A stretch of 64,000 nucleotides of DNA from Phytophthora quininea. Its lineage: Eukaryota > Oomycota > Peronosporomycetes > Peronosporales > Peronosporaceae. The stretch's first letter is position 1. Each line of letters opens with the position of its first letter. A program made the translations under genes and the position numbers. Shown here in pieces: positions 1-64,000 of the stretch. The stretch covers positions 1 through 64,000 of the forward strand of contig JAAVTG010000151.1 in assembly GCA_011947345.1 (NCBI GenBank). Reading direction: 5' to 3'. The notes under the pieces were generated by a model, which ran no database searches, was not told the origin of the DNA, and saw nothing but the letters and a program-made list of their open reading frames with translations.

Positions 1-1903
1 GGCAAGGCGCACTTGTTCTTCGAGCTGTGGGGCAGAGCCGAAGCCTCGTCTACCACGAGCTGCGGCAGTACCGATGGGCGATGGTTCACGTGGCTACTCT
101 CGTGCGTCTTAAAGACGGCGATTTGAATATGTTGAGAGCTTTACAAGAGATATCGCACAGCTGTTGACTGGGCCACATTGAGTGCAATCGCCAAGAAGGT
201 CGGAATGCCAGTGCTGCGGTGGCTCTATTCGCTCAAACCTCGGGTGCTATTCGTGAAGAAGTCCGCCGACATCCAAGACATAACTTTCAATTCCAGGTGG
301 TTCACTGGCTCGTGAAGCTTTTCCCGATGAGGATTGGACGTTGACCAGCGCAGCAAAAGGAGGTCAATTGAACTTGAGCAAATGGCTTGTGGAAAATGCC
401 AACGTGGATTCGTCTTCAGTGAACAAAGCTTTCGATGAAGCTGTCGGAGAAGGCAACTTGGACGTTGCGCAGTACTTGCTGAGACTGCCTTCCTTTGAGT
501 ACAAGTCCGAATATTGCCAAGGTGAAAAAGCTGAAAGCGCTGCGAATGCTGGTCATCTGGAAATGTTAAAATATCTCCATGAGAAGATATTGGGGCTTTT
601 CTCGACACGAACCCTGGAATATGCTGCTACGAATGGACACCTGGAAATTATCAAGTGGATGCATCAAGTCTACCCGAAGTGGATCTAAGGACGCCATGGA
701 CTCTGGAGCGCTAAAGGGCCACCTCAAAGTTGTGAAATAGTTACATGCGAATCGGTCTGAAGGATCCACAGCAAAGCAATGGACTGCCACGTCGTGGAAG
801 CGTTCGTTGCTGCAGCAGGAAATGGACACGATAAGGTGACCAAACTCCTGAGGAGGATCCTTTCCCAAGTGTATACGAACCGAGACGCAGAGATTGCGGC
901 GCTGAAAGCGGCAGCAGCCAATGGACACGTGGAGATCGTGAGGATCTTGTTGAGAGGGACACACGAGTTCATGCATGCGGCGTTTGAAGCTGCAGCAACG
1001 AATGGGCGAGTGGAAGTTCTTCAGTTTGCTATGGAAAGATGCAGCGAGGGGTTACTGTCGGCGTATTGTGGTCCTGCGTTGAAACATGGCGCGAAGGGAC
1101 ACGTGGATGTGGTGAATTTGCTGATCGATAAATGCTCCGAGTTCGCGATCTACGAAGCTCTGAAAACTGCGACCGAAAGCAACGACGTCGACTCGACCCG
1201 GCTTCTACTTGAAAGGCACGTGGGAGAACACTTCATGGGCTTACTGTTGCAAAACGCGGTCGCAAACGACCAGCTCGAGATGGTTCAGCTCCTTCTTGAG
1301 TACTTTTTGGTCGATACTGTCTCGAGTGATGACGATAAGAAAGCCATGTTGAGTCGTATGCTTTTGGCCGCGGTGGAAGCTGGCTATGCAGACATTGTGA
1401 AACTGCTGGCGGATCGATGCAAGCCGGAAATTTTCGGTGATGCGTTGCGGAATGCTGCAGTGAATACAGGTAGCAGTCCGAGAGTCATCAAGTGTATGCT
1501 GGAAGCGTGCGTAGACGTGGGTCTGGAAACAATCCAAATCGACCCCTTCGTCGGTTTACTTGCAGCTGTGAAGGCCCAGGACGCTCAAGCTGCCAAATAC
1601 TTTGCGGCAAAGAACGAAGCCCGTAGCGTTGGAAATATCCTTGTGTACGCTGCAAAGACGGGTTATCTTGACATGGTAAAGACTCTTACCGAATCCAGCG
1701 ATCGCTACGCCAGGATGGTGGCCCTCAAGGTTGCTGCGGAAATTAATCGCGCCGACATGATTCAGTATTTACGTCTACATCTCGGTCATGAACAGATATC
1801 AGTGGGGGCTTCCGGTACTAGAAACATTGAAGCAGTGCTGGAGCAGCACGGCCACAACCAGATTGTGCGATTTCTTAACAACAAGCGTGCACGGCTATCC
1901 TGA
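1..1903 (+). pseudogene. Ankyrin-repeat gene, decayed, 5' end outside window
   Basis: This is a run of degenerate ankyrin repeats of the oomycete type, with units such as AANGHVEIVRILL and ATNGRVEVLQF. The longest intact stretch is 374 codons (779-1903), ending at a TGA after NNKRARLS; a 115-codon stretch covers 341-688. The first 340 bases code for related sequence in two further frames (for example LSAIAKKVGMPVLRWLYSLK near 175-250). Frame breaks lie near 165, 300, 690 and 775. The tract around 737 reads KVVK-stop-LHAN, where the family has a tryptophan, so a TGG-to-TAG nonsense change is likely. Ankyrin repeats bind proteins; no specific partner can be inferred. The in-frame stop argues for real decay, although the 374-codon piece could still be expressed alone. 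Confidence 0.75.
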
Positions 1904-2463
1904 TTTCGAGACATTCGTCGAAACCAGTGAAGAAGAGTGTTGTATTTTATTGAGTTGCTCCGCGGCAAGACACGATTACGATTACACGCCATTGGCATTT
2001 TGCTTGTCTCGGAAAGCCTGCCGCACATTTAATTAATTAATATGTTCAAGGTGATGGAAACAATATGAACGCCTTCTGTTTGCCTTCTGTTGTTCTTCTT
2101 GGATGCTTTCGGCGCACCACAAACGACCTCGTTGATATTAAACTGATGGCGGCTTTACTTCTTCCTGATTATTTGAATCAGCAGGCCAGACAGCTTCCGC
2201 TGCCTGCTGTGGAGTGAGATTGTTAACGCTGCTGTAGCGATTTGTGAGCCTGACGATGTCTACGACCTGGGTTTGGTGATCATCCAGCCACTTCACATGG
2301 CACCGGCTACGAAAAGCGCTGTCGATGGTGGTAGATCGCTAGTGCAGCATCGTTATCTTTTTGTAAATAGTCCAAGAAGTTGAAGTTGAACAAATGAGTA
2401 TGCATAAAATGGTTTGGGTACATGAATTATTTAGTAAATCTGTAGCAAAACATTTTTTACAAA
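1904..2463. other. Intergenic, no gene recognised
   Basis: No open frame with recognisable similarity was seen. It separates the decayed ankyrin gene from GAA1 and should contain the GAA1 promoter. Confidence 0.5.
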
Positions 2464-4957
2464 ATGACGAAGCCGAAGCCGCCAAGTAAAGCTCGGCGCG
2501 CTGCTGCGTCTGCGGGGCTACGTGTCCAAGCACTGCTTGTCTCTATGGTGAATACGCTGCTTTTTGCCTGCGTTGTCGTGTCTATTTTATTGCTAAATAT
2601 CTTCCTTTCCCTGCTTACAGTTGGGGAACATATACTCTAGGCGTCATTTGGCTGTTCCTGCATCCTGCAGTGACTGTTACGACGGGGAGCTCAAGTGCAG
2701 AGGCACCTACATGTCGGAGAATGCGCTACTTATTGACCTCATGGAAGCGAGAGCCAACCACCAGGAAGCCAACGCAGCCAGGAATCTACACCAAAATGTG
2801 GTTGAGATGCTGAATGTACCACCAACTGGGTGTGGAGAAAATTGTTCCCAAGTTGTGGACTGGATTGGGACTCAAATGCGCGATCTAGATGTGGAAACTT
2901 ACACGCAAAACTTCCAGACGGACGTGAATTCACCTACCAGACAAAACGTGTATGGCATTCTTCGTGCGTCGCCATTAGCGGACGGAAAGGTACTGTACAA
3001 TTATTTCTTATTCAATTATTTTATTGCACTTCTGAATTTTATTTATGCTTTTAGGAGGCGATTGTGCTGGTGACGCACTATCGAAATGTTGGTTCGGAGA
3101 GTGGTGACTACTCGGGCTTATCGCTGGGACTAGCCTTGTTAAAATATTTGGCAAGAGCCAAGTGGCTGGCGAAGGACGTGATTCTTCTCGCAGCGGACGG
3201 TGAGATGGCAGCACTGAAATTATTATTATTGTATTTTAATTTATCATTATGTTTTTGGATGGTGCAGACGGTGTTTTGGACGGCAGTGATGGATATGCAC
3301 CTGGAACTGAAGCGTGGTTGCAAGCCTATCATTTAGATCCTGTGGAGAGTGGATTGCAAGGAGTGCTGCCGATGCGAGCTGGTGTCATTCGTGCTGCCGT
3401 GAATTTGGAGACGATGATTAACTCTCACAACGTGGACTCTGTCGGGATCTACACTGCAGGTATGAATGGTCAACTTCCGAACCTCGATCTTGTAAATACT
3501 GCTGTCCGTTCATTCCGTGAGAATCACATCCCGACAATCCTCGATCGTGCGGACACCGAGCTGCACGGAGGTAGTGAAAACTACGTCACAACTGCAGTTT
3601 CAATCGCTACGGAGCTTACCGAAAGGTATGGACCGCTGGAGATTAAGCAAAAAGCACGAGATTATCTATCAAACCTCAAGGGAATGCTTCACTTTATGAC
3701 GACACTGGCGTCGGGTCCTTCTGGCCCACACGCGAACTTCATCAGCTACAACATCGACAGCATCACATTATCGTTGACCAAGAGAGCGGGCTCGAACGAC
3801 CAGCAACTTGCGGCGCGTGAGGTTCTTCGATCGATTGAAATGGTGGTGCGTGCCCTCAGCAACCTGGAGGAGAAATTGCATCAGTCATTCTTCCTTTATG
3901 TGCTGCCAAACACGGCCACTTTCGTGTCTGTCGGCGAGTACTATTACGCTGTGGCTCTCGCTATCTCTCCGGCAATCGCACATTTGTTGAAATTGCCCAA
4001 CCAAATGTCTGGGATGCGCGTTGCTTTCGCTTTGACGATATTCCTGGTGGTCGAAGCTCTCAGTGCGGTGTTCTTGGTGTTCCTCAGCAAAAATTTCACG
4101 ACGCCCATTGCCTTACTTGGATCAGCCAACGGAAATGCCCTTCCTACTACGCGGTGGTGGGTACTGGCTGCAATCATTTCGGTCGTGCAAGTATTGGTTG
4201 TGCTAGTCGTAGTACCTGCGCTGCGTTCCATAACGGGGTTCTCTGGTTGCGTTCAAGTCTACGACTGGCGGATGAAAATTACTTCGTACGAAGCTGAACA
4301 GGCAAAGAAGGAACTGAAGAAGGGAGATGAAGCTGCAGCTGCAGCAGCGGAGAACAATGTTCAGTCTACTCAAATCGACAGTGTCACCTCGGTTGATGAT
4401 ATCCCGAAGCCTGACTCGGGTTGGCGTGCTATCAAGTTCCTCGCTATGGCGCTGCTTGTGTGCGTGGCTTGCTTCTTCTTTAGCTAAAGTGTGTGTGTGT
4501 GTTTTCATCTAACTCTTTGCATTTTGGCACAGCTACGGACATTGCATCCTTGGGATCCTCAACTACCCGATGGCTCTCTTCTGTGCTATTCCCATAGCCC
4601 ACTTCTCTCGCATTGTTCCCTTCAGTACTGTACCGTTGGCCACGAACATTTGGAACGGACTTTGGCTGTTAATGTCATCCCCTCTCGTGCTTCTCGTGCT
4701 ACTAAACTGGAGCCGACAGGGTAAGCTCTGAGCTTTCACTGCTGAATTTGCTTCACTTTATTCATTTCTGTTGCCGTGCAGATATCGCGACCAGTTTATC
4801 GTACGCTGTTGACAGCTTCGTCCTTCGCACCAATCTTTTGCTATTACCTTACATTTGCTGCATCTACGTGGCCGTCCACACTCTTTCGCTTGTAGCTTGG
4901 ACGTTCCCTGCAACAAATGGAGTGGCGAACTCGAGGACGAAGAGGAAGCAAGAGTAA
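2464..4957 (+). CDS. GAA1: GPI transamidase subunit GAA1 (GPAA1-like)
   Basis: GAA1 is the membrane subunit of the ER GPI-transamidase that presents the GPI lipid to precursor proteins. Visible family features are an N-terminal membrane segment (LGVIWLFLHPAV, near 2637-2672), the conserved RGTYMSENALL block, YGILRA, the exon around LLAAD, GTEAWLQAYH, MNGQLPNLDLVN, the HQSFFLYVLP segment and several C-terminal membrane helices. Introns with GT-AG ends are 2548-2620, 2990-3054 and 3200-3267; others lie near 4490-4551 and 4728-4791. The protein ends KRKQE, which fits a KXKXX ER-retrieval signal. Three breaks are seen: near 2487, in the G4 run at 2684-2687, and near 4485, where a TAA is reached just before the donor. 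One added base repairs the second and third. It is convergent with SEC3, with 51 bases between the stops. Confidence 0.88.
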
Positions 4958-5008
4958 ACTCATACGACGTAGCATTGAAGAGAGTCCACATTCAGGCTCT
5001 CGCCGAGA

Positions 5009-8000
5009 TTAACCGGTAAATGCGAACTTGTTCAGCATTTCCAATCCACGTTCGGGGGATGGTTCAAGGCGTAACTGATAGCAATCTCCAGCTACCAGCG
5101 CATACACTGCCAGGCGAGCGCTCCCGTACGATACAAGTTGCTGCCACACGCTTGGTAACATCTTGGGATTCTCTCGAAAGTGTTTCTTCATGCGATCATG
5201 CATGACACGGACAGACTTTTCGAACTGCAGCAGCAGGAACAGCAAAACCTCTGTTACAGGTACTACAACTGACGTATATGTGGAAATTGTTGCACTAACC
5301 GTGTTCGCAGTAGCGTCAAGTACCCGACGGACTTCTTGACGTGGCGAATGATATTGTATTTCCGATGCTGGGACTGTTGTCATCAATGCCTCGATCGATG
5401 CGACCAAAGGCTGGAATAAGACACGAGCAGAATGAGCCACTGCCTTCAAAAGTTCAACGGCAAGTTTTGCGTACCACAAGCTGCTTGAAGGCGTACTCCC
5501 AGACAGAACCCACATAAAGCTGCAAATTTTCTGTGTATCTGCTGTGGGCTTTGGCAGCGTATTGAGCGAGCGGCAACTCCTTTGACGGATTGATCGCTTT
5601 GAGATTGTCACTGAGGAAGAAATAGTTCTCTGCAGAAACAGGTAGCACACACCTATGGTTAGCGCATGAAGAATGCAAGTAGGCCACGTACCAAGTCGTG
5701 TCAACGGCGCATATTTGGGTCTCGTGTCTGCGATTTTATCGACCCACTGCATCAGAGCAGGCACAATCATGTTGTAGATGGAAATGAGCGTCGTATCATC
5801 ACTCTTTCCAGCGACGCTCTCCTCCATCCGCGCAAGCATATTCTAAACACACAAGAAACGAGTAAGAGGAGTCAAAGCCAACCTGCCGAGATGTCTCGTA
5901 CCACAACTTTCTTCACCGGTGACAGCACGCCAGCCATTTTCGTGTCGACATTCTGTGAGCTGATCCAAGACTCCTGCAATGAATCTTATGAGTGATCAAA
6001 CCCAGAAGGAAAATTCTGTCGATAACTCACCTGCGCTTCCGTAAACTTGATCAGCATTCGCTTCGTCTGGAGTTGGAAGCTCACCATGGTGTTGAAAAGG
6101 AAGGCGCTTTGCTGTCGGTATTCCTCCAATTTCCCACTGACAAGGCCAACCAGTGCTAGCGCATCTAGAATATTGCGAGTTCCAGCAGCTTCGCCAAACT
6201 CGTTCATTCTCTTGAGCAGCTTGTCGAAAACACCTTCCATCATGAGGGTCAATTCCCCATTTCGTGTCTGCCGCCACGATCTGCCCCTCCAGGGAAAAAT
6301 AGTCGAGCGATTAATTTCTGCTCGTTGAGGATGAGTGGAGTCAAGTGGTCCATAGCCTGTTGCATCAACGGAGCTGCACACATTGTATCTCCGACGCTGA
6401 ATAGAGAAGAGGAGATGTAGATTCCTCGCGATTGAATCGACGTTGGCTTGTGGAAATGGTGCTTGGACGGTCGAGGCAACTTGTCTTTGAGGTACCGGAA
6501 GAGTGTCTGGACGTGGGAATTGTAGACCCCCGACAGCTGCTTGCTATACATCTGCCTGATTGTCGCCATCACGCGCGGGTCTAATGAGTTTACGTGGGAA
6601 AACAAAGATTGGTAGTCAATGAGAATTCCATGCAGAGGCTCGTTTGAGAAGCCCCAATTCACGTCTTCAGTGTCGCCTTCAAACGCCGATTTCATCCGAC
6701 TAAGACAAGATTCCGGTACTGAAGGAGCAGATGAAGGTTCACGACGGTCTCGTGCACGGGCTTCACTTGATCCTTCAAATGCGCCATACTGTTTGATTTT
6801 CCTCTGTAGGAATGTATCGAAAGACCCGCTCAACTTGTCACCAAACGTTGCTGCTAGCTTGGTCAATTCGTCGCCTCGTGTTCGAAACGCAATCATCTCA
6901 CTCGCCGGAAAGGTCTGCGTGGACTTTATCGCCTGATCAACTGCTGCGGTGGCTGCAATGGCTGCTCTTAATCGCTCAGCAACTCCAACGTCGCGTCCTG
7001 CATCGTTATTGGCCGCACTTCGATCGTTCAAAATACTGGCGCTGCTACTACCAACATCTCCGGGGAAAATATCAACTGGGGACAGGAAAATCTTCATCTT
7101 TTCACGAGGAATCTCCACTTGGGCCACCAATTTTGCCAACACTTGCTCTAACGCCACACTGTTCTTGAAATGCATCTCCAATTGGTTGTTGAGTGACTCA
7201 AAGTGCTTCATACTGCTCGAGGCCTGACCGAGATATTCGTCAGACTCGTTCGTCCACTCCTGAATCGTATTGATACGCTGCTGGACGGCATCAATCGCCT
7301 GAAGGATTTTATCTACGGACGAACTCTTGGAAGCAGCAATTTTACCTGCATTTGCTGTAGGCAGTGGAACCACAGCCGCTTCGCTATCCAACGACAGCAA
7401 GAAAGTAATATTTTCATCTTCCAGATCGCGAAGTTTCTTGCGCAGATCGTCCTCTACCGTCGACAGCTGCACCTCGTTCCAATCAACATTATCCAGCAAC
7501 TGCAATGCCTCGTTGCTTTCAGGCGAAGCTAGACGCAGACCCGACACGTCAATACTTGAACTATCCGCCGCCTTCTTTGGATCACTAGCATCCCCTCCAG
7601 CATTTGCTCCATTAGCTTCATTAGCTCCGCTCTTTTTCGTCGCAGTCTCCATTAACAAACATCAACAATAATGCCATAAAGCATAAAGAAAAGATTAACG
7701 CACCACGGCTGTGAGTAGATCCACATCCAGATCGTACGTCTTCCGCAGGCTGAGTTTTATCGCCGTCTCATGGAGCTCTTCCACGTTTATCCGCACCAGT
7801 CTGGGCAGCGAATTCTAACCAAAACATCATCAGTATGGCGTTCATAACTAACCATTTTCCACCTTACATGATTCTGCACCGAGAGCGCAGACAAACTCCA
7901 CAAAAACTCGTGTATTGCAGTGGCATTCTCTCTCGCATCCACGACCCACTGCCAGGACATTGTCTCTTTGGTGAAGAATAGGGCGAACGATCCTCTGGTT

Positions 8001-8394
8001 TTATCCGGCCCAATGCCGTTGTACTCGATCGTGTCCAAACCCTCCAACCCCACGACTGTCGAACTTCCACCGACAAGTTGCTCAGCAGCTGCACATAGTG
8101 CAATTCCAACGTCGCAGCTCCTTTCGCACTTGAGTCCTGAATTGTGACGCACAGTACAAAGTATTTGACGGCGTTGGCTCCGTGGCCGAACAGTCTCTTG
8201 TTTTCTGTCACATTCTTGGGCTTCTGCACTTGGATGAAGCTGAAAACTTGTTTCCGAGACCCGATTGCAGTTGAAGCGCTTGGACTGCTACTAGAAACAG
8301 GTTTACCGCCTCGAGACGCATGGAAGTGCGTGTGTAAAGTGTGTTGTAAGTCCTCGCGAGAGATACTGCCCAACGGTTTGGTCTTGGTGTCCAT
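5009..8394 (-). CDS. SEC3: Exocyst complex component Sec3 (EXOC1-like)
   Basis: Sec3 tethers secretory vesicles to the plasma membrane as part of the exocyst and binds PI(4,5)P2. The first exon (8394 downward) holds a Sec3 PH-like domain: VQKPK, KYFVLCVT, then ALFFTKETMSWQWVV and HEFLWSL. The centre has the coiled-coil region (DNVDWNEVQLSTVEDDLRK; INTIQEWTNE). The C-terminal half has LTLMMEGVFDKLLKRMNEF, LYVGSVWEYAF and VRVMHDRMKKHF. Introns read from the sequence are 7815-7867, 7647-7703, 5974-6030, 5841-5901, 5630-5691 and 5411-5474; one more may lie near 5228-5275. Two frame breaks fall in C4 (G4 on the coding strand) runs at 8048-8051 and 6255-6258; one extra G repairs each. An in-frame ATG at 8451 would extend the N-terminus by 19 residues. 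Length and order of regions fit the family. Confidence 0.85.
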
Positions 8395-8544
8395 TCCTTC
8401 TAAGTCGAGGTTCGTCCTTTCGCAAAATGAAAGAAAAGATATTGATATCAAAAAGATAGACCTAAAATGGAGAGTTCTCCTCCGCTACGGATCGTGCCCT
8501 TGCTGCTTCCAAGCAGCCTGTAGAGTATTCCTCGCATCTCTCAA

Positions 8545-9028
8545 GTGATCAGTAATTTTGTCAAGCCCAAGAGGATTGACAGCGCTGTTTACAATGATCT
8601 ACAGCGCGTGATTGAAGTCCATGGATCGTCTCGACCTTGGCTGTATCAACACCGCAGCGAAGGCTGCTCCCACATGGCGTACTACGGGGCAGCAGCCAGT
8701 AACCACCTTAAAGTATTGAAGCGGCTGGATGAAAAGTATCAGCAGGAAAGTTTGTCCCGCGCCTGCCATCCGTAGCGCCGCGTTTCACGGCCACTTAGAG
8801 GTGGTAAGATAACTCTAAAGAAGAGTCGATGAATTTTGGTTAGAGAAAGTCTTCTGTGCCGCAGCTCGTGGTGGGCATGTTACTATCGTGGAGTTGCTCT
8901 TTTCTGCATCTTAACAATGACGGAGAGGCTGTGGTTGCTGCTGCAGTAAATGGGCAGTGGGAGCGCTGGAATTTCTTCTAGTTGATGCTGATACTCGGAT
9001 TCGTATCGATATTCGCTACTTTGACATC
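8545..9028 (+). pseudogene. Ankyrin-repeat gene, 5' part, split by a retroelement
   Basis: The first 77 codons match the conserved head of the local ankyrin family: a leader (FVKPKRIDSAVYNDLQRVI) and the HGSSRPW block, also found in the other copies in this window. After a stop at 8773-8775, ankyrin-like text continues in shifting frames (AAARGGHVTIVELL near 8862-8900). At 9028 the gene is cut by the chromovirus at 9029-14985. Across the insertion the frame reads from RIDIRYFDI straight into ALIDAAAARHAEVTSLL at 14986, so this and the next ankyrin segment were one gene before insertion. Confidence 0.75.
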
Positions 9029-9307
9029 TGTCACAGTTCAAGAGTCAATTTCGACTTCTTTATGCATATTCCCATGCATATTTAGGTAGCTATCTTTTGC
9101 TTAGCAGGTCGCTAAATGTGGCGTTGGTTACTACGGTAGTTTTAGCCTGAAGCGGCGACCGAGCTAAGCATTCTCAAAACTTTCTCAGCAGAGCAAAAGA
9201 CTATCCTGTTGCTTCGACTTCTCCAGGTCTAACCAAGCTTCCTCGCCTAAGGGTGCTGCTTAGCCAGAGTAAGTTCATTCTGGGGTAAGTGGCACCATAT
9301 TGCAACA
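9029..9307 (+). repeat. 5' LTR of the Ty3/gypsy element
   Basis: 279 bases with TG...CA ends, identical to 14707-14985 except at position 9299. It is preceded by the target duplication ACATC at 9024-9028. Confidence 0.95.
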
Positions 9308-9352
9308 TAGTAGCCTTCGTCAAGAAGTCGGAAGGACACGAAGGGTAGTAAC

Positions 9353-10667
9353 ATGGAGGGAACATCATGTACAAGTCAAGACGTCACACCACTGACAGCA
9401 GAAGAAGTTCACGCACTACGCACAGTTCTTGCCGAATTTCACGTCATTAAAACGCACCTGACTAAGGTTAGTGACGATCAATCCGAAATTACCAAAGGAA
9501 TGGCTGTGTACGCTCAGAAGAGTGACGAGAAGCACATGGCTACAGCCCAGCTACTCCAAGAAACAAGATTCTACTTCAACAATTGGCAGCTCAACATCAG
9601 TCCGTAAACCAGAGTGTCAACACGCAGTTGAACATGCTGGACGCACGAATCGGCTGCATAAATGCTGAAATAGAGGGGTTGAAAAAGAAGCAAGCATGAC
9701 AGTCAGCAACATCAACACCTTGAAGGACACTGTGAACAAGATTGAGCCTGGATCGCTGGTGTTTGCTGTAGACGACCTCTATCCGGATTGGGATGTCACT
9801 GGACCAGCACCGGTCGACAAGAGAAACTTTACTCCTGCTGAACTAGAACAACGGGTTGAGAAGTGCCTCAAACAAAAAGAGACTCCTATCTACAGTGGGG
9901 AGGACGGGGATGACATCGAAGTTTACAACTTGAATATGATCACGTGGTATGCTGCTTACGCACTACATTTCAAGAATCCGGAAGTTGATGCACGCGTAGG
10001 ACAGCTCATGATGAACCACACCAAGGCGAAGGCAAAACATTGGTTGCTACGCGACTACAAAGGCCCTCGTATGTGGACGTCCATGATCAAAGCGATGCGC
10101 AATCGGTTTGTGACAAAAGCTAAGGAAGAGGATCTCGTTGCCAGTTTTTTCGACTGTAAACAGGGCACCAAGCCTCTCGACGCATACATAGAAGAGTTTG
10201 TTCGCCTCGGAAACACCGACGACGTATCGGGGCAGTATAAAATGATTCTCTTCAAGAAAGGCCTGAAATCGACCAAGTTGCGCGAACTTCTTCAAGTCCG
10301 CGAGTTCGACTCCTTGGACGACCTGTTAGACGGCGCGCGGGGCTTAAACCCCAAAGACAATGACAGCGAATCTTCGAAAGCGACAAACAAGTCGACGAAA
10401 AAGACAGTATCGACAACGGCTGAAAGCAGGCCTCGCACTCGGACGACTCCAAAGTGTTCGCCATCACGTTGTCTCGAGAATGGCCACACGGCCGAGAAGT
10501 GCTGGGCTTTACATCCTGAATTAAAACCGCAATGGCTCTCAAACCGTGAACGGACAGGGTACAACACTGTTCACAACACGCCAGCTCCCGCCAACGACAA
10601 CAAGTTATGGGAGGTTCTGACCGCTATTCGCGACGATCTCTCGAAGATCAAAGCCGATTTAAACTAG
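9353..10667 (+). CDS. Retroelement Gag (with frame breaks)
   Basis: This is the structural capsid protein of the chromovirus. An N-terminal helical part (MEGTSCTSQDVTPLTAEE) runs to about 9600, changes frame, and reaches the main 323-codon frame at 9696. That frame has the retrotransposon gag core (WLLRDYKGPRMWTSMIKAM; GTKPLDAYIEEFVRL; YKMILFKKGLKS) and a C-terminal zinc knuckle. The knuckle reads C-x4-C-x4-H-x4-C (CSPSRCLENGHTAEKC), with four residues between the first two cysteines instead of the usual two. Breaks at about 9580 and in the A5 run near 9684-9688 are each repaired by one added base. It ends in TAG at 10665-10667, before the pol region. Confidence 0.85.
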
Positions 10668-10689
10668 AGGGTCCTGGGGATGGCATCCC

Positions 10690-13600
10690 AAGACCGGCAA
10701 CTGCCACTGACAACTTGATCTCGTGGGTATTCGATCCTGGAAAATAGAGCAACATTAAATACTTCACCAGGTCAAGTGATGAAGCTTCAGATTGGAGCAG
10801 ATATCTTATTAAAAATGTGGGTTGTGTCCGAGATACCATGCACACCCGAGCTTCAGCTTTCTTTGATGAAGGGGCCGACTTTTGCGGGGTAAGCGAAGCT
10901 TTCGTGAGCCAAAACGACCTGACACAGTTCGTTGTGGAGCGCGGTGAATTTCTGGTGACCTTCGGAAATGGAACAACTGAAACCATTCCCAATCGCACAA
11001 TTGCGCTCAGTGTTTTTGTGGATGAGATGACCGCATTCGATTTCGAGTTTAATGTGTGCTTCATCCCTAATGGTTGCGATTTGATGATGGGAGTGCCGTG
11101 GAAGAGGATTAAGAAGCCCATTATTGACTGGGGCACGGACCTTGTGTATGACACAGACAAGTACGTCAACCTCGTGCTGAAGAACAGCCGAAAGCCGCCT
11201 TACAAGGTAGAAAACCGTCAATGCGACTTTGAAGCTCGATCGCCGGTGCTGAAGATTAACAACCGGCGAACACAGCAAAGGACTAAACTATTTACCATGC
11301 GCGGTTCATCTACCAAGAGCTGCTATTTCAGTACCAAACATGGCATGACAAGATATATTTCAACGCGACAAGCCCGCCGAATAGTACAAAGAAAGCGTGC
11401 GAATTCATGATCGCTATCCCCCAGCAACTGTAAATGCCATCTATAAGGCCTGGAAAGCAGGAGATGAGTTTTTGCCCGTAGCTTTGGATGATCCAGTGGA
11501 AGATCTCCATCAATTCCATACTTCACAAACTAAAACACGTGAAAAGTCTCAGCGACAGTCAACGACCGACTGGGAAACGTTTGAAGACAACCCTGCGTAC
11601 GACCTCATTCGGCAATTCAAGTCGATTTTTCGTGCGCAGCTACCGAAAGGCCGACCAGTCCATGGTGATCACGAAATGGAGCTATCCCCTGGTACTGGAG
11701 CCATTTTTCGTCCTCAATGGCGCCTTAGTCCGGAACAAACGCAAACAATCCGCGAGTGGATCAAGGAAATGCTGGAAGCGGGATTAATACGGCCGAGTAT
11801 TTCGCCTCATGGTGCACCCACGTTTTGCATCAAAAAGCCTGTCGGATGGCGAATTGTTCATGATTATCGAGCGATGAATGAGCGGACAGTACGTCAAACT
11901 ACACCTATGCCAAGGAAAGACGACATCTTCGACCGGATGACGGGATGCTGGTGGTACAGCTGCTTTGATCTCTTGTCCGGGTATTATCAAATTCGAATGC
12001 GGGAAAAGGATATACCATTGACTGCATTCCAGACGCCGGACGGGCTCTTTGAATATCTCGCCGTACCGATGGGGTTGAGCAACGCACCGGCTACGTTTAA
12101 CAGGATCGTCACAAGAATATTCAAGGACCTCACGACGTGTGTGGCCACATATTTTGATGACATCTACGTCTTCACCAAAGAGGAAGACATCAACATTCAC
12201 TTGGCAGCAGTCGAACGCGTTTTTCAGCGCTGCCTCGACAGCCAATTATACTTAAAGCTGGCGAAGTCGACAATTTGCAGTCACGAAATTCCTTGTCTAG
12301 GTAATTTTGTCGGGGTGGAGGGCGTTCGAATTGACCCTGACAAAGTCGCAGTAATTCAAGAGTGGCCAGTACCCCGAACGGTGAAAGACCTGCAGTCCTT
12401 CTTGGGCACAACGGTGTATGTTCAGAGGTATTGTGCTCGGTACTCGGAAATCAGCGCACCCCTATTTGACATGGTCAAGTCCAAAGCTAAAATCCTTGTG
12501 TGGACACCAACAGCTCAGGTGGCATTCGAGGCACTCAAACACGCTCTCAGCAACACTCCCGTTCTTTCACTTCCCGATTTTACACGCCCTTTTCGAATCC
12601 GGACCGATGCTTCACGCTTTGCTATCGGCGGGGTTCTTTTCAACTGGAAGCGCCTTCAGGTGAGGTCGAGGAGTACGACCAGACAGCCCTTCAAAAGAAT
12701 ATCGAACGGCCGATAGCTTTCACAGGGCGAAAAATGAACTCTGCAGAGCTAAACTACCCGACCCATGAGCAGGAAATGCTTGCAATCATTCACTGCCTCA
12801 ATATTTGGCGGGTCTACTTGATCGACGGTGGATGCGTAGTTGAAACAGATCACCGGTCATTGGAAAGAGTTCTCACTCAAAAAAGTATAAATCGACGAAT
12901 CTGTCGCTGGTATGACCAGCTTGCAGATTACAAGTTAAAGTTCACATACATCCCCGGCGAGACCAACACGGTTGCAGATTCACTCAGCAGAAGGAGTGAC
13001 TTTGAAATCGATTTCATGGCCCAGAAAAACAAGCAGTTGCTCGCGGCAACAAAGATCAAAGCAATATCACTACTGGAATTGATTCGGCGTGCCCAAAAAC
13101 AGAGAACAAAGTCCGAGAAAAGTTGATCAAAAGGCAATACCATCGGTAGCACAGGCAAGCCGGTACCGTTATTCAGAAGTGGATGATCTCGTGTATTATG
13201 ATCTGAACCACACTTCACGTGTATGGGTCCCAGCTGAAAATATTGAAGTGCAGAACGCTATCTTATGGGAACTACATGACAGTGCTCTGAGTGGGCATCC
13301 TGGCGTGGAGAAAACGTTGCAAGCCGCGCAGGAGCAGTTTTACTGGAAAGCCATGAGCCGCCGCATCTCACAATATGTGAAGACATGTCAAACATGCCAG
13401 CGGAGCAAAGAGAGAACAGGCAAGTCTCCAGGCTTATTGAGACCACTTGAGGTCCCGACAGGAAGGTGGGAATCGATCGGCATGGACTCTGTTAGCGGGT
13501 TTCCTACAAATGATAAAGGGAACGACGCTGTGTTAGTCATTGCAGATCGACTGACAAAAGGGCTCACTTCATCGAAACCAGCACAGAGCTTTCGGCATCG

Positions 13601-14674
13601 AGATTTGCTCGCGTGTTTTTGAATCAGTACGTCCGTTATCACGGTATTCCGCGAGATATTACTTCAGATCGGGACTCGCGGTTTACGTCTGAATTCTGGC
13701 AAGAGTGCGCTAAATTAACTGGAACCAAGTTGCGAATGTCAGCAGCCTACCAGCAGCGAACGGACGGGCAAGTAGAACGAATTAATGCCATATTGGCATC
13801 GTACTTGCGGAGTTATGTGAGCGGCTACAAGAACAATTGGGCAGATTATCTCGCGCTAGCTGAGTTTGCCTACAATCGCCATTATCAAGCTACAATTCAG
13901 ATGTCTCCATTTTTGCCGACCTTGGCTACAATCCGCGGATGCCTCTGCACCTCGAAATTCCAGCAACCTCGGAAACGACAAGGAAATCTACAACGTTCTT
14001 GCTTCACATGGAAAATCCCTCCGGGAATTACAGGCCAAGATTCGTGCTTCAGCAGAAAAGATGAAGCTGCTCTACGATAAAGGTCGCAAGGATCAAGCAT
14101 TCAAAGTTGGGGATATGGTTCTTGTCGCGACACGGAACCTTAGTGTCGAAAATACTGGAGCTGCAAAAAGTTGGCCCCTAAATGGATAGGGCCCTACGAA
14201 GTGATTGAGATTCAACACGGCGGTACGTCTTATCGACTGAACCTGCCATCAAAAGTTAAACTGCACCCAGTTTTTCACACGATGAACCTGAAACTTTTCC
14301 AGAAAGACACTAACTCCAAGCGTGTCAGCACCGTACCAACCGTGCGATTGAATGATGGCTCCGAAGGCCATCTGATCGAAGATATTCTGAAGCATCGCGT
14401 CGATAAAGACGGATCCGATGAGTACCAATGCAAATGGGTCGGAAGTGAGGAAGACATCACCTGGGAACCAGTGGCACATTTACAGTCAGTCCCAGGTTTG
14501 ATCAAACGCTTTTTGCGCCGTGCTAATGGCCTTAACCCGCGTGATTCAGGTCGACTCCGACAGAAACAAGCAGCTACTCACTTTTCAAGCGGAGCACCAG
14601 CCGAGTCGGTGCATAACAACGAGCATGTCAACCCAGATCGAATCCTGGAACTCCAGCTATCGCAGGTTTTGTGA
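10690..14674 (+). CDS. Retroelement Pol: protease, RT, RNase H, integrase, chromodomain (with frame breaks)
   Basis: The protease segment (about 10750-11390) has FFDEGAD where the family has D-S/T-G-A, and the downstream LMMGVPWKRI. Reverse transcriptase (11397-12640) has WRIVHDYRAMN, FDLLSGYYQI, PMGLSNAPATF and the catalytic YFDD box. RNase H (12590-13010) includes the DAS and TDHRSL motifs. Integrase (13160-14080) shows the HHCC zinc site (H-x9-H, C-x2-C around TCQTCQRSK), catalytic Asp in GMDSVSGFP, Asp in SDRDSRF and Glu in DGQVERINA. The C-terminus ends in a chromodomain (LIEDILKHR to WEPVAHL, about 14370-14490), which places it among the chromoviruses. Frame breaks occur near 10815, 11400, 12640, 13120, 13560, 13915, 13970 and 14165; most need one base in a homopolymer. 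Confidence 0.88.
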
Positions 14675-14706
14675 TCGAGTGGAGTAAATCCGTGCCAGGG
14701 AGATCG

Positions 14707-14985
14707 TGTCACAGTTCAAGAGTCAATTTCGACTTCTTTATGCATATTCCCATGCATATTTAGGTAGCTATCTTTTGCTTAGCAGGTCGCTAAATGTGGC
14801 GTTGGTTACTACGGTAGTTTTAGCCTGAAGCGGCGACCGAGCTAAGCATTCTCAAAACTTTCTCAGCAGAGCAAAAGACTATCCTGTTGCTTCGACTTCT
14901 CCAGGTCTAACCAAGCTTCCTCGCCTAAGGGTGCTGCTTAGCCAGAGTAAGTTCATTCTGGGGTAAGTGGCACCATTTTGCAACA
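14707..14985 (+). repeat. 3' LTR of the Ty3/gypsy element
   Basis: 279 bases, near-identical to 9029-9307, followed by the second copy of the target duplication ACATC at 14986-14990. Confidence 0.95.
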
Positions 14986-16620
14986 ACATCGCTCTAATCG
15001 ACGCTGCTGCAGCAAGACACGCTGAAGTCACATCACTTCTTAGAACGAAATGCGATATCCTAGCGGTTGCTACGGAAAATGACCATTGATGCAATGACAT
15101 CGCTGCCCAAGGACCGCATTTTCGTAAGTATTAACGATGCAGTGGAGGGTAGCAGCAAAACGAAATCGGAGTGACATGGTGAAGCTATTGCTGCACAAGC
15201 GCACCTCGGTCGACGCAGACGCTTATTATTCCGCGCTGCAAGTTGGTGGAGTTTGTGATGAGACGACTGAGATGGAGGTTTACTTGAAACACAACGATTC
15301 GCTCCGAGATGAAGCCTTCTATCTGGCGGCTTCGAGTGGTTCAGTGGATGCGGTAAAGCTTGCTCCTCGCTGTGGCAATAATTTTGGCTCAGCTTTAAAC
15401 GTGGTCGTGTGGGACCGCCACTTGGAGGTCGAGGTGCTGCTTGAGCTAAAGTCTGCCAAACCTTTCGAGTTCTATGTCACGACGAAGGTCCTAGCCGAGG
15501 AGTGTGACGACCACATTGGGTACAAGGCACTAGCTACTGCTTCTCAAAACGACCACGTGGAAGTGATGCAAGTGCTAGCTAAGGGACGAGCGCAAATGGA
15601 TCTGGACCTTTCCTTCACGGCACTCCATCGTTCAGGGGCATCATCTGCATGTATTTGCCTGCTTCTCCCAGCCCCATGCTGAAGGGCGAGGTGAGGTGGG
15701 TTATCAAGGCTAGGAAAACTTCGCGAGTGAGCAGCTTTCTGCCCGGTGCGCTGCTACGGCTAATCTACTGTTGGTTTCGGAGTCTTGTCTGCGACGGTGT
15801 GTAACCTCTAACTGCTGAACTCTCTTGCTTCAACAGGAAAACAAAACATCCTTCGGATGTTTATCCTGCGTAGAAAATTGCTGCTCAGAAGGACCAATGT
15901 GAAATGGTGGCAAGTCATTCACCTGGAGGTCCAGGAAACAGCGACGACGAGCTAGGGCAGATCGTAAGACGCAACTATCGCACGAAAGAAGAATTAGTGT
16001 AAGGAATGACGAAATCGATGGTGTATGCTATCTCTGAGAGATACTCCAAAGGGAAGGATGCAAGCTCTGGGTTGGTGTGAGATGTTGGCGGTTGAACTGC
16101 CTCTCAAGGTTGGATAAGCAGCCGCGGTGTTACCTCAGCGTGTTAGAAGCGTATAGCGATTGATGGAGAAATGTGAAGCGGCTGATATCGGCGCTGTACT
16201 AACAAAATCGGTGGCATGTAGCAGCCTCGAGATTCTCAAGTTGCTGGTCCAGAAGAGTGACTCTTCTTCTCAGGAAAAGGCTTTGGCGACTGCGATTGAA
16301 GACGATCGGAGTGATATCGTGAGCGCTGTCCTTGATCTGGCGGACTAAGACATGCGGAACGCACTGTGAAGACAATCACACCAATGGGCCAAGGTCGAAA
16401 TGCTCGAGCTACTTCTACAGAAAAGCGATCCAGCTGCCATCTCACGCATGGTGAAAATGCTGCAGCCAGTGGCTTTGCCAATGTGGTCGAGTAGCTACTG
16501 CACAAAATTGACCAGATCGGGGTAGCTGCCGATGTGAAGATGCTGCTGGATAAAAGTGATCGACCTGCTATCTCCGCCGCGTTCGATGCGCCAACAGCGC
16601 AGGCCTGCAGAATGTGACGG
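14986..16620 (+). pseudogene. Ankyrin-repeat gene, 3' part, decayed
   Basis: This continues the ankyrin gene cut by the retroelement. The segment DAAAARHAEVTSLL follows the target site directly. A 181-codon frame at 15137-15682 keeps ankyrin-like helices (AAKRNRSDMVKLLLHK; TASQNDHVEVMQVLAKG). After about 480 bases without a clear frame (15683-16159), a 62-codon piece (16160-16348, SLEILKLLVQKS) and fragments to about 16620 (ADVKMLLDKSDR) follow. Several in-frame stops remain, so decay is likely real and predates or accompanies the insertion. Confidence 0.65.
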
Positions 16621-16767
16621 AATTGCTACGTCCACGTGCGATCCAGCCTAGTTGCCCTACGCTGTGACGATTTCGGAGCATCGTAATGATGTAAGCTGCA
16701 AGAAGCGCCGACTAGCGTGAAGAACTGTTTGGAAACTTGCAAGAGCAGCAATAAAAAGAAAATGAAA

Positions 16768-16835
16768 CCTATGACGTGCACCTCCAATTGATTTGGTTGG
16801 TACGCCGGTCGTGCCAACTTCTGTTGATCCTGTTG
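16768..16835. repeat. Short direct repeat bordering palindrome arm A
   Basis: A 68-base copy of the sequence at 21291-21388, which is 98 bases. The two differ mainly by a 30-base gap between two TTGGTTG words. This copy ends exactly where palindrome arm A starts; the other lies in the spacer, just after the LINE fragment. It could be a rearrangement junction or the end of an unrecognised mobile element. Confidence 0.7.
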
Positions 16836-18045
16836 AAATTAAGCAAGAGTTTTACAACCTCCGAGTGGTTTTGCCCCACAGCCTTTCGAAGCGCGTGCTT
16901 TGTCATGCAGGCGGGCCCTTCCAGCAGCAGCTTCGCCGCATCAATGCAGCCATTTTCTGCAGCAGCGGCGAAAGCTCGAATCTGGTTCTCGTCATTTACC
17001 TCGATATCCTCGTCTTCAATTGGAGGTTTGAGCTGCTCTATCTCCCTTCTCAGTCGCCACATTCAGAGCACTTTGGCGTCGCAGCTGCGATCTCGACAGC
17101 CTACTTCTGCGATCCATTCGATAGTGTCCCGATGGCCTTTGATTGCTGCGTCCATCATCAACAAGTCCATATCCACGGATGTTGTGTCCTCGATGTGGTG
17201 GTAGAGGAACTTGTACACCTGCAAGCATCTATGGAGAACAGCTTCAAACAATGCATTTTTAAACGCACGCTGTGCCCAGTTCGTTCCCATAAGCTCCGCC
17301 ACCAGCACTTTTGTCACTTTCAAGTGGTGTAACGGATCCAGCTCCGTTGTTTACGGTACGTATACAGTTAAAGTTTACGGATAGTTTACGGGACGAGTAT
17401 ACGGGACGAGTTTACGGACGGTGTTGCTGTGGCCCAGAGCGCCAAGGACACCGAGCAAGCTAACCAACAATACACTTCTGCTTTTGCCATCGAGCCCCCA
17501 AGACGCTTGCATCACAAGTGGCCATTAGCTGTGGCGTCTCCTAGCGTTCTCTCGAGGTGTCTTAAGTCTTGCTGTACATCCGTGAGTCTACTTTTCGTCA
17601 ATTTGACTGCCCACATAATGCCATCAGCAGCAGCTTTGAGAAAAACTTGTGCGGGTTGACAAACAGTTGGGTAGGTTTCCTCCAGCCACTTAAACACTCT
17701 GATGTGGTTATTAGCTGCGGCTTGCGCGAAGGCTGCACTGGAGCACCCTTCACTTCGCTCGGAATGGAATTTTCCAATAGAGTTGACTTGCCTTTAGCAG
17801 CGGCTCCGTCCATACAACGGAAAGTATAGGGACGGGAGTGGCCATGGGTTTTCATGACGCGTTTGAGGTCGTAGTAGACGGCGCTGTCGAGGGAGTTGGG
17901 TTTGAGGAAGTCGCTGACTTGTCTGACGATGTGGGGAGACTCTGCAGCGAGCAAGGCAGCGCTTGACAAGTAGCGGAAGAGAGGCCAGCATCGCTGCGTG
18001 GATCTTGTGCTTTGGCGGGGAATTTTCAAAAACTCAATCTTACGA
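16836..18045 (-). pseudogene. Ankyrin-repeat gene copy in arm A, truncated and frame-broken
   Basis: Read on the minus strand it begins with the family head (SDFLKPNSLDSAVYYDLKRVM, HGHSRPYTF, MDGAAAKG). It continues with NNHIRVFKWLEETYP and VFLKAAADGIMWAVKL, then AAIKGHRDTIEWIAEVG, AAAENGCIDAAKLLLEG and HSEVVKLLLNF. The copy stops at the palindrome edge (16835), whereas the arm B copy continues. Between about 17340 and 17420 it carries an insertion of TTTACGG-like repeats. Frame breaks are shared with arm B. Confidence 0.75.
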
Positions 18046-18067
18046 ATACATTGAAAGTCCATCGTAG

Positions 18068-18167
18068 ACATGCTCGTCAACGTCGCTTACAGGGCAACCT
18101 CAACTATGCTGCTGTTGTCTTACAGCATAGTTGAGGTTGCCCCCGTAAACGACGTTGACGAGCATGT
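18068..18167. repeat. Foldback hairpin, ~43-base arms
   Basis: Two arms of about 43 bases (from ACATGCTCGTCAACG to CTATGCTG) are inverted around a short loop containing TTGTCTTA. A matching hairpin lies in arm B at 23315-23413. The copies differ in one G/C run (C5 at 18140-18144 against G4 at 23338-23341). It sits between the ankyrin pseudogene and the secreted ORF and may be a foldback MITE or a cruciform-forming site. Confidence 0.85.
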
Positions 18168-18255
18168 ATAGTAGACATTGTCTATGATGGACGAATGGTG
18201 TACAGCGCACAGCAGGAACTGCCCGTTCTACCGCTTAAATTGCATCTTCGTGGCC

Positions 18256-18369
18256 ATGCGGTTCCTCTTGGTAGCAGTCGGATTTCAAATTGTAAGCCTG
18301 GCAGCCAACCCCACCAATCTTCCACCCGACAATTTGCAGAACTCAAGTCTCCGCGAGTCTTGGAATTAG
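18256..18369 (+). CDS. Small secreted-type ORF (arm A copy)
   Basis: A 37-codon frame opens with a hydrophobic signal-peptide-like stretch (MRFLLVAVGFQIVSLAA). After the stop, coding-like text continues in other frames (MQDAKERALARLKTADK; then MAKVLKKQQKEVNVYFFN, to about 18535), so the gene was probably longer and has frame breaks. No family is recognised. It is repeated in arm B at 23113-23226. Confidence 0.4.
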   Translation: MRFLLVAVGFQIVSLAANPTNLPPDNLQNSSLRESWN

Positions 18370-18673
18370 GAAAACCCATGCAAGACGCGAAGGAAAGGGC
18401 CCTGGCAAGACTAAAGACCGCTGACAAGGTCGAAATAGCAAGGTGACGAAAACAGAACTGGACAATGCAGGGATGGCCAAAGTACTCAAGAAGCAGCAAA
18501 AGGAGGTAAACGTCTACTTCTTTAATAGTTTCGAGGTAAGCAGCAAACTGAAGCGCGAGATTTCTCTCTCGAGCGTACAAGCGATCCACTTGGCCATTTA
18601 AGGCCCTCCGCCACCTTCTGGTGTCATCAACCGGCGTTCTGGTTATTCTGCACTACAACTTCTACCAGCCCAA

Positions 18674-19072
18674 CTATGCGAACTTCTTGGAGTGCTTGAG
18701 CTTGTACTCCACTTTAAACCTGCTGTACACGATCCAGTCGACGTGGTCGCGCGGCTTGGTGGAAAGTTTGAGGTTCCGGAAGAGCATCCACGGCATGATG
18801 TTGCTTTCCAGGTACTCGTTGACACGGCTGGAGATGGTGCTCTCCAACCTCCACTTGGCCCAATACTTCGCGATCACCTCAAAGGGTCCGGCGGAGATTA
18901 TCCGCTCCTCGTCGTCCTTGTTCGATTGCAGGAGTCGCTGCGTTTCCAGAGCCTCGATAGTTGAAATCGCCGTCGGAACTTCGCTCCGTTCCGTAGCGGT
19001 AGTAGCCACGGCCACATTTTCGCTTGAAAGCAACGCCACCGCCACTGCCATCAGAAACAGATGAGCGCGCAT
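18674..19072 (-). CDS. RxLR-type effector, RLLQ-DDEER variant (arm A copy)
   Basis: A 132-codon frame encodes a secreted protein. Residues 1 to about 23 form a signal peptide (MRAHLFLMAVAVALLSS...). The translocation-type motif reads RLLQ rather than RLLR and is followed by DDEER. The C-terminal half is rich in W/Y/F (YWAKWRLES; PWMLFRNLKL; WIVYSRFKVEYK), as in WY-type RxLR effectors, which act in host cells. The start ATG at 19070-19072 is chosen because it opens the signal peptide; the frame stays open 32 codons further upstream. Its protein is identical to that of the arm B copy. Confidence 0.75.
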   Translation of the reverse strand: MRAHLFLMAVAVALLSSENVAVATTATERSEVPTAISTIEALETQRLLQSNKDDEERIISAGPFEVIAKYWAKWRLESTISSRVNEYLESNIMPWMLFRNLKLSTKPRDHVDWIVYSRFKVEYKLKHSKKFA

Positions 19073-19237
19073 TGCTTTCTGTACCTGGTCGAGACGCCGA
19101 TAATTTCTGACTGAGCCTTTGCAAGGAAGGAATTCGGGCAGCAAATCCCAGAGTTTGGTCGGGCGCAAAGGCCGTGTGAGGAGTTCCAGTACTACTCCTG
19201 TTGTTATTCCTACAGGACCAAAGGTTTGCCATCAAAC

Positions 19238-20014
19238 CAGAGCTTCGCATCAGCGGAGATACATGCTGTATCAGTGATATTGATATAAAGGCCACAATCG
19301 CATCATATGATGTTTGAAAATTCAATCCCATGTATCAATACAATACCACCATGATACTATTGATACAGTATCAACACCTAGCTATCTTGCTGACTTTGCT
19401 GTCGTCTTTTGTACTTTTGCCGGTTTGATCTCATAAGACAAAGCATTTCTGCACGTTTGTCGTCAAGGCATGTGCGAAAATCGTTGACAATGTATCCGCT
19501 TAGACTGAAGAATGGCTCTTGTGTTGCAGTAGACATCGGTTTGCAGAGACACACTGTTCCAAGGACAGCAACCGAGGGAAGTCTCTCTTCCATGATCGCA
19601 GAATCATTTCAAGACGTCGGTAGTTCTGTAGAGTTCGAGTAGGCTGTACTCGCCGTCGTTCGACTGGCATGTCTACAAGACCATCTCCACCGGCGGAGCT
19701 TGACGTATCAACGTCGCCATCACAACGATCGTGGCCCACAGCTTTCTCGCTCATATCGTGCACAAGGTCTACTTGATGGGGTGTTTCGTTAGGAAGGGGG
19801 GCTTCACGTTGCAGCGTAAATTCAGTCGCCAAGAAACTTCTAAGGTACTAGTAGTAGAACTTGATATTGTATTAGGAGAGTATCGTCTCGAAGAACGATG
19901 GTATCATTGATGTTGATGCAGGTTCGTTGGCCGCATCAACATCCAGTTGATACATACGTTGTGCTACCTGTATCTGATGGGGTATCAAGCATCACGGGAT
20001 GATGCGAAGCCCTG
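19238..20014. mobile_element. Non-autonomous hAT element with 8-base target duplication
   Basis: The element is 777 bases. Its ends are inverted repeats CAGAGCTTCGCATCA and (reverse complement of the other end) CAGGGCTTCGCATCA, matching at 14 of 15 positions. Eight-base duplications CATCAAAC lie at 19230-19237 and 20015-20022. Arm B keeps the empty site as one copy (22245-22252). Inside is only the C-terminal part of a hAT transposase on the minus strand, so the element is internally deleted and cannot move on its own. Confidence 0.92.
19378..19832 (-). pseudogene. hAT transposase C-terminal dimerisation domain, remnant
   Basis: Two overlapping minus-strand frames (19832-19500 and 19593-19378) together encode a hAT family C-terminal domain: LPSVAVLGTVCLCKPMSTAT, then EPFFSLSGYIVNDFRTCL, the equivalent of the SAASERVFS...G block. 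The N-terminal DDE core is absent. The two frames need one shift near 19560-19590 to join. Confidence 0.7.
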
Positions 20015-20265
20015 CATCAAACAGCTGCTATAGACGCTCAAGTCGGCTGTCGGTATGTGCGTTATCCACTGGAGAGCTGCTGCAGGTGGAAATACTACAT
20101 TTTGGATTTCCACACATGTATCGATAGTTTTTCATGGATAGGAGCTGCATCGCATGCGCTGGCTGCGTTTGACTGTGAAGTTCAAATCAAACTCCTAGAG
20201 AAACGACCGACGACGAATGCCGATCGCAGTAATTATCAATGGCGCCTTTATACCTCAATGCGGTT

Positions 20266-21290
20266 CGAGACTGGCCGTCGTCAACGGCATTTTCACGGAC
20301 GTCTGCTCCGAGATTCATCCAATACTTGGGACGAAAGTGCTTCCGCATGACATTTTCGTGCTCTACCATCAAATGAGCCGATTATTTCATCGCTTACTAC
20401 CGCATCCGGACGAAGGAGGAATGCAGGAAGTAAGAAGCACGAATTCACCACCGATATTTGGAATCAAGCTAAGCAGCTGTCTCCCAACAGAACTATCTAC
20501 TCGATTCTCCCCAAATTTGCGATCGCAAGATTGGAAGGTGATTCTCCAGCAAGTTCCGGAGTTGATGCATCATCCGATGGAAGACCTGGGGTGTCCTCGA
20601 CAAAGGATTCATGAGACCTTGTCCAGTGTGATTTCTCTACGTGGATATCTACTGCCGGTAATTCATGATGTGATAGTACGAATGTGCTTCGGAGACCTCA
20701 CAGTCGGTTCACGACTATACTTCCTCAGAGAACTAAATCCTACCATCCAAAACTGCGTTCGTCCGGAATGCCAGGAGATCGAAACGGTAGAACACTGTTT
20801 TTCACGTGCCCGTTATTGGAACCAATGTGGAGCGAACTATGGAGCCGGTGGTCAACGTTCTTTTGCGTCGATCTAAGCTGGAGGTTGCTACTCTTCCCAA
20901 GATTGCAAGACCTTCGTAGGAACAGGAGAAGTGAGCACAAAGAACTGATACTTCTATGGAGGATCTACACAGCGATTGTGTTTCTTGCAACATGGCGGCT
21001 CAGGAACGACATTCATTTCCAGGAAACAACAGCTGAAGTGCCAAATATTCTCAATCTGCTGAACTCGTTCAAGATGCACTACCAATTCCTCTACCAACAC
21101 GCACATGAGCTTCATTGCAACCGCGCTACTGTGGTCCGCGTGCTGCAAAAACCTGGCTTTGATCCGCCAGAAAATAATATCCCGGAACCCATGCACCACA
21201 TGTGGACGACACGAACGTAACTCTCACGGATAGATAGCGTATCACCTTCAGACGAGAAATCCGCTAAACAGTTAATCAATTCAATTTCCT
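20266..21290 (+). mobile_element. 5'-truncated L1-type LINE, 3' end of ORF2
   Basis: The sequence encodes the end of a LINE ORF2: RLLPHPDEGG, RFSPNLRSQDW, LLPVIHDVIVRMCFGDLTVGSRLYFL, a zinc-binding RT motif (C-x4-C...EHCF) and WRLRNDIHFQETTAEVP. It aligns with the longer copy at 43030-44613. A frame break lies near 20800. The frame ends at 21218-21220 and a short 3' tail follows. The truncated start coincides with the inner edge of palindrome arm A. Confidence 0.8.
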
Positions 21291-21388
21291 CCTATGACGT
21301 GCACCTCCAATTTATTTGGTTGGTAGGTCATAGCGCAAACAGCGGCAGTTGGTTGCGCCGGTCGTGCCAACTTCTGTTGATCCTGTTG
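21291..21388. repeat. Direct repeat of 16768-16835
   Basis: The longer (98-base) copy of the sequence that borders arm A. It follows the LINE tail and precedes an ankyrin fragment. Confidence 0.7.
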
Positions 21389-21760
21389 TGTCGAAAGAAA
21401 ACTTTTTCTCTGAATTGGGACGGCCGCGAACTTGAAGCTGTGGTCCAGTTCTCTGCGCGGAGAAGCAGAGCCTCTTCTTTTCCTCTGCAATCAGTCGTTA
21501 GACGGAGACAACACACTGATAAACGCGGCCTTGCATGCCATCGAAAGGTGGGTAAGCGTCCTTGAGATGGTTGAGTGGCTGCACACCAACCGGAACGAGG
21601 GCTGCACGACCGAAGCGATAGACGGTGCTGCCAGTAATGCCCATCTTGATGTCGTTAAATGGCTGCACGAAAATACCAAAGCAGGATGCACAGCGGCAGC
21701 GATGGATGTCAGGTACAAACGAAGGTACTATCGAGTCGCGCTATTGCTGGATTGAACAAT
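21389..21760 (+). pseudogene. Ankyrin-repeat gene fragment in palindrome spacer
   Basis: Ankyrin text of the family type with W-L-H-x-N helices (MVEWLHTNRNEGC; GAASNAHLDVVKWLHENTKAGC) in the frame 21432-21755. It stops after about two repeats. From 21760 to 21996 no gene was seen. Confidence 0.65.
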
Positions 21761-22409
21761 ACTTTGAGTCCTGAACTCTTTTGGTGAAAAGGCTTTCCTG
21801 GTGGTGAATGCAGTCTATTCACATGGTTCTAACGGCAAGCGCACATTTTTGGTGATTTAGCCCACACACATGATGCTGCGGTCCAAATCAGTGATACTTA
21901 CCAGTTGCTGCTAGTCGACTTTGGTCATCATCACGTGGCTCGAATCAACACAACACAACATCCAGCCAGTCAGAGTGCACATCCCAAAATTGTCAACCGT
22001 ATTGAGGTATAAAGGCGCCATTGATAATTACTGCGATCGGCATTCGTCGTCGGTCGTTTCTCCAGGAGTTTGATTTGAACTTCACAGTCAAACGCAGCCA
22101 GCGCATGCGATGCAGCTTCTGTCCATGAAAACAATATCGATACACGCGTGGAAATCTGCTTTCAAAATGTAGTATTTCCACCTGCAGCAGCTCTCCGGTG
22201 GATAACGCACATACCGATAGCTGACTTGAGCGTCTTTAGCAGCTGTTTGATGGCAAACCTTTGGTCCTGTAGGAATAACAACAGGAGTAGTACTGGAACT
22301 CCTCACACGGCCTTTGCGCCCGACCAAACTCTGGGATTTGCTGCCCGAATTCCTTCCTTGCAAAGGCTCAGTCAGAAATTATCGGCGTCTCGACCAGGTA
22401 CAGAAAGCA

Positions 22410-22808
22410 ATGCGCGCTCATCTGTTTCTGATGGCAGTGGCGGTGGCGTTGCTTTCAAGCGAAAATGTGGCCGTGGCTACTACCGCTACGGAACGGAGCG
22501 AAGTTCCGACGGCGATTTCAACTATCGAGGCTCTGGAAACGCAGCGACTCCTGCAATCGAACAAGGACGACGAGGAGCGGATAATCTCCGCCGGACCCTT
22601 TGAGGTGATCGCGAAGTATTGGGCCAAGTGGAGGTTGGAGAGCACCATCTCCAGCCGTGTCAACGAGTACCTGGAAAGCAACATCATGCCGTGGATGCTC
22701 TTCCGGAACCTCAAACTTTCCACCAAGCCGCGCGACCACGTCGACTGGATCGTGTACAGCAGGTTTAAAGTGGAGTACAAGCTCAAGCACTCCAAGAAGT
22801 TCGCATAG
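22410..22808 (+). CDS. RxLR-type effector, RLLQ-DDEER variant (arm B copy)
   Basis: The predicted 132-residue protein is the same as that of 18674-19072: signal peptide, RLLQ, DDEER, then a W/Y-rich C-terminus (AKYWAKWRLES; HVDWIVYSRF). The start ATG at 22410 opens the signal peptide. The two copies face each other across the palindrome and cannot be told apart by protein. Both frames are intact, so dosage may matter. Host targets are unknown. Confidence 0.75.
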   Translation: MRAHLFLMAVAVALLSSENVAVATTATERSEVPTAISTIEALETQRLLQSNKDDEERIISAGPFEVIAKYWAKWRLESTISSRVNEYLESNIMPWMLFRNLKLSTKPRDHVDWIVYSRFKVEYKLKHSKKFA

Positions 22809-23112
22809 TTGGGCTGGTAGAAGTTGTAGTGCAGAATAACCAGAACGCCGGTTGATGACACCAGAAGGTGGCGGAGGGCCTTAAATGGCCAAGTGGATCG
22901 CTTGTACGCTCGAGAGAGAAATCTCGCGCTTCAGTTTGCTGCTTACCTCGAAACTATTAAAGAAGTAGACGTTTACCTCCTTTTGCTGCTTCTTGAGTAC
23001 TTTGGCCATCCCTGCATTGTCCAGTTCTGTTTTCGTCACCTTGCTATTTCGACCTTGTCAGCGGTCTTTAGTCTTGCCAGGGCCCTTTCCTTCGCGTCTT
23101 GCATGGGTTTTC

Positions 23113-23226
23113 CTAATTCCAAGACTCGCGGAGACTTGAGTTCTGCAAATTGTCGGGTGGAAGATTGGTGGGGTTGGCTGCCAGGCTTACAATTTGAAAT
23201 CCGACTGCTACCAAGAGGAACCGCAT
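23113..23226 (-). CDS. Small secreted-type ORF (arm B copy)
   Basis: A 37-codon frame identical to 18256-18369, with a signal-peptide-like start. It is divergent from the ankyrin copy and convergent with the effector gene. Function unknown. Confidence 0.4.
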   Translation of the reverse strand: MRFLLVAVGFQIVSLAANPTNLPPDNLQNSSLRESWN

Positions 23227-23314
23227 GGCCACGAAGATGCAATTTAAGCGGTAGAACGGGCAGTTCCTGCTGTGCGCTGTACACCATTCGTCCATCATAG
23301 ACAATGTCTACTAT

Positions 23315-23413
23315 ACATGCTCGTCAACGTCGTTTACGGGGCAACCTCAACTATGCTGTAAGACAACAGCAGCATAGTTGAGGTTGCCCCGTAAGCGACG
23401 TTGACGAGCATGT
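23315..23413. repeat. Foldback hairpin (arm B copy)
   Basis: A 99-base hairpin with ~43-base arms, equivalent to 18068-18167. It lies just upstream of the ankyrin pseudogene on the plus strand. Confidence 0.85.
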
Positions 23414-23450
23414 CTACGATGGACTTTCAATGTATTCGTAAGATTGAGTT

Positions 23451-25165
23451 TTGAAAATTCCCCGCCAAAGCACAAGATCCACGCAGCGATGCTGGCCTCT
23501 CTTCCGCTACTTGTCAAGCGCTGCCTTGCTCGCTGCAGAGTCTCCCCACATCGTCAGACAAGTCAGCGACTTCCTCAAACCCAACTCCCTCGACAGCGCC
23601 GTCTACTACGACCTCAAACGCGTCATGAAAACCCATGGCCACTCCCGTCCCTATACTTTCCGTTGTATGGACGGAGCCGCTGCTAAAGGCAAGTCAACTC
23701 TATTGGAAAATTCCATTCCGAGCGAAGTGAAGGGTGCTCCAGTGCAGCCTTCGCGCAAGCCGCAGCTAATAACCACATCAGAGTGTTTAAGTGGCTGGAG
23801 GAAACCTACCCAACTGTTTGTCAACCCGCACAAGTTTTTCTCAAAGCTGCTGCTGATGGCATTATGTGGGCAGTCAAATTGACGAAAAGTAGACTCACGG
23901 ATGTACAGCAAGACTTAAGACACCTCGAGAGAACGCTAGGAGACGCCACAGCTAATGGCCACTTGTGATGCAAGCGTCTTGGGGGCTCGATGGCAAAAGC
24001 AGAAGTGTATTGTTGGTTAGCTTGCTCGGTGTCCTTGGCGCTCTGGGCCACAGCAACACCGTCCGTAAACTCGTCCCGTATACTCGTCCCGTAAACTATC
24101 CGTAAACTTTAACTGTATACGTACCGTAAACAACGGAGCTGGATCCGTTACACCACTTGAAAGTGACAAAAGTGCTGGTGGCGGAGCTTATGGGAACGAA
24201 CTGGGCACAGCGTGCGTTTAAAAATGCATTGTTTGAAGCTGTTCTCCATAGATGCTTGCAGGTGTACAAGTTCCTCTACCACCACATCGAGGACACAACA
24301 TCCGTGGATATGGACTTGTTGATGATGGACGCAGCAATCAAAGGCCATCGGGACACTATCGAATGGATCGCAGAAGTAGGCTGTCGAGATCGCAGCTGCG
24401 ACGCCAAAGTGCTCTGAATGTGGCGACTGAGAAGGGAGATAGAGCAGCTCAAACCTCCAATTGAAGACGAGGATATCGAGGTAAATGACGAGAACCGGAT
24501 TCGAGCTTTCGCCGCTGCTGCAGAAAATGGCTGCATTGATGCGGCGAAGCTGCTGCTGGAAGGGCCCGCCTGCATGACAAAGCACGCGCTTCGAAAGGCT
24601 GTGGGGCAAAACCACTCGGAGGTTGTAAAACTCTTGCTTAATTTCTACGAGCAAAAACATTTAAAGGGTTGTGATCAGAGGAAGAAATTCCGGGCGGGTC
24701 TGCTATCGGCGGTTTGGAAGCAAAACATTGAGATGGCAAAGCTGTTTACAGCCAAGTGGTTCACGTTTGCGGCTTCTGTCAAACCTGCAACTGGTGGCGC
24801 TGCTTCAGTGCGTTGGGATAACTCGGCGTTTTGTGGACCAATGCAACGCTTCCCTTGTAAGAAGTATTTTGGAAAATTCAGTTAAAAGTGGTTGCGTCGA
24901 GGTAGTTGAGGTACTTCAGCAAGAGTCATTTGTATGATCGGAATGAGGCTTTCTATACTGCTGCAACAAGTGACCAACGGAGACTTACGGAGATTTTGCT
25001 CAAGCATCCTTCGTGAGTCAAGAAGACCTTTGGCTAGGCGTCTTGAGGGTAGGAGGAACTTGCCAGCGACAGCTGCAAATGGCCACGAGTTCTTGTGGAA
25101 GAGCGACATTGCGTGATCATTGGGCCTGCGGTGGAGATTGCCGGATAATTGGAGTGATATCGAAA
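23451..25165 (+). pseudogene. Ankyrin-repeat gene copy in arm B, frame-broken
   Basis: It starts with the family head (SPHIVRQVSDFLKPNSLDSAVYYD-type, HGHSRPYTF). Ankyrin repeats follow through 23882, 23968, 24157-24417 (AAIKGHRDTIEWIAEVG) and 24418-24885 (AAAENGCIDAAKLLLEG). A decayed tail to about 25165 includes CVEVVEVLQQESF. One added base near 23690 restores the frame at the first break. About 75 bases of TTTACGG-type repeats (reverse complement) interrupt it near 24060-24130. Unlike arm A it continues beyond the palindrome edge at 24645. Confidence 0.75.
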
Positions 25166-25539
25166 AGCTGACAAGATGGAGACGGGGATAGCACCTTGAA
25201 GACCTTTGATCTGATTTTGAACCTTGCCATGAATTTTAATCTCTCGCGCTCGGTTCTCTTCGTCAAATGGTCCATTTGTGAGGTCCATGTAGCATATCAT
25301 CTGCCGCACAGCTACACTAGTGTATCTTATCACAAAAGATACTTCGTTTTCAGTTCGTACGCCAGGATGACATTGCATTCCCCATATACTGACCTGTTCC
25401 ATTCAACCAAGGTGTGTACCGCGTTCTATCATGCAAATAAACCTCTGGTGAATGACATCATGATAACAACTAAACGTAGGTGCGGTCTCATCGACGACCT
25501 CATTCTGACTTTAGCGTTCTGCGTAACAGACCGCCAAGA

Positions 25540-26082
25540 ATGGGCTGCAACTTTTCATCGGCTGAAGAGGACCTTCCCGTGGACGTTTTCAAGACCGAGC
25601 CACTCTTTCTAACGGAACGACCATCGAGTGCAGACGGAGGATCGCCCGTCCACGATCGCGACCTGCTAAAAGATCAAGAGTCTCTAAAAGATACGTCCCC
25701 AGAAGATGAAGATTACTCTGACGAGTTCTACGCAGAGCCTCCCCACTCCAATACGTCCCTCATCTTTGTGCGTCCTGCCATCATCAGCCAATTAAGCGAC
25801 ACGGTGGATCTCTGCGGAGAGATGAAGGAGGGAGACCTTCGAGACGCCAGTGAAGAAATTCTCGAGAGGATCGTCCGAATCCAATTCCAAGTGGATTTCC
25901 AGGGCGACGCTGTGCCGCAGACGATAGTGGACGAGGTGCAGGACTTTGACACTCGATTCAAGACCTTCCTGGAGCAATACGCTAATAAGACGGACGATGC
26001 CAGTGTGGACGAAGCTCAGGAACTGGTTGATGGCTTTGATCAGGAGCTCGACACATTGGGGGAACAGTTCGCTGGTATTTAG
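25540..26082 (+). CDS. Hypothetical protein with MGC acylation motif
   Basis: A 180-codon frame starting MGCNFSSAEED. Gly2 and Cys3 with Ser6 fit N-myristoylation plus palmitoylation, which would hold the protein at a membrane. The first ~75 residues are polar and probably disordered (PEDEDYSDEFY). The rest is acidic and helical (CGEMKEGDLRDASEEILERI; VDEAQELVDGFDQELDTLGEQ). No family is recognised. An in-frame upstream ATG at 25480 exists, but the MGC start is preferred because of the acylation signal. The 25166-25479 stretch upstream shows no gene. Confidence 0.6.
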   Translation: MGCNFSSAEEDLPVDVFKTEPLFLTERPSSADGGSPVHDRDLLKDQESLKDTSPEDEDYSDEFYAEPPHSNTSLIFVRPAIISQLSDTVDLCGEMKEGDLRDASEEILERIVRIQFQVDFQGDAVPQTIVDEVQDFDTRFKTFLEQYANKTDDASVDEAQELVDGFDQELDTLGEQFAGI

Positions 26083-26513
26083 CTGACAAAGGGAGTTTTG
26101 TGTGTCTTGAAGCGCTGGGGTTTGGAGACTGAATGCAAGGACGATTGCAAGTGCAGCAGAATATCCCCAGACGAAGTTGTAAGAGGCTTCCCGCGTTCCA
26201 TAAGTTAATGTGTTGTTGATTTTATTATTTCGATTCGAATTTAAGTACTGGGGCAAATATTTCTTTGCATCGGTTTACGTGTGCAGACTCATGATTCGAT
26301 GTGGCATGAGGAATACTACTCCACCTTATACCCTCACGACAATAATTCGAGACGTTCAAGAGTGCTCGCCAACGAGCGAAAGCAATCTGTGCCTTGAACA
26401 GCGTCCACTCGTCTTGACAGTACGGAGCACGGAGCGGGATAAATCTTCCGAGTAGCCCAAAATGGTGCGTCTTTATTGCAATTGATACGCTGCTTCTGCA
26501 GTAACTAGCTCAA

Positions 26514-27538
26514 CTAGTCCTGGCAGTACATGGGAGGGCTGGTAGGTACCGACGTCGGGGCCGTGGTCGGTGCAGAGGTCGACGTGCCGGTGCTACCAGA
26601 ACTGGAGCTGTTGTCCGACCCCGGTGCCACGTACGGCAGCAGCGTGATCGGCTTGTCACCAGAGCACACCGAGAAAGTCGACGTGGCTGTGGCGTTGGCG
26701 CAGTCGATCTGGGTCGTGGGGCCGTCGCTGCCAATTTCGCCGGGCTTGTCGTAGCACGTGCGGATGACCGAAAGCTGGTTGTCGCCGTCCACAGCCGAGC
26801 ACAGCACGATCACCTGGTGGTCATACAGTGCCTGAATCTCGGCCAACGTCGTCTCGGGCTCTCGAGAGCCGCCCACTTGGCGATCTGCTCGGTGGCGGCG
26901 CTCAGTCGATCGGCCGTGTTCAAAGTCGCCTGGAAATAGGTGACCGCCGCAGCCTCGAGGTCCGCTCCTTGGGCAGCATAGCAGAGTCCGTGCTTCTGGA
27001 ATTCGTGGTCGTAGATCTCGCACAGCGAGTCGTAGGTCGAGTCAGTCGTGGCGTCGACCCACTTGTCCCCCATTTCGGCGAGCAGCGTCTTCTGGTTGGC
27101 GGCGAATTGATCGGCATCGTAAGGATCGTTCTCGACGCTGTCGCTCGGGTTGCAGCAGCTCACGTAGCCGTCGTCGTAGTTGGGCCACAGCCCGTGGATC
27201 GTCAGCTCGCTTTTGACACGGTCGGCCACGCAGACCGTGCCGTTCGGGTAGACGTCGACGTTCTGGTGCGAGATGGTCGAGTCGACTCCGACAAGCAGGT
27301 CGCGGCAGAACTGCGGCACAAAGAGCTGCTCCAGCACCAGGTAGTCAAAGTCCCCGGGCACCTTCTGCTTGGCCAGACACGTCGGGTCCTTCGTCAAGCA
27401 AGTCGCGCTGGGTGCCGAACAAATGTCGACGCATTCGCCTGACGACGAGGTCGAGTTGATCCAACCGCCGGCGTAGTCGGTGGCTTGGGTCTGCGCGTAC
27501 AGCGCCGAGAGAGCGAGCAGAAGGGCGACGGTGTACAT
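26514..27538 (-). CDS. Secreted RNase T2 family ribonuclease
   Basis: RNase T2 enzymes cleave single-stranded RNA through 2',3'-cyclic phosphates, usually in secretory compartments or outside the cell. The start at 27538 opens a signal peptide (MYTVALLLALSALYAQTQA). The two catalytic boxes are present: CAS I LTIHGLWPNY and CAS II EFQKHGLC, each with its histidine. Many cysteines suggest disulphides. The C-terminus has a Ser/Thr-rich tail (SSSSGSTGTSTSAP) ending MYCQD. A frame break lies near 26870, at a CCC run (26872-26874); one extra base joins the halves. CAS II has F where most members have W (EW-x-KHG-x-C). Confidence 0.88.
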
Positions 27539-27741
27539 GTTTGCTGTCCGCAAAGATGTCGAGATGCTGTAGACGAATCCGAGCGAATTGGAAAGTGAGC
27601 TCGAGGAGGTCCCAGTGCAAAGGCACCGACGCCAACGAATTGACAGAGGGCACGCGAGCGGACATAGCGACGTCGGAAGCTGGTCTCTGCTACGCTTGCG
27701 GTCAAGCAGGTCAAGCAACCGCAGTGCGTGTCTGAAATTAT

Positions 27742-27974
27742 CCGACGTGTCTGGCCAAGCAGAAGGTGCCCGGGGACTTTGACTACCTGGTGCTGGAGCA
27801 GCTCTTTGTGCCGCAGTTCTGCCGCGACCTGCTTGTCGGAGTCGACTCGACCATCTCGCACCAGAACGTCGACGTCTACCTGAACGGCACGGTCTGCGTG
27901 GCCGACCGTGTCAAAAGCGAGCTGACGATCCACGGGCTGTGGCCCAACTACGACGACGGCTACATGAGCTACTA
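27742..27974 (+). pseudogene. Truncated inverted copy of the RNase T2 gene
   Basis: These 233 bases repeat, on the opposite strand, the part of the RNase T2 gene at about 27165-27397. They cover GDFDYLVLEQLF to IHGLWPNYDDGY. A P-to-L change (VYLNG) and a stop just after GYMSY end the frame, so the CAS II half is missing. The copy is a head-to-head inverted fragment about 200 bases upstream of the RNase T2 start. Confidence 0.85.
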
Positions 27975-28444
27975 ACGGAGATTGTGACCCGGCCAGACCA
28001 TAGGGCTGTTCGAGCTGCAAGAGCTTCTTGGTGCAATCCATCGCAACGTCGCAACACCGGCATCCTTTCGTCTCGAGACGTACTTTTGCTCTCCATACCA
28101 GACGTGCGAAGTGAAACGCCTCCAATGCGTAGAGGTGTCGTCGTGGGGCAGACTCTGTCGGCCCAACAGTTACTGTCAGTAGTGTCAACCAGGACCACCA
28201 TTAGAAGTCTTTCATCTGCGAGTGCACTTGAAAAAATTGCACAACTCGCGTCGAGGAATCGGTTCGACCGTGACTGGCCCAGCTCTTGTCTGCTCGTCGA
28301 CGTTCAATGTTACCGAACACCTTTGGAGAACGCTGCTGGGGGTGCCACCGACACCATCAGAGCTTGCAAGTTTACACGGTTCATTTCAGCTACATTTACA
28401 CCTAAAAAAGCTTCAGAGCTTGCTTGCATCCTTGGCGACGGCGA

Positions 28445-30004
28445 TTATGATCGAGAGTCGAAAGTATTATCACGGAGAACTCGATCGAACTGGTCTTGCT
28501 CGTTCGCCACGCCAGCAAACTCGCCGACTTGCTTGTCCACCTCCTCGAGCGTCATTTGCTCGGACGGATCAAACGCGCACATGCCTCGTATTAACGCCCA
28601 TCCCCGTCTATCATATTCCTGGCTGTTGCAGGAACACACCCTCCTGCACATGACGCCAAACTGCGTTATCATCGTCAATTGACGCCCATGGTGGCCGGCC
28701 TGAAATCGCCTCCACAAAAACCATCCCCAACGAAAATATATCTGCCTCGAATGACGACCCGAGAGTCGTAAACTCTGGTGCTCGATATCGATGTGCTCCA
28801 ACCTTCTCGAACTTCGGCTGACTTCGCGAAACGAAGAAACTCATCCCAAAGTCCGTGATCATTGCAGTATCGCCATCAACGAGAATGTTGTTGCCCTTCA
28901 GGTCGCCGTGAACGATCCCGTTGCCATGCAAGAACTTGAGCCCATGCGTCACATCAAGCAACGCGTGCCATGCTCTGAGGCGACTGGTCTCGGCAATCGA
29001 CGATTCATCTCCACCTGAAAGATGCTGGTCGTGCCGCTTTCGCTCGCGCAAATACTCAGGGAGAGATTTATACGCCATGGGCTTGCACACCAAGAAGCAC
29101 GGCGATCCATCGTCGCATGCTCCGAAGAACGGGACGATGTTCGGATGTCGACTCGCAACATACCAGACCTCCGCCTCACGAAGGAAATTATCCCAGTCGC
29201 TGGTCGACTTGATTTTAATGCACCTTACAACGACGCCAGCATCCCAATACTTCCCCAGGTAGATCTTTCCAAACGCGCCGGAGCAGAAGGGCTTGTCACT
29301 CAACGTGACCGTGCTACGCGCAATGAACCCCAGCTCAAGGCGATTACTGACCGACGACACGACCGGGTTTTGTCGGTTCCGCTCGTACTCTTGGATTTGA
29401 GCATCCACTTGGAAGAAATCGTCGAGTTCACGACGAGGGAGCGGCGTGATCGTCAGAAGTCCCGTCAGGTAAGCCTCGAGATCTGCCGGCACATTTCGAT
29501 CGCACTCGACCTACGAAGAAGTAGCCAGAATTTCCTGGGGAATTTCAGGTGCCTTATTTGCTCTTGGACGCACAGACTCGACTTGAGGACTCCGTGCAGA
29601 CATCGAAATTCGGAGTAGCGCTTGGTGACGACCCAATTGATCCCATTTTGCAGTCGGACGAGCACACCGAAAGTCGTCGCTTTGTCAATCGCCGCTTTGG
29701 CGACAAGTTCTGACGGAAGCGACAAACTCTCGATGTTGGCACCATGATTGCATCTCCAGTCGTCCGCACCGGCAACGTGCGCGCTGGATAAAACGGCTGC
29801 GTCACAATACGCCCACGACTCTTCTCCGGAAAGGCGAGCTTGGTCCCTGTCAGTGGGGCGACCTGCTTGTATGCCCGTCATGGTTGCCTTGGCGAGAGCT
29901 GGAGCGGCTTGGTCGAAGCTGCGCAAAACGGCATGTGCAGCAGCTCGAGCATGCAGCAGCTCGCCTGCCATGTCTTGTCCAGTGTGCATGCGAGCGACGC
30001 ACAA
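28445..30004 (-). CDS. PX-domain protein kinase (TKL-like), frame-broken
   Basis: The N-terminal part reads as a phosphoinositide-binding PX domain (TTFGVLVRLQNG, WVVTKRYSEFRCLHGVL, LKFPRKF, then LEAYLTGLL). It continues into a kinase domain: glycine loop FCSGAFGKIYLG, Lys in VVRCIKIK, the catalytic loop HGDLKGNN (HGD instead of HRD), DFG in ITDFGMS and APE in RYRAPEF. The lobe ends in EEVDKQVGEFAG. Oomycetes have many such TKL kinases with lipid-binding domains. Two breaks are seen: one near 29510 between PX and kinase parts, and one near 28620, where an extra base or two missing bases must be assumed. The exact start is uncertain: ATGs at 30004 and 29881 are possible. Confidence 0.75.
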
Positions 30005-30053
30005 AATAAAAGGATGGGGTTAGAGCTTCTCAGACCAGCCACCATAGGCTGTG

Positions 30054-30422
30054 CTACGCGTCACCGGCACGCCGCCCAACTGCTCCGCACGTCGTCCGAC
30101 GCAACAGCGCACCTTGCAAGCCGCCGCCTTCAACGCGCGCTTCATTCTTGGCCAGTCCAAGCGCAGCCTTCTTTGGGGGACGTCTGAATGTGTATTGCGT
30201 CTTTTGAGAGAACCAACGATACACCGTGCTGGTCATCAGTTGCCTTGTCGAGATGAAGCGGCCGTCAACACCATAACTTTCTTCGACTCCATGCTCGAGT
30301 TCAGTCAGCCACGGCGCGTCCAAGACCGCTACATGAAAGTCGTGGTGGGTCAATGCACTGAGGAAGAGGAGAAGGACGAGCACGAGGCTGCTGCAGACCA
30401 TGAGTACGAGAAGTGCACACAT
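30054..30422 (-). CDS. Signal-peptide or membrane-anchor ORF, divergent from ankyrin gene
   Basis: A 122-codon frame opens with a strongly hydrophobic stretch (MCALLVLMVCSSLVLVLLLF). The rest is basic (KKAALGLAKNEARVEGGG). The inverted ankyrin copy near 36320 keeps only the signal-like part in the equivalent place before a stop. No family is recognised; it may be a chance frame in the divergent promoter. Confidence 0.35.
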   Translation of the reverse strand: MCALLVLMVCSSLVLVLLLFLSALTHHDFHVAVLDAPWLTELEHGVEESYGVDGRFISTRQLMTSTVYRWFSQKTQYTFRRPPKKAALGLAKNEARVEGGGLQGALLRRTTCGAVGRRAGDA

Positions 30423-31401
30423 CGCTGCGGAATGAGAACCCGGGCAGTTTTGACGCTTTTGACGTCGTCGGTATTTCCTGTGCAATTCACGGGACTATTT
30501 GCCAGAATCGAGCGACGGAATTTCCTCAACCCAATTGCTACGGGGACCACCACCGCCACCACCACCACTACATTCCTCCTGACCGACGATGGAGACGCCC
30601 CTGTGCTTCTGACGGCGCTGCTGCTGATTCCAACCAAGTTGCAGACCCTCCCCACGTCTCGCAGCTCATCTCGGACTTCCTGCTGCCCAGGACGATCGAC
30701 GCTGCCACCTACCTGGACCTCCAGCTGATGGTGCAGATCTACGGCCACTGTCGTCCGTGGACGGTCGACGCCACGAACGGCGCTGCCGACAGAGGGAGAG
30801 TGGACATTCTCAAGTGGCTGCGTACAAACCGCAGGGAAGGCTGCTCCACGAAGGCTCTGAACGGAGCTGCCGCCAACGGCCACTTGGACGCTGTCCAGTG
30901 GCTGCTCAAGAGGTACCAACACCACTGCAATTCAGGGAAGCTCTGCAACTTGCTGCAGCTAATGGCCACGCCCACGTTGTCCAAGTTCTGTGGGAAAGGT
31001 TCCAGGACAGATTCGCTCCTCCTCCCGCTCTGAAGACTGCGGCAAGAAACAACCACGTCGCTGTGGTCATGATGATGATTCCGTGGGTGTTCAACCCAAC
31101 CGGAGAGTCCTTGTCGATTCGGAACGCGCTGTACGAGGCTGCGGAGAATGGACACGTCGAGACGGTGGCGCTGTTGCTGGGAGCAGCAATGTGTAACCAA
31201 GTGGAGATCGTGAAGCTGCTGCTAGAGACCATGAAGAAGCAGCCGTGGGGAAAGTCTTTGGGGCACGATATCCACTGCGCGTTGGAGGCGGCGGCCGTCA
31301 ATTCTAACGACGCAATTGTTGGGCTGCTGGATGAATGGGATCTGCGTCCGGTTGAAGGTCATTTGCCAGCTAAACCCGACACGGTAGTGCGACCGAGATA
31401 G
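30420..31401 (+). pseudogene. Ankyrin-repeat gene, plus copy (lacks 100 codons)
   Basis: It matches the minus-strand gene at 35036-36327 closely: family head SQLISDFLLPRTIDAATYLDL, then HCRPWTVD, GAADRGRVDILKWLRTNRREGC and GAAANGHLDAVQWLL. Relative to that copy it lacks exactly 100 codons, about three ankyrin repeats, between LLLG and AAMCNQVEIV (near 31182). The C4 run at 30650-30653 is C5 in the sister copy, and this single base breaks the frame here. A second break near 30920 is shared by both copies. The 3' end is VVRPR rather than PDTV-stop. Confidence 0.7.
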
Positions 31402-31566
31402 GCTCTACGAAGATTAATAAGGTGGAGATGCCGGGATCAACTGGAGTCGACGCAGAAGCAGGTATGAAAGAAGCACCCGAGTTGCCCGGGGGTTAAGATC
31501 GGGTTACGAACGAGAACTCGGTCAAATTCAACTCAGATGGTCTATGGTGACTCCCGTGGTAAAGTG

Positions 31567-31935
31567 TTATTGTTGAGTCTTTTCAAGCCGCTGGTCATCT
31601 TGGGGTGGAAATGCCTCTTGAATTTTTAGGGTTCTTGAGCTTGTATACTTTCTTGAATTTGCTGTAGAGCAGCCATTTCGGGTCATCACGCGGCAAGTCT
31701 TTGAGTTTGAACCCCGGAAGAGCACTTTCGGCGTAGCTCCTTTAGCAACCCCGGCATTGGCGGCTTCCGCACGTAGCATCAAAGGGCGATCGCCCTTCGT
31801 CATTGATGGTAGTGCTCGCTCTTCGTCGTCTGGATCGGCGTGCGTGGAGGTTTTGTCCACCGTAGACTCCACCGCAGACTCCACCTCTGACGTCCTCAGA
31901 AATCGTCGGGAAGAGCAATGCTTACGGGGCTTACG
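31567..31935 (-). pseudogene. RxLR effector pseudogene, signal peptide lost
   Basis: Reading the minus strand from about 31925, RFLR is followed by DDEERALPS and the family C-terminal block with a W-L-x-Y-S-K-F motif. The frame shifts at the C4 run 31712-31715 (one added base restores it). Upstream of RFLR there is no signal peptide: a TAA lies in frame and the sequence is a GTAA/TTACGAG-rich repeat (31918-31965). The gene head was probably lost to that insertion. It belongs to the same family as 39890-40306 and 52162-52611. Confidence 0.65.
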
Positions 31936-32658
31936 AGATTACGAGTTTACGAGTTTGTCGCCGATTACGACCTCTGTTCAAAATGTTCAAGCTGTGGTCA
32001 CGTCGGAAGCCAGCATGGCCAATGACGGAGTTGGGCGCACGCCTCGGTGCCTACCGATGGCGGCGTGATTGTGCCACGAGGTCTGGATGGACTTGAGGCA
32101 CGATGCATGAGTCTTCAGTGGGCGCTGGCACGCGCTCACTATTGCATGTTCGAGGCACGGTGAAGGAGCAGCCTTCCGTCGCCGAGTTTCTCTTTGGTTT
32201 TGCTCATTAGTAAACTTTCCTTTCGGAAAACACCCTGGGTATCGCGATAGAGTTTTACGAGTTTACGCAGACCGGGAATGGATGATCGTCGCTCGAAAGA
32301 TGCAAAACAGCACGTACTGCAAGATGGCGGGTTCAAATGCTGTTGGAAGGCGAGAATGAGCACATGCAACGACTTCTTGATTGAACGCGTGCCAGACGCG
32401 TTTCGGTCCCGCCATGGCCTCCTCAGTGGCTGTACCAATCTTGAACTGAGAATTTCCTGCCCCTGGCTCTCCTAGCACCAATTGTACTGACTATTCCTTC
32501 TAGAACCCTCGACAGGCTCTACCGTGAGTTACTTACTACTCTGGCATCGACGCCTTATAGTGGGCACCGCTAGTGCACTTCCTACAAATGCAAGCTTGAA
32601 TTACGAGCCGACTGTATTAAACAGAATTGAATTCAGTCCTCGAGTCAAGGCAACTTCC
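31936..32658. other. Intergenic with TTACGAG-like low-complexity repeats
   Basis: No gene is recognised. Short TTACGAGTT-type repeats occur at 31918-31965 and again near 32252-32268. They resemble the TTTACGG-rich insertions in the ankyrin copies at 17340-17420 and 24060-24130. Confidence 0.5.
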
Positions 32659-34372
32659 TTAGTCCTGCTCGACTTCCTTCTCCACCTTGCTCGATTGCAC
32701 CGGAGAGTGCTCAAGTAGGTAGCTTCCATCCGTCGGTTGGTTTTCATCTGCACCCATGGCCAACGAGACAATCACCGTCACGATCGGAGGGACAATAAGC
32801 GTCACGATGAAGGTGATCATGCTGTTCTGAGAGTAAAGACCCTCGGGCAACACGAACCAGTTAAAACCGCCGACAAATTTGCCTTGCGCAATGACGCCGC
32901 AGATGAAGATGGTGACGAGACCCGCAGCACAGCCAGCCAATGCACCAACTCGAGTCGCTGGCTTCCACATGCACAGCAGCATCGGCCCGACCGCAGACGA
33001 GCACACCAAGTCAGCGATCAGGAACAGGTTCAAAATGTTGTATTGGTGGTAGGCGATCACGACGGCAGGCACATTGAGCAGAGCTACAAGCAACACAGAA
33101 AATTAGCATGCCCAACACAGTACCGGTCGAATGGATTTAAACTTACCGCAGATGATACGGGCGTGCAGCAAGTTCAGCTTGGGGAAGACCGCAGTCAGCT
33201 CACCGACAATTCCCAATTGGAGCGAATCCGCCGCACCACTTGACATCATGGCGATGACAATGATGATCAGCACTTCCCAGCCATGCCCCATGTCCATCAG
33301 AACAGCGAAGAAGTACACGCCGTCGGGATACGCCAAGTAGGAAACCATGCCGGCGATAGCGAGCGCCACCGTGAAGAGGACCATGATGACACAGCAAATG
33401 TACACCGCTTTGCGAACGGTGGCGTCGTCGTGGGCAGCAAATACTCGCTGCCAAAAACTTGTGAAGAAGAGCTCGTTGGCTGACACAGCGATCACCAGAG
33501 TCACGAGCGTCTCGAAGCCATCAACGGTGAAGGCAGCGACGTTGGTCTTCGACCAGGCACCGTCGGGAATGGAGACGTGGAAGCACATGGCGATGCACAC
33601 AGCGGCGACCAAAATCACAGCACCGATGCCTTGCCAGACGTCTGTGGCCAAACTGGCACGCAGACCACCGACCAAGAGATAGACGTTCGTAAGCAGCACG
33701 ACCACCAGCAGCGGGACGATCGGATTTGCGTTAGGCGACATCATGACTGTGAGCTGCACCACACACGTCAACTCAGACGCTAGCGAGATGAACTGGCTGA
33801 AGACAGCGATCAGCGCCACGTAGGCCTGCATGACGTAGCCAAAGCGCTTCGAGATGACCTCCGTCATGGTGAGATTGTCGCCAATGGCCGACCGCATGTA
33901 AGGGCCGGCAAAACCCAAAGCCAACATAGCTGACGCGCACGAGAGGGCGTACCCGATGACGCCCCACGAGCCAGCATCGACTCCAATCTCCGGGAAGGTG
34001 AACAGAGCCGACGACCCCATTCCAGCGGCAAAGAAGCACCAGGCTAGACGCAGAGCACTCGTCGAGTTCTTGGCACTAAGGAAAATAATGTTAAGATGAG
34101 AAAATATACTGATCATAGCAACATCATTGTGGCCATACCTGACGAAGTTCTTGATGCTGGTGACGTCCATCGTTCGACTGACGATGACGGCGTAGATGGC
34201 CACGGCAGTCAAAGTGGCGATCATGACGCCATAGGTGACTCCACTTGCTAGCATGTTGGGCTATTGTTCTCGGATGAATCAAATATTAGTCAAGTTGGAA
34301 CTATGATAGCAGATTGAACACGTACTTTAGATCTGGAGACGACAGCACCGCGGATAGCACATCGAGAGACAT
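32659..34372 (-). CDS. Sodium:solute symporter (DUR3/Dur31-like), TPP-riboswitch controlled; probable thiamine transporter
   Basis: An SSS-family transporter with about a dozen hydrophobic helices. Family blocks include KNSTSALRLAWCFFAAGMGS, ISKRFGYVMQAYVAL, LLVGGLRASLATDVWQG and FTSFWQRVFAA. Coding exons are 34254-34139, 34075-33147 and 33083-32659, with introns 34076-34138 and 33084-33146. From ATG 34254 the protein has 489 residues. A 5' intron ends at 34261. If its donor is at 34321, an upstream ATG at 34372 adds 19 in-frame residues (MSLDVLSAVLSSPDLKY then PN), which better completes the first helix. The neighbouring donor at 34325 (GTACGT) puts this upstream start out of frame. A TPP aptamer lies just upstream. 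Substrate is inferred from the riboswitch, not from residues. Confidence 0.88.
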
Positions 34373-34398
34373 CACAAACGTCAACACAACAGAAACCA

Positions 34399-34503
34399 CA
34401 GCAGTCCCTCCGCCGGTATGAACCGGATCAGGTTCTAAGGGTCTAATCTCAGCCGGTCAGCGCATGGAACTCGTCCATGACTGGCATCGGCACCCCTCGC
34501 TGG
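34399..34503 (-). promoter_or_regulatory. TPP riboswitch (THI element)
   Basis: Read on the minus strand, the TPP aptamer consensus is present in order: GAGGGGTGCC, CTGAGA, ACCCTTAGAACCTGATC, a CCGG...CCGG stem and CGGAGGGA. Closing P1 is CAGC/GCTG. P3 is CATGGA/TCCATG, while the second riboswitch in this window has CACGGA/TCCGTG, a compensatory pair change. The aptamer ends about 75-80 bases before the donor of the 5' intron of the transporter gene. In known eukaryotic cases TPP binding changes splicing, so control of the 34321/34325 donors is a reasonable inference. Confidence 0.95.
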
Positions 34504-35035
34504 TTGCACGTCAGTCTCTACAAACCCCAACCGGAGGCAAGAAATGGACCAAAGAGAGGAGGGGTAAATACCGGAACGGAGACCGTGGGAAGTAGGCTCT
34601 TGGTTTGGTTCTTGCGGAGCTCTTGAGTCTCTCGAGACGAATTCGCAAGTGAGACTTTCTGCGACTCAGCCAGCTACACAGGTGGGTGAGATTTGTGCAC
34701 GCGCTGGAGAGCAACTGGCACCAAGCCCATGGTTGCAAGCGTCCCGTCGCGACAGTCATAAATTGACCTTTTTCCTACCCTAGGATGGCACATCACACTT
34801 GTCAACGCCTCTAGACGCTTCAACAGCACTCATTGCTTCAATTTACCACGCCAACTAGCTAGCTGTACCTTGGCCGAGCGAGCAATGTACAGCGACTCGA
34901 CTCATGTGATAGTGTAAGTTCGCGCAAGAAGCTTCCCCACTTGATAGTCAGCATGACAACGACAACCTGTCGCTGGCACTTGTGACACCATCATCATGCA
35001 GAGATTACCATGTCGGGCTGCAGCACCAAGTCCAG

Positions 35036-36327
35036 CTACACTGTGTCGGGTTTAGCTGGCAAATGACCTTCAACCGGACGCAGATCCCATTCATCCAGCA
35101 GCCCAACAATTGCGTCGTTAGAATTGACGGCCGCCGCCTCCAACGCGCAGTGGATATCGCGCCCCAAAGACTTTCCCCACGGCTGCTTCTTCATGGTCTC
35201 TAGCAGCAGCTTCACGATCTCCACTTGGTTACACATTGCTGCTTTGATCAACGCAGAGCCAAGTCTACTTGGTGTTGTATCAAGAAGTAGCACCTCCACC
35301 ACAGCAGCATGGCCATTCATCGTAGCAGCTCCCAGCGCGTTCTCGACCGCGTCGGAATCTGTGTCAACCTCAGGAAGCAGCAACCGCACAATTGGAGCGT
35401 GGCCATTTGCCGCTGCGGCGACCAAAACTCGACCATTGTCCTTGGACGTCCCCAACCCCAGCAACATCCGAACCACTCCGGCGTGGCCTCCAGTAGCAGC
35501 CCTCTCCATCAGCCCTGTCACGTCGTCCAGCTCGCCACTCTCTCCCAGCAACAGCGCCACCGTCTCGACGTGTCCATTCTCCGCAGCCTCGTACAGCGCG
35601 TTCCGAATCGACAAGGACTCTCCGGTTGGGTTGAACACCCACGGAATCATCATCATGACCACAGCGATGTGGTTGTTTCTTGCCGCAGCCTTCAGAGCGG
35701 GAGGCAGAGCGAATCTGTCCTGGAACTTTTCGCACAGAACTTGGACAACGTGGGCGTGGCCATTAGCTGCAGCAAGTTGCAGAGCTTCCCTGAATTGCAG
35801 TGATGTTGGTACCTCTTGAGCAGCCACTGGACAGCGTCCAAGTGGCCGTTGGCGGCAGCTCCGTTCAGAGCCTTCGTGGAGCAGCCTTCCCTGCGGTTTG
35901 TACGCAGCCACTTGAGAATGTCCACTCTCCCTCTGTCGGCAGCGCCGTTCATGGCGTCGACCGTCCACGGACGACAGTGGCCGTAGATCTGCACCATCAG
36001 CTGGAGGTCCAGGTAGGTGGCAGCGTCGATCGTCCTGGGCAGCAGGAAGTCCGAGATGAGCTGCGAGACGTGGGGGAGGGTCTGCAACTTGGTTGGAATC
36101 AGCAGCAGCGCCGTCAGAAGCACAGGGGCGTCTCCATCGTCGGTCAGGAGGAATGTAGTGGTGGTGGTGGTGGCGGTGGTGGTCCCCGTAGCAATTGGGT
36201 TGAGGAAATTCCGTCGCTCGATTCTGGCAAATAGTCCCGTGAATTGCACAGGAAATACCGACGACATATCCAACGCGTCAAAAGCGTCAAAACTGCCCGG
36301 GTTCTCATTCCGCAGCGATGTGTGCAC
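35036..36327 (-). CDS. Ankyrin-repeat protein, minus copy (full set of repeats)
   Basis: The family head (TALLLIPTKLQTLPHVSQ then DFLLPRTIDAATYLDL) is in one frame here because the G5 run at 36072-36076 is intact. Ankyrin repeats follow: GAADRGRVDILKWL, GAAANGHLDAVQWLL, AAANGHAHVVQVL, AAENGHVETVALLLG, AATGGHAGVVRMLLG, AAAANGHAPIVRLLL, AATMNGHAAVVEVLL and AAMCNQVEIVKLLL. One frame break near 35810 is shared with the plus copy, so it is either old or a splice feature not recognised. The protein ends LPAKPDTV. Homology to the plus copy extends upstream to about 36390. Confidence 0.65.
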
Positions 36328-36372
36328 TTCTCGTACTCATGGTCTGCAGCAGCCTCGTCCTTCTCCTCTTCG

Positions 36373-36582
36373 TCAGCACTTTGACCCCACGACTTTGTTC
36401 GTGAATGCGGCGATTTCGAGCGTTCGCTTGCTCCAGGTGTCTTGCTTTCTCGCGCGCTTCTCCTCCCTCGTCAACTTGGCAGAGGAAGTGACGGCACGCG
36501 CAGCTTCAAAGTCGCCATTTGACGGAATGAAGCGGCTGTCCGGGCCATGACTGCGTAAGAATGTCTTCTTCTTCGGTCCCAT
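36373..36582 (-). CDS. Hypothetical basic ORF
   Basis: A 69-codon frame (MGPKKKTFLRSHGPDSRF...) is lysine/arginine-rich with a helical stretch (SSAKLTREEKRARKQDTW). No family is recognised. It sits at the outer limit of the ankyrin duplication, so it may be a fragment of a gene cut by the rearrangement. Confidence 0.3.
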   Translation of the reverse strand: MGPKKKTFLRSHGPDSRFIPSNGDFEAARAVTSSAKLTREEKRARKQDTWSKRTLEIAAFTNKVVGSKC

Positions 36583-37067
36583 TCGAGTTCCGACAGCTTG
36601 GGTGCGTTCCAGCCCGCAGGAAAAATAATAGCCAATTTCATAATGTTTTTTTACCTGTGTTTCCAATTTACAGGTGCATGCTTTTGTGTCTACAAGTACA
36701 CGTAGTTGTCGAAGAATCCCCGACGCTTTCTGCGGACGACAGAATCGGAAACTGCAATGGATGTCGAACCTACGGTAACAAAACTGCGCGAAGAGACCCA
36801 AGCTTGTTGATCAACAGCAAATTCAGGCAAATGTATAGGCAAAAGAAGCCTCGTCATGAAAATCACTCTGCTCGCAACGGCTAAGTTAGTAGTATCTGGC
36901 GTAGGGAAGCCCTGCTGCTACATTAGCACTTACTTAAACAAAATACTTAGAAGTAATATCGTAATCTGTAGCCGTCCCGTTGAGGACTCGACAAACCCAC
37001 AAACCCGACGTATTTCTCGATTCGTGCCGTGGGGTACCTGTCAAACTACGGAAAGTTGTCGAGCACA
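36583..37067. other. Effector-gene debris, no intact gene
   Basis: Short pieces resemble the local RxLR family: LLINSKFRQMY near 36810-36840 (like the Y-S-K-F block) and MKITLLATAKLVV at 36856 (like a signal peptide). The last 60 bases before 37068 resemble the leader of the 52162 effector. No open gene remains. Confidence 0.4.
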
Positions 37068-37527
37068 ATGCGACTTCGTGTTGTCATCCTATTAGCAACC
37101 GCAACACTTGCTGTGACCGGAGATGCAGGTGCTCGAGCCAACGATGGCGAAATTTACTGTTCCCGATGGCAACGGCGACCGACGATTGCTGAGAGGACAC
37201 CGGCAAGGAGGAAGGAGTGGCGATATTAAAATCAACTCGGTCGATGACGAAGAGCGAGCGTTACCTTCCATGTCGACGACTAGTAAGAAGCGGGCGAAAA
37301 TTGAGGGGAGGGAGGCGAACTGGCGGTCCGCGAGAGATTTACGCCCACGACGTTCTACCGGTGGCTAGGACTCGAAAAATTGCCTCGCAACCACCCGAAA
37401 TGGCTGATGTACAGCAAATTCAAGGAGGCGTACAAGCTAAAGAACCCGAAAAATCCAAGAGATCTTTCAAGCCAAAGAAACCTCGCTTATTGAGACTCAA
37501 GATGAACCGCAAATTCAGGGAATCGTA
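37068..37527 (+). pseudogene. RxLR effector pseudogene (RLLR-DDEER)
   Basis: It opens with a signal peptide (MRLRVVILLATATLAVTGDAGA), then RLLR and DDEERALPS, and a C-terminal part parallel to the intact gene at 52162-52611, in shifting frames. Compared with that gene, about two bases are missing near 37140. One G is missing in the G4 run at 37305-37308 and one A in the A5 run near 37449. The first change is not a simple run error, so this copy may be truly broken. The leader is homologous to that of 52162. Confidence 0.7.
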
Positions 37528-38222
37528 AAAGCAGAAAAAGTTTTGAGAAGCACTTAAGACAAGCAACTACAAGTACAACTATTTCAAACCTCTGAGTATT
37601 CTCTGTCATTCGGTGGATATCACAAAAAAATTAACGCAGTGGGAACTGATGGAGTTTACCTGGAAAAATGAACTTGCGGGTTAAAAATGTCGGGTTATGT
37701 TTGCACGAGCTCACTTGTGCCTTTGTCGCAGTCCTGATCAGTGTTACTACAATTTCATTCGATTTTCTTGAAACTGGTATCGCGTCGTTGACAATGAGAG
37801 GCTGTGTAGACATCCTCGGCAACCCAACGAGCATCAGTTTGTGTTGACAGTAATGAAAGACAGGTAAATATCCGTAGCAGTGACGTGGGCATTTGCGATT
37901 ATGGACTAGACGGGGATACCGGAGTTGCTGCTATAAAAACTGGGCTTGAAGCTGGACAGGAACGGGATTTTGTCAGGTTGGAGTTTGTACGGGTATCGGC
38001 AAACATTTTGGCGGGGAAGTTGATGTGCAGAATAATTGACTCATCCAGAGGCCTTGCCAATTGTCCTGTCATCCGACTGCAAACCTCGGTGCGGTGCAAG
38101 TTGCTTTGTGATGTGTGCGAAAACTCTATTTGAGCGAGTTCGTTTGACTGGATCGCAGAGATCTCACTTCCAAATTCACGTCAAAGGTGTCAGATATCGA
38201 CAAATTTGTTGGCTAGCTTACG
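37528..38222. other. Intergenic, no gene and no riboswitch
   Basis: I searched this stretch for the TPP aptamer words (CTGAGA, ACCCTTAGAACCTGATC, GGAGGGA) and found none. Homology to the other transporter copy begins only at the ATG at 38223. Confidence 0.6.
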
Positions 38223-39819
38223 ATGTTAGCAAGTGGAGTCACCTATGGCGTCATGATCGCCACTTTGACTGCCGTGGCCATCTACGCCGTCATCGTCAGT
38301 CGAACGATGGACGTCACCAGCATCAAGAACTTCGTCAGGTATGGCCACAATGATGTTGCTATGATCAGTATATTTTCTCATCTTAACATTATTTTTCCTT
38401 AGTGCCAAGAACTCGACGAGTGCTCTGCGTCTAGCCTGGTGCTTCTTTGCCGCTGGAATGGGGTCGTCGGCTCTGTTCACCTTCCCGGAGATTGGAGTCG
38501 ATGCTGGCTCGTGGGGCGTCATCGGGTACGCCCTCTCGTGCGCGTCAGCTATGTTGGCTTTGGGTTTTGCCGGCCCTTACATGCGGTCGGCCATTGGCGA
38601 CAATCTCACCATGACGGAGGTCATCTCGAAGCGCTTTGGCTACGTCATGCAGGCCTACGTGGCGCTGATCGCTGTCTTCAGCCAGTTCATCTCGCTAGCG
38701 TCTGAGTTGACGTGTGTGGTGCAGCTCACAGTCATGATGTCGCCTAACGCAAATCCGATCGTCCCGCTGCTGGTGGTCGTGCTGCTTACGAACGTCTATC
38801 TCTTGGTCGGTGGTCTGCGTGCCAGTTTGGCCACAGACGTCTGGCAAGGCATCGGTGCTGTGATTTTGGTCGCCGCTGTGTGCATCGCCATGTGCTTCCA
38901 CGTCTCCATTCCCGACGGTGCCTGGTCGAAGACCAACGTCGCTGCCTTCACCGTTGATGGCTTCGAGACGCTCGTGACTCTGGTGATCGCTGTGTCAGCC
39001 AACGAGCTCTTCTTCACAAGTTTTTGGCAGCGAGTATTTGCTGCCCACGACGACGCCACCGTTCGCAAAGCGGTGTACATTTGCTGTGTCATCATGGTCC
39101 TCTTCACGGTGGCGCTCGCTATCGCCGGCATGGTTTCCTACTTGGCGTATCCCGACGGCGTGTACTTCTTCGCTGTTCTGATGGACATGGGGCATGGCTG
39201 GGAAGTGCTGATCATCATTGTCATCGCCATGATGTCAAGTGGTGCGGCGGATTCGCTCCAATTGGGAATTGTCGGTGAGCTGACTGCGGTCTTCCCCAAG
39301 CTGAACTTGCTGCACGCCCGTATCATCTGCGGTAAGTTTAAATCCATTCGACCGGTACTGTGTTGGGCATGCTAATTTTCTGTGTTGCTTGTAGCTCTGC
39401 TCAATGTGCCTGCCGTCGTGATCGCCTACCACCAATACAACATTTTGAACCTGTTCCTGATCGCTGACTTGGTGTGCTCGTCTGCGGTCGGGCCGATGCT
39501 GCTGTGCACGTGGAAGCCAGCGACTCGGGTCGGTGCATTGGCTGGCTGTGCTGCGGGTCTCGTCACCATCTTCATCTGCGGCGTCATTGCGCAAGGCAAA
39601 TTTGTCGGCGGTTTTAACTGGTTCGTGTTGCCCGAGGGCTTCTACTCTCAGAACAGCATGATCACCTTCATCGTGGCGCTCATTATTCCGCCGATCGCGA
39701 CGGTGGTGGTCTCGCTGGCCATGCCTACGACGGAAGCCCAACCCAATGATGGCGGCTACCTGCTTGAGCATGGCCCGAAATCATCGTCCACGGCGGAAAA
39801 AGGTGGGGATCAGGCCTAA
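38223..39819 (+). CDS. Sodium:solute symporter (DUR3/Dur31-like), copy without riboswitch
   Basis: Exons are 38223-38338, 38403-39331 and 39395-39819, giving 489 residues. Exon 1, intron 1 (apart from one T-run base), exon 2 and intron 2 are nearly identical to the minus-strand copy (32659-34254). Exon 3 is alike until about 39640 and then clearly diverges (VALIIPPIATVVVSLAM against VTLIVPPIVTVIVSLAM). The C-terminus ends AEKGGDQA instead of EKEVEQD. Its upstream region is unrelated, without aptamer, 5' intron or N-terminal extension, so translation must start at this ATG, inside what is probably the first helix. It may be constitutive or silent. Confidence 0.82.
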
Positions 39820-39889
39820 GAGACTCCCTTGAAGACTCCCCAGCCATAAGGACACTAATCGCCAAGAATCTTTCGCAGCAGGTCGTCGT

Positions 39890-40306
39890 CTATTTTTCTT
39901 TCTTGAGAACTTTTCGAAGCAGGGTGTTGTACTTCTCTGGGGACTGGGCCTTGTACTTCTTGATAAATTTGCTGTAGAGGAGCCACTTCGAATGCGATCG
40001 CGGCAAGTTGGCCAGATTCATACCGAAATACAGGTCCTTCGGGGCGGCTCCAACCCCAAGCAGTTGGTCTACTTTTATGTTCGTTTCCTTAATGAGTTTC
40101 TTCCGTTTCGTCGACGATGTTGCCATGGAAGGCAAAGATGCTCTCTCTTCATCGTCGTCGTGGATGGTTCCGATGCCACCACTCTCTCCTTCCTCTTCAA
40201 TATTCACCAGGAATCGTCGGCCGCCGTTGTCACCGTGGCCTTGGGCACCTGCATCATCGATCAGGGACAGCGTGGCTACTGCTACGAGGACGACATGGAG
40301 ACGCAT
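39890..40306 (-). CDS. RxLR-type effector, RFLV-DDDEER variant
   Basis: An intact 138-codon frame begins with a signal peptide (MRLHVVLVAVATLSLIDDAGA). The host-translocation motif reads RFLV instead of RFLR, followed by DDDEER. The C-terminal part has the family block LPRSHSKWLLYSKF and a lysine-rich end (VLKKEK). RxLR proteins are secreted by the pathogen and act in plant cells; the target is unknown. Its leader is homologous, in inverted orientation, to that of the 52162-52611 gene. It is convergent with the transporter at 39819. Confidence 0.85.
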   Translation of the reverse strand: MRLHVVLVAVATLSLIDDAGAQGHGDNGGRRFLVNIEEEGESGGIGTIHDDDEERASLPSMATSSTKRKKLIKETNIKVDQLLGVGAAPKDLYFGMNLANLPRSHSKWLLYSKFIKKYKAQSPEKYNTLLRKVLKKEK

Positions 40307-40600
40307 TGTGGTCTACAAGATCACACGGCTTGCCTTGCCCACCACCGAGCGGATTGCGAAATAGGTCGGGTTTGTCGGGTGCACATCGGAGCGGCCTTGC
40401 TGATTGCGACTTTTGTTGACGGGGCATACGAATATGATGTGTACGAGCAGACATGGAGCGAGCAGCGCTGCCGATTGCTCGCAATGAGATCCGTCTGGGG
40501 TTTTCAACGCAGAAATCACCACGTAAAATACGCGAGACAAGGCCAGCTAAAATAACAAGAACTCCCACGATCACGTCTGAACCGTCAGGTAGTCAGTCTA
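40307..40600 (-). promoter_or_regulatory. Effector leader/promoter, inverted copy of 51818-52161
   Basis: About 290 bases upstream of the RxLR gene match, in reverse complement, the region upstream of the effector at 52162. The homology includes TAGACCACAATGCGTCTCC at the start codon and TAGTCAGTCTAC farther out. The copy at 51818-52161 carries an extra tandem duplication. The pair suggests duplication of gene plus promoter. Confidence 0.65.
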
Positions 40601-40800
40601 CTTACTCATTATCATCTGTTTCTCTACTATTAATATGGTGCTCCATAGCATATGGACCATATGTACAGGAAAGCGATACCACGATATTCTATCGGAACTG
40701 AATCCTCGCAATCAAGTTATCCTACGATGTGCCAAACATATTCATTGCTTCGCTGCTGAGGGGGAAAAGAGAAGAAGAAATACGTTGATTAACTGTAAAG

Positions 40801-40802
40801 GG

Positions 40803-40850
<48 letters not shown>
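40801..40850. repeat. (GA)n microsatellite
   Basis: About 23 uninterrupted GA units after a short G run. No gene was found between this and 41947; the sequence there is AT-rich, with two imperfect copies of an ~80-base unit near 41250-41340 and 41485-41570. Confidence 0.95.
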
Positions 40851-40853
<3 letters not shown>

Positions 40854-41964
40854 AGCTAGGATCGTAGCAAAGTTTGCATCTTGCTCAGGACAGATTCATG
40901 GCCCGCTTGCAAGTCCTGAAAAAATCGCGTCTTTGTTCATCGCAAAAAGTGCCATCGTATTTTCTATGACTTTCGACCATGCTTGGTACTAGTACATGTA
41001 AAGTTTCATCTTGACCTGCAAATGGTGTGTGCAGAGGTTCGGATTAGCGGGAATAATCGAGTATTAGGATTATTGATACAAGAGCTGCTATTGTTATTAA
41101 TATACCACGATACTTTTGAAAAATTGAGAGCCCTGTAGTAGTATTAGTCAAATTGTATTAATACTTCGATGATACTTTGGGCAAACGAGCAGTGAAACGT
41201 CTGAAGAAGCTGTTTCGGAGACAAGCATCAAGAACCTGTGGTTTTAGCAGTGAAGACTTGTCAGGTGTTTGTGACACAAGAATGTGTACAGGCGAGCTCG
41301 GACCAGCTGTGGTACGTGTAAATGTGCTGGACGACTGCGATGGAAGAAGCGTGGTAAGCGCCAGGTCCATGAAGACACCACACATTTGAGTTGGTCCAGT
41401 CAGTCCACACAAACCAGCCAGGCATCGTTCACAAGAATGGAGAAGTCCGGATAAAGATCATAGAGCCTGTAGTCTTGGCAATAGAGACTTGTCAAGGGTT
41501 TCTTGGTCAAGAACATGTTCAGGCGAGCTCGAACTGACCATGGCTCGTATAAAAGTACTGGATGGCTGCCCAGAGATCGTGTGCAACATCTAGTACGTTA
41601 CACTATAGCTAGTCACCTCATACTCGCCTGTCCTCGAAGTGACTTCCGACTGCTTGGTTTGTTGCTCCGATTCCTGATTAAGATTTTGCATTTCACAATT
41701 CAACTACCAGGGGTTCCAAAGAGACGAGTTTTCGTTGCCTATTCACATTTCATTATTAATTCACCTTTAAAGGTCCCAACTGACAGGAATCTGTATTGTA
41801 CAAGGGCCTGGGCACGTAGATCACCTCTCTGCTCGGCCTTATGGATTGGACTTACAAAGTATTAGCAAGAGTAGTAGATGTAATACAAAAAATGGCATCG
41901 ATATTACTGATATTAATACAAATACGCTAGACAAATATGCTCGTATTAGTATTACTATTTAAAG

Positions 41965-42130
41965 AAAGAAGAAAGAAAGAAACTTAAGTTGATTAACCAG
42001 TCGGATAAACCGTTTTTCTAGCTACGATCGTATACTACTTAGTCGTTCTGCTGCTTAGTTTCGTGGAATCCAAACGTGACGTGCTGGTAGTGTGTTTCGC
42101 GGCGCAGGTGGGTCAAAGCCTAACTTCGCC
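41965..42130 (-). mobile_element. Severely 5'-truncated LINE, 166 bases, with 17-base target duplication
   Basis: In reverse complement this matches the 3' end of the LINE at 43030-44613 (from GAAGTTAGGCTTTGACCC to TTAATCAACTTAA). A TTTCTTTC-type tail ends it on the left. Perfect 17-base duplications flank it: AGTATTACTATTTAAAG at 41948-41964 and 42131-42147. This is the pattern of target-primed reverse transcription. The host sequence is AT-rich and includes a perfect 13-base palindrome arm pair at 42145-42175 (AAGTATTGTATTA). Confidence 0.9.
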
Positions 42131-42469
42131 AGTATTACTATTTAAAGTATTGTATTACTGAATAATACAATACTTCGGATAATCCAACCTCTGTTTTGAT
42201 GATGAGGTATATTGGATTAAAACAACCGGCAAATGGTGTAGACTTACTACCAGCTTGAGACGAACGAACCGGGGCATGAGCTGGTCTGATGGTCTCAACA
42301 AGCAAAGTACCTTCACATAGTCCCGTCGGACACCACGTCTAGCACAATCTAACGAGTTTTTCTAAAGCAAAGGACATCATAATGTACGGAACTGAATGCT
42401 TGCTTCCATGTTTTCCTTCGATGGGCCAGACTTCTCAACCAAGCAAAATTTTCTCCACCTGAATCGGCC

Positions 42470-42844
42470 ATGCGACTGTCGTTCGTGCTCCTGGCCACCC
42501 CCGCGGCGATCCCATTCTCAAACATTGACGCACTCTCCAATTCTGAGCACATCTGGAGGACACCAAATAACGCCAAACAAGAGAATCGTAAGCTTCTGCG
42601 GGCCTACACACCGTTGATGCCGACGACGACGAAGAGAGGATTTCCAGTTTCTCTGAGACACAACAAGATGCTCACGGACAAGCAATACGCTGAGGACGTC
42701 TTCACGCACTGGTTTGAACGAGGCAGTTCTATCGTAGAGGCCAGAAAGAAACCCAAGCATCCCGACTACCTACCACTTTTGACGATTATGTCAAGTTTCG
42801 CAACGGCCTTGACTTCTAGTGGCCGACCGGGAGACAAGCAGTGA
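42470..42844 (+). CDS. RxLR-like secreted effector (KLLR variant, no EER)
   Basis: A 124-codon intact frame with a signal peptide (MRLSFVLLATPAAIPFSNIDA). The motif is RKLLRAY about 20 residues after the predicted cleavage site. A strict R-x-L-R is not met and no dEER follows. The C-terminal part contains VFTHWFERG and DYLPLLTIM. A degenerate copy of the leader and signal-peptide region lies at 51590-51800 on the minus strand. It is probably a member of the RxLR superfamily, judged by layout. Confidence 0.65.
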   Translation: MRLSFVLLATPAAIPFSNIDALSNSEHIWRTPNNAKQENRKLLRAYTPLMPTTTKRGFPVSLRHNKMLTDKQYAEDVFTHWFERGSSIVEARKKPKHPDYLPLLTIMSSFATALTSSGRPGDKQ

Positions 42845-43029
42845 GCTTACCCAAAATGTATAACTTTACTAATGCTAACAAACAATTCAGCGCAACTTTA
42901 AATCTGTTTGATGCAAAGAGCAGAACGAATATCGTCAAGTGCCAACATTTCAACACGCAGCAACTGCCGAGCTTCGTTGACGGCGAGACAGATCGTATTT
43001 CGTTACGTGAACTCTGTTGGAGTGGTCTT

Positions 43030-44613
43030 CATACTCTACAACCGGGTGGGAGCTAGTCGTGGAGGTATTAACATCGTTCCCACTTCATTTGCCATACAAG
43101 CACGGCAAGACGATGGAATTGGGGTACCAGAGATTATGTCCTGCATCCGGAGACAACGTTTTCTCTTCCTTCAAAAATTTGTCAAAGTCCTCGCTTGTCA
43201 TAATGAAAACGACGAAACAGTGTGGTATAGACCCATAGCAGAATTACTACGACACCGATATGGGGAATTTGTACGTCCGTGGTCGGGAGAGTTTTGCTAC
43301 AAAATCCACCTGAACCTCCTGGATGGAAAGCAACAATGCTCCCGTTATGGTGGCGTAAACTACTGCAAGATTGGAGACGCGTAAAATGGCCAAGCAAGTA
43401 CTCATTACGATACACTAGAATGAAGACACTCCAAAACTCGTTATTCAGCCCAATATGGTGGAATGCATCGACAAATTTCCAGGTGTGGCGCAGACAAGAT
43501 GCTCATCGCGCACCACTGGGAACAGGACCCGTCAAATTCCGGTGCCTCTGTAAAGAGCTTGCTTCAAAAGGCAAATGGTGTATAGCAGACTTTCTAGATA
43601 CTTCCCATCGATGGCCAACCCTCATGGTGTTTTTCAGGGGGTATCTACCGAGCTACGTCCAATTCTGGGGTCCAGGGTTGCACTGACGGATATCGCCCAG
43701 CTTTATCGACAGCTAACCCAGGTGTTTGAACGGGTATTGCCACACCCAGAGACAGGTGGAATAAGCGTGGCAACGCGAGGTGCAATGCCGCCGACATTGG
43801 GACTGACAGTCGGAAAAACATCTCGGTTCTTCCCAAATCTAAAATCCCAAGACTGGGACAAATTGTTGCGGCCTGATAGATGCGTGCAACCACACCCCAT
43901 GAAAGTGCTTGGCTGTCCGCAACGACAGATCCATACAACGTTACAACAGATACTCGCCCTCCGCCAGTTTCTGGTTCCTGTTGTCCACGATGTGATGCTG
44001 AGAATGTTCTTTGGAGACCTCATTGTCGGATCAAGGTTGTTCTTCCTCAAGTCGTTAAATCCTACGATTCAACAGTGTGTGAGACGATCATGTGCTGCGA
44101 TAGAAACAGTAGAGCACTGTTTCTTCTCGTGCCCAGCTCTGACGCAAATGTGGACCCCATTGTGGTCCCCATGGCATAAGGCTTTGCGACGGAGTTGGAT
44201 TGGCGATTGCTAATTTTTCCTAAACCACGAGACCTGAATAGGGAGTGGAGGCAGAACCAAAAGGTGGTCCTGCTACTGTGGCGAGTCCACACTGCGATCG
44301 CGTTCCATGCTACGTGGAGATTGAGAAACGACATACTATTCCGTGAAACTACAGCTGAAATACCAAGCGTCCAAAATGTGATGTCCTCTTTTCGACGACA
44401 CTGTCTGTTCATCAATCACCATTCAGCGGAGCTTGGGATTGACGACAAAATTGTAACCTCTGTTCTGGAGAAGTTAGGCTTTGACCCACCTGCGCCGCGA
44501 AACACACTACCAGCAAGTCACGTTTGGATTCCACGAAACTAAGCAGCAGAACGACTAAGTAGCATACGATCGTAGCTAGAAAAACGATTTATCCGACTGG
44601 TTAATCAACTTAA
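43030..44613 (+). mobile_element. L1-type LINE, 5'-truncated, C-terminal third of ORF2 and 3' tail
   Basis: The coding region after the RT domain is seen in several frames: NIVPTSFAIQARQDDG, LLPLWWRKLLQDWRRVKWPS-like text, LFSPIWWNAS, FRCLCKELASKGKWCIADF, RVLPHPETGG and FFGDLIVGSRLFFLKSLNPT. A zf-RVT zinc motif (C-x4-C...VEHCFFSCP) and WRLRNDILFRETTAEIP follow. The last frame ends at 44540-44542; the tail TTAATCAACTTAAATTTC follows. Frame breaks are frequent. The RT core and endonuclease are absent. It is the same family as 20266-21290 and 41965-42130. Confidence 0.85.
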
Positions 44614-44797
44614 ATTTCTTCTTCTCTGTTGGAGTGGTCATAGAATTCCAACGAGGAGCTTAACCGAGAAATAGGAATACTCATCTCCGTTTGGCCACTT
44701 GATTCTGGGGCGTTATTCCGATGATAATCCTCATTCATTCTTCTTCTGTATCCTGAGGCACCGCTCACTTTCGAATTCGTATCTCAAAGCTCAAAGC

Positions 44798-45235
44798 ATG
44801 TATCGCGCCGGCACAAGCGTCTCTCGTCGTCTGACGACGATTCAGTCCAGCTCTCAACACGCGAAGACCGAGGTTTGCAATGCTGCGCTCTTCAGCACTC
44901 GATCGGACAAACCGCAGACCGAAGTGGCCCACTGATTCCGCAAAGCGAAAGCTGCTCGTCGAGGAAATGGACGCCGCCAACCAAGTGCTTCGATTCCAGA
45001 CGAGCAAGCCAAGAAGTCCGCCGATTCAAAGGAAGACGCGAACAAAGTTTCGGTTGATGCAACTTCCCGTTCCACTTCAGAGGGCCTCCTTCTAGAGGGC
45101 AACTACCTCTCCACCAACTGCACTATGGTCCCGCTGCAGCGGAGCAATGGTAGAGAGCGCGCAAGAGCTTCTGAGGAGGCTTTGGCTGCCGCCTCTTTGG
45201 AAGAAATGGGGCGCGCCAACCACCGACAAGACTGA
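44798..45235 (+). pseudogene. Possible mitochondrial-type protein gene, broken
   Basis: The 5' end looks like a mitochondrial presequence (MYRAGTSVSRRLTTIQSSS...LFSTRS). Coding-like text follows in two frames: KLLVEEMDAANQVLRF (about 44950-44995) and EQAKKSADSKEDANKVSVD and onward (about 45000-45230). Two shifts would be needed to join them. No family is recognised, so the call rests on composition only. Confidence 0.3.
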
Positions 45236-45649
45236 CTGAGCTGGAGCTTGCTGAGCGTGGATAGCTTTGCCTACGGAATGAAGCGGAACGGAGAGCAATA
45301 GCGATGAGATGCAATGCCAATACTCTTCAAACACTTCGATTCGTCCCCTGCAAACTGCACCAACACTGCTACGCTTTATCTAATACATCGAGGTCATCGG
45401 GGAAGGCATTCCATACATCATGGTTGACGAACGACGCCTGCCGTGTTGAAGCAGATCGTGAGGCGGGGAAGGCACTGGATTGTTCACTTATGTCCTTCTT
45501 ACTGAAGAATGACGGTAAAGGTTCTACCGCCACATAATGTTTATTCCCCAGCCCACACTCTTTGCCACCAGCCGCTCCTCAACCGCCAAGTGCGTGGCCG
45601 GTCATGCCATGTTCTGCTGGTTCACTTCTCCGTTGCTCTTCTCGCAGCC

Positions 45650-46766
45650 ATGCACCGCATTGCCAAGTCCATCACCAAGCGCGCCGTCTCCAGCCGTCGG
45701 CTGATCACCCCGCAGTGCATCGGCCGCTGTGTCGTGTTCTTCAGTTCGGAGGCGTCTCGAATGGGCAAGCGATTGACCTCCGAGGAGATCGCCGAGCGTC
45801 AGGCCAAGCGCAAGGAGCGTCGCGCTGCCGACGGAGGCGCCTCGCAGAAAGAACCTCTATTCATTGAAGGTTCGGTGCGGCCGTATAAGCGCCACTACGT
45901 GGTGGTTGAAGCGCAAGGCAAGGACCCCATGTCGTGGCCCGCCAAGCTCGAGATGTCGCCCGAGCACGTCGTCGGCGCGTACGTCAAGGAGGTGGCGCAG
46001 TATTTCAATGGTAACATCAAGAAGAGTCCGTTGCTGGTGACGGCGGCGATTCCATACACTGGTACTTGTGCTGGAAGTGTCGTGCAGCACGTGGAGAAGA
46101 CGGAGGACGAGGAGGAAGGTACACACGACATCCTCGTGTTTCCTGAACGTGTGCGTGTTCATAATGTCGGACCGTCTAAGAGTGAGTACCGGTGCAATGG
46201 TGGTGTGAGTTTTGGCACTATACTGATGAACACTTTTTTATTGTAGTTGCAGCGTTGGCGACCAAGTCGTTCGAGCAAGACTTTGACTTGCTGGAGCTGC
46301 TGGAGGAAGAGTGAGAGCATTGAATCGCTTCATCTCCAACACGTAGATTCTAACAGCTATGTTTCATTTTCAGGAACCTGCAGTATACTCCTTTGGACGA
46401 GGGTTACCACATGATGGTGTGCGGCCACGGCGCACGGGACGAACGTTGCGGATGCAAAGGCCCGGAGCTGCTGGAATGGCTCAAGAATGCGTCGTCGAAC
46501 GCCAACAAGCCCGTCAACTTGTGGATTTCAAGCCACTACGGCGGTCACCGCTACGCCGCCGCTTGCATCGCGTATCCAAGCGGCGACTGGTTCGGTCTAC
46601 TGAACGACGAAGACAAGGCCAAGAATCTTCTGTCCGCCATGAACGACGAGGACCCCTTGCGGCTGTACGAGCTGTGGCGCGGGCGCATTGGTCTGACACC
46701 CCAGAAATGCTGCAAGCGGTCAAAGAGCGAGCCGAGTCTCCGGAGGAGATCGCCGAAAACGCGTAG
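45650..46766 (+). CDS. Sucrase/ferredoxin-like (Apd1/Aim32-type) protein, probably mitochondrial
   Basis: The N-terminus is a likely mitochondrial presequence (MHRIAKSITKRAVSSRRLITP). The domain markers of the family are present: VCGHGARDERCGCKGPELL, a cysteine/histidine cluster-ligand block, and SSHYGGHRYAAACIAYPSGDWFG, the H-x-GGH block. In yeast, Apd1 and Aim32 are [2Fe-2S] thioredoxin-like ferredoxins with His/Cys ligands. Exons are 45650-46181, 46247-46310 and 46374-46766, with GT-AG introns. The last frame is broken at the C4 run 46699-46702; one added C gives an ending ESPEEIAENA. Start chosen at the ATG that opens the presequence; an in-frame ATG lies at 45509. Confidence 0.85.
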
Positions 46767-46856
46767 ACGCGGCAGCGCCGACCAAATCGCAGAAGATCAA
46801 AGACCACCTTGCGCTTTTGCCGCAGCAGACCGCTTTCCAATACTACTTTTGCACCA

Positions 46857-47974
46857 ATGTATCGTCAATCCAATCGAATTCTCGACCGACTGGTCGCCCA
46901 ACATGCTCACCGCTTCCACTTCGGGTGCAGACGATTCTCTACCGTCTCGGCCTCCTACAGGGGGCAGCAACAAGGGCGCCAAGAAACCTTTAAGATCCGA
47001 GACGAGCTGCTCGCCCCTTCTCGCCTGGCCCCCAAGGTCCAACAGCTCTATGACACCCGGAGGCTATCCACCGAGGAGATCTCGCACCAAGTTCTGCTCC
47101 TCGTGCTAGCGTGTGCCAAGTGCTGCGCTGTCGCCGGCAAAAATCTCCTCGAGTGGGGGTGCTCGGAGGCGGCCACGTGGGCTGCACCGTGGTCATGACG
47201 CTGTTGGGGACGGGGTATCGCGCCGACAGCATCGCGCTCTCCACACGTCAACCGGATCGAATCCCGCGCTGCGAGGTGCTGAAAGCTCCTCGGCGTTGCC
47301 AATGTTCCAGCAGGTGCCTCGGTACTACGACAACGCCCGCCTCGCCCGCGACAGCGACATCTTGGTGCTGTGCATGCCTCCGTCTCAGTTGAAGAGCGTG
47401 GTGATCCAGGTCCGCCACGCGATCGCTGCCAGCATTGACGCGCCGCCGCTGGTGCTGAGTGCGCTGTGTGGAGTGACGCTGCAGAGCTTGACCAAGGCAT
47501 GCGGCTCGCAGGCGGTCGTGAGTGCAGCCCGACGTGGCCAAGATCACAAGTCACTGGCAACTGCAGCAGCAAGAGCAACAAGAGCAGGCGGAGGCTCTGT
47601 GCGGTCCATCCGGCGCATTACCGCCGGCCAGCAGTGCTTTCCAGCAAGAGACAGCAGCTGATCGACGACAGGTGTCTCCCCTTCGACTGGCGGCAGAAGC
47701 GCTAGGTAAGGACTTGACGCTGGTGCTGGACGTGCACCATTTTGGACCGCAAGTTGAAGTCGCTTTCTCTTGTCTAGTGCCGCACCGAGACAGCGTCGAC
47801 CAGCTATTGACGGCGCTGACGCCGTTCGCCAAGCGCGTGTGGACCGACCAGGACTCGAGGCTGCAGGAGGTGCTGCTTCCACAGCCTCACAGCATGACCG
47901 TGCCCAGCTGGCCCGTGGAATGGGAACAGGATCTGGCCAAGCTGCACGCTGCGATTGGCGCGGCCACCGGATAA
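46857..47974 (+). CDS. NOXRED1/P5CR-like NADP-dependent oxidoreductase, frame-broken
   Basis: The Rossmann fold start VGVLGGGHVGCTVVMTLLG binds the dinucleotide, followed by STRQPDR. Then comes YYDNARLARDSDILVLCMPPSQLKSVV and VLSALCGVTLQSLTKACG, as in pyrroline-5-carboxylate-reductase-like proteins such as NOXRED1. The N-terminus (MYRQSNRILDRLVAQHAHRF...) resembles a mitochondrial presequence. The C-terminal frame is 47522-47974. Breaks lie in the A5 run near 47140-47145 (one base), between 47260 and 47330 (one base) and near 47520. Substrate unknown. It starts about 90 bases after the preceding gene on the same strand. Confidence 0.7.
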
Positions 47975-48740
47975 TGTCGTTATGGCTTGGCGACTGTATT
48001 TCTCTGTCCGGATACGCTTCTTATCGTTCCTTTTCGATGGATAGGTCGGTAACTGCCGGTGTCCACATGACCTGCAAGTGTTGCCTTTTGCCGTGGAGCG
48101 TCGAGCAGAATCATGGTTTGGTGCGAGCAGTGCATCGCGAGGGTCCTGGATTTCCAAGGGCGTGGCCATCGCCGCCTCAACGACTCTGCCCGAGCGAGCG
48201 GCTACTGAAACTGTTCAAGCTGCGCGCGAACGTTTGGCGCCTCCGAGCCGGACAACCTGCTGGCGCGGAGGCTTCCCAGCCCGCGCCCTCCATACACCGC
48301 GCGCCAAGATGCGGAGACAACCGCGGCCCAGTGTGGCACAACCAAGGACACGTCGCCTCTTTCGCATACAAATCGCCCGGGGTGGTGCCGAGGGCTTGAA
48401 GAGTCCAGCTGTGGTGACGACACTCGAGGAAAAGGGGGCCAGGTCACGCGTTTCACTTGGTTTCACTATCGCCTTGATGGTTGGAAATAACTGCCGCATT
48501 GCTACCCGACTGGCCGCACCTTGTGCTGCAATCTTTGCCGTCCACGTCATCCTCACAACCGGACACTGCAGTGCAGCGCGAGCGACTCGCCCAGTCATTT
48601 GCGGATTTCGCTCAAAACAGCGAGCCCCAGACTCTAGCACAGGTTAATTCGCGCACTTCCCGGTTCCTCGGCCACACAGGGAAGTATTGACTGCAGCGAG
48701 TCGTGTACTGCGCGTTTCGTACCCCCAAGTCAGTACAGAG
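47975..48740. other. Intergenic, open GC-rich frames without recognised gene
   Basis: A 189-codon plus-strand frame (48078-48647) and several minus-strand frames exist. None shows family motifs, and they overlap each other. It is treated as spacer and promoter of the RING-tubby gene. Confidence 0.4.
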
Positions 48741-50537
48741 ATGACCTCCACGTTCGTGCCGACGCCGAGCCTCTCGACGGGCGAGCCCAGTCCCAGCAGC
48801 TCGTCCACGGGCGGGGACGCGCACGCTGCCCCCATCGCGGCCTCGCGCTTCGCCCAGCGGCGGCTGCGCGTCGTCACAGAGCCCAAGCACAGCAACAAGA
48901 TGCACCGGACGCGCACCCTGTCCGAACTGATTCTGCTGTCCCCGCGCAGCAGCCCGAGGGTCACGCCGAGACACAAGCGGTTCGACATGGACATTGAAGT
49001 GTCCTCCTTCTTTGCTGAGGGGAGGGGCTGGTGGACATCTTGGGCACCAGTCGCAACCGGCAGATCAACGAGCGACACTCGACGGCCTTCTCGACGATTG
49101 AGGAGGATGCTTCGACGCCTCGCAACAGATTCTTCCCTAACGATGAGGACAACCAAGAGGAGGAGCACCAAGACATGGAAGTGGACGAGCCAGAGCCCAT
49201 GCCGGAGCCGGAGGACGCTCAGGAGACGCAGCACAGCGTCGGGGAAGTCGTGGACATGCTGTTTGAGATCCACTCGGCGCTCAAGAGCCGACACTTGGGA
49301 CAGCGCACCGCAGCCAGCGCCCTAGCGGCCAGCAACCTCGTCAGTACATTGGCGTACCCGGCCCCGCAGCCGATCCCGAGGGATGAGCAGATGGAGGCCC
49401 TGGAGAACACGAGAAAGATGCTCGAGTGCGCCATCTGCCAGGAAATCTTCACGAACGCGACGGAGGCCACTTGCTGCGGACAGATCTTTTGCAAAGAGTG
49501 CATCGAGCGGTGGGTGAGCGAGCGAGGGTCTTGCCCCATGTGCAGAGAGAGCATCGGCTTCTCTTTGTTGGCGGCGTCCAGACATGCGCAGCGCATGGCC
49601 AACGAGATGAAAGTCAACTGTCCGTACTGCAGCGAGACGATGAAGAAGGCGTCGCTGGCTGACCACGTCAGTACATGTGACCAAGCTCCAGTGGAACCCC
49701 TCCGCCGGCAGATGTGGCGCTTCGGCAGCTGTTAATCAAGACGGCGAGGTTGAACAGCTCGTTCCTGCTGCAATTCTTGATGGCGCCGTCGCCCCCGCAG
49801 TCGTTAATGATGCAGTGCTACATCCGCACCCGCGGTGGAGGCAACTACGAGCTGTACACACAGGATACCGACACGTTGCTGTGCACGGCAGTTCGTCGTC
49901 GTCAGTACGACATGTCCGTGAGCTTTGTCATCTCCCTTGCTACCAATTTGGATGCCAGCAACCAGGATGAGGATGGCGCGATCCCAGTGAACACGCCCGT
50001 GCCAGTTGCGCGGTTAGAGAAGAATTACATGGGATCGCAGTACACAATGTTCGACACGACTGGCGAGACTCCTGTAGAGCTTGGAGCGGTGCAATATGCG
50101 GCCACGTTCGGCAAGTCGCCCCGTCAGATGCGAGTGGCTCTGCCGCTTGTGGCTCCTATTGCTGACGTCGATAGCGCAGTAAACGGAGCTCCGTCGTGGC
50201 AGGTGCAGCCCTGGCAGGCGGCCAACAAGGAAGACACAATTCTCTCACAAGTGGAGAACCCCGACACTGCGCGAGCTCTGCACCTGATCAACAAACCCCT
50301 GTCTGGATTGAGTCGTTGGAGGCGTACTGCTTGGACTTCGGTGGTCGTGTGGCTGCTGCATCAGTCAAGAACTTCCTGCTTTCGCATCCGGACGACATGG
50401 ATAAGACGCTGATGCTGTTTGGACGGACGCAGGACCGCCAGGTGTACTCGATGGACTATGCTCATCCGTTCACACCTGTGCAGGCCTTTGCGATTGCTCT
50501 CAGCAGCATGGACTCGCACCTTGTCACCTTCGATTAG
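48741..50537 (+). CDS. RING finger / TRAF-type zinc finger / tubby-domain fusion protein
   Basis: The N-terminal ~220 residues are disordered and acidic (DIEVSSFFAEG; EEEHQDMEVDEPEP). A C3HC4 RING follows (CAICQEIF...CCGQIFCKECIERW...CPMC, about 49426-49550), then a TRAF-type zinc finger (CPYCSETM...HVSTC, about 49620-49680). The C-terminus is a tubby domain: LMMQCYIRTRGG, LEKNYMGSQYTMFD, SPRQMRVALP, VAAASVKNFLL, LMLFGRTQDRQVYSMDY and the family-typical end QAFAIALSSMDSHLVTF. Tubby domains bind PI(4,5)P2; RING domains recruit E2 enzymes. Frame joins need one base each at G4 runs 49019-49027, C4 49697-49700 and C4 50296-50299. With the middle one, RING and tubby are one protein. Confidence 0.82.
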
Positions 50538-50799
50538 ACGCCAGGGATGTGGTGCAGCGCTCTATCAAGGGAGAAAGTCTGGATGTGACTGGCCAAGCGG
50601 CGAGGCGAAGCGTGTATAAATTCTCCCGCGCGGCCCGATTCGCGACGGATTCCTCTGCGAGCGTGCCAGCTGAATAAGTCCCCCACCTGTAGACCACTCG
50701 TTATCGTAGCAAGTTCCGTTTTGGCATTTCGTGTAAAGTAATAGCGACCATGCTGCATTTGCTTTAGAAGATCTCCGCCTTCACCGCCTTCAACTTGAT

Positions 50800-51455
50800 T
50801 GCCAAGTGGTTAGTCGTCGAGTGCTTGAAGTTTGAAACCCATGCGCGAGTGCCTCGTGTCATTGATGCTCTGAGTGAGGCTTTGGAATTCGCTGCTCACG
50901 TTGATCGCGTCGAAATAAAGCTGACCCGCGAACAGTTCGTTGTGTTCTGATGAATACTGCAGCGGACGGAAAAATGTGATCTCGTGACGGTGCTTTTGGT
51001 GAAGGCTGGGTAGGACTGCAGCCAGTTCGCACTCGCTACTGCTGCACGCTTCGGTCAACTTAAAGACGCGGAAAATCTGATGGAGGCAAGCAACCACGGT
51101 TTGAATTCGCTGGATACGCTGCAGGACTTTCAGTCCTGCAGCGGTTGGGATTTGAATAGTGCCGCAGAGAATGGACACGCAGAAATTGTGAGGCTGCTGT
51201 TGGACAAGATCATTGTGGGGAGCAGCAACCTTCTGCACAACGCGCCGCAGCAATAGGAAAGTATCACTTTGCGATCTGTCTCGCCGTCAACGGCAACGGA
51301 CACCTCACGGCATTGCATTTGCTGCCTGTTGAAGTGCTGGCAGCTGACAAAATCCGTGCTGCTCTTCACAATGCGGAATCAGGAGGACACGACGACGTGG
51401 CGCAGTGGCTACGCAGCAAAACAGCAGACCGCGCAGATCAAATGGTTTGAAATGT
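50800..51455 (+). pseudogene. Ankyrin-repeat gene remnant
   Basis: Fragments in changing frames: WDLNSAAENGHAEIVRLLLDKI (about 51148-51212), then AVNGNGHLTALHLLPVEVLAADK and ESGGHDDVAQWLRSKTADRADQM (about 51288-51450). No start and no long frame remain. Confidence 0.6.
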
Positions 51456-51589
51456 GTGCTGAGGTGAAATCGGTGGAATTATTCAAACAAGCAACAATAA
51501 AGCTTGACCAATAAGCTTGACGTAATTGCCAAGAAGTGGTTGGTGAGTCTTCTTCTAGCACCAACAGTCGCGATCAGCATACTTTACAA

Positions 51590-51800
51590 CAGTTAAGCAT
51601 TATTTGTAGTTGTCCAGAAAGGAAGTGGAAAGTGTGTCAATGGTTGAGAATGCGATGGCCGCGGCGGGCGCCAGGGGCACGAACGACAGTCTTGTGGTCG
51701 AATCAGGTGGAGAAAGTTGTGCTTGGTTGGGTTGTTTGGCACATCATAGGAAAACTTGGTTGCGAGGATTCAGTTCCGATAGAATATCGCTTTCCTGTAG
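51590..51800 (-). pseudogene. Degenerate leader and signal-peptide region of an RxLR-like gene
   Basis: In reverse complement this matches the region around the start of the 42470-42844 effector (ACTGTCGTTCGTGC... CCATTGACACACT). The start codon is replaced by ACAAG and no coding frame follows. A weaker trace of the same sequence is near 52815-52875. It is a dead duplicate of that gene's head. Confidence 0.55.
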
Positions 51801-51817
51801 AGTAGAGAAACATATGA

Positions 51818-52161
51818 GTTAGTAGACTGACTACCTGACGCGGTTCACTCGTGATCATGGGAGTTCTTGTTATTTTAGCTGGGCTTGTCTGGCATATTTT
51901 ACTTCTGCGTTGTGGAGTTCTTGTTATTTAAGCTGGCCTTGTCTCGCGTATTTACGTGGTGATTTCTGCGTTGAACCCCAGACGGATCTTATTGCGAGCA
52001 ATCTGCTCGGTCCATGTCTGCTCGTACACATCATATTCGTATGCTCCATCAACAAAAACCGCAATCAACAAAGCCGCTCCGATGTGCACCCGACAAACTC
52101 GACCTATTTCGCAATCCGCTCGGTGGTGGGCAAGTCAAGCCGTATGATCTCGTAGACCACA
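51818..52161 (+). promoter_or_regulatory. Effector leader/promoter with tandem duplication
   Basis: Homologous in inverted orientation to 40307-40600. A ~56-base unit beginning GAGTTCTTGTTATTT is repeated in tandem (51862-51899 and 51918-51955 for the core). It leads into the RxLR gene at 52162. Confidence 0.6.
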
Positions 52162-52611
52162 ATGCGTCTCCATGTCGTCCTCGTAGCAGTAGCCACGCTG
52201 TCCCTGATCGGAGATGCGGGTGCTCAAGCCAACACTATGACGAAGTTTGATCATCATGGTGACAAGGGCGACCGACGGTTCCTGAGAGTGGACACAAAGA
52301 AAGAAGAAGAGAGCGGCGGTATTAAAACAAATGCGGTCGACGACGGAGAGCGAGCGTTGCCTTCCATGGCGACGACCAGTAAGAAGCGCGCGAAAATTGG
52401 AGAGGAAGCCGGCGAACTGGCGGTGCGCGACAGATTTACGCCCAAGACGTTCTACCGGTGGCTAGGACTCGAAAAATTGCCTCGCAACCACCCGAGATGG
52501 TTGATGTACAGCAAATTCAAAGAAGCGTACAAGCTAAAGAACCCCAACAAGTTCAAGAGAACGTATAACCCAAAGAAGAAGACCATCTTGTTGCGACTCA
52601 AAGAAACGTAG
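52162..52611 (+). CDS. RxLR effector (RFLR, DDGER)
   Basis: An intact 149-codon frame. The signal peptide is MRLHVVLVAVATLSLIGDAGA. RRFLR follows at about residue 38, and VDDGERALPS takes the place of dEER. The C-terminal half has FYRWLGLEKLPRNHPRW and LMYSKFKEAYKLKNP, then a basic end (NPKKKTILLRLKET). It is a paralogue of 39890-40306, 37068-37527 and the 31567-31935 remnant. It is secreted and probably acts in host cells; the target is unknown. Confidence 0.88.
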   Translation: MRLHVVLVAVATLSLIGDAGAQANTMTKFDHHGDKGDRRFLRVDTKKEEESGGIKTNAVDDGERALPSMATTSKKRAKIGEEAGELAVRDRFTPKTFYRWLGLEKLPRNHPRWLMYSKFKEAYKLKNPNKFKRTYNPKKKTILLRLKET

Positions 52612-53127
52612 AAGCAGAAAAAGGTTTGAGAAGCACTTAAGACACGTAACTACAGCAAAAATATTCCGTCGTAGTTGTTGTTTCAAGAAAAATAGCTTTG
52701 GCTTTGTTTTCACAGCATTTTTTTAGTTCACCGCTTGTCAGCGGGAAGTTCGCTAGATGATCAGACCTCACGGAATTTGACAGTCCTATTCGGAAGATGA
52801 ACATGAACTTGGTTCGCATGTCAATGTTTTGAGAATGCGATGGCCACAGTTCTGTTGGAAAAGGTTGTGCGTTGCTTTAAAGAGTTTATTGCAACGTATC
52901 GCAGTCTATGATTCATAGAGTGTTTTGTAGGCTTTATTAGAGGCGGTGTCATGCACGATCGCGTGAACGGTTTTCCGAATAAAACGGTGCAATTGAATCG
53001 CTCGTGATGGTTCGTTGTAGATGATCATAATAACACTTCGAAAAAGAAGCTGCGTTGGCGCATGTCATGCCCATGAGCCCCGATGGGGTTCATGGACATC
53101 ACGGATCACGTGCACTTATCAATATTA

Positions 53128-53507
53128 GGGGAGTCGAACCTTACGAAATGAGCATAAAATTCTAAGCAGAAAATGGCCCCAGAACTGAGCAGAAACTACT
53201 CTGGAATTGAGCGGGAATTGAGCGGGAATTGAGCGGGGATTGGCTTTTGACTCGGTTTGACTGCGATGTGCTGCAAGGTATCGGGGACAAGTACCGCACA
53301 TAGACCACTAAAAACGATGCAAGTATCAGGCATTTTTGTCTTATTTTGGGCAAAAATGAGCCTCAAATGAGCTTTCTCCAAATGAGCTGCTCATTTCACC
53401 ATAAGCCATCTCCGGAGGTGGCTTACAGCGAAATAAGATGAAGTAACGCAAAGTTTGAGCAGATACCTCGCCTCAAACTGAGCACATTTTGGGATGTTCG
53501 ACTCCCC
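53128..53507. mobile_element. MITE, 380 bases, TA target duplication
   Basis: Terminal inverted repeats begin GGGGAGTCGAAC at both ends and continue imperfectly for about 26 bases. Flanking TA dinucleotides lie at 53126-53127 and 53508-53509, as for Tc1/mariner or pogo-type insertions. Inside there are three copies of TTGAGCGGGAA near 53213-53243 and two short palindromes (AAATGAGCTGCTCATTT; AAGCCA...TGGCTT near 53402-53424). There is no transposase. Confidence 0.85.
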
Positions 53508-53595
53508 TATTGCTACCACAATATGTACGTGGTCCATTCGGCAATTCAAGCTTTCCGACTTGAGCTAAAATCCGTCGACCACAAACCTCAAAAGT

Positions 53596-53964
53596 ATGCG
53601 TCTTCATATTGCCATCCTCGTGGCACTAGCGACACTGTTTGCAAGCGCCGGCGCTGCGGATTTCCCGATCGATGAGAATGACAAACGATTCCTGAGGGTT
53701 AACACCGCGGCCGAAGAGCGAGCGGTGCCTGCAATGGCAACAACAATGCATCTGGCGAAAAATCTGGATCGAACTGTCAGCAGTTTGATGCGGCGTGGGG
53801 CGACCCCAACGTCGCTGAAGGCCTGGCTGGGACTCGCCCGCTTGCCGCGATCGCATCCGAATTGGGCCACCTACAGCAAATTCGTCCAAAAGTTCAAGGA
53901 GAACTTCCCTGACAAGTACAACGAGCAGCTGCTGCTCAAGGTGCTCGAAAAAAGACGTAGATAG
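53596..53964 (+). CDS. RxLR effector (RFLR, AEER)
   Basis: An intact 122-codon frame. The signal peptide is MRLHIAILVALATLFASAGA. KRFLRVN is followed closely by AEERAVP. The C-terminal part has SLKAWLGLARLPRSHPNW and TYSKFVQKFKENFPDKY, parallel to the 39890-40306 protein. It is shorter than its paralogues because the spacer between RFLR and EER is reduced. The gene starts 89 bases after the MITE, so the MITE lies in its promoter. It is secreted; the host target is unknown. Confidence 0.88.
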   Translation: MRLHIAILVALATLFASAGAADFPIDENDKRFLRVNTAAEERAVPAMATTMHLAKNLDRTVSSLMRRGATPTSLKAWLGLARLPRSHPNWATYSKFVQKFKENFPDKYNEQLLLKVLEKRRR

Positions 53965-54225
53965 AGATCACAAAGTCAATGGCAAGCTTCGGCTTGGTGC
54001 AAGTGGAGCTCTCGATTGAGTGAGATCGCCCATCGCGGTACCTCGCCTTTTAACAGCCAATCACAACCTCGAATCTGCATTTGTCTTGCTTCTAGTATAC
54101 TGCACTCCTCTTGACTGGCTCGCGACGAGCTCACTTTCGAATTTCGATCAAGAGTGGCAAGCGGTATTTATTATATGTTTTCCCATTGATTTTTGCCTCT
54201 GGGGTTGACACCACTGACGCTCAAG

Positions 54226-54328
54226 CAGCGAGGGTGCCGACGCCAGCCACGGACCAGTTCCGTGCGCTGACCGGCTGAGATGAGACCCTTAGAACCTGAT
54301 CCGGCTCGTACCGGCGGAGGGACTGCTG
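54226..54328 (+). promoter_or_regulatory. TPP riboswitch (THI element)
   Basis: The second complete TPP aptamer: GAGGGTGCC, CTGAGA, ACCCTTAGAACCTGATC, CCGG...CCGG and CGGAGGGA, closed by CAGC/GCTG. P3 is CACGGA/TCCGTG, which keeps pairing relative to the other copy (CATGGA/TCCATG). It lies about 150 bases before the ATG at 54477. A 3' splice site (TTTTAG, ending 54468) sits 8 bases before that ATG. A 5' intron with a donor near 54405 (GTAGGA) or 54431 (GTAAAT) is likely. Confidence 0.95.
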
Positions 54329-54476
54329 TGACTTCTTGTTGTTGACGCTTCCTGTGTGTATCTATTTCCCTCAAGACCTGTTCTTCCACCCCCAAGAAAA
54401 TCTTCAAAGTAGGATTTTGTTGTACTTCATGTAAATAGTTACAGATCTAATCTTATTTATGGTTTTAGGGACCAAG

Positions 54477-56060
54477 ATGCTCGCAAGCGGAGTGACCTAC
54501 GGCGTCATGATCGCCACGTTGGTGGCAGTTGCCACCTACGCCATCGCCGTCAGTCGACGGATGGAGATCAACAATGTCAAGAACTTTGTCAGGTAAAACC
54601 ATTTTTATTAGCATTTTTTTTACTAAACATTTTGATGATACTGCAGCGCCAAGAACTCGACGACTGCTCTTCGTCTGGCCTGGTGTTTCTTCTCTGCTGG
54701 AATGGGCTCATGGACGCTCTTCTCCTTCCCTCAGATCGGAGTGGACGCTGGTTCCTGGGGTGTCATTGGTTACACGCTCTCTGGAGTCTGCGGCATGTTG
54801 GTGCTGGCCTATGTGGGTCCGTACACTCGTGCTGCTTTCGGGGACAACGTCACGATGACGGACGTGGTCAACCAGCGCTTCGGCTACGCCATGCAGGTAT
54901 ACGTGGCGCTCATTGCCGTCTTCTACCAGTTTATTTCGCTGGCGTCGGAGTTGACGTGCGTTGCACAGTTGACGACCATGATGTCGCCGAATGCCCACCC
55001 GATCATCCCAATCTTGGCGGTCGTGCTGCTCACGAATCTGTACCTTTTGATCGGCGGACTGCGCGCCAGTTTGGCCACGGACGTGTGGCAGGGCATTGGC
55101 GTGATCGTGCTGCTTGCTGCAGTTTGCATTGCCATGTGCTTCCATGTGTCCATTCCTGATGGAGCGTGGTCGAGCACCAATGTGGCTGCGTTCACGACCG
55201 CAGGCTTTGAGACGCTCGTGACCCTGGTGATCGCAGTGACTGCGTCCAACCTTTTCTTCACGGGCTTCTGGCAGCGTGTGTTTGCAGCATATGACGACGA
55301 CACCGTTCGCAAGGGCGCCTACTACGCTTGCTGCATCATTATTCCATTCACAGTGGCGCTTGCGCTGGCTGGCATGGTTTCGTATCTTGCATACCCGGAT
55401 GGCGACTTGTTCTTCGCGATCCTAATGGACATGGGTCACGGCTGGGAAGTGCTCATTGTCATTGTGATTGCGATGCTGGCGAGTGGCGTGAGCGACTCGA
55501 TCCAGATCGGGATTGCTGGTGAGCTTACAGCGTGCTTCCCAAAGTTGAACTTGCTGTACGCGCGTATTATTTGCGGTAAGTTCACCTCAGTTCCTCCTCG
55601 TTACTGTTGTGTAGATGTTAACGGATGGAGTGTTATTCCTGCAGCTCTGCTTAACGTCCCGGCCGTCGTGATCGCCTACCACCAATACGATATCTTGAAC
55701 CTGTTCTTGATCGCTGATCTACTGTGCACGGCCGCCGTCGGCCCGATGCTTCTCGGTGCGTGGAAGGGTGCGACGCGTACGGGCGCTCTTGCTGGAAGCG
55801 CTGCCGGCCTGATCACTATCTTCATTTGCGGCGTCATCGCGCAAGGCAAGTTTGTTGGCGGCTTCAACTGGTTCATCCTGCCAGAGGGTCTCTACTCGCA
55901 GAACAGCATGATCACGTTCATCGTGACGCTCATCATCCCGCCGCTTGTGACTGTGATCGTTTCGCTGTTTACGCGCAGTGAGCTTCCGACGGATACCAGC
56001 TACCTGCTTGAGCACTCCCCGTCCAGGCGATCAATGGGCAGAAAGATTGATCGCGCTTAA
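54477..56060 (+). CDS. Sodium:solute symporter (DUR3/Dur31-like), TPP-riboswitch controlled; probable thiamine transporter
   Basis: Exons are 54477-54592, 54647-55575 and 55645-56060 (486 residues), with the same exon plan as the other two copies. It is more diverged from both than they are from each other (WTLFSFPQIGVDAGSWGVIGY; YAMQVYVALIAVFYQFISL; FTGFWQRVFAAYDDDTVRKG). Intron 2 (55576-55644) is 69 bases with no stop in frame, so retaining it would add 23 residues. The TPP aptamer upstream, and Phytophthora's need for thiamine, point to thiamine or precursor uptake. A urea or polyamine substrate is the alternative suggested by family names. Confidence 0.88.
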
Positions 56061-56165
56061 AGCTGATCATGCGCTACCGACACGAAGGTGTTGCTTCTAT
56101 GCTGTTCAAACTGTTGGCACGTCCATTCATTCTGGGTTAAGTAAGGACTTAATTCAGTTGCATCC

Positions 56166-59100
56166 TCACTCAGTTTCACACAACTGCGCGTTGTTATCCA
56201 TCAGGAAGCGCACCACATCGCCGTGTGCGTTTTGCATGGCAAATAGTAGCGGTGTCCAGCCTTTTGCATTTGCCAAGTTCACTGTTGCCTTGTGTTCAAC
56301 CAAAAGTCTAGCAATGCCGAGATTGCCTGCAAAGCAAGCTTTACTGAGAGACGTATCTCCAGTTCTGCACTGAGTATCAACATTGGCACCACGCTGTAGC
56401 AGTATCAGCACCGCAGCTTCATGGCCTTCCTCCACCGCCAGCAAGAGCGGCGAATTCCGTCCATTATCGAAAATATCAGTGAGAGCGCCACGGTCGAGGA
56501 GAAAACGCATCATGCCAAGATTACACTGTTGTGCAGTCAGATGCAGAGCTGTCTTGCCGTTCTTGGCGTGTACGTTGACGTTGGCCCCTCGTTCGATAAG
56601 GAGGTCGCAAATCGCCTCGTTGCCTTCGGTGGCAGCAAATAATAAGGCGGTCCATCCAGCGTCATCTGCTTTGTGAATGTCTGCGTTAAAAGCTAAGAGA
56701 AGTCGAGCGACGTTGATCTGGTTGTGCTTTACCGCCTCGTGAAGTGGTGTTAATCCAGATCTTGTTGCTGCGTCCACTGGCGCATCAACGTTCAGCAGGA
56801 ACTTCACGACAGCTTCGTGACCCCCGCGTGCAGCTAACAACAACGCGGTGCATCCCTTCTTATCTCGTGTTTCGATACCGGTACAATATTCACTCGTCAA
56901 AGCAGCTCGAACTCTATCCAGATCACCATGCGAGGCAGCGTTTAGAAGAGCTGCCTCGGTTTCGTGAAGTGCTCGTTGGTATCCTTTGATTAGGTTTGCA
57001 GTGTGCTTGTGATTTTGTGCAATTGCGGCATCAACTGCCGCCTGTCCTTCATTATTTTGTAACTTTGTGTCGCTCCGGTATTCCAGTAAGAGAGACGCAA
57101 TATCTTCATGACCTCGCTCAGCAGCGATAAAAAGTGGAGTTCGACTAGCAACGTCAGCCAAATCTACCGCAGCACCCTCTTCCAAAAGTGCTTTGACCAC
57201 GTCCGTGTGTCCTGGCTCGGCTTCTACGCTCAACGATGTTCGTCTCGCGTGATTCCGTACGTCAACGGTTAGTTTTCCTTCTTCATCAAATAAATCTGTA
57301 AGTCCGCTTTCATCTAGGTCGTATTCATCACAAAACCTTCCGAGGGTCAATAGATATCGGACGAGCTCTGAGTGGCCACGTCGTGCTGCTTTGTGTAAAG
57401 CACAATCGCCTTCATCATCCATCGAATCGATCTTAGCTCCACGATAAACTAGAGCCATGAGAATCTCTTTGTATCCTGCTTCCGCTGCGAAAAGTAGCGG
57501 AGCCCAGCATTTCTTGTTCGTCAAGTCGACAGCGGCACCGCAATCGAGAAGAAGCTGAAAAATATCCACGTGACCGAGATGAACAGCGATATTTAGAGCA
57601 GTATTTCCGTCGTTATTCTGCGCATCGATGTCAGCATTCTTGCTGAGCAACAGGCGAACCGTTTCCTCGTGGTTATTAGCAATAGCTAAAGTAAGTGGCG
57701 TATCTCCGTTTACATTTTGACTCGAGACCCGTCCACCTTTTTCCAAAGCAGCTTTTACTCTGTCCACGTTGCCTTGAGATGCGCTCTCCAACACGATATT
57801 ATCTATCTGGAAAATCTCAAGCTCTCGTTGATGAAGAAGGGCGATAGCATTGGCATTTTCCTGCTGCTGCGCGATATCGAATGCAGTGAATCCCTTGCCG
57901 CATGTTGTGTACAAATCAGCGTGACCATCAAGAAGAAGGCGTATTGCCTCGAAATGCCCACAGCCAACCGCATACATGAGAGCGGTCTTCCCAAACTATC
58001 TCGCAAGTCGACGTCAGCACCTTCGTCGAGCAACAAAGCTAAGATACCACATAAATTAGCTTTGGTTGCAGCAACTAAAGCCGTCTCGCCAGTTTCATCT
58101 GCAATATCGGTATTTGCATTCCACTCAAGGAGAAGTTGAACCATCTCGAGATTTTCCTTAAGAATGCCCTTCATCAACAGAGGCGTTTTCCATTCATCGG
58201 CCATATTCGATGAAGCTCCACATTGAAGAAGCAATGAAGCGACAGAGCAGTCTCCTATATCCACAGCGAAACGCAGAGCTGTATCTCCCCTTATATTGCT
58301 TGCATTAACGTCTGCGGGATGATTAAGAAAGAGAAATAGCCTCTTTCCATCCACCTTTGGCAGCATACATCAATGGAGTATTTCCAAACGCGTCATGTGA
58401 GTCAGCTTCCGCACCGTGGTCGAGCAGACACGTCATCATACTGGTATGGCCGTGAGTTGCTGCATATGTGATAGCAGTCGATCCATCTGCGTTGGTAGCA
58501 GCAACATTTGCATTTCTGGATAGTAGAAGCTGAACTATTTGTTCGAGGCCTTGCTCACACGCTCTCATGAGCGGCATCTCCTTTTATATTCATTAACTCG
58601 ATTGAAGCACCATTATCCAACAGCAAGGATGCAATCTTATAACTCCCTGAGTGCAGGGAGTAAAATAAAGCTGTTTCACCGAGTGCATCTTGAGCATTTA
58701 TGTCTGCCTCACTATCGAGTAGGAGTCGTATCATTTCTTTTGAGGATTCTCTTGCAGCAATCATCAGTGGTGTCGTTTGATTTCAATCACACAAGTCCAC
58801 CGAGGCATTAAGTTCTAGCAACAATCGAACAGCGCCTATATTGTTGCTTCCAATTGCCACTGATAACGCCGTCTGGCCAGTATCATTTTGAGCGTCAATG
58901 GCTCCGTTGTGCTGAGTTAGTAAATGAACAGTGTCACTGTGTCCCCCTTTGATAGTAAACATTAGTGGTGTCCAGTACGTTGATCCCACCAGATCAGTTT
59001 TGGCACGGTAATGGAGAAGCATTCGAGCAATATCCAAGTGTCCTTCTTGTGATGCGATGCTCAGTGCAGTCCGTCCTGTAATATCTTGCACGTTCACATC

Positions 59101-62100
59101 TGCTCCGCAGTCCAGCAGCAGTTGCACCATATTCACGCAACAGCCAGTAAGAGAGGCGTTCTCTTGTTGATATCTTCGACCTCGACATCGCCACCTTTCT
59201 TCAAAGCAGTCTTCACTTCTTTTATGCTACCGTCTGACGCTCCTTGACCCAGCGTCCTTGCTGTTGCTTCTTGTTTGCCATGATATGCATCAACACAGCA
59301 ACGACGGCAAGTTTATCTTTTCTCTTGCCCAATCTTGGGCCGTAAATCCATTGCCGCATTTGATATCTGCTCTGCCATCTTCATCAAGTAACAAACTTAC
59401 AGCGTCAGCGTGGCCTTTAGAGGCAGCGTGGATGAGAGCAGTCTTTCCGGAATCATCGCGTAAATTGAGGTCAACTTCGCGATCAACGAGCGCACGGATG
59501 ACGCCACATGAACCAGCTTGACCACCATGCATGAGGACGGTTTCTCCACGTAAACTTCGTGCCGTGATGTTAGCTTTCCACTTGAGTAGAAGACGAACCA
59601 TCGCCTCGTTGCCATCAAGCGCTGCTTTCATCAAAGGTGCGCGTTGGTGTTGGTGGTCTCCAATGGCATTAACGGCAGCCCCACGACGGAGAAGTAAGGA
59701 TGTAATCTCAATTGGTTGTTCTCCACCGCAAAGTATAATGGTGTCGCTCCCCAGGTGGTCTTTGTGTTGATCTCGGCTTTCCGATTGAGCAAAAAAATCA
59801 TTTCTTTATGACCATTCTGACAAGCAAACGATAGCGGCGATATTCCGTGATTATCCAACGCATCAATCACTGCACCATGATCTAGCAGAAGCGAGGCTGC
59901 TATACAATTGTTGTTAATGGCAGCGTAGATCACAGCCGTCCACCCGTTCTCATCCACTGTTTCCAAGTTTGCCTTCCCCTCAATTAACAAGGTCATCATA
60001 TCTCCACAGCCTGGAATGACAGAAGCCCACATCAGCGGTGTTTTCCCGTATTATCAGCCAAGTCGACGGACGCAGCATTGTCAAGGAGAACTCTAGCACT
60101 ATCGTAGAGGCTGTAATTCGCAGCGTAGATTAGCGCAGTTTCTCCCAATGCGTTTCGGGCATCGACATTAGCATTTTGTTCCAGAAGAAAATGCACCACG
60201 TTTGTGTAATTATTACGAGTAGCCAGCATTAATGCAGTGCATCCTTGTTCGTCTCGAATATTGGTATCTCTAGTCCTTTGTAGGGCCTCCTTCACTTCAT
60301 CCACATCGCCACTTTCGACATGTTCTAGAAGAGTCATAGGAACTTCAGCATGCTCCTCTAATATCTCCACAATTTCGTGTCTGTCCCCAACGTCAGCAAT
60401 GTGTAGGGCCGTTTGGTTATTTCCGTTTAATAAATGTATATCTGCACCGTATTTCAAAAGTAAGTGCACAATGTCCACGAGCCCCAACGATACCGCCCAC
60501 ATCAACGCTGTCATCCCATTCATGTCTGCCAAATTGACTGTCGCTGAGCCTTGCAGCAGTATCTCCACAGTTTCTATCCGATCATTAACTACAGCAATAA
60601 TCAAGGCTGTTCGACCATCGGCGTCTTGCATATCAACATCAGCTTTATTTCCTAGTAGCAGACATACGATAGTAACGTTCCCGTGTTTCACGGCTTTTCC
60701 CAGTGGAGTTGCTCCATTATCATCAACAGTGTCAATATCAGCACCGCGTTCCACAAACAAGGCCGCCATATCTTCATGCCCAAGTTCTGCGGCAATTTGT
60801 AGAGGCGTCTTCCCAATTTCATCAACAACATCCACATTTGCTCCGTAGTCAAGTAAAATATGAGCAGTTCGAAAGTGATGTCGTAAAACGGTTCGAGTTA
60901 AAGCAGATTTACCGTGGGGGTCACACTTGTCGATGTCGGCTCTGTGCTCTGACAAAAGGCGCAGCAACTTCACGTGCTCTCTCTCTCTCGGCCGCGAGTA
61001 GAACCGGTGACATTCCATCCAGATTGAAAATATTTACTGTAGCTCCACGATCGAGTAGAAATTGAGCCAACGCAAAGTGTCCTTGGTACGATGCAATTAT
61101 CAAGGCAGTCATGCCATCACTTTGCGCTGCATCAACGCTGGCATTTCGTTCAAGAAGGACCTTCACAATGCCAAGATGTCCTTTAGTGGCTGCCAGCAAT
61201 AAAGGTGTGCTTCCATTCCCATCTCGACTATCAACATCAGTCTTTTTGATCCGAGTTCCCTCGTTTTGAAGCTTCCAACAGTAAGCTTTGCCACTCTTGC
61301 TGATACGTCTCGATAATTGAAGCGATCGCTGTATTCCCATTCAACTTCGCGTGCTGCAATGCTGTCATCCCATTCTGATCCGTTAAATTCACATCTGGAG
61401 CATTTTCTAGTAGGCAATGCACTACGTCTTCTCGGTCTGTTGAAGCAGCGTACATCAATGCTGTCGTTCCTCTCATGTCTGCCAAATCGATTGAAGCCCC
61501 GTGAGATAAAAGTTTAACGGTAGATAGTAAGTTTCCCTGCATTGCCGAGCTTGTGAGCATGGGACAGCCGTCCTTGTCAACAACGTTGACACTCGCCTTG
61601 TTTTTCAGTAGTAGCTCAATCATTTCATCCCTGTTACTTTCGCATGGTGCCCACAATGGTGTTCGCATATCTCCACCAGCCAAATCAATTTCTGCACCAC
61701 TATTGACATGTATTTCTGCAACTACTAAGTGTTCATGCTTCGCAGCCAGAAATAATGGAGTTTGGCCATCTTTGGATAAAACATTTGCGTTCGCTCCTTT
61801 CTCCAGCATAACTTCCGCAGTCTCCGCCTGACCGGTGGCACAGACATGATGCAGAGGGCTTAATTGGTTCCCATCTTTGAAGTCGACTGTAGCTCCATGA
61901 TCCAGTAACACGCTCACCATGTCTAACCTGCCACTAAATGCCACAAGAGTGAGAGCAGATTGACCTTGAGAATTAGTCGTATCAACGCTGGCTTTACTTT
62001 CCAGTAAAAACCTACAACGTCGCTATGTCCGGATGCAGCGGCATACAAGAGTGCTCCAAGCTCTTTATCCTCTGGGAAATCCATGGCAGCTCCAGCGTTA

Positions 62101-63108
62101 ATCAAGACTTGCACCATTTCCATATCACCGCGATCAGCAGCAATACACAATGGGGTTGGCTGTAGTTTGTGGTGAACGTCGATGTCTGCTTTGTTCTCGA
62201 GCAGCAGACGCACAATGTCTGTATGGCCACAATTAACGGCGTACCATAGTGGCGTTAGTTGCTTCGTATCACAAAAATCGACACTTGCTCCACCCTCCAG
62301 CAAAAGCCGTACAATTTCCACGCTTCCTTGGTCAACAGCAATGCACAGAAGCGTTTCACCTACCTTGTTTCGGGCATTCCATCGCATTTTGTGAGAGATC
62401 AGATGACCAACGACGTCGCCGAGGCTTTTGAGTATTTTTGCTGTCTTCTTCGTCAACGTCCTCGCCATTTTCAAGCGCATCCTTCACCTCGTTCAACTCA
62501 CCTCTCCGCACTGCATCCCAGATCGATAGTTTGCGCTCCACACTTCGACCTTGATATTCCCGTAAGAACTTTACAATGACCGCGTTGCCTTGTCCTAGAG
62601 CAATCTGCATGGCTGACTTGCCCTGTTTGTTCCGCACATTCATATCGGCCATCTTTTCGCTGAAAATGTGCACCACATCGAAGTGTCCGCTCTCCGTAGC
62701 ATGCATCAATGGCGTCATCCCTTCAGAGTCTTCCAAGTTCACTAGCGCTCCTCGAAACAACAGTAGCCGTGCAATTTGAGTTGCGAGGATCAACGATGTT
62801 GCTCCTGTCTCGTTCTGGGCGTTCAAATCGATGCCCTTCTCGAGCAATATGTTTACAATTTCCTCGTGTCCGTTGTAGCAAGCCCACATTAATGGAGTCC
62901 ACCTTGCCTTGTTCGCCAGGTTAGGGTTCGCAGAACAGTGAACAAGAAGGCGAACAACACCCTCGTGGCCTTCACGCACTGCAAACAGTAAAGGCGTCCA
63001 GCCATTTTCATCTTGTGTGTCGACGTATTGGCCAGATTCGATAGCAGCTTTAAGCTTGCCCATGTCCCCTCGCATCGCGAGTCGAAGAAGCGACACTCTA
63101 TTCCCCAT
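56166..63108 (-). CDS. Giant ankyrin-repeat protein, N-myristoylation motif, many frame breaks
   Basis: About 2300 codons of ankyrin repeats of canonical type (GWTPLLFA...GH-x-x-VVRLLLE), roughly 60-65 units. The start at 63108 gives MGNRVSLLRLAMRGD, a good N-myristoylation signal. Repeats run from there to the end DVVRFLMDNNAQLCETE at 56166. Spacer regions with charged sequence occur (LENGEDVDEEDSKN; YDLDESGLTDLFDEEG). Minus-strand frames change at about 62430, 61940, 61280, 60970, 60040, 59630, 59290, 59140, 58780, 58560, 58340 and 57985. Several, such as T4 at 60041-60044, need one base. Near 58782 a TGA falls where the repeat expects a residue, so at least one break may be real. Repeats here are unlike the W-L-H family in the rest of the window. 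Confidence 0.75.
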
Positions 63109-64000
63109 GTTGATAGATCTTGTAGGCCAATGGGGGTAATAGTCGACGCAGTTCACGGAGACTCGAACTGCGATATCTTCATCTTAGCGGGTAGTCGCGA
63201 TACTTGAACAGCCGCCACATTTTTTCGTCACCTCAGCGCTATAATATAACTTCCACGGTCAGAGTGAGCAATTCCTCGGCAGCAGTCCATCATCAAACAT
63301 GATAAGGTGAGTCCAGATACTATTGACCTCCAGGACGTCCTTCCAGTCTCATTTTTCCTTTGCTGAGACCAACGACGTGACCATGAGCCAACACGACGGA
63401 CTTTGAACTTATCAGACTGAAGAACGCCTCGTCAAAAGCCGGTATAATATCGATCGGTGGCGCGACCTAGCACGAGCCCGTCGCTAGTGTTCGTCGACGA
63501 GCTTACCTCCAGCCTCGGTAGCTTCACGGTGGTGCGAGGAGCTGCAGCAAATTGTGTGTGACGCCAAGCAACGGTCAGCCCAGGCATGCACCATGCCTCA
63601 TCCGAGCGGTTTGCGCTCTCGGTGAGTTATTCGATGGCGCGTGAGTGTCGCACTGCTTAGCATCGGACATTGTCGGGTTCTTCTCCTCGCTCGCGTATGA
63701 ATGTCCAGCGTACGCGCCAGCATGTGTTGATGGATAAAGCCACAAATGTCGCTAGCGGCTGAAGATTTCACGAGCCACAGTAGTCCAGGCGAAGACGCAA
63801 GTTTGACTACACCAGGCTGGGTCTACCGAGCAAAGCAAAACGATCGCCTCAAAGTCGATCAGATGAGCAGGCCAGCTCATGGTCCAAGCGCTGACTCTAG
63901 AGATCTTCATGGTGCGTCGAGTACGAGAACGGTCTCTTCCACTTGCTCTCGTGATACCTGGTCAAGAACGTGAGCGACCTGCCCATGCAGATACTCATGC
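63109..64000. other. Upstream region of the giant ankyrin gene; unassigned coding-like sequence at the edge
   Basis: The first ~200 bases should contain the promoter of the minus-strand ankyrin gene. From about 63660 to the window end, plus-strand frames look coding-like (MSLAAEDFTSHSSPGEDASL at 63746; another frame near 63860-64000). No family is recognised and the sequence runs off the edge. Confidence 0.35.

What the first reader, a model, noticed from the sequence alone, without database searches (positions are those of the whole stretch)
54226..56060. TPP riboswitch upstream of an SSS-family transporter: a probable thiamine-uptake gene under riboswitch control
Sequence: 54226-54328 has all conserved TPP-aptamer boxes in order (CTGAGA; ACCCTTAGAACCTGATC; CGGAGGGA) and a closing stem, followed by a 3' splice site 8 bases before the ATG of a DUR3-like symporter. 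Knowledge: eukaryotic TPP riboswitches control thiamine synthesis or uptake genes through splicing; riboswitch-linked SSS transporters are known in algae and, for Dur31, in Candida; Phytophthora needs external thiamine. Inference: the gene is a thiamine or precursor importer, not a urea transporter.
Basis: partly seen in the sequence, partly recalled or inferred. Interest (0 to 1): 0.9.

Follow-up and report, generated by a model that had tools for sequence, protein, structure and literature searches.

The report
Vitamin B1 riboswitch controlling oomycete importer
A Phytophthora-like water mould carries an RNA switch that should sense vitamin B1 just before a membrane importer gene that probably brings vitamin B1 into the cell; this pairing was already known from related species, but here it also has a near-identical neighbour gene that lacks the switch.

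Summary
Window 54221-54340 (+) is a TPP riboswitch aptamer (Rfam RF00059, 58.0 bits, cut-off 54.3). It lies upstream of a three-exon, 486-aa sodium:solute-symporter-type gene (54477-56060). Four aptamers were found in the genome; two look like other-haplotype copies.

'DUR3-like' is not specifically supported. The nearest named relatives outside oomycetes are bacterial symporters (31-38% identity). A TPP aptamer sits directly before the gene in 75 of 80 sampled bacterial loci (73 by strict motif, 2 by eye; narrow sample). No TMP synthase, THI5/NMT1, ThiC or full-length THI4 match was found, but thiamine pyrophosphokinase was. Import of thiamine itself is the best reading.

Control by alternative splicing is inferred from candidate splice sites and upstream ORFs; folding was inconclusive. 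Riboswitch-linked sodium symporters in oomycetes were published in 2018 (PMC5882874). A new member of a known kind, with two extras: a switch-free twin and riboswitch-linked bacterial relatives.

The parts
54221..54340 (+). TPP riboswitch aptamer of gene A (P1 CAGCG/TGCTG, extended P3, no P3a, CTGAGA, P4/P5)
   Evidence: cmscan RF00059 58.0 bits, gathering 54.3, E 9.1e-9
54477..56060 (+). Gene A: SSS-type transporter, 486 aa; exons 54477-54592, 54647-55575, 55645-56060
   Evidence: gene model from GT/AG sites with open frame, the same model holds in the C573 copy; relatives carry PF00474
54130..54148 (+). Putative core promoter (initiator-like CTCACTTTCGAATTTCG); motif type recalled, not from a call
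   Evidence: aligned with a similar element before B and E
54164..54165 (+). Candidate distal 5' splice site S1 (CG^GTATTT), upstream of the aptamer
   Evidence: GT kept at -313 to -317 in A, B, C, D leaders; use not tested
54409..54410 (+). Candidate proximal 5' splice site S2 (CAAA^GTAGGA), downstream of the aptamer
   Evidence: GT kept at -68 or -71 in the four leaders; use not tested
54467..54468 (+). Candidate 3' splice site (TTTTAG), 8 bases before the ATG
   Evidence: sequence
34387..34507 (-). Second TPP riboswitch aptamer, of gene B
   Evidence: cmscan RF00059 69.8 bits, E 1.1e-11
32659..34254 (-). Gene B: paralogous transporter, 489 aa; exons 34254-34139, 34075-33147, 33083-32659; candidate S1 at 34571, S2 at 34325, 3' splice site ending 34261
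38223..39819 (+). Gene E: third paralogue, 489 aa, short leader without aptamer; exons 38223-38338, 38403-39331, 39395-39819
   Evidence: gene model; no Rfam match at E<=10 in 34600-40500; B/E exon 2 identical 929/929

Best explanation
Genes A and B encode SSS-type (probably Na+-coupled) importers of thiamine in a Phytophthora-like oomycete that appears unable to make thiamine. Each is shut down when internal TPP is high by a TPP riboswitch in its 5' leader. The likely switch is alternative 5' splice-site choice. With little TPP, splicing from S1 (upstream of the aptamer) to the AG just before the ATG removes the aptamer and every upstream ATG, giving translatable mRNA. With TPP bound, S2 (downstream of the aptamer) is used, or the leader stays unspliced, and upstream ORFs remain and block translation. 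Gene E, a near-copy of B with a short leader and no aptamer, would give switch-free expression. Shown here: the aptamers, the gene models, the paralogues, the kept GT/AG sites and upstream ATGs, the riboswitch link in bacterial relatives, and the biosynthesis genes not found. Inferred: TPP binding, the splicing switch, the substrate, and Na+ coupling.
Against: A itself has no Pfam match even at E<=10. Folding with and without a forced aptamer gave no consistent change at S2. In the diatoms tested, also stramenopiles, predicted TPP aptamers did not work as riboswitches (PMC9544697, passages). SAR11 ThiV is the proposed HMP importer of a strain that cannot use thiamine (PMC11452348, passages and section 18). 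The oomycete-type proteins have F-F/Y/L-T where all 13 bacterial-type rows have F-H-Q/H in TM6, so the substrate may have shifted. In 6 of the 20 bacterial loci given to Rfam the aptamer did not reach the cut-off. The pair-change count on the four aptamers is no better than shuffles (1 pair changed on both sides; 184 of 500 shuffles reach it).
Confidence: 0.7

Rival explanations
1. The aptamer is a conserved relic or only weakly functional, and expression of A and B does not respond to thiamine, as reported for diatom TPP aptamers.
For: The diatom TPP aptamers tested do not act as riboswitches despite strong conservation (PMC9544697, passages); folding gave no clear switch.
Against: Diatom aptamers lie in 3' UTRs, whereas these lie in 5' leaders between candidate alternative splice sites. 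Both aptamers score above cut-off in two paralogues about 73-74% identical at DNA level, and the one pair changed on both sides still pairs.
Confidence: 0.17
2. The transporter imports a thiamine precursor such as HMP rather than thiamine.
For: SAR11 ThiV, an SSS symporter with a TPP riboswitch, is the proposed HMP importer (PMC11452348, passages and section 18).
Against: No TMP synthase (PF02581) match, so HMP alone could not be used by the known route; thiamine pyrophosphokinase is present. Assembly completeness is unknown.
Confidence: 0.12
3. Control is not by splicing: the aptamer stays in the mature leader and acts on translation or mRNA stability.
For: [quoted passage not shown] the S2 intron alone (54409-54468) would leave the aptamer in the mRNA; in the bacterial relatives the ATG lies 9 nt after the aptamer core in all 72 loci (of 80) where the core pattern matched, pointing to translational control there.
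Against: A GT kept upstream of the aptamer in both paralogues, and upstream ATGs that only S1 splicing would remove.
Confidence: 0.3
4. The gene is a DUR3-type urea transporter that merely sits beside an aptamer.
Against: The oomycete-led profile ranks SGLT1 far above DUR3; length is 486 aa against 704-773 aa for the solved DUR3 chains; the TPP link recurs in bacterial relatives.
Confidence: 0.03

Closest known systems
Oomycete TPP riboswitches on sodium-symporter genes (Mukherjee et al. 2018, PMC5882874)
   Same: TPP riboswitch before a sodium-symporter-superfamily gene, described there as a group unique to and widespread in oomycetes (section 6 read) and annotated as putative TPP transporters (passage)
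   Different: The parts I saw do not describe a switch-free twin or riboswitch-bearing bacterial relatives of the protein; its supplementary gene lists could not be opened here, so identity of the genes is not checked
ThiV/SSSP symporters of bacteria and algae (McRose et al. 2014 PMC4260697; SAR11 ThiV PMC11452348; diatom SSSP PMC9544697)
   Same: SSS-type transporters linked to TPP riboswitches; a Tyr, an acidic residue and a Phe at corresponding-looking places are invariant in all 32 aligned rows
   Different: Oomycete-type rows lack the His after the TM6 Phe; no named ThiV/SSSP sequence was available to align, so orthology is untested; the oomycete riboswitch sits in a 5' leader with candidate introns
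Fungal Dur31 / NCU01977 (PMC5997356)
   Same: Eukaryotic SSS-type transporter with a TPP riboswitch, shown to transport thiamine in Candida (passages)
   Different: No fungal protein is named among the 120 listed relatives; the riboswitch there lies in a long internal intron with long-distance pairing (PMC5882874, passages)
Type I TPP riboswitch splicing control in fungi and oomycetes (as described in PMC5882874)
   Same: Two alternative 5' splice sites flanking upstream ORFs and a 3' site just before the main ATG
   Different: Splice-site use here is predicted only

Membership tests
TPP riboswitch (RF00059) | Covariance-model score above the curated gathering score | tested here: met
   58.0 and 69.8 bits against 54.3
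TPP riboswitch (RF00059) | Conserved CUGAGA, P2, P4 and P5 elements | tested here: met
   alignment to the model; the 31 pairs I set by hand are all standard in 3 distinct sequences
TPP riboswitch (RF00059) | Binds TPP and changes gene expression | not testable with these tools
   needs in-line probing and RT-PCR
Sodium:solute symporter family (SSS) | Match to PF00474 / TIGR00813 above curated cut-off | tested here: inconclusive
   A: no Pfam match at E<=10, TIGR00813 41.8 bits against a 184-bit cut-off; but 24 of 32 aligned relatives match PF00474 at E<=0.001 and paralogue F exceeds the PF00474 cut-off
Sodium:solute symporter family (SSS) | SSS transporter fold | tested here: met
DUR3/Dur31 | Closer to DUR3/Dur31 than to other SSS branches | tested here: inconclusive
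   SGLT1 above DUR3 with profile A1, DUR3 first with bacterial-type profile A2; no Dur31 sequence compared
DUR3/Dur31 | Length of about 700 residues as in solved DUR3 | tested here: not met
   486 aa against 704-773 aa
ThiV/SSSP | TPP riboswitch linked to an SSS-type gene | tested here: met
   also in bacterial relatives
ThiV/SSSP | Tyr in TM2, acidic residue in TM3, Phe then His/polar in TM6 (SiaT 78/139/254, PMC11452348) | tested here: inconclusive
   Y81, E140, F242 in 32 of 32 rows, His after F only in the 13 bacterial-type rows; positions not mapped onto SiaT (one search gave no SiaT alignment)
ThiV/SSSP | Groups with named ThiV/SSSP in a tree | not tested
Type I splicing control | Distal and proximal 5' splice sites around upstream ORFs, 3' site before exon 1 | tested here: met
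   sequence sites only, in A, B and the C573 copies
Type I splicing control | TPP-dependent isoform shift | not testable with these tools
   needs RNA data

The most novel reading that the evidence does not exclude
An ancestor of oomycetes acquired a bacterial TPP-riboswitch-controlled symporter gene, riboswitch included. An RNA that in bacteria probably hides the ribosome-binding site was then rebuilt in the new host into one that controls splicing. In this genome one copy (E) has since shed the switch, creating a regulated and an unregulated importer side by side.
Probability: 0.12. Interest if true: 0.75.

Novelty: new member of a known kind. Interest (0 to 1): 0.38.

Why it matters
P. infestans is called a thiamine auxotroph, and many oomycetes are assumed to import thiamine (PMC6747730, passages). 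Riboswitch-linked symporters were annotated as putative TPP transporters in oomycetes in 2018 (PMC5882874, passages), but the listings of searches (titles and starts of abstracts) showed no functional test of one. The bacterial TPP link gives a second line of evidence that this symporter clade handles thiamine or a relative of it. The B/E pair, nearly identical through most of the coding region but with and without a riboswitch on one contig, is a ready-made natural control for asking what a eukaryotic riboswitch contributes. It also bears on the open question of whether eukaryotic TPP riboswitches came from bacteria together with their genes.

Tried and rejected
Pfam on A and B, raw frames and spliced: 0 families. 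The SSS assignment was therefore built on relatives, NCBIfam and fold.

Whether the aptamer changes access to S1 or S2 was tried with ViennaRNA on four leaders. S2 did not change consistently (mean unpaired, free/aptamer: A .28/.28, D .50/.50, B .48/.57, C .52/.48). S1 rose in three of four (A .44/.55, B .25/.70, C .45/.66) and fell in D (.47/.40). Aptamer pairs were set by hand and one non-standard pair (C,A) was dropped in each leader. Inconclusive and not used as support.

Covariation between the aptamers: too few sequences (3 distinct); 1 pair changed on both sides, no better than shuffles. An earlier alignment had one sequence on the wrong strand and was replaced.

Co-transfer of riboswitch and gene was examined. 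A quick tree of 102 rows makes the oomycete-type rows one side of a branch (SH-aLRT 100) about 2 changes per column long, but does not resolve where it joins the bacterial-type rows; the two outgroup rows have very long branches. The P5 sequence of aptamer B (CCGGTTCATACCG) is the commonest among the bacterial loci (14 of 72), but I have no background frequency for it in other TPP aptamers; an exact 28-base search in IMG/VR found 0. PMC5882874 reports that oomycete aptamers resemble cyanobacterial ones most (passage), which fits a bacterial origin but not one from the bacteria sampled here. Against it: the oomycete aptamers have a long P3 and no P3a, while by eye many of the bacterial ones have a P3a-like hairpin (not counted; L110 has none).

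Mapping the ThiV signature residues onto SiaT through a profile fragment gave only chance matches and a weak SGLT1 one.

E as a full retrocopy was rejected because E keeps both coding-region introns.

Neighbouring genes of the bacterial symporter as evidence: of six ORFs scanned in two loci, three had NCBIfam matches (two ilvD, one aldehyde dehydrogenase) and none was a thiamine gene. ORFs around one Marinobacter gene were only listed.

Locus L009 was fetched and not used. A first regex matched nothing because its spacing was wrong; corrected.

Full report
What is there. The Rfam TPP model matches the window twice above its curated cut-off, and no other Rfam family reaches its cut-off: 54221-54340 (+) at 58.0 bits and 34507-34387 (-) at 69.8 bits. 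The second was not reported in the finding I was given. The window is part of contig C99 of an 87.2-Mb, 993-contig genome of unknown completeness. A genome-wide search scored 49 of 2995 first-look candidates and found four aptamers above cut-off, two on C99 and two on C573. The C573 stretches match the C99 ones at 97.8% (A) and 96.4% (B) DNA identity, which I read as the other haplotype.

The genes. Gene A has exons 54477-54592, 54647-55575 and 55645-56060 (486 aa). Gene B has exons 34254-34139, 34075-33147 and 33083-32659 (489 aa). A search with A found a third copy in the window, E, at 38223-39819 (+), and a more distant copy F on C613, besides the C573 counterparts. E has no match to any Rfam family at E<=10 in 34600-40500, and the stretches with F and with the C573 counterpart of E have no TPP match either. 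B and E form an inverted pair. Between them exon 1 is identical at 115 of 116 columns, intron 1 at 63 of 64, exon 2 at 929 of 929, intron 2 at 63 of 63, the first 200 bases of exon 3 at 197 of 200, and the rest of exon 3 only at 181 of 227. The high similarity starts at the start codon, yet a short promoter-like stretch 60 bases before E's ATG matches those before A and B (0 and 1 of 500 simple shuffles reach the scores). E therefore looks like a homogenised copy whose leader has no riboswitch. The C573 counterpart of E matches in two pieces with stops and may be interrupted; unspliced introns also add stops to the rows of B and E themselves, so this is not certain.

Leader anatomy. In A, B and their C573 copies a GT (S1) lies at -313 to -317 before the ATG, a second GT (S2) at -68 or -71, and the acceptor 6-8 bases before the ATG; the aptamer lies between S1 and S2. 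In both window genes every upstream ATG after the presumed start of transcription falls between S1 and the acceptor, although none is at a shared position. Splicing S1-to-acceptor would remove them all; splicing S2-to-acceptor would leave those around and inside the aptamer. This is the arrangement described as Type I for fungi and oomycetes in PMC5882874 (passages). The promoter motif type is recalled, not from a call. Folding did not show a consistent change at S2 when the aptamer was enforced, so the switch is an inference from layout.

The bacterial link. A scan with 16 bacterial-type proteins (10 of them from named bacteria) gave 317 relatives, of which the best 80 were kept; they are mostly Halomonadaceae with some Marinobacter, so the sample is narrow and chosen by likeness to a Halomonas protein. 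A strict aptamer motif lies just before the gene in 73 of 80, and the same motif occurs once elsewhere in those loci on either strand. Two more (L057, L107) show a variant aptamer in the printed sequence and match the second pattern; the five without are all Marinobacter. Of 20 loci given to Rfam (20 of the 80), 14 have TPP above cut-off and 6 do not: L060, L089 and L101 are Marinobacter without the motif, while L064, L107 and L110 have a motif or variant that does not reach the cut-off. The second pattern matched 72 of 80, and in all 72 the ATG follows 9 bases after it, which suggests translational control in bacteria. Of six neighbouring ORFs scanned in two loci none was a thiamine gene, so the link there rests on the riboswitch.

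Metabolic setting. The genome search found no match for THI5/NMT1 (PF09084), TMP synthase (PF02581) or ThiC (PF01964). For THI4 (PF01946) it found seven pieces of at most about 42 of 235 positions, one of them just above the cut-off (29.4 against 26.2 bits), which I take for a general dinucleotide-binding motif. Thiamine pyrophosphokinase (PF04263) matched strongly (E 3.3e-34). HMP kinase and thiazole kinase were not searched. Other oomycetes do have riboswitch-linked NMT1 or THI4 genes (PMC5882874), so this absence is not general to the group. Taken at face value the organism can activate imported thiamine but cannot assemble it, which favours thiamine over HMP as substrate.

Residues. The SAR11 paper names a Tyr, an acidic residue and a Phe followed by His or polar residues as marks of HMP/thiamin symporters (PMC11452348, section 18 read). 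Y81, E140 and F242 of A are invariant in 32 of 32 rows. The next two residues are H-Q or H-H in 13 of 13 bacterial-type rows (5 of them from named bacteria) and F/Y/L-T in 19 of 19 oomycete-type rows (A, 13 from named oomycetes, 5 unnamed). I could not map these onto the SiaT numbering, so this is suggestive only.

What is known. TPP riboswitches in Phytophthora were reported in 2014 (PMC4260697, passages). In 2018 they were reported in 15 of 17 oomycete genomes, including a widely distributed, oomycete-only group on sodium-symporter genes and a urea-transporter group in P. cinnamomi and P. sojae only (PMC5882874, passages and section 6). The present genes fit the first group; I could not open the supplementary gene lists. 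[quoted passage not shown] That cuts both ways. The searches 'TPP riboswitch + oomycete' (5 papers), 'Phytophthora + thiamine + transporter + riboswitch' (6), 'oomycete + thiamine transporter' (14) and 'Phytophthora + sodium solute symporter' (0) showed, from titles and starts of abstracts, no functional test of this oomycete importer.

Verdict. The thiamine-importer reading is well supported, the DUR3 label is not, and the splicing mechanism is plausible but untested. It is a new member of a published kind; the switch-free twin and the riboswitch link of the bacterial relatives are the parts a specialist might not expect.

Noticed in passing
window 30650-36075: Stretches of an ankyrin-repeat ORF flank transporter B as an inverted pair (534 nt at 99% and 213 nt at 97%; the copy at 35036-35968 scanned as ankyrin), and B and E are themselves inverted copies, so 30-40 kb is a young palindromic cluster or an assembly feature.
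   Followed up: partly
window 52162-52611, 53596-53964 and about 37070-37530: Short ORFs or ORF remnants with RxLR/EER-like motifs (recalled) near the transporter genes; the first has a sub-threshold Pfam RXLR match (21.8 bits against 26.9), the second none, the third was not scanned; signal peptides not tested.
   Followed up: no
L069 1443: A second TPP aptamer-like motif about 1 kb upstream of the symporter-linked one in Halomonas stenophila.
   Followed up: no
L022 (C613:315500-321500): Distant paralogue F without riboswitch; matched in three pieces, unclear whether pseudogene, introns or sequence error.
   Followed up: no
L060, L089, L095, L101, L108: Five Marinobacter symporter genes lack the aptamer seen before the other 75 sampled bacterial relatives; one other Marinobacter (L110) has the motif.
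   Followed up: no
window 56166-57977 (-): 603-aa ankyrin-repeat ORF convergent with gene A.
   Followed up: no
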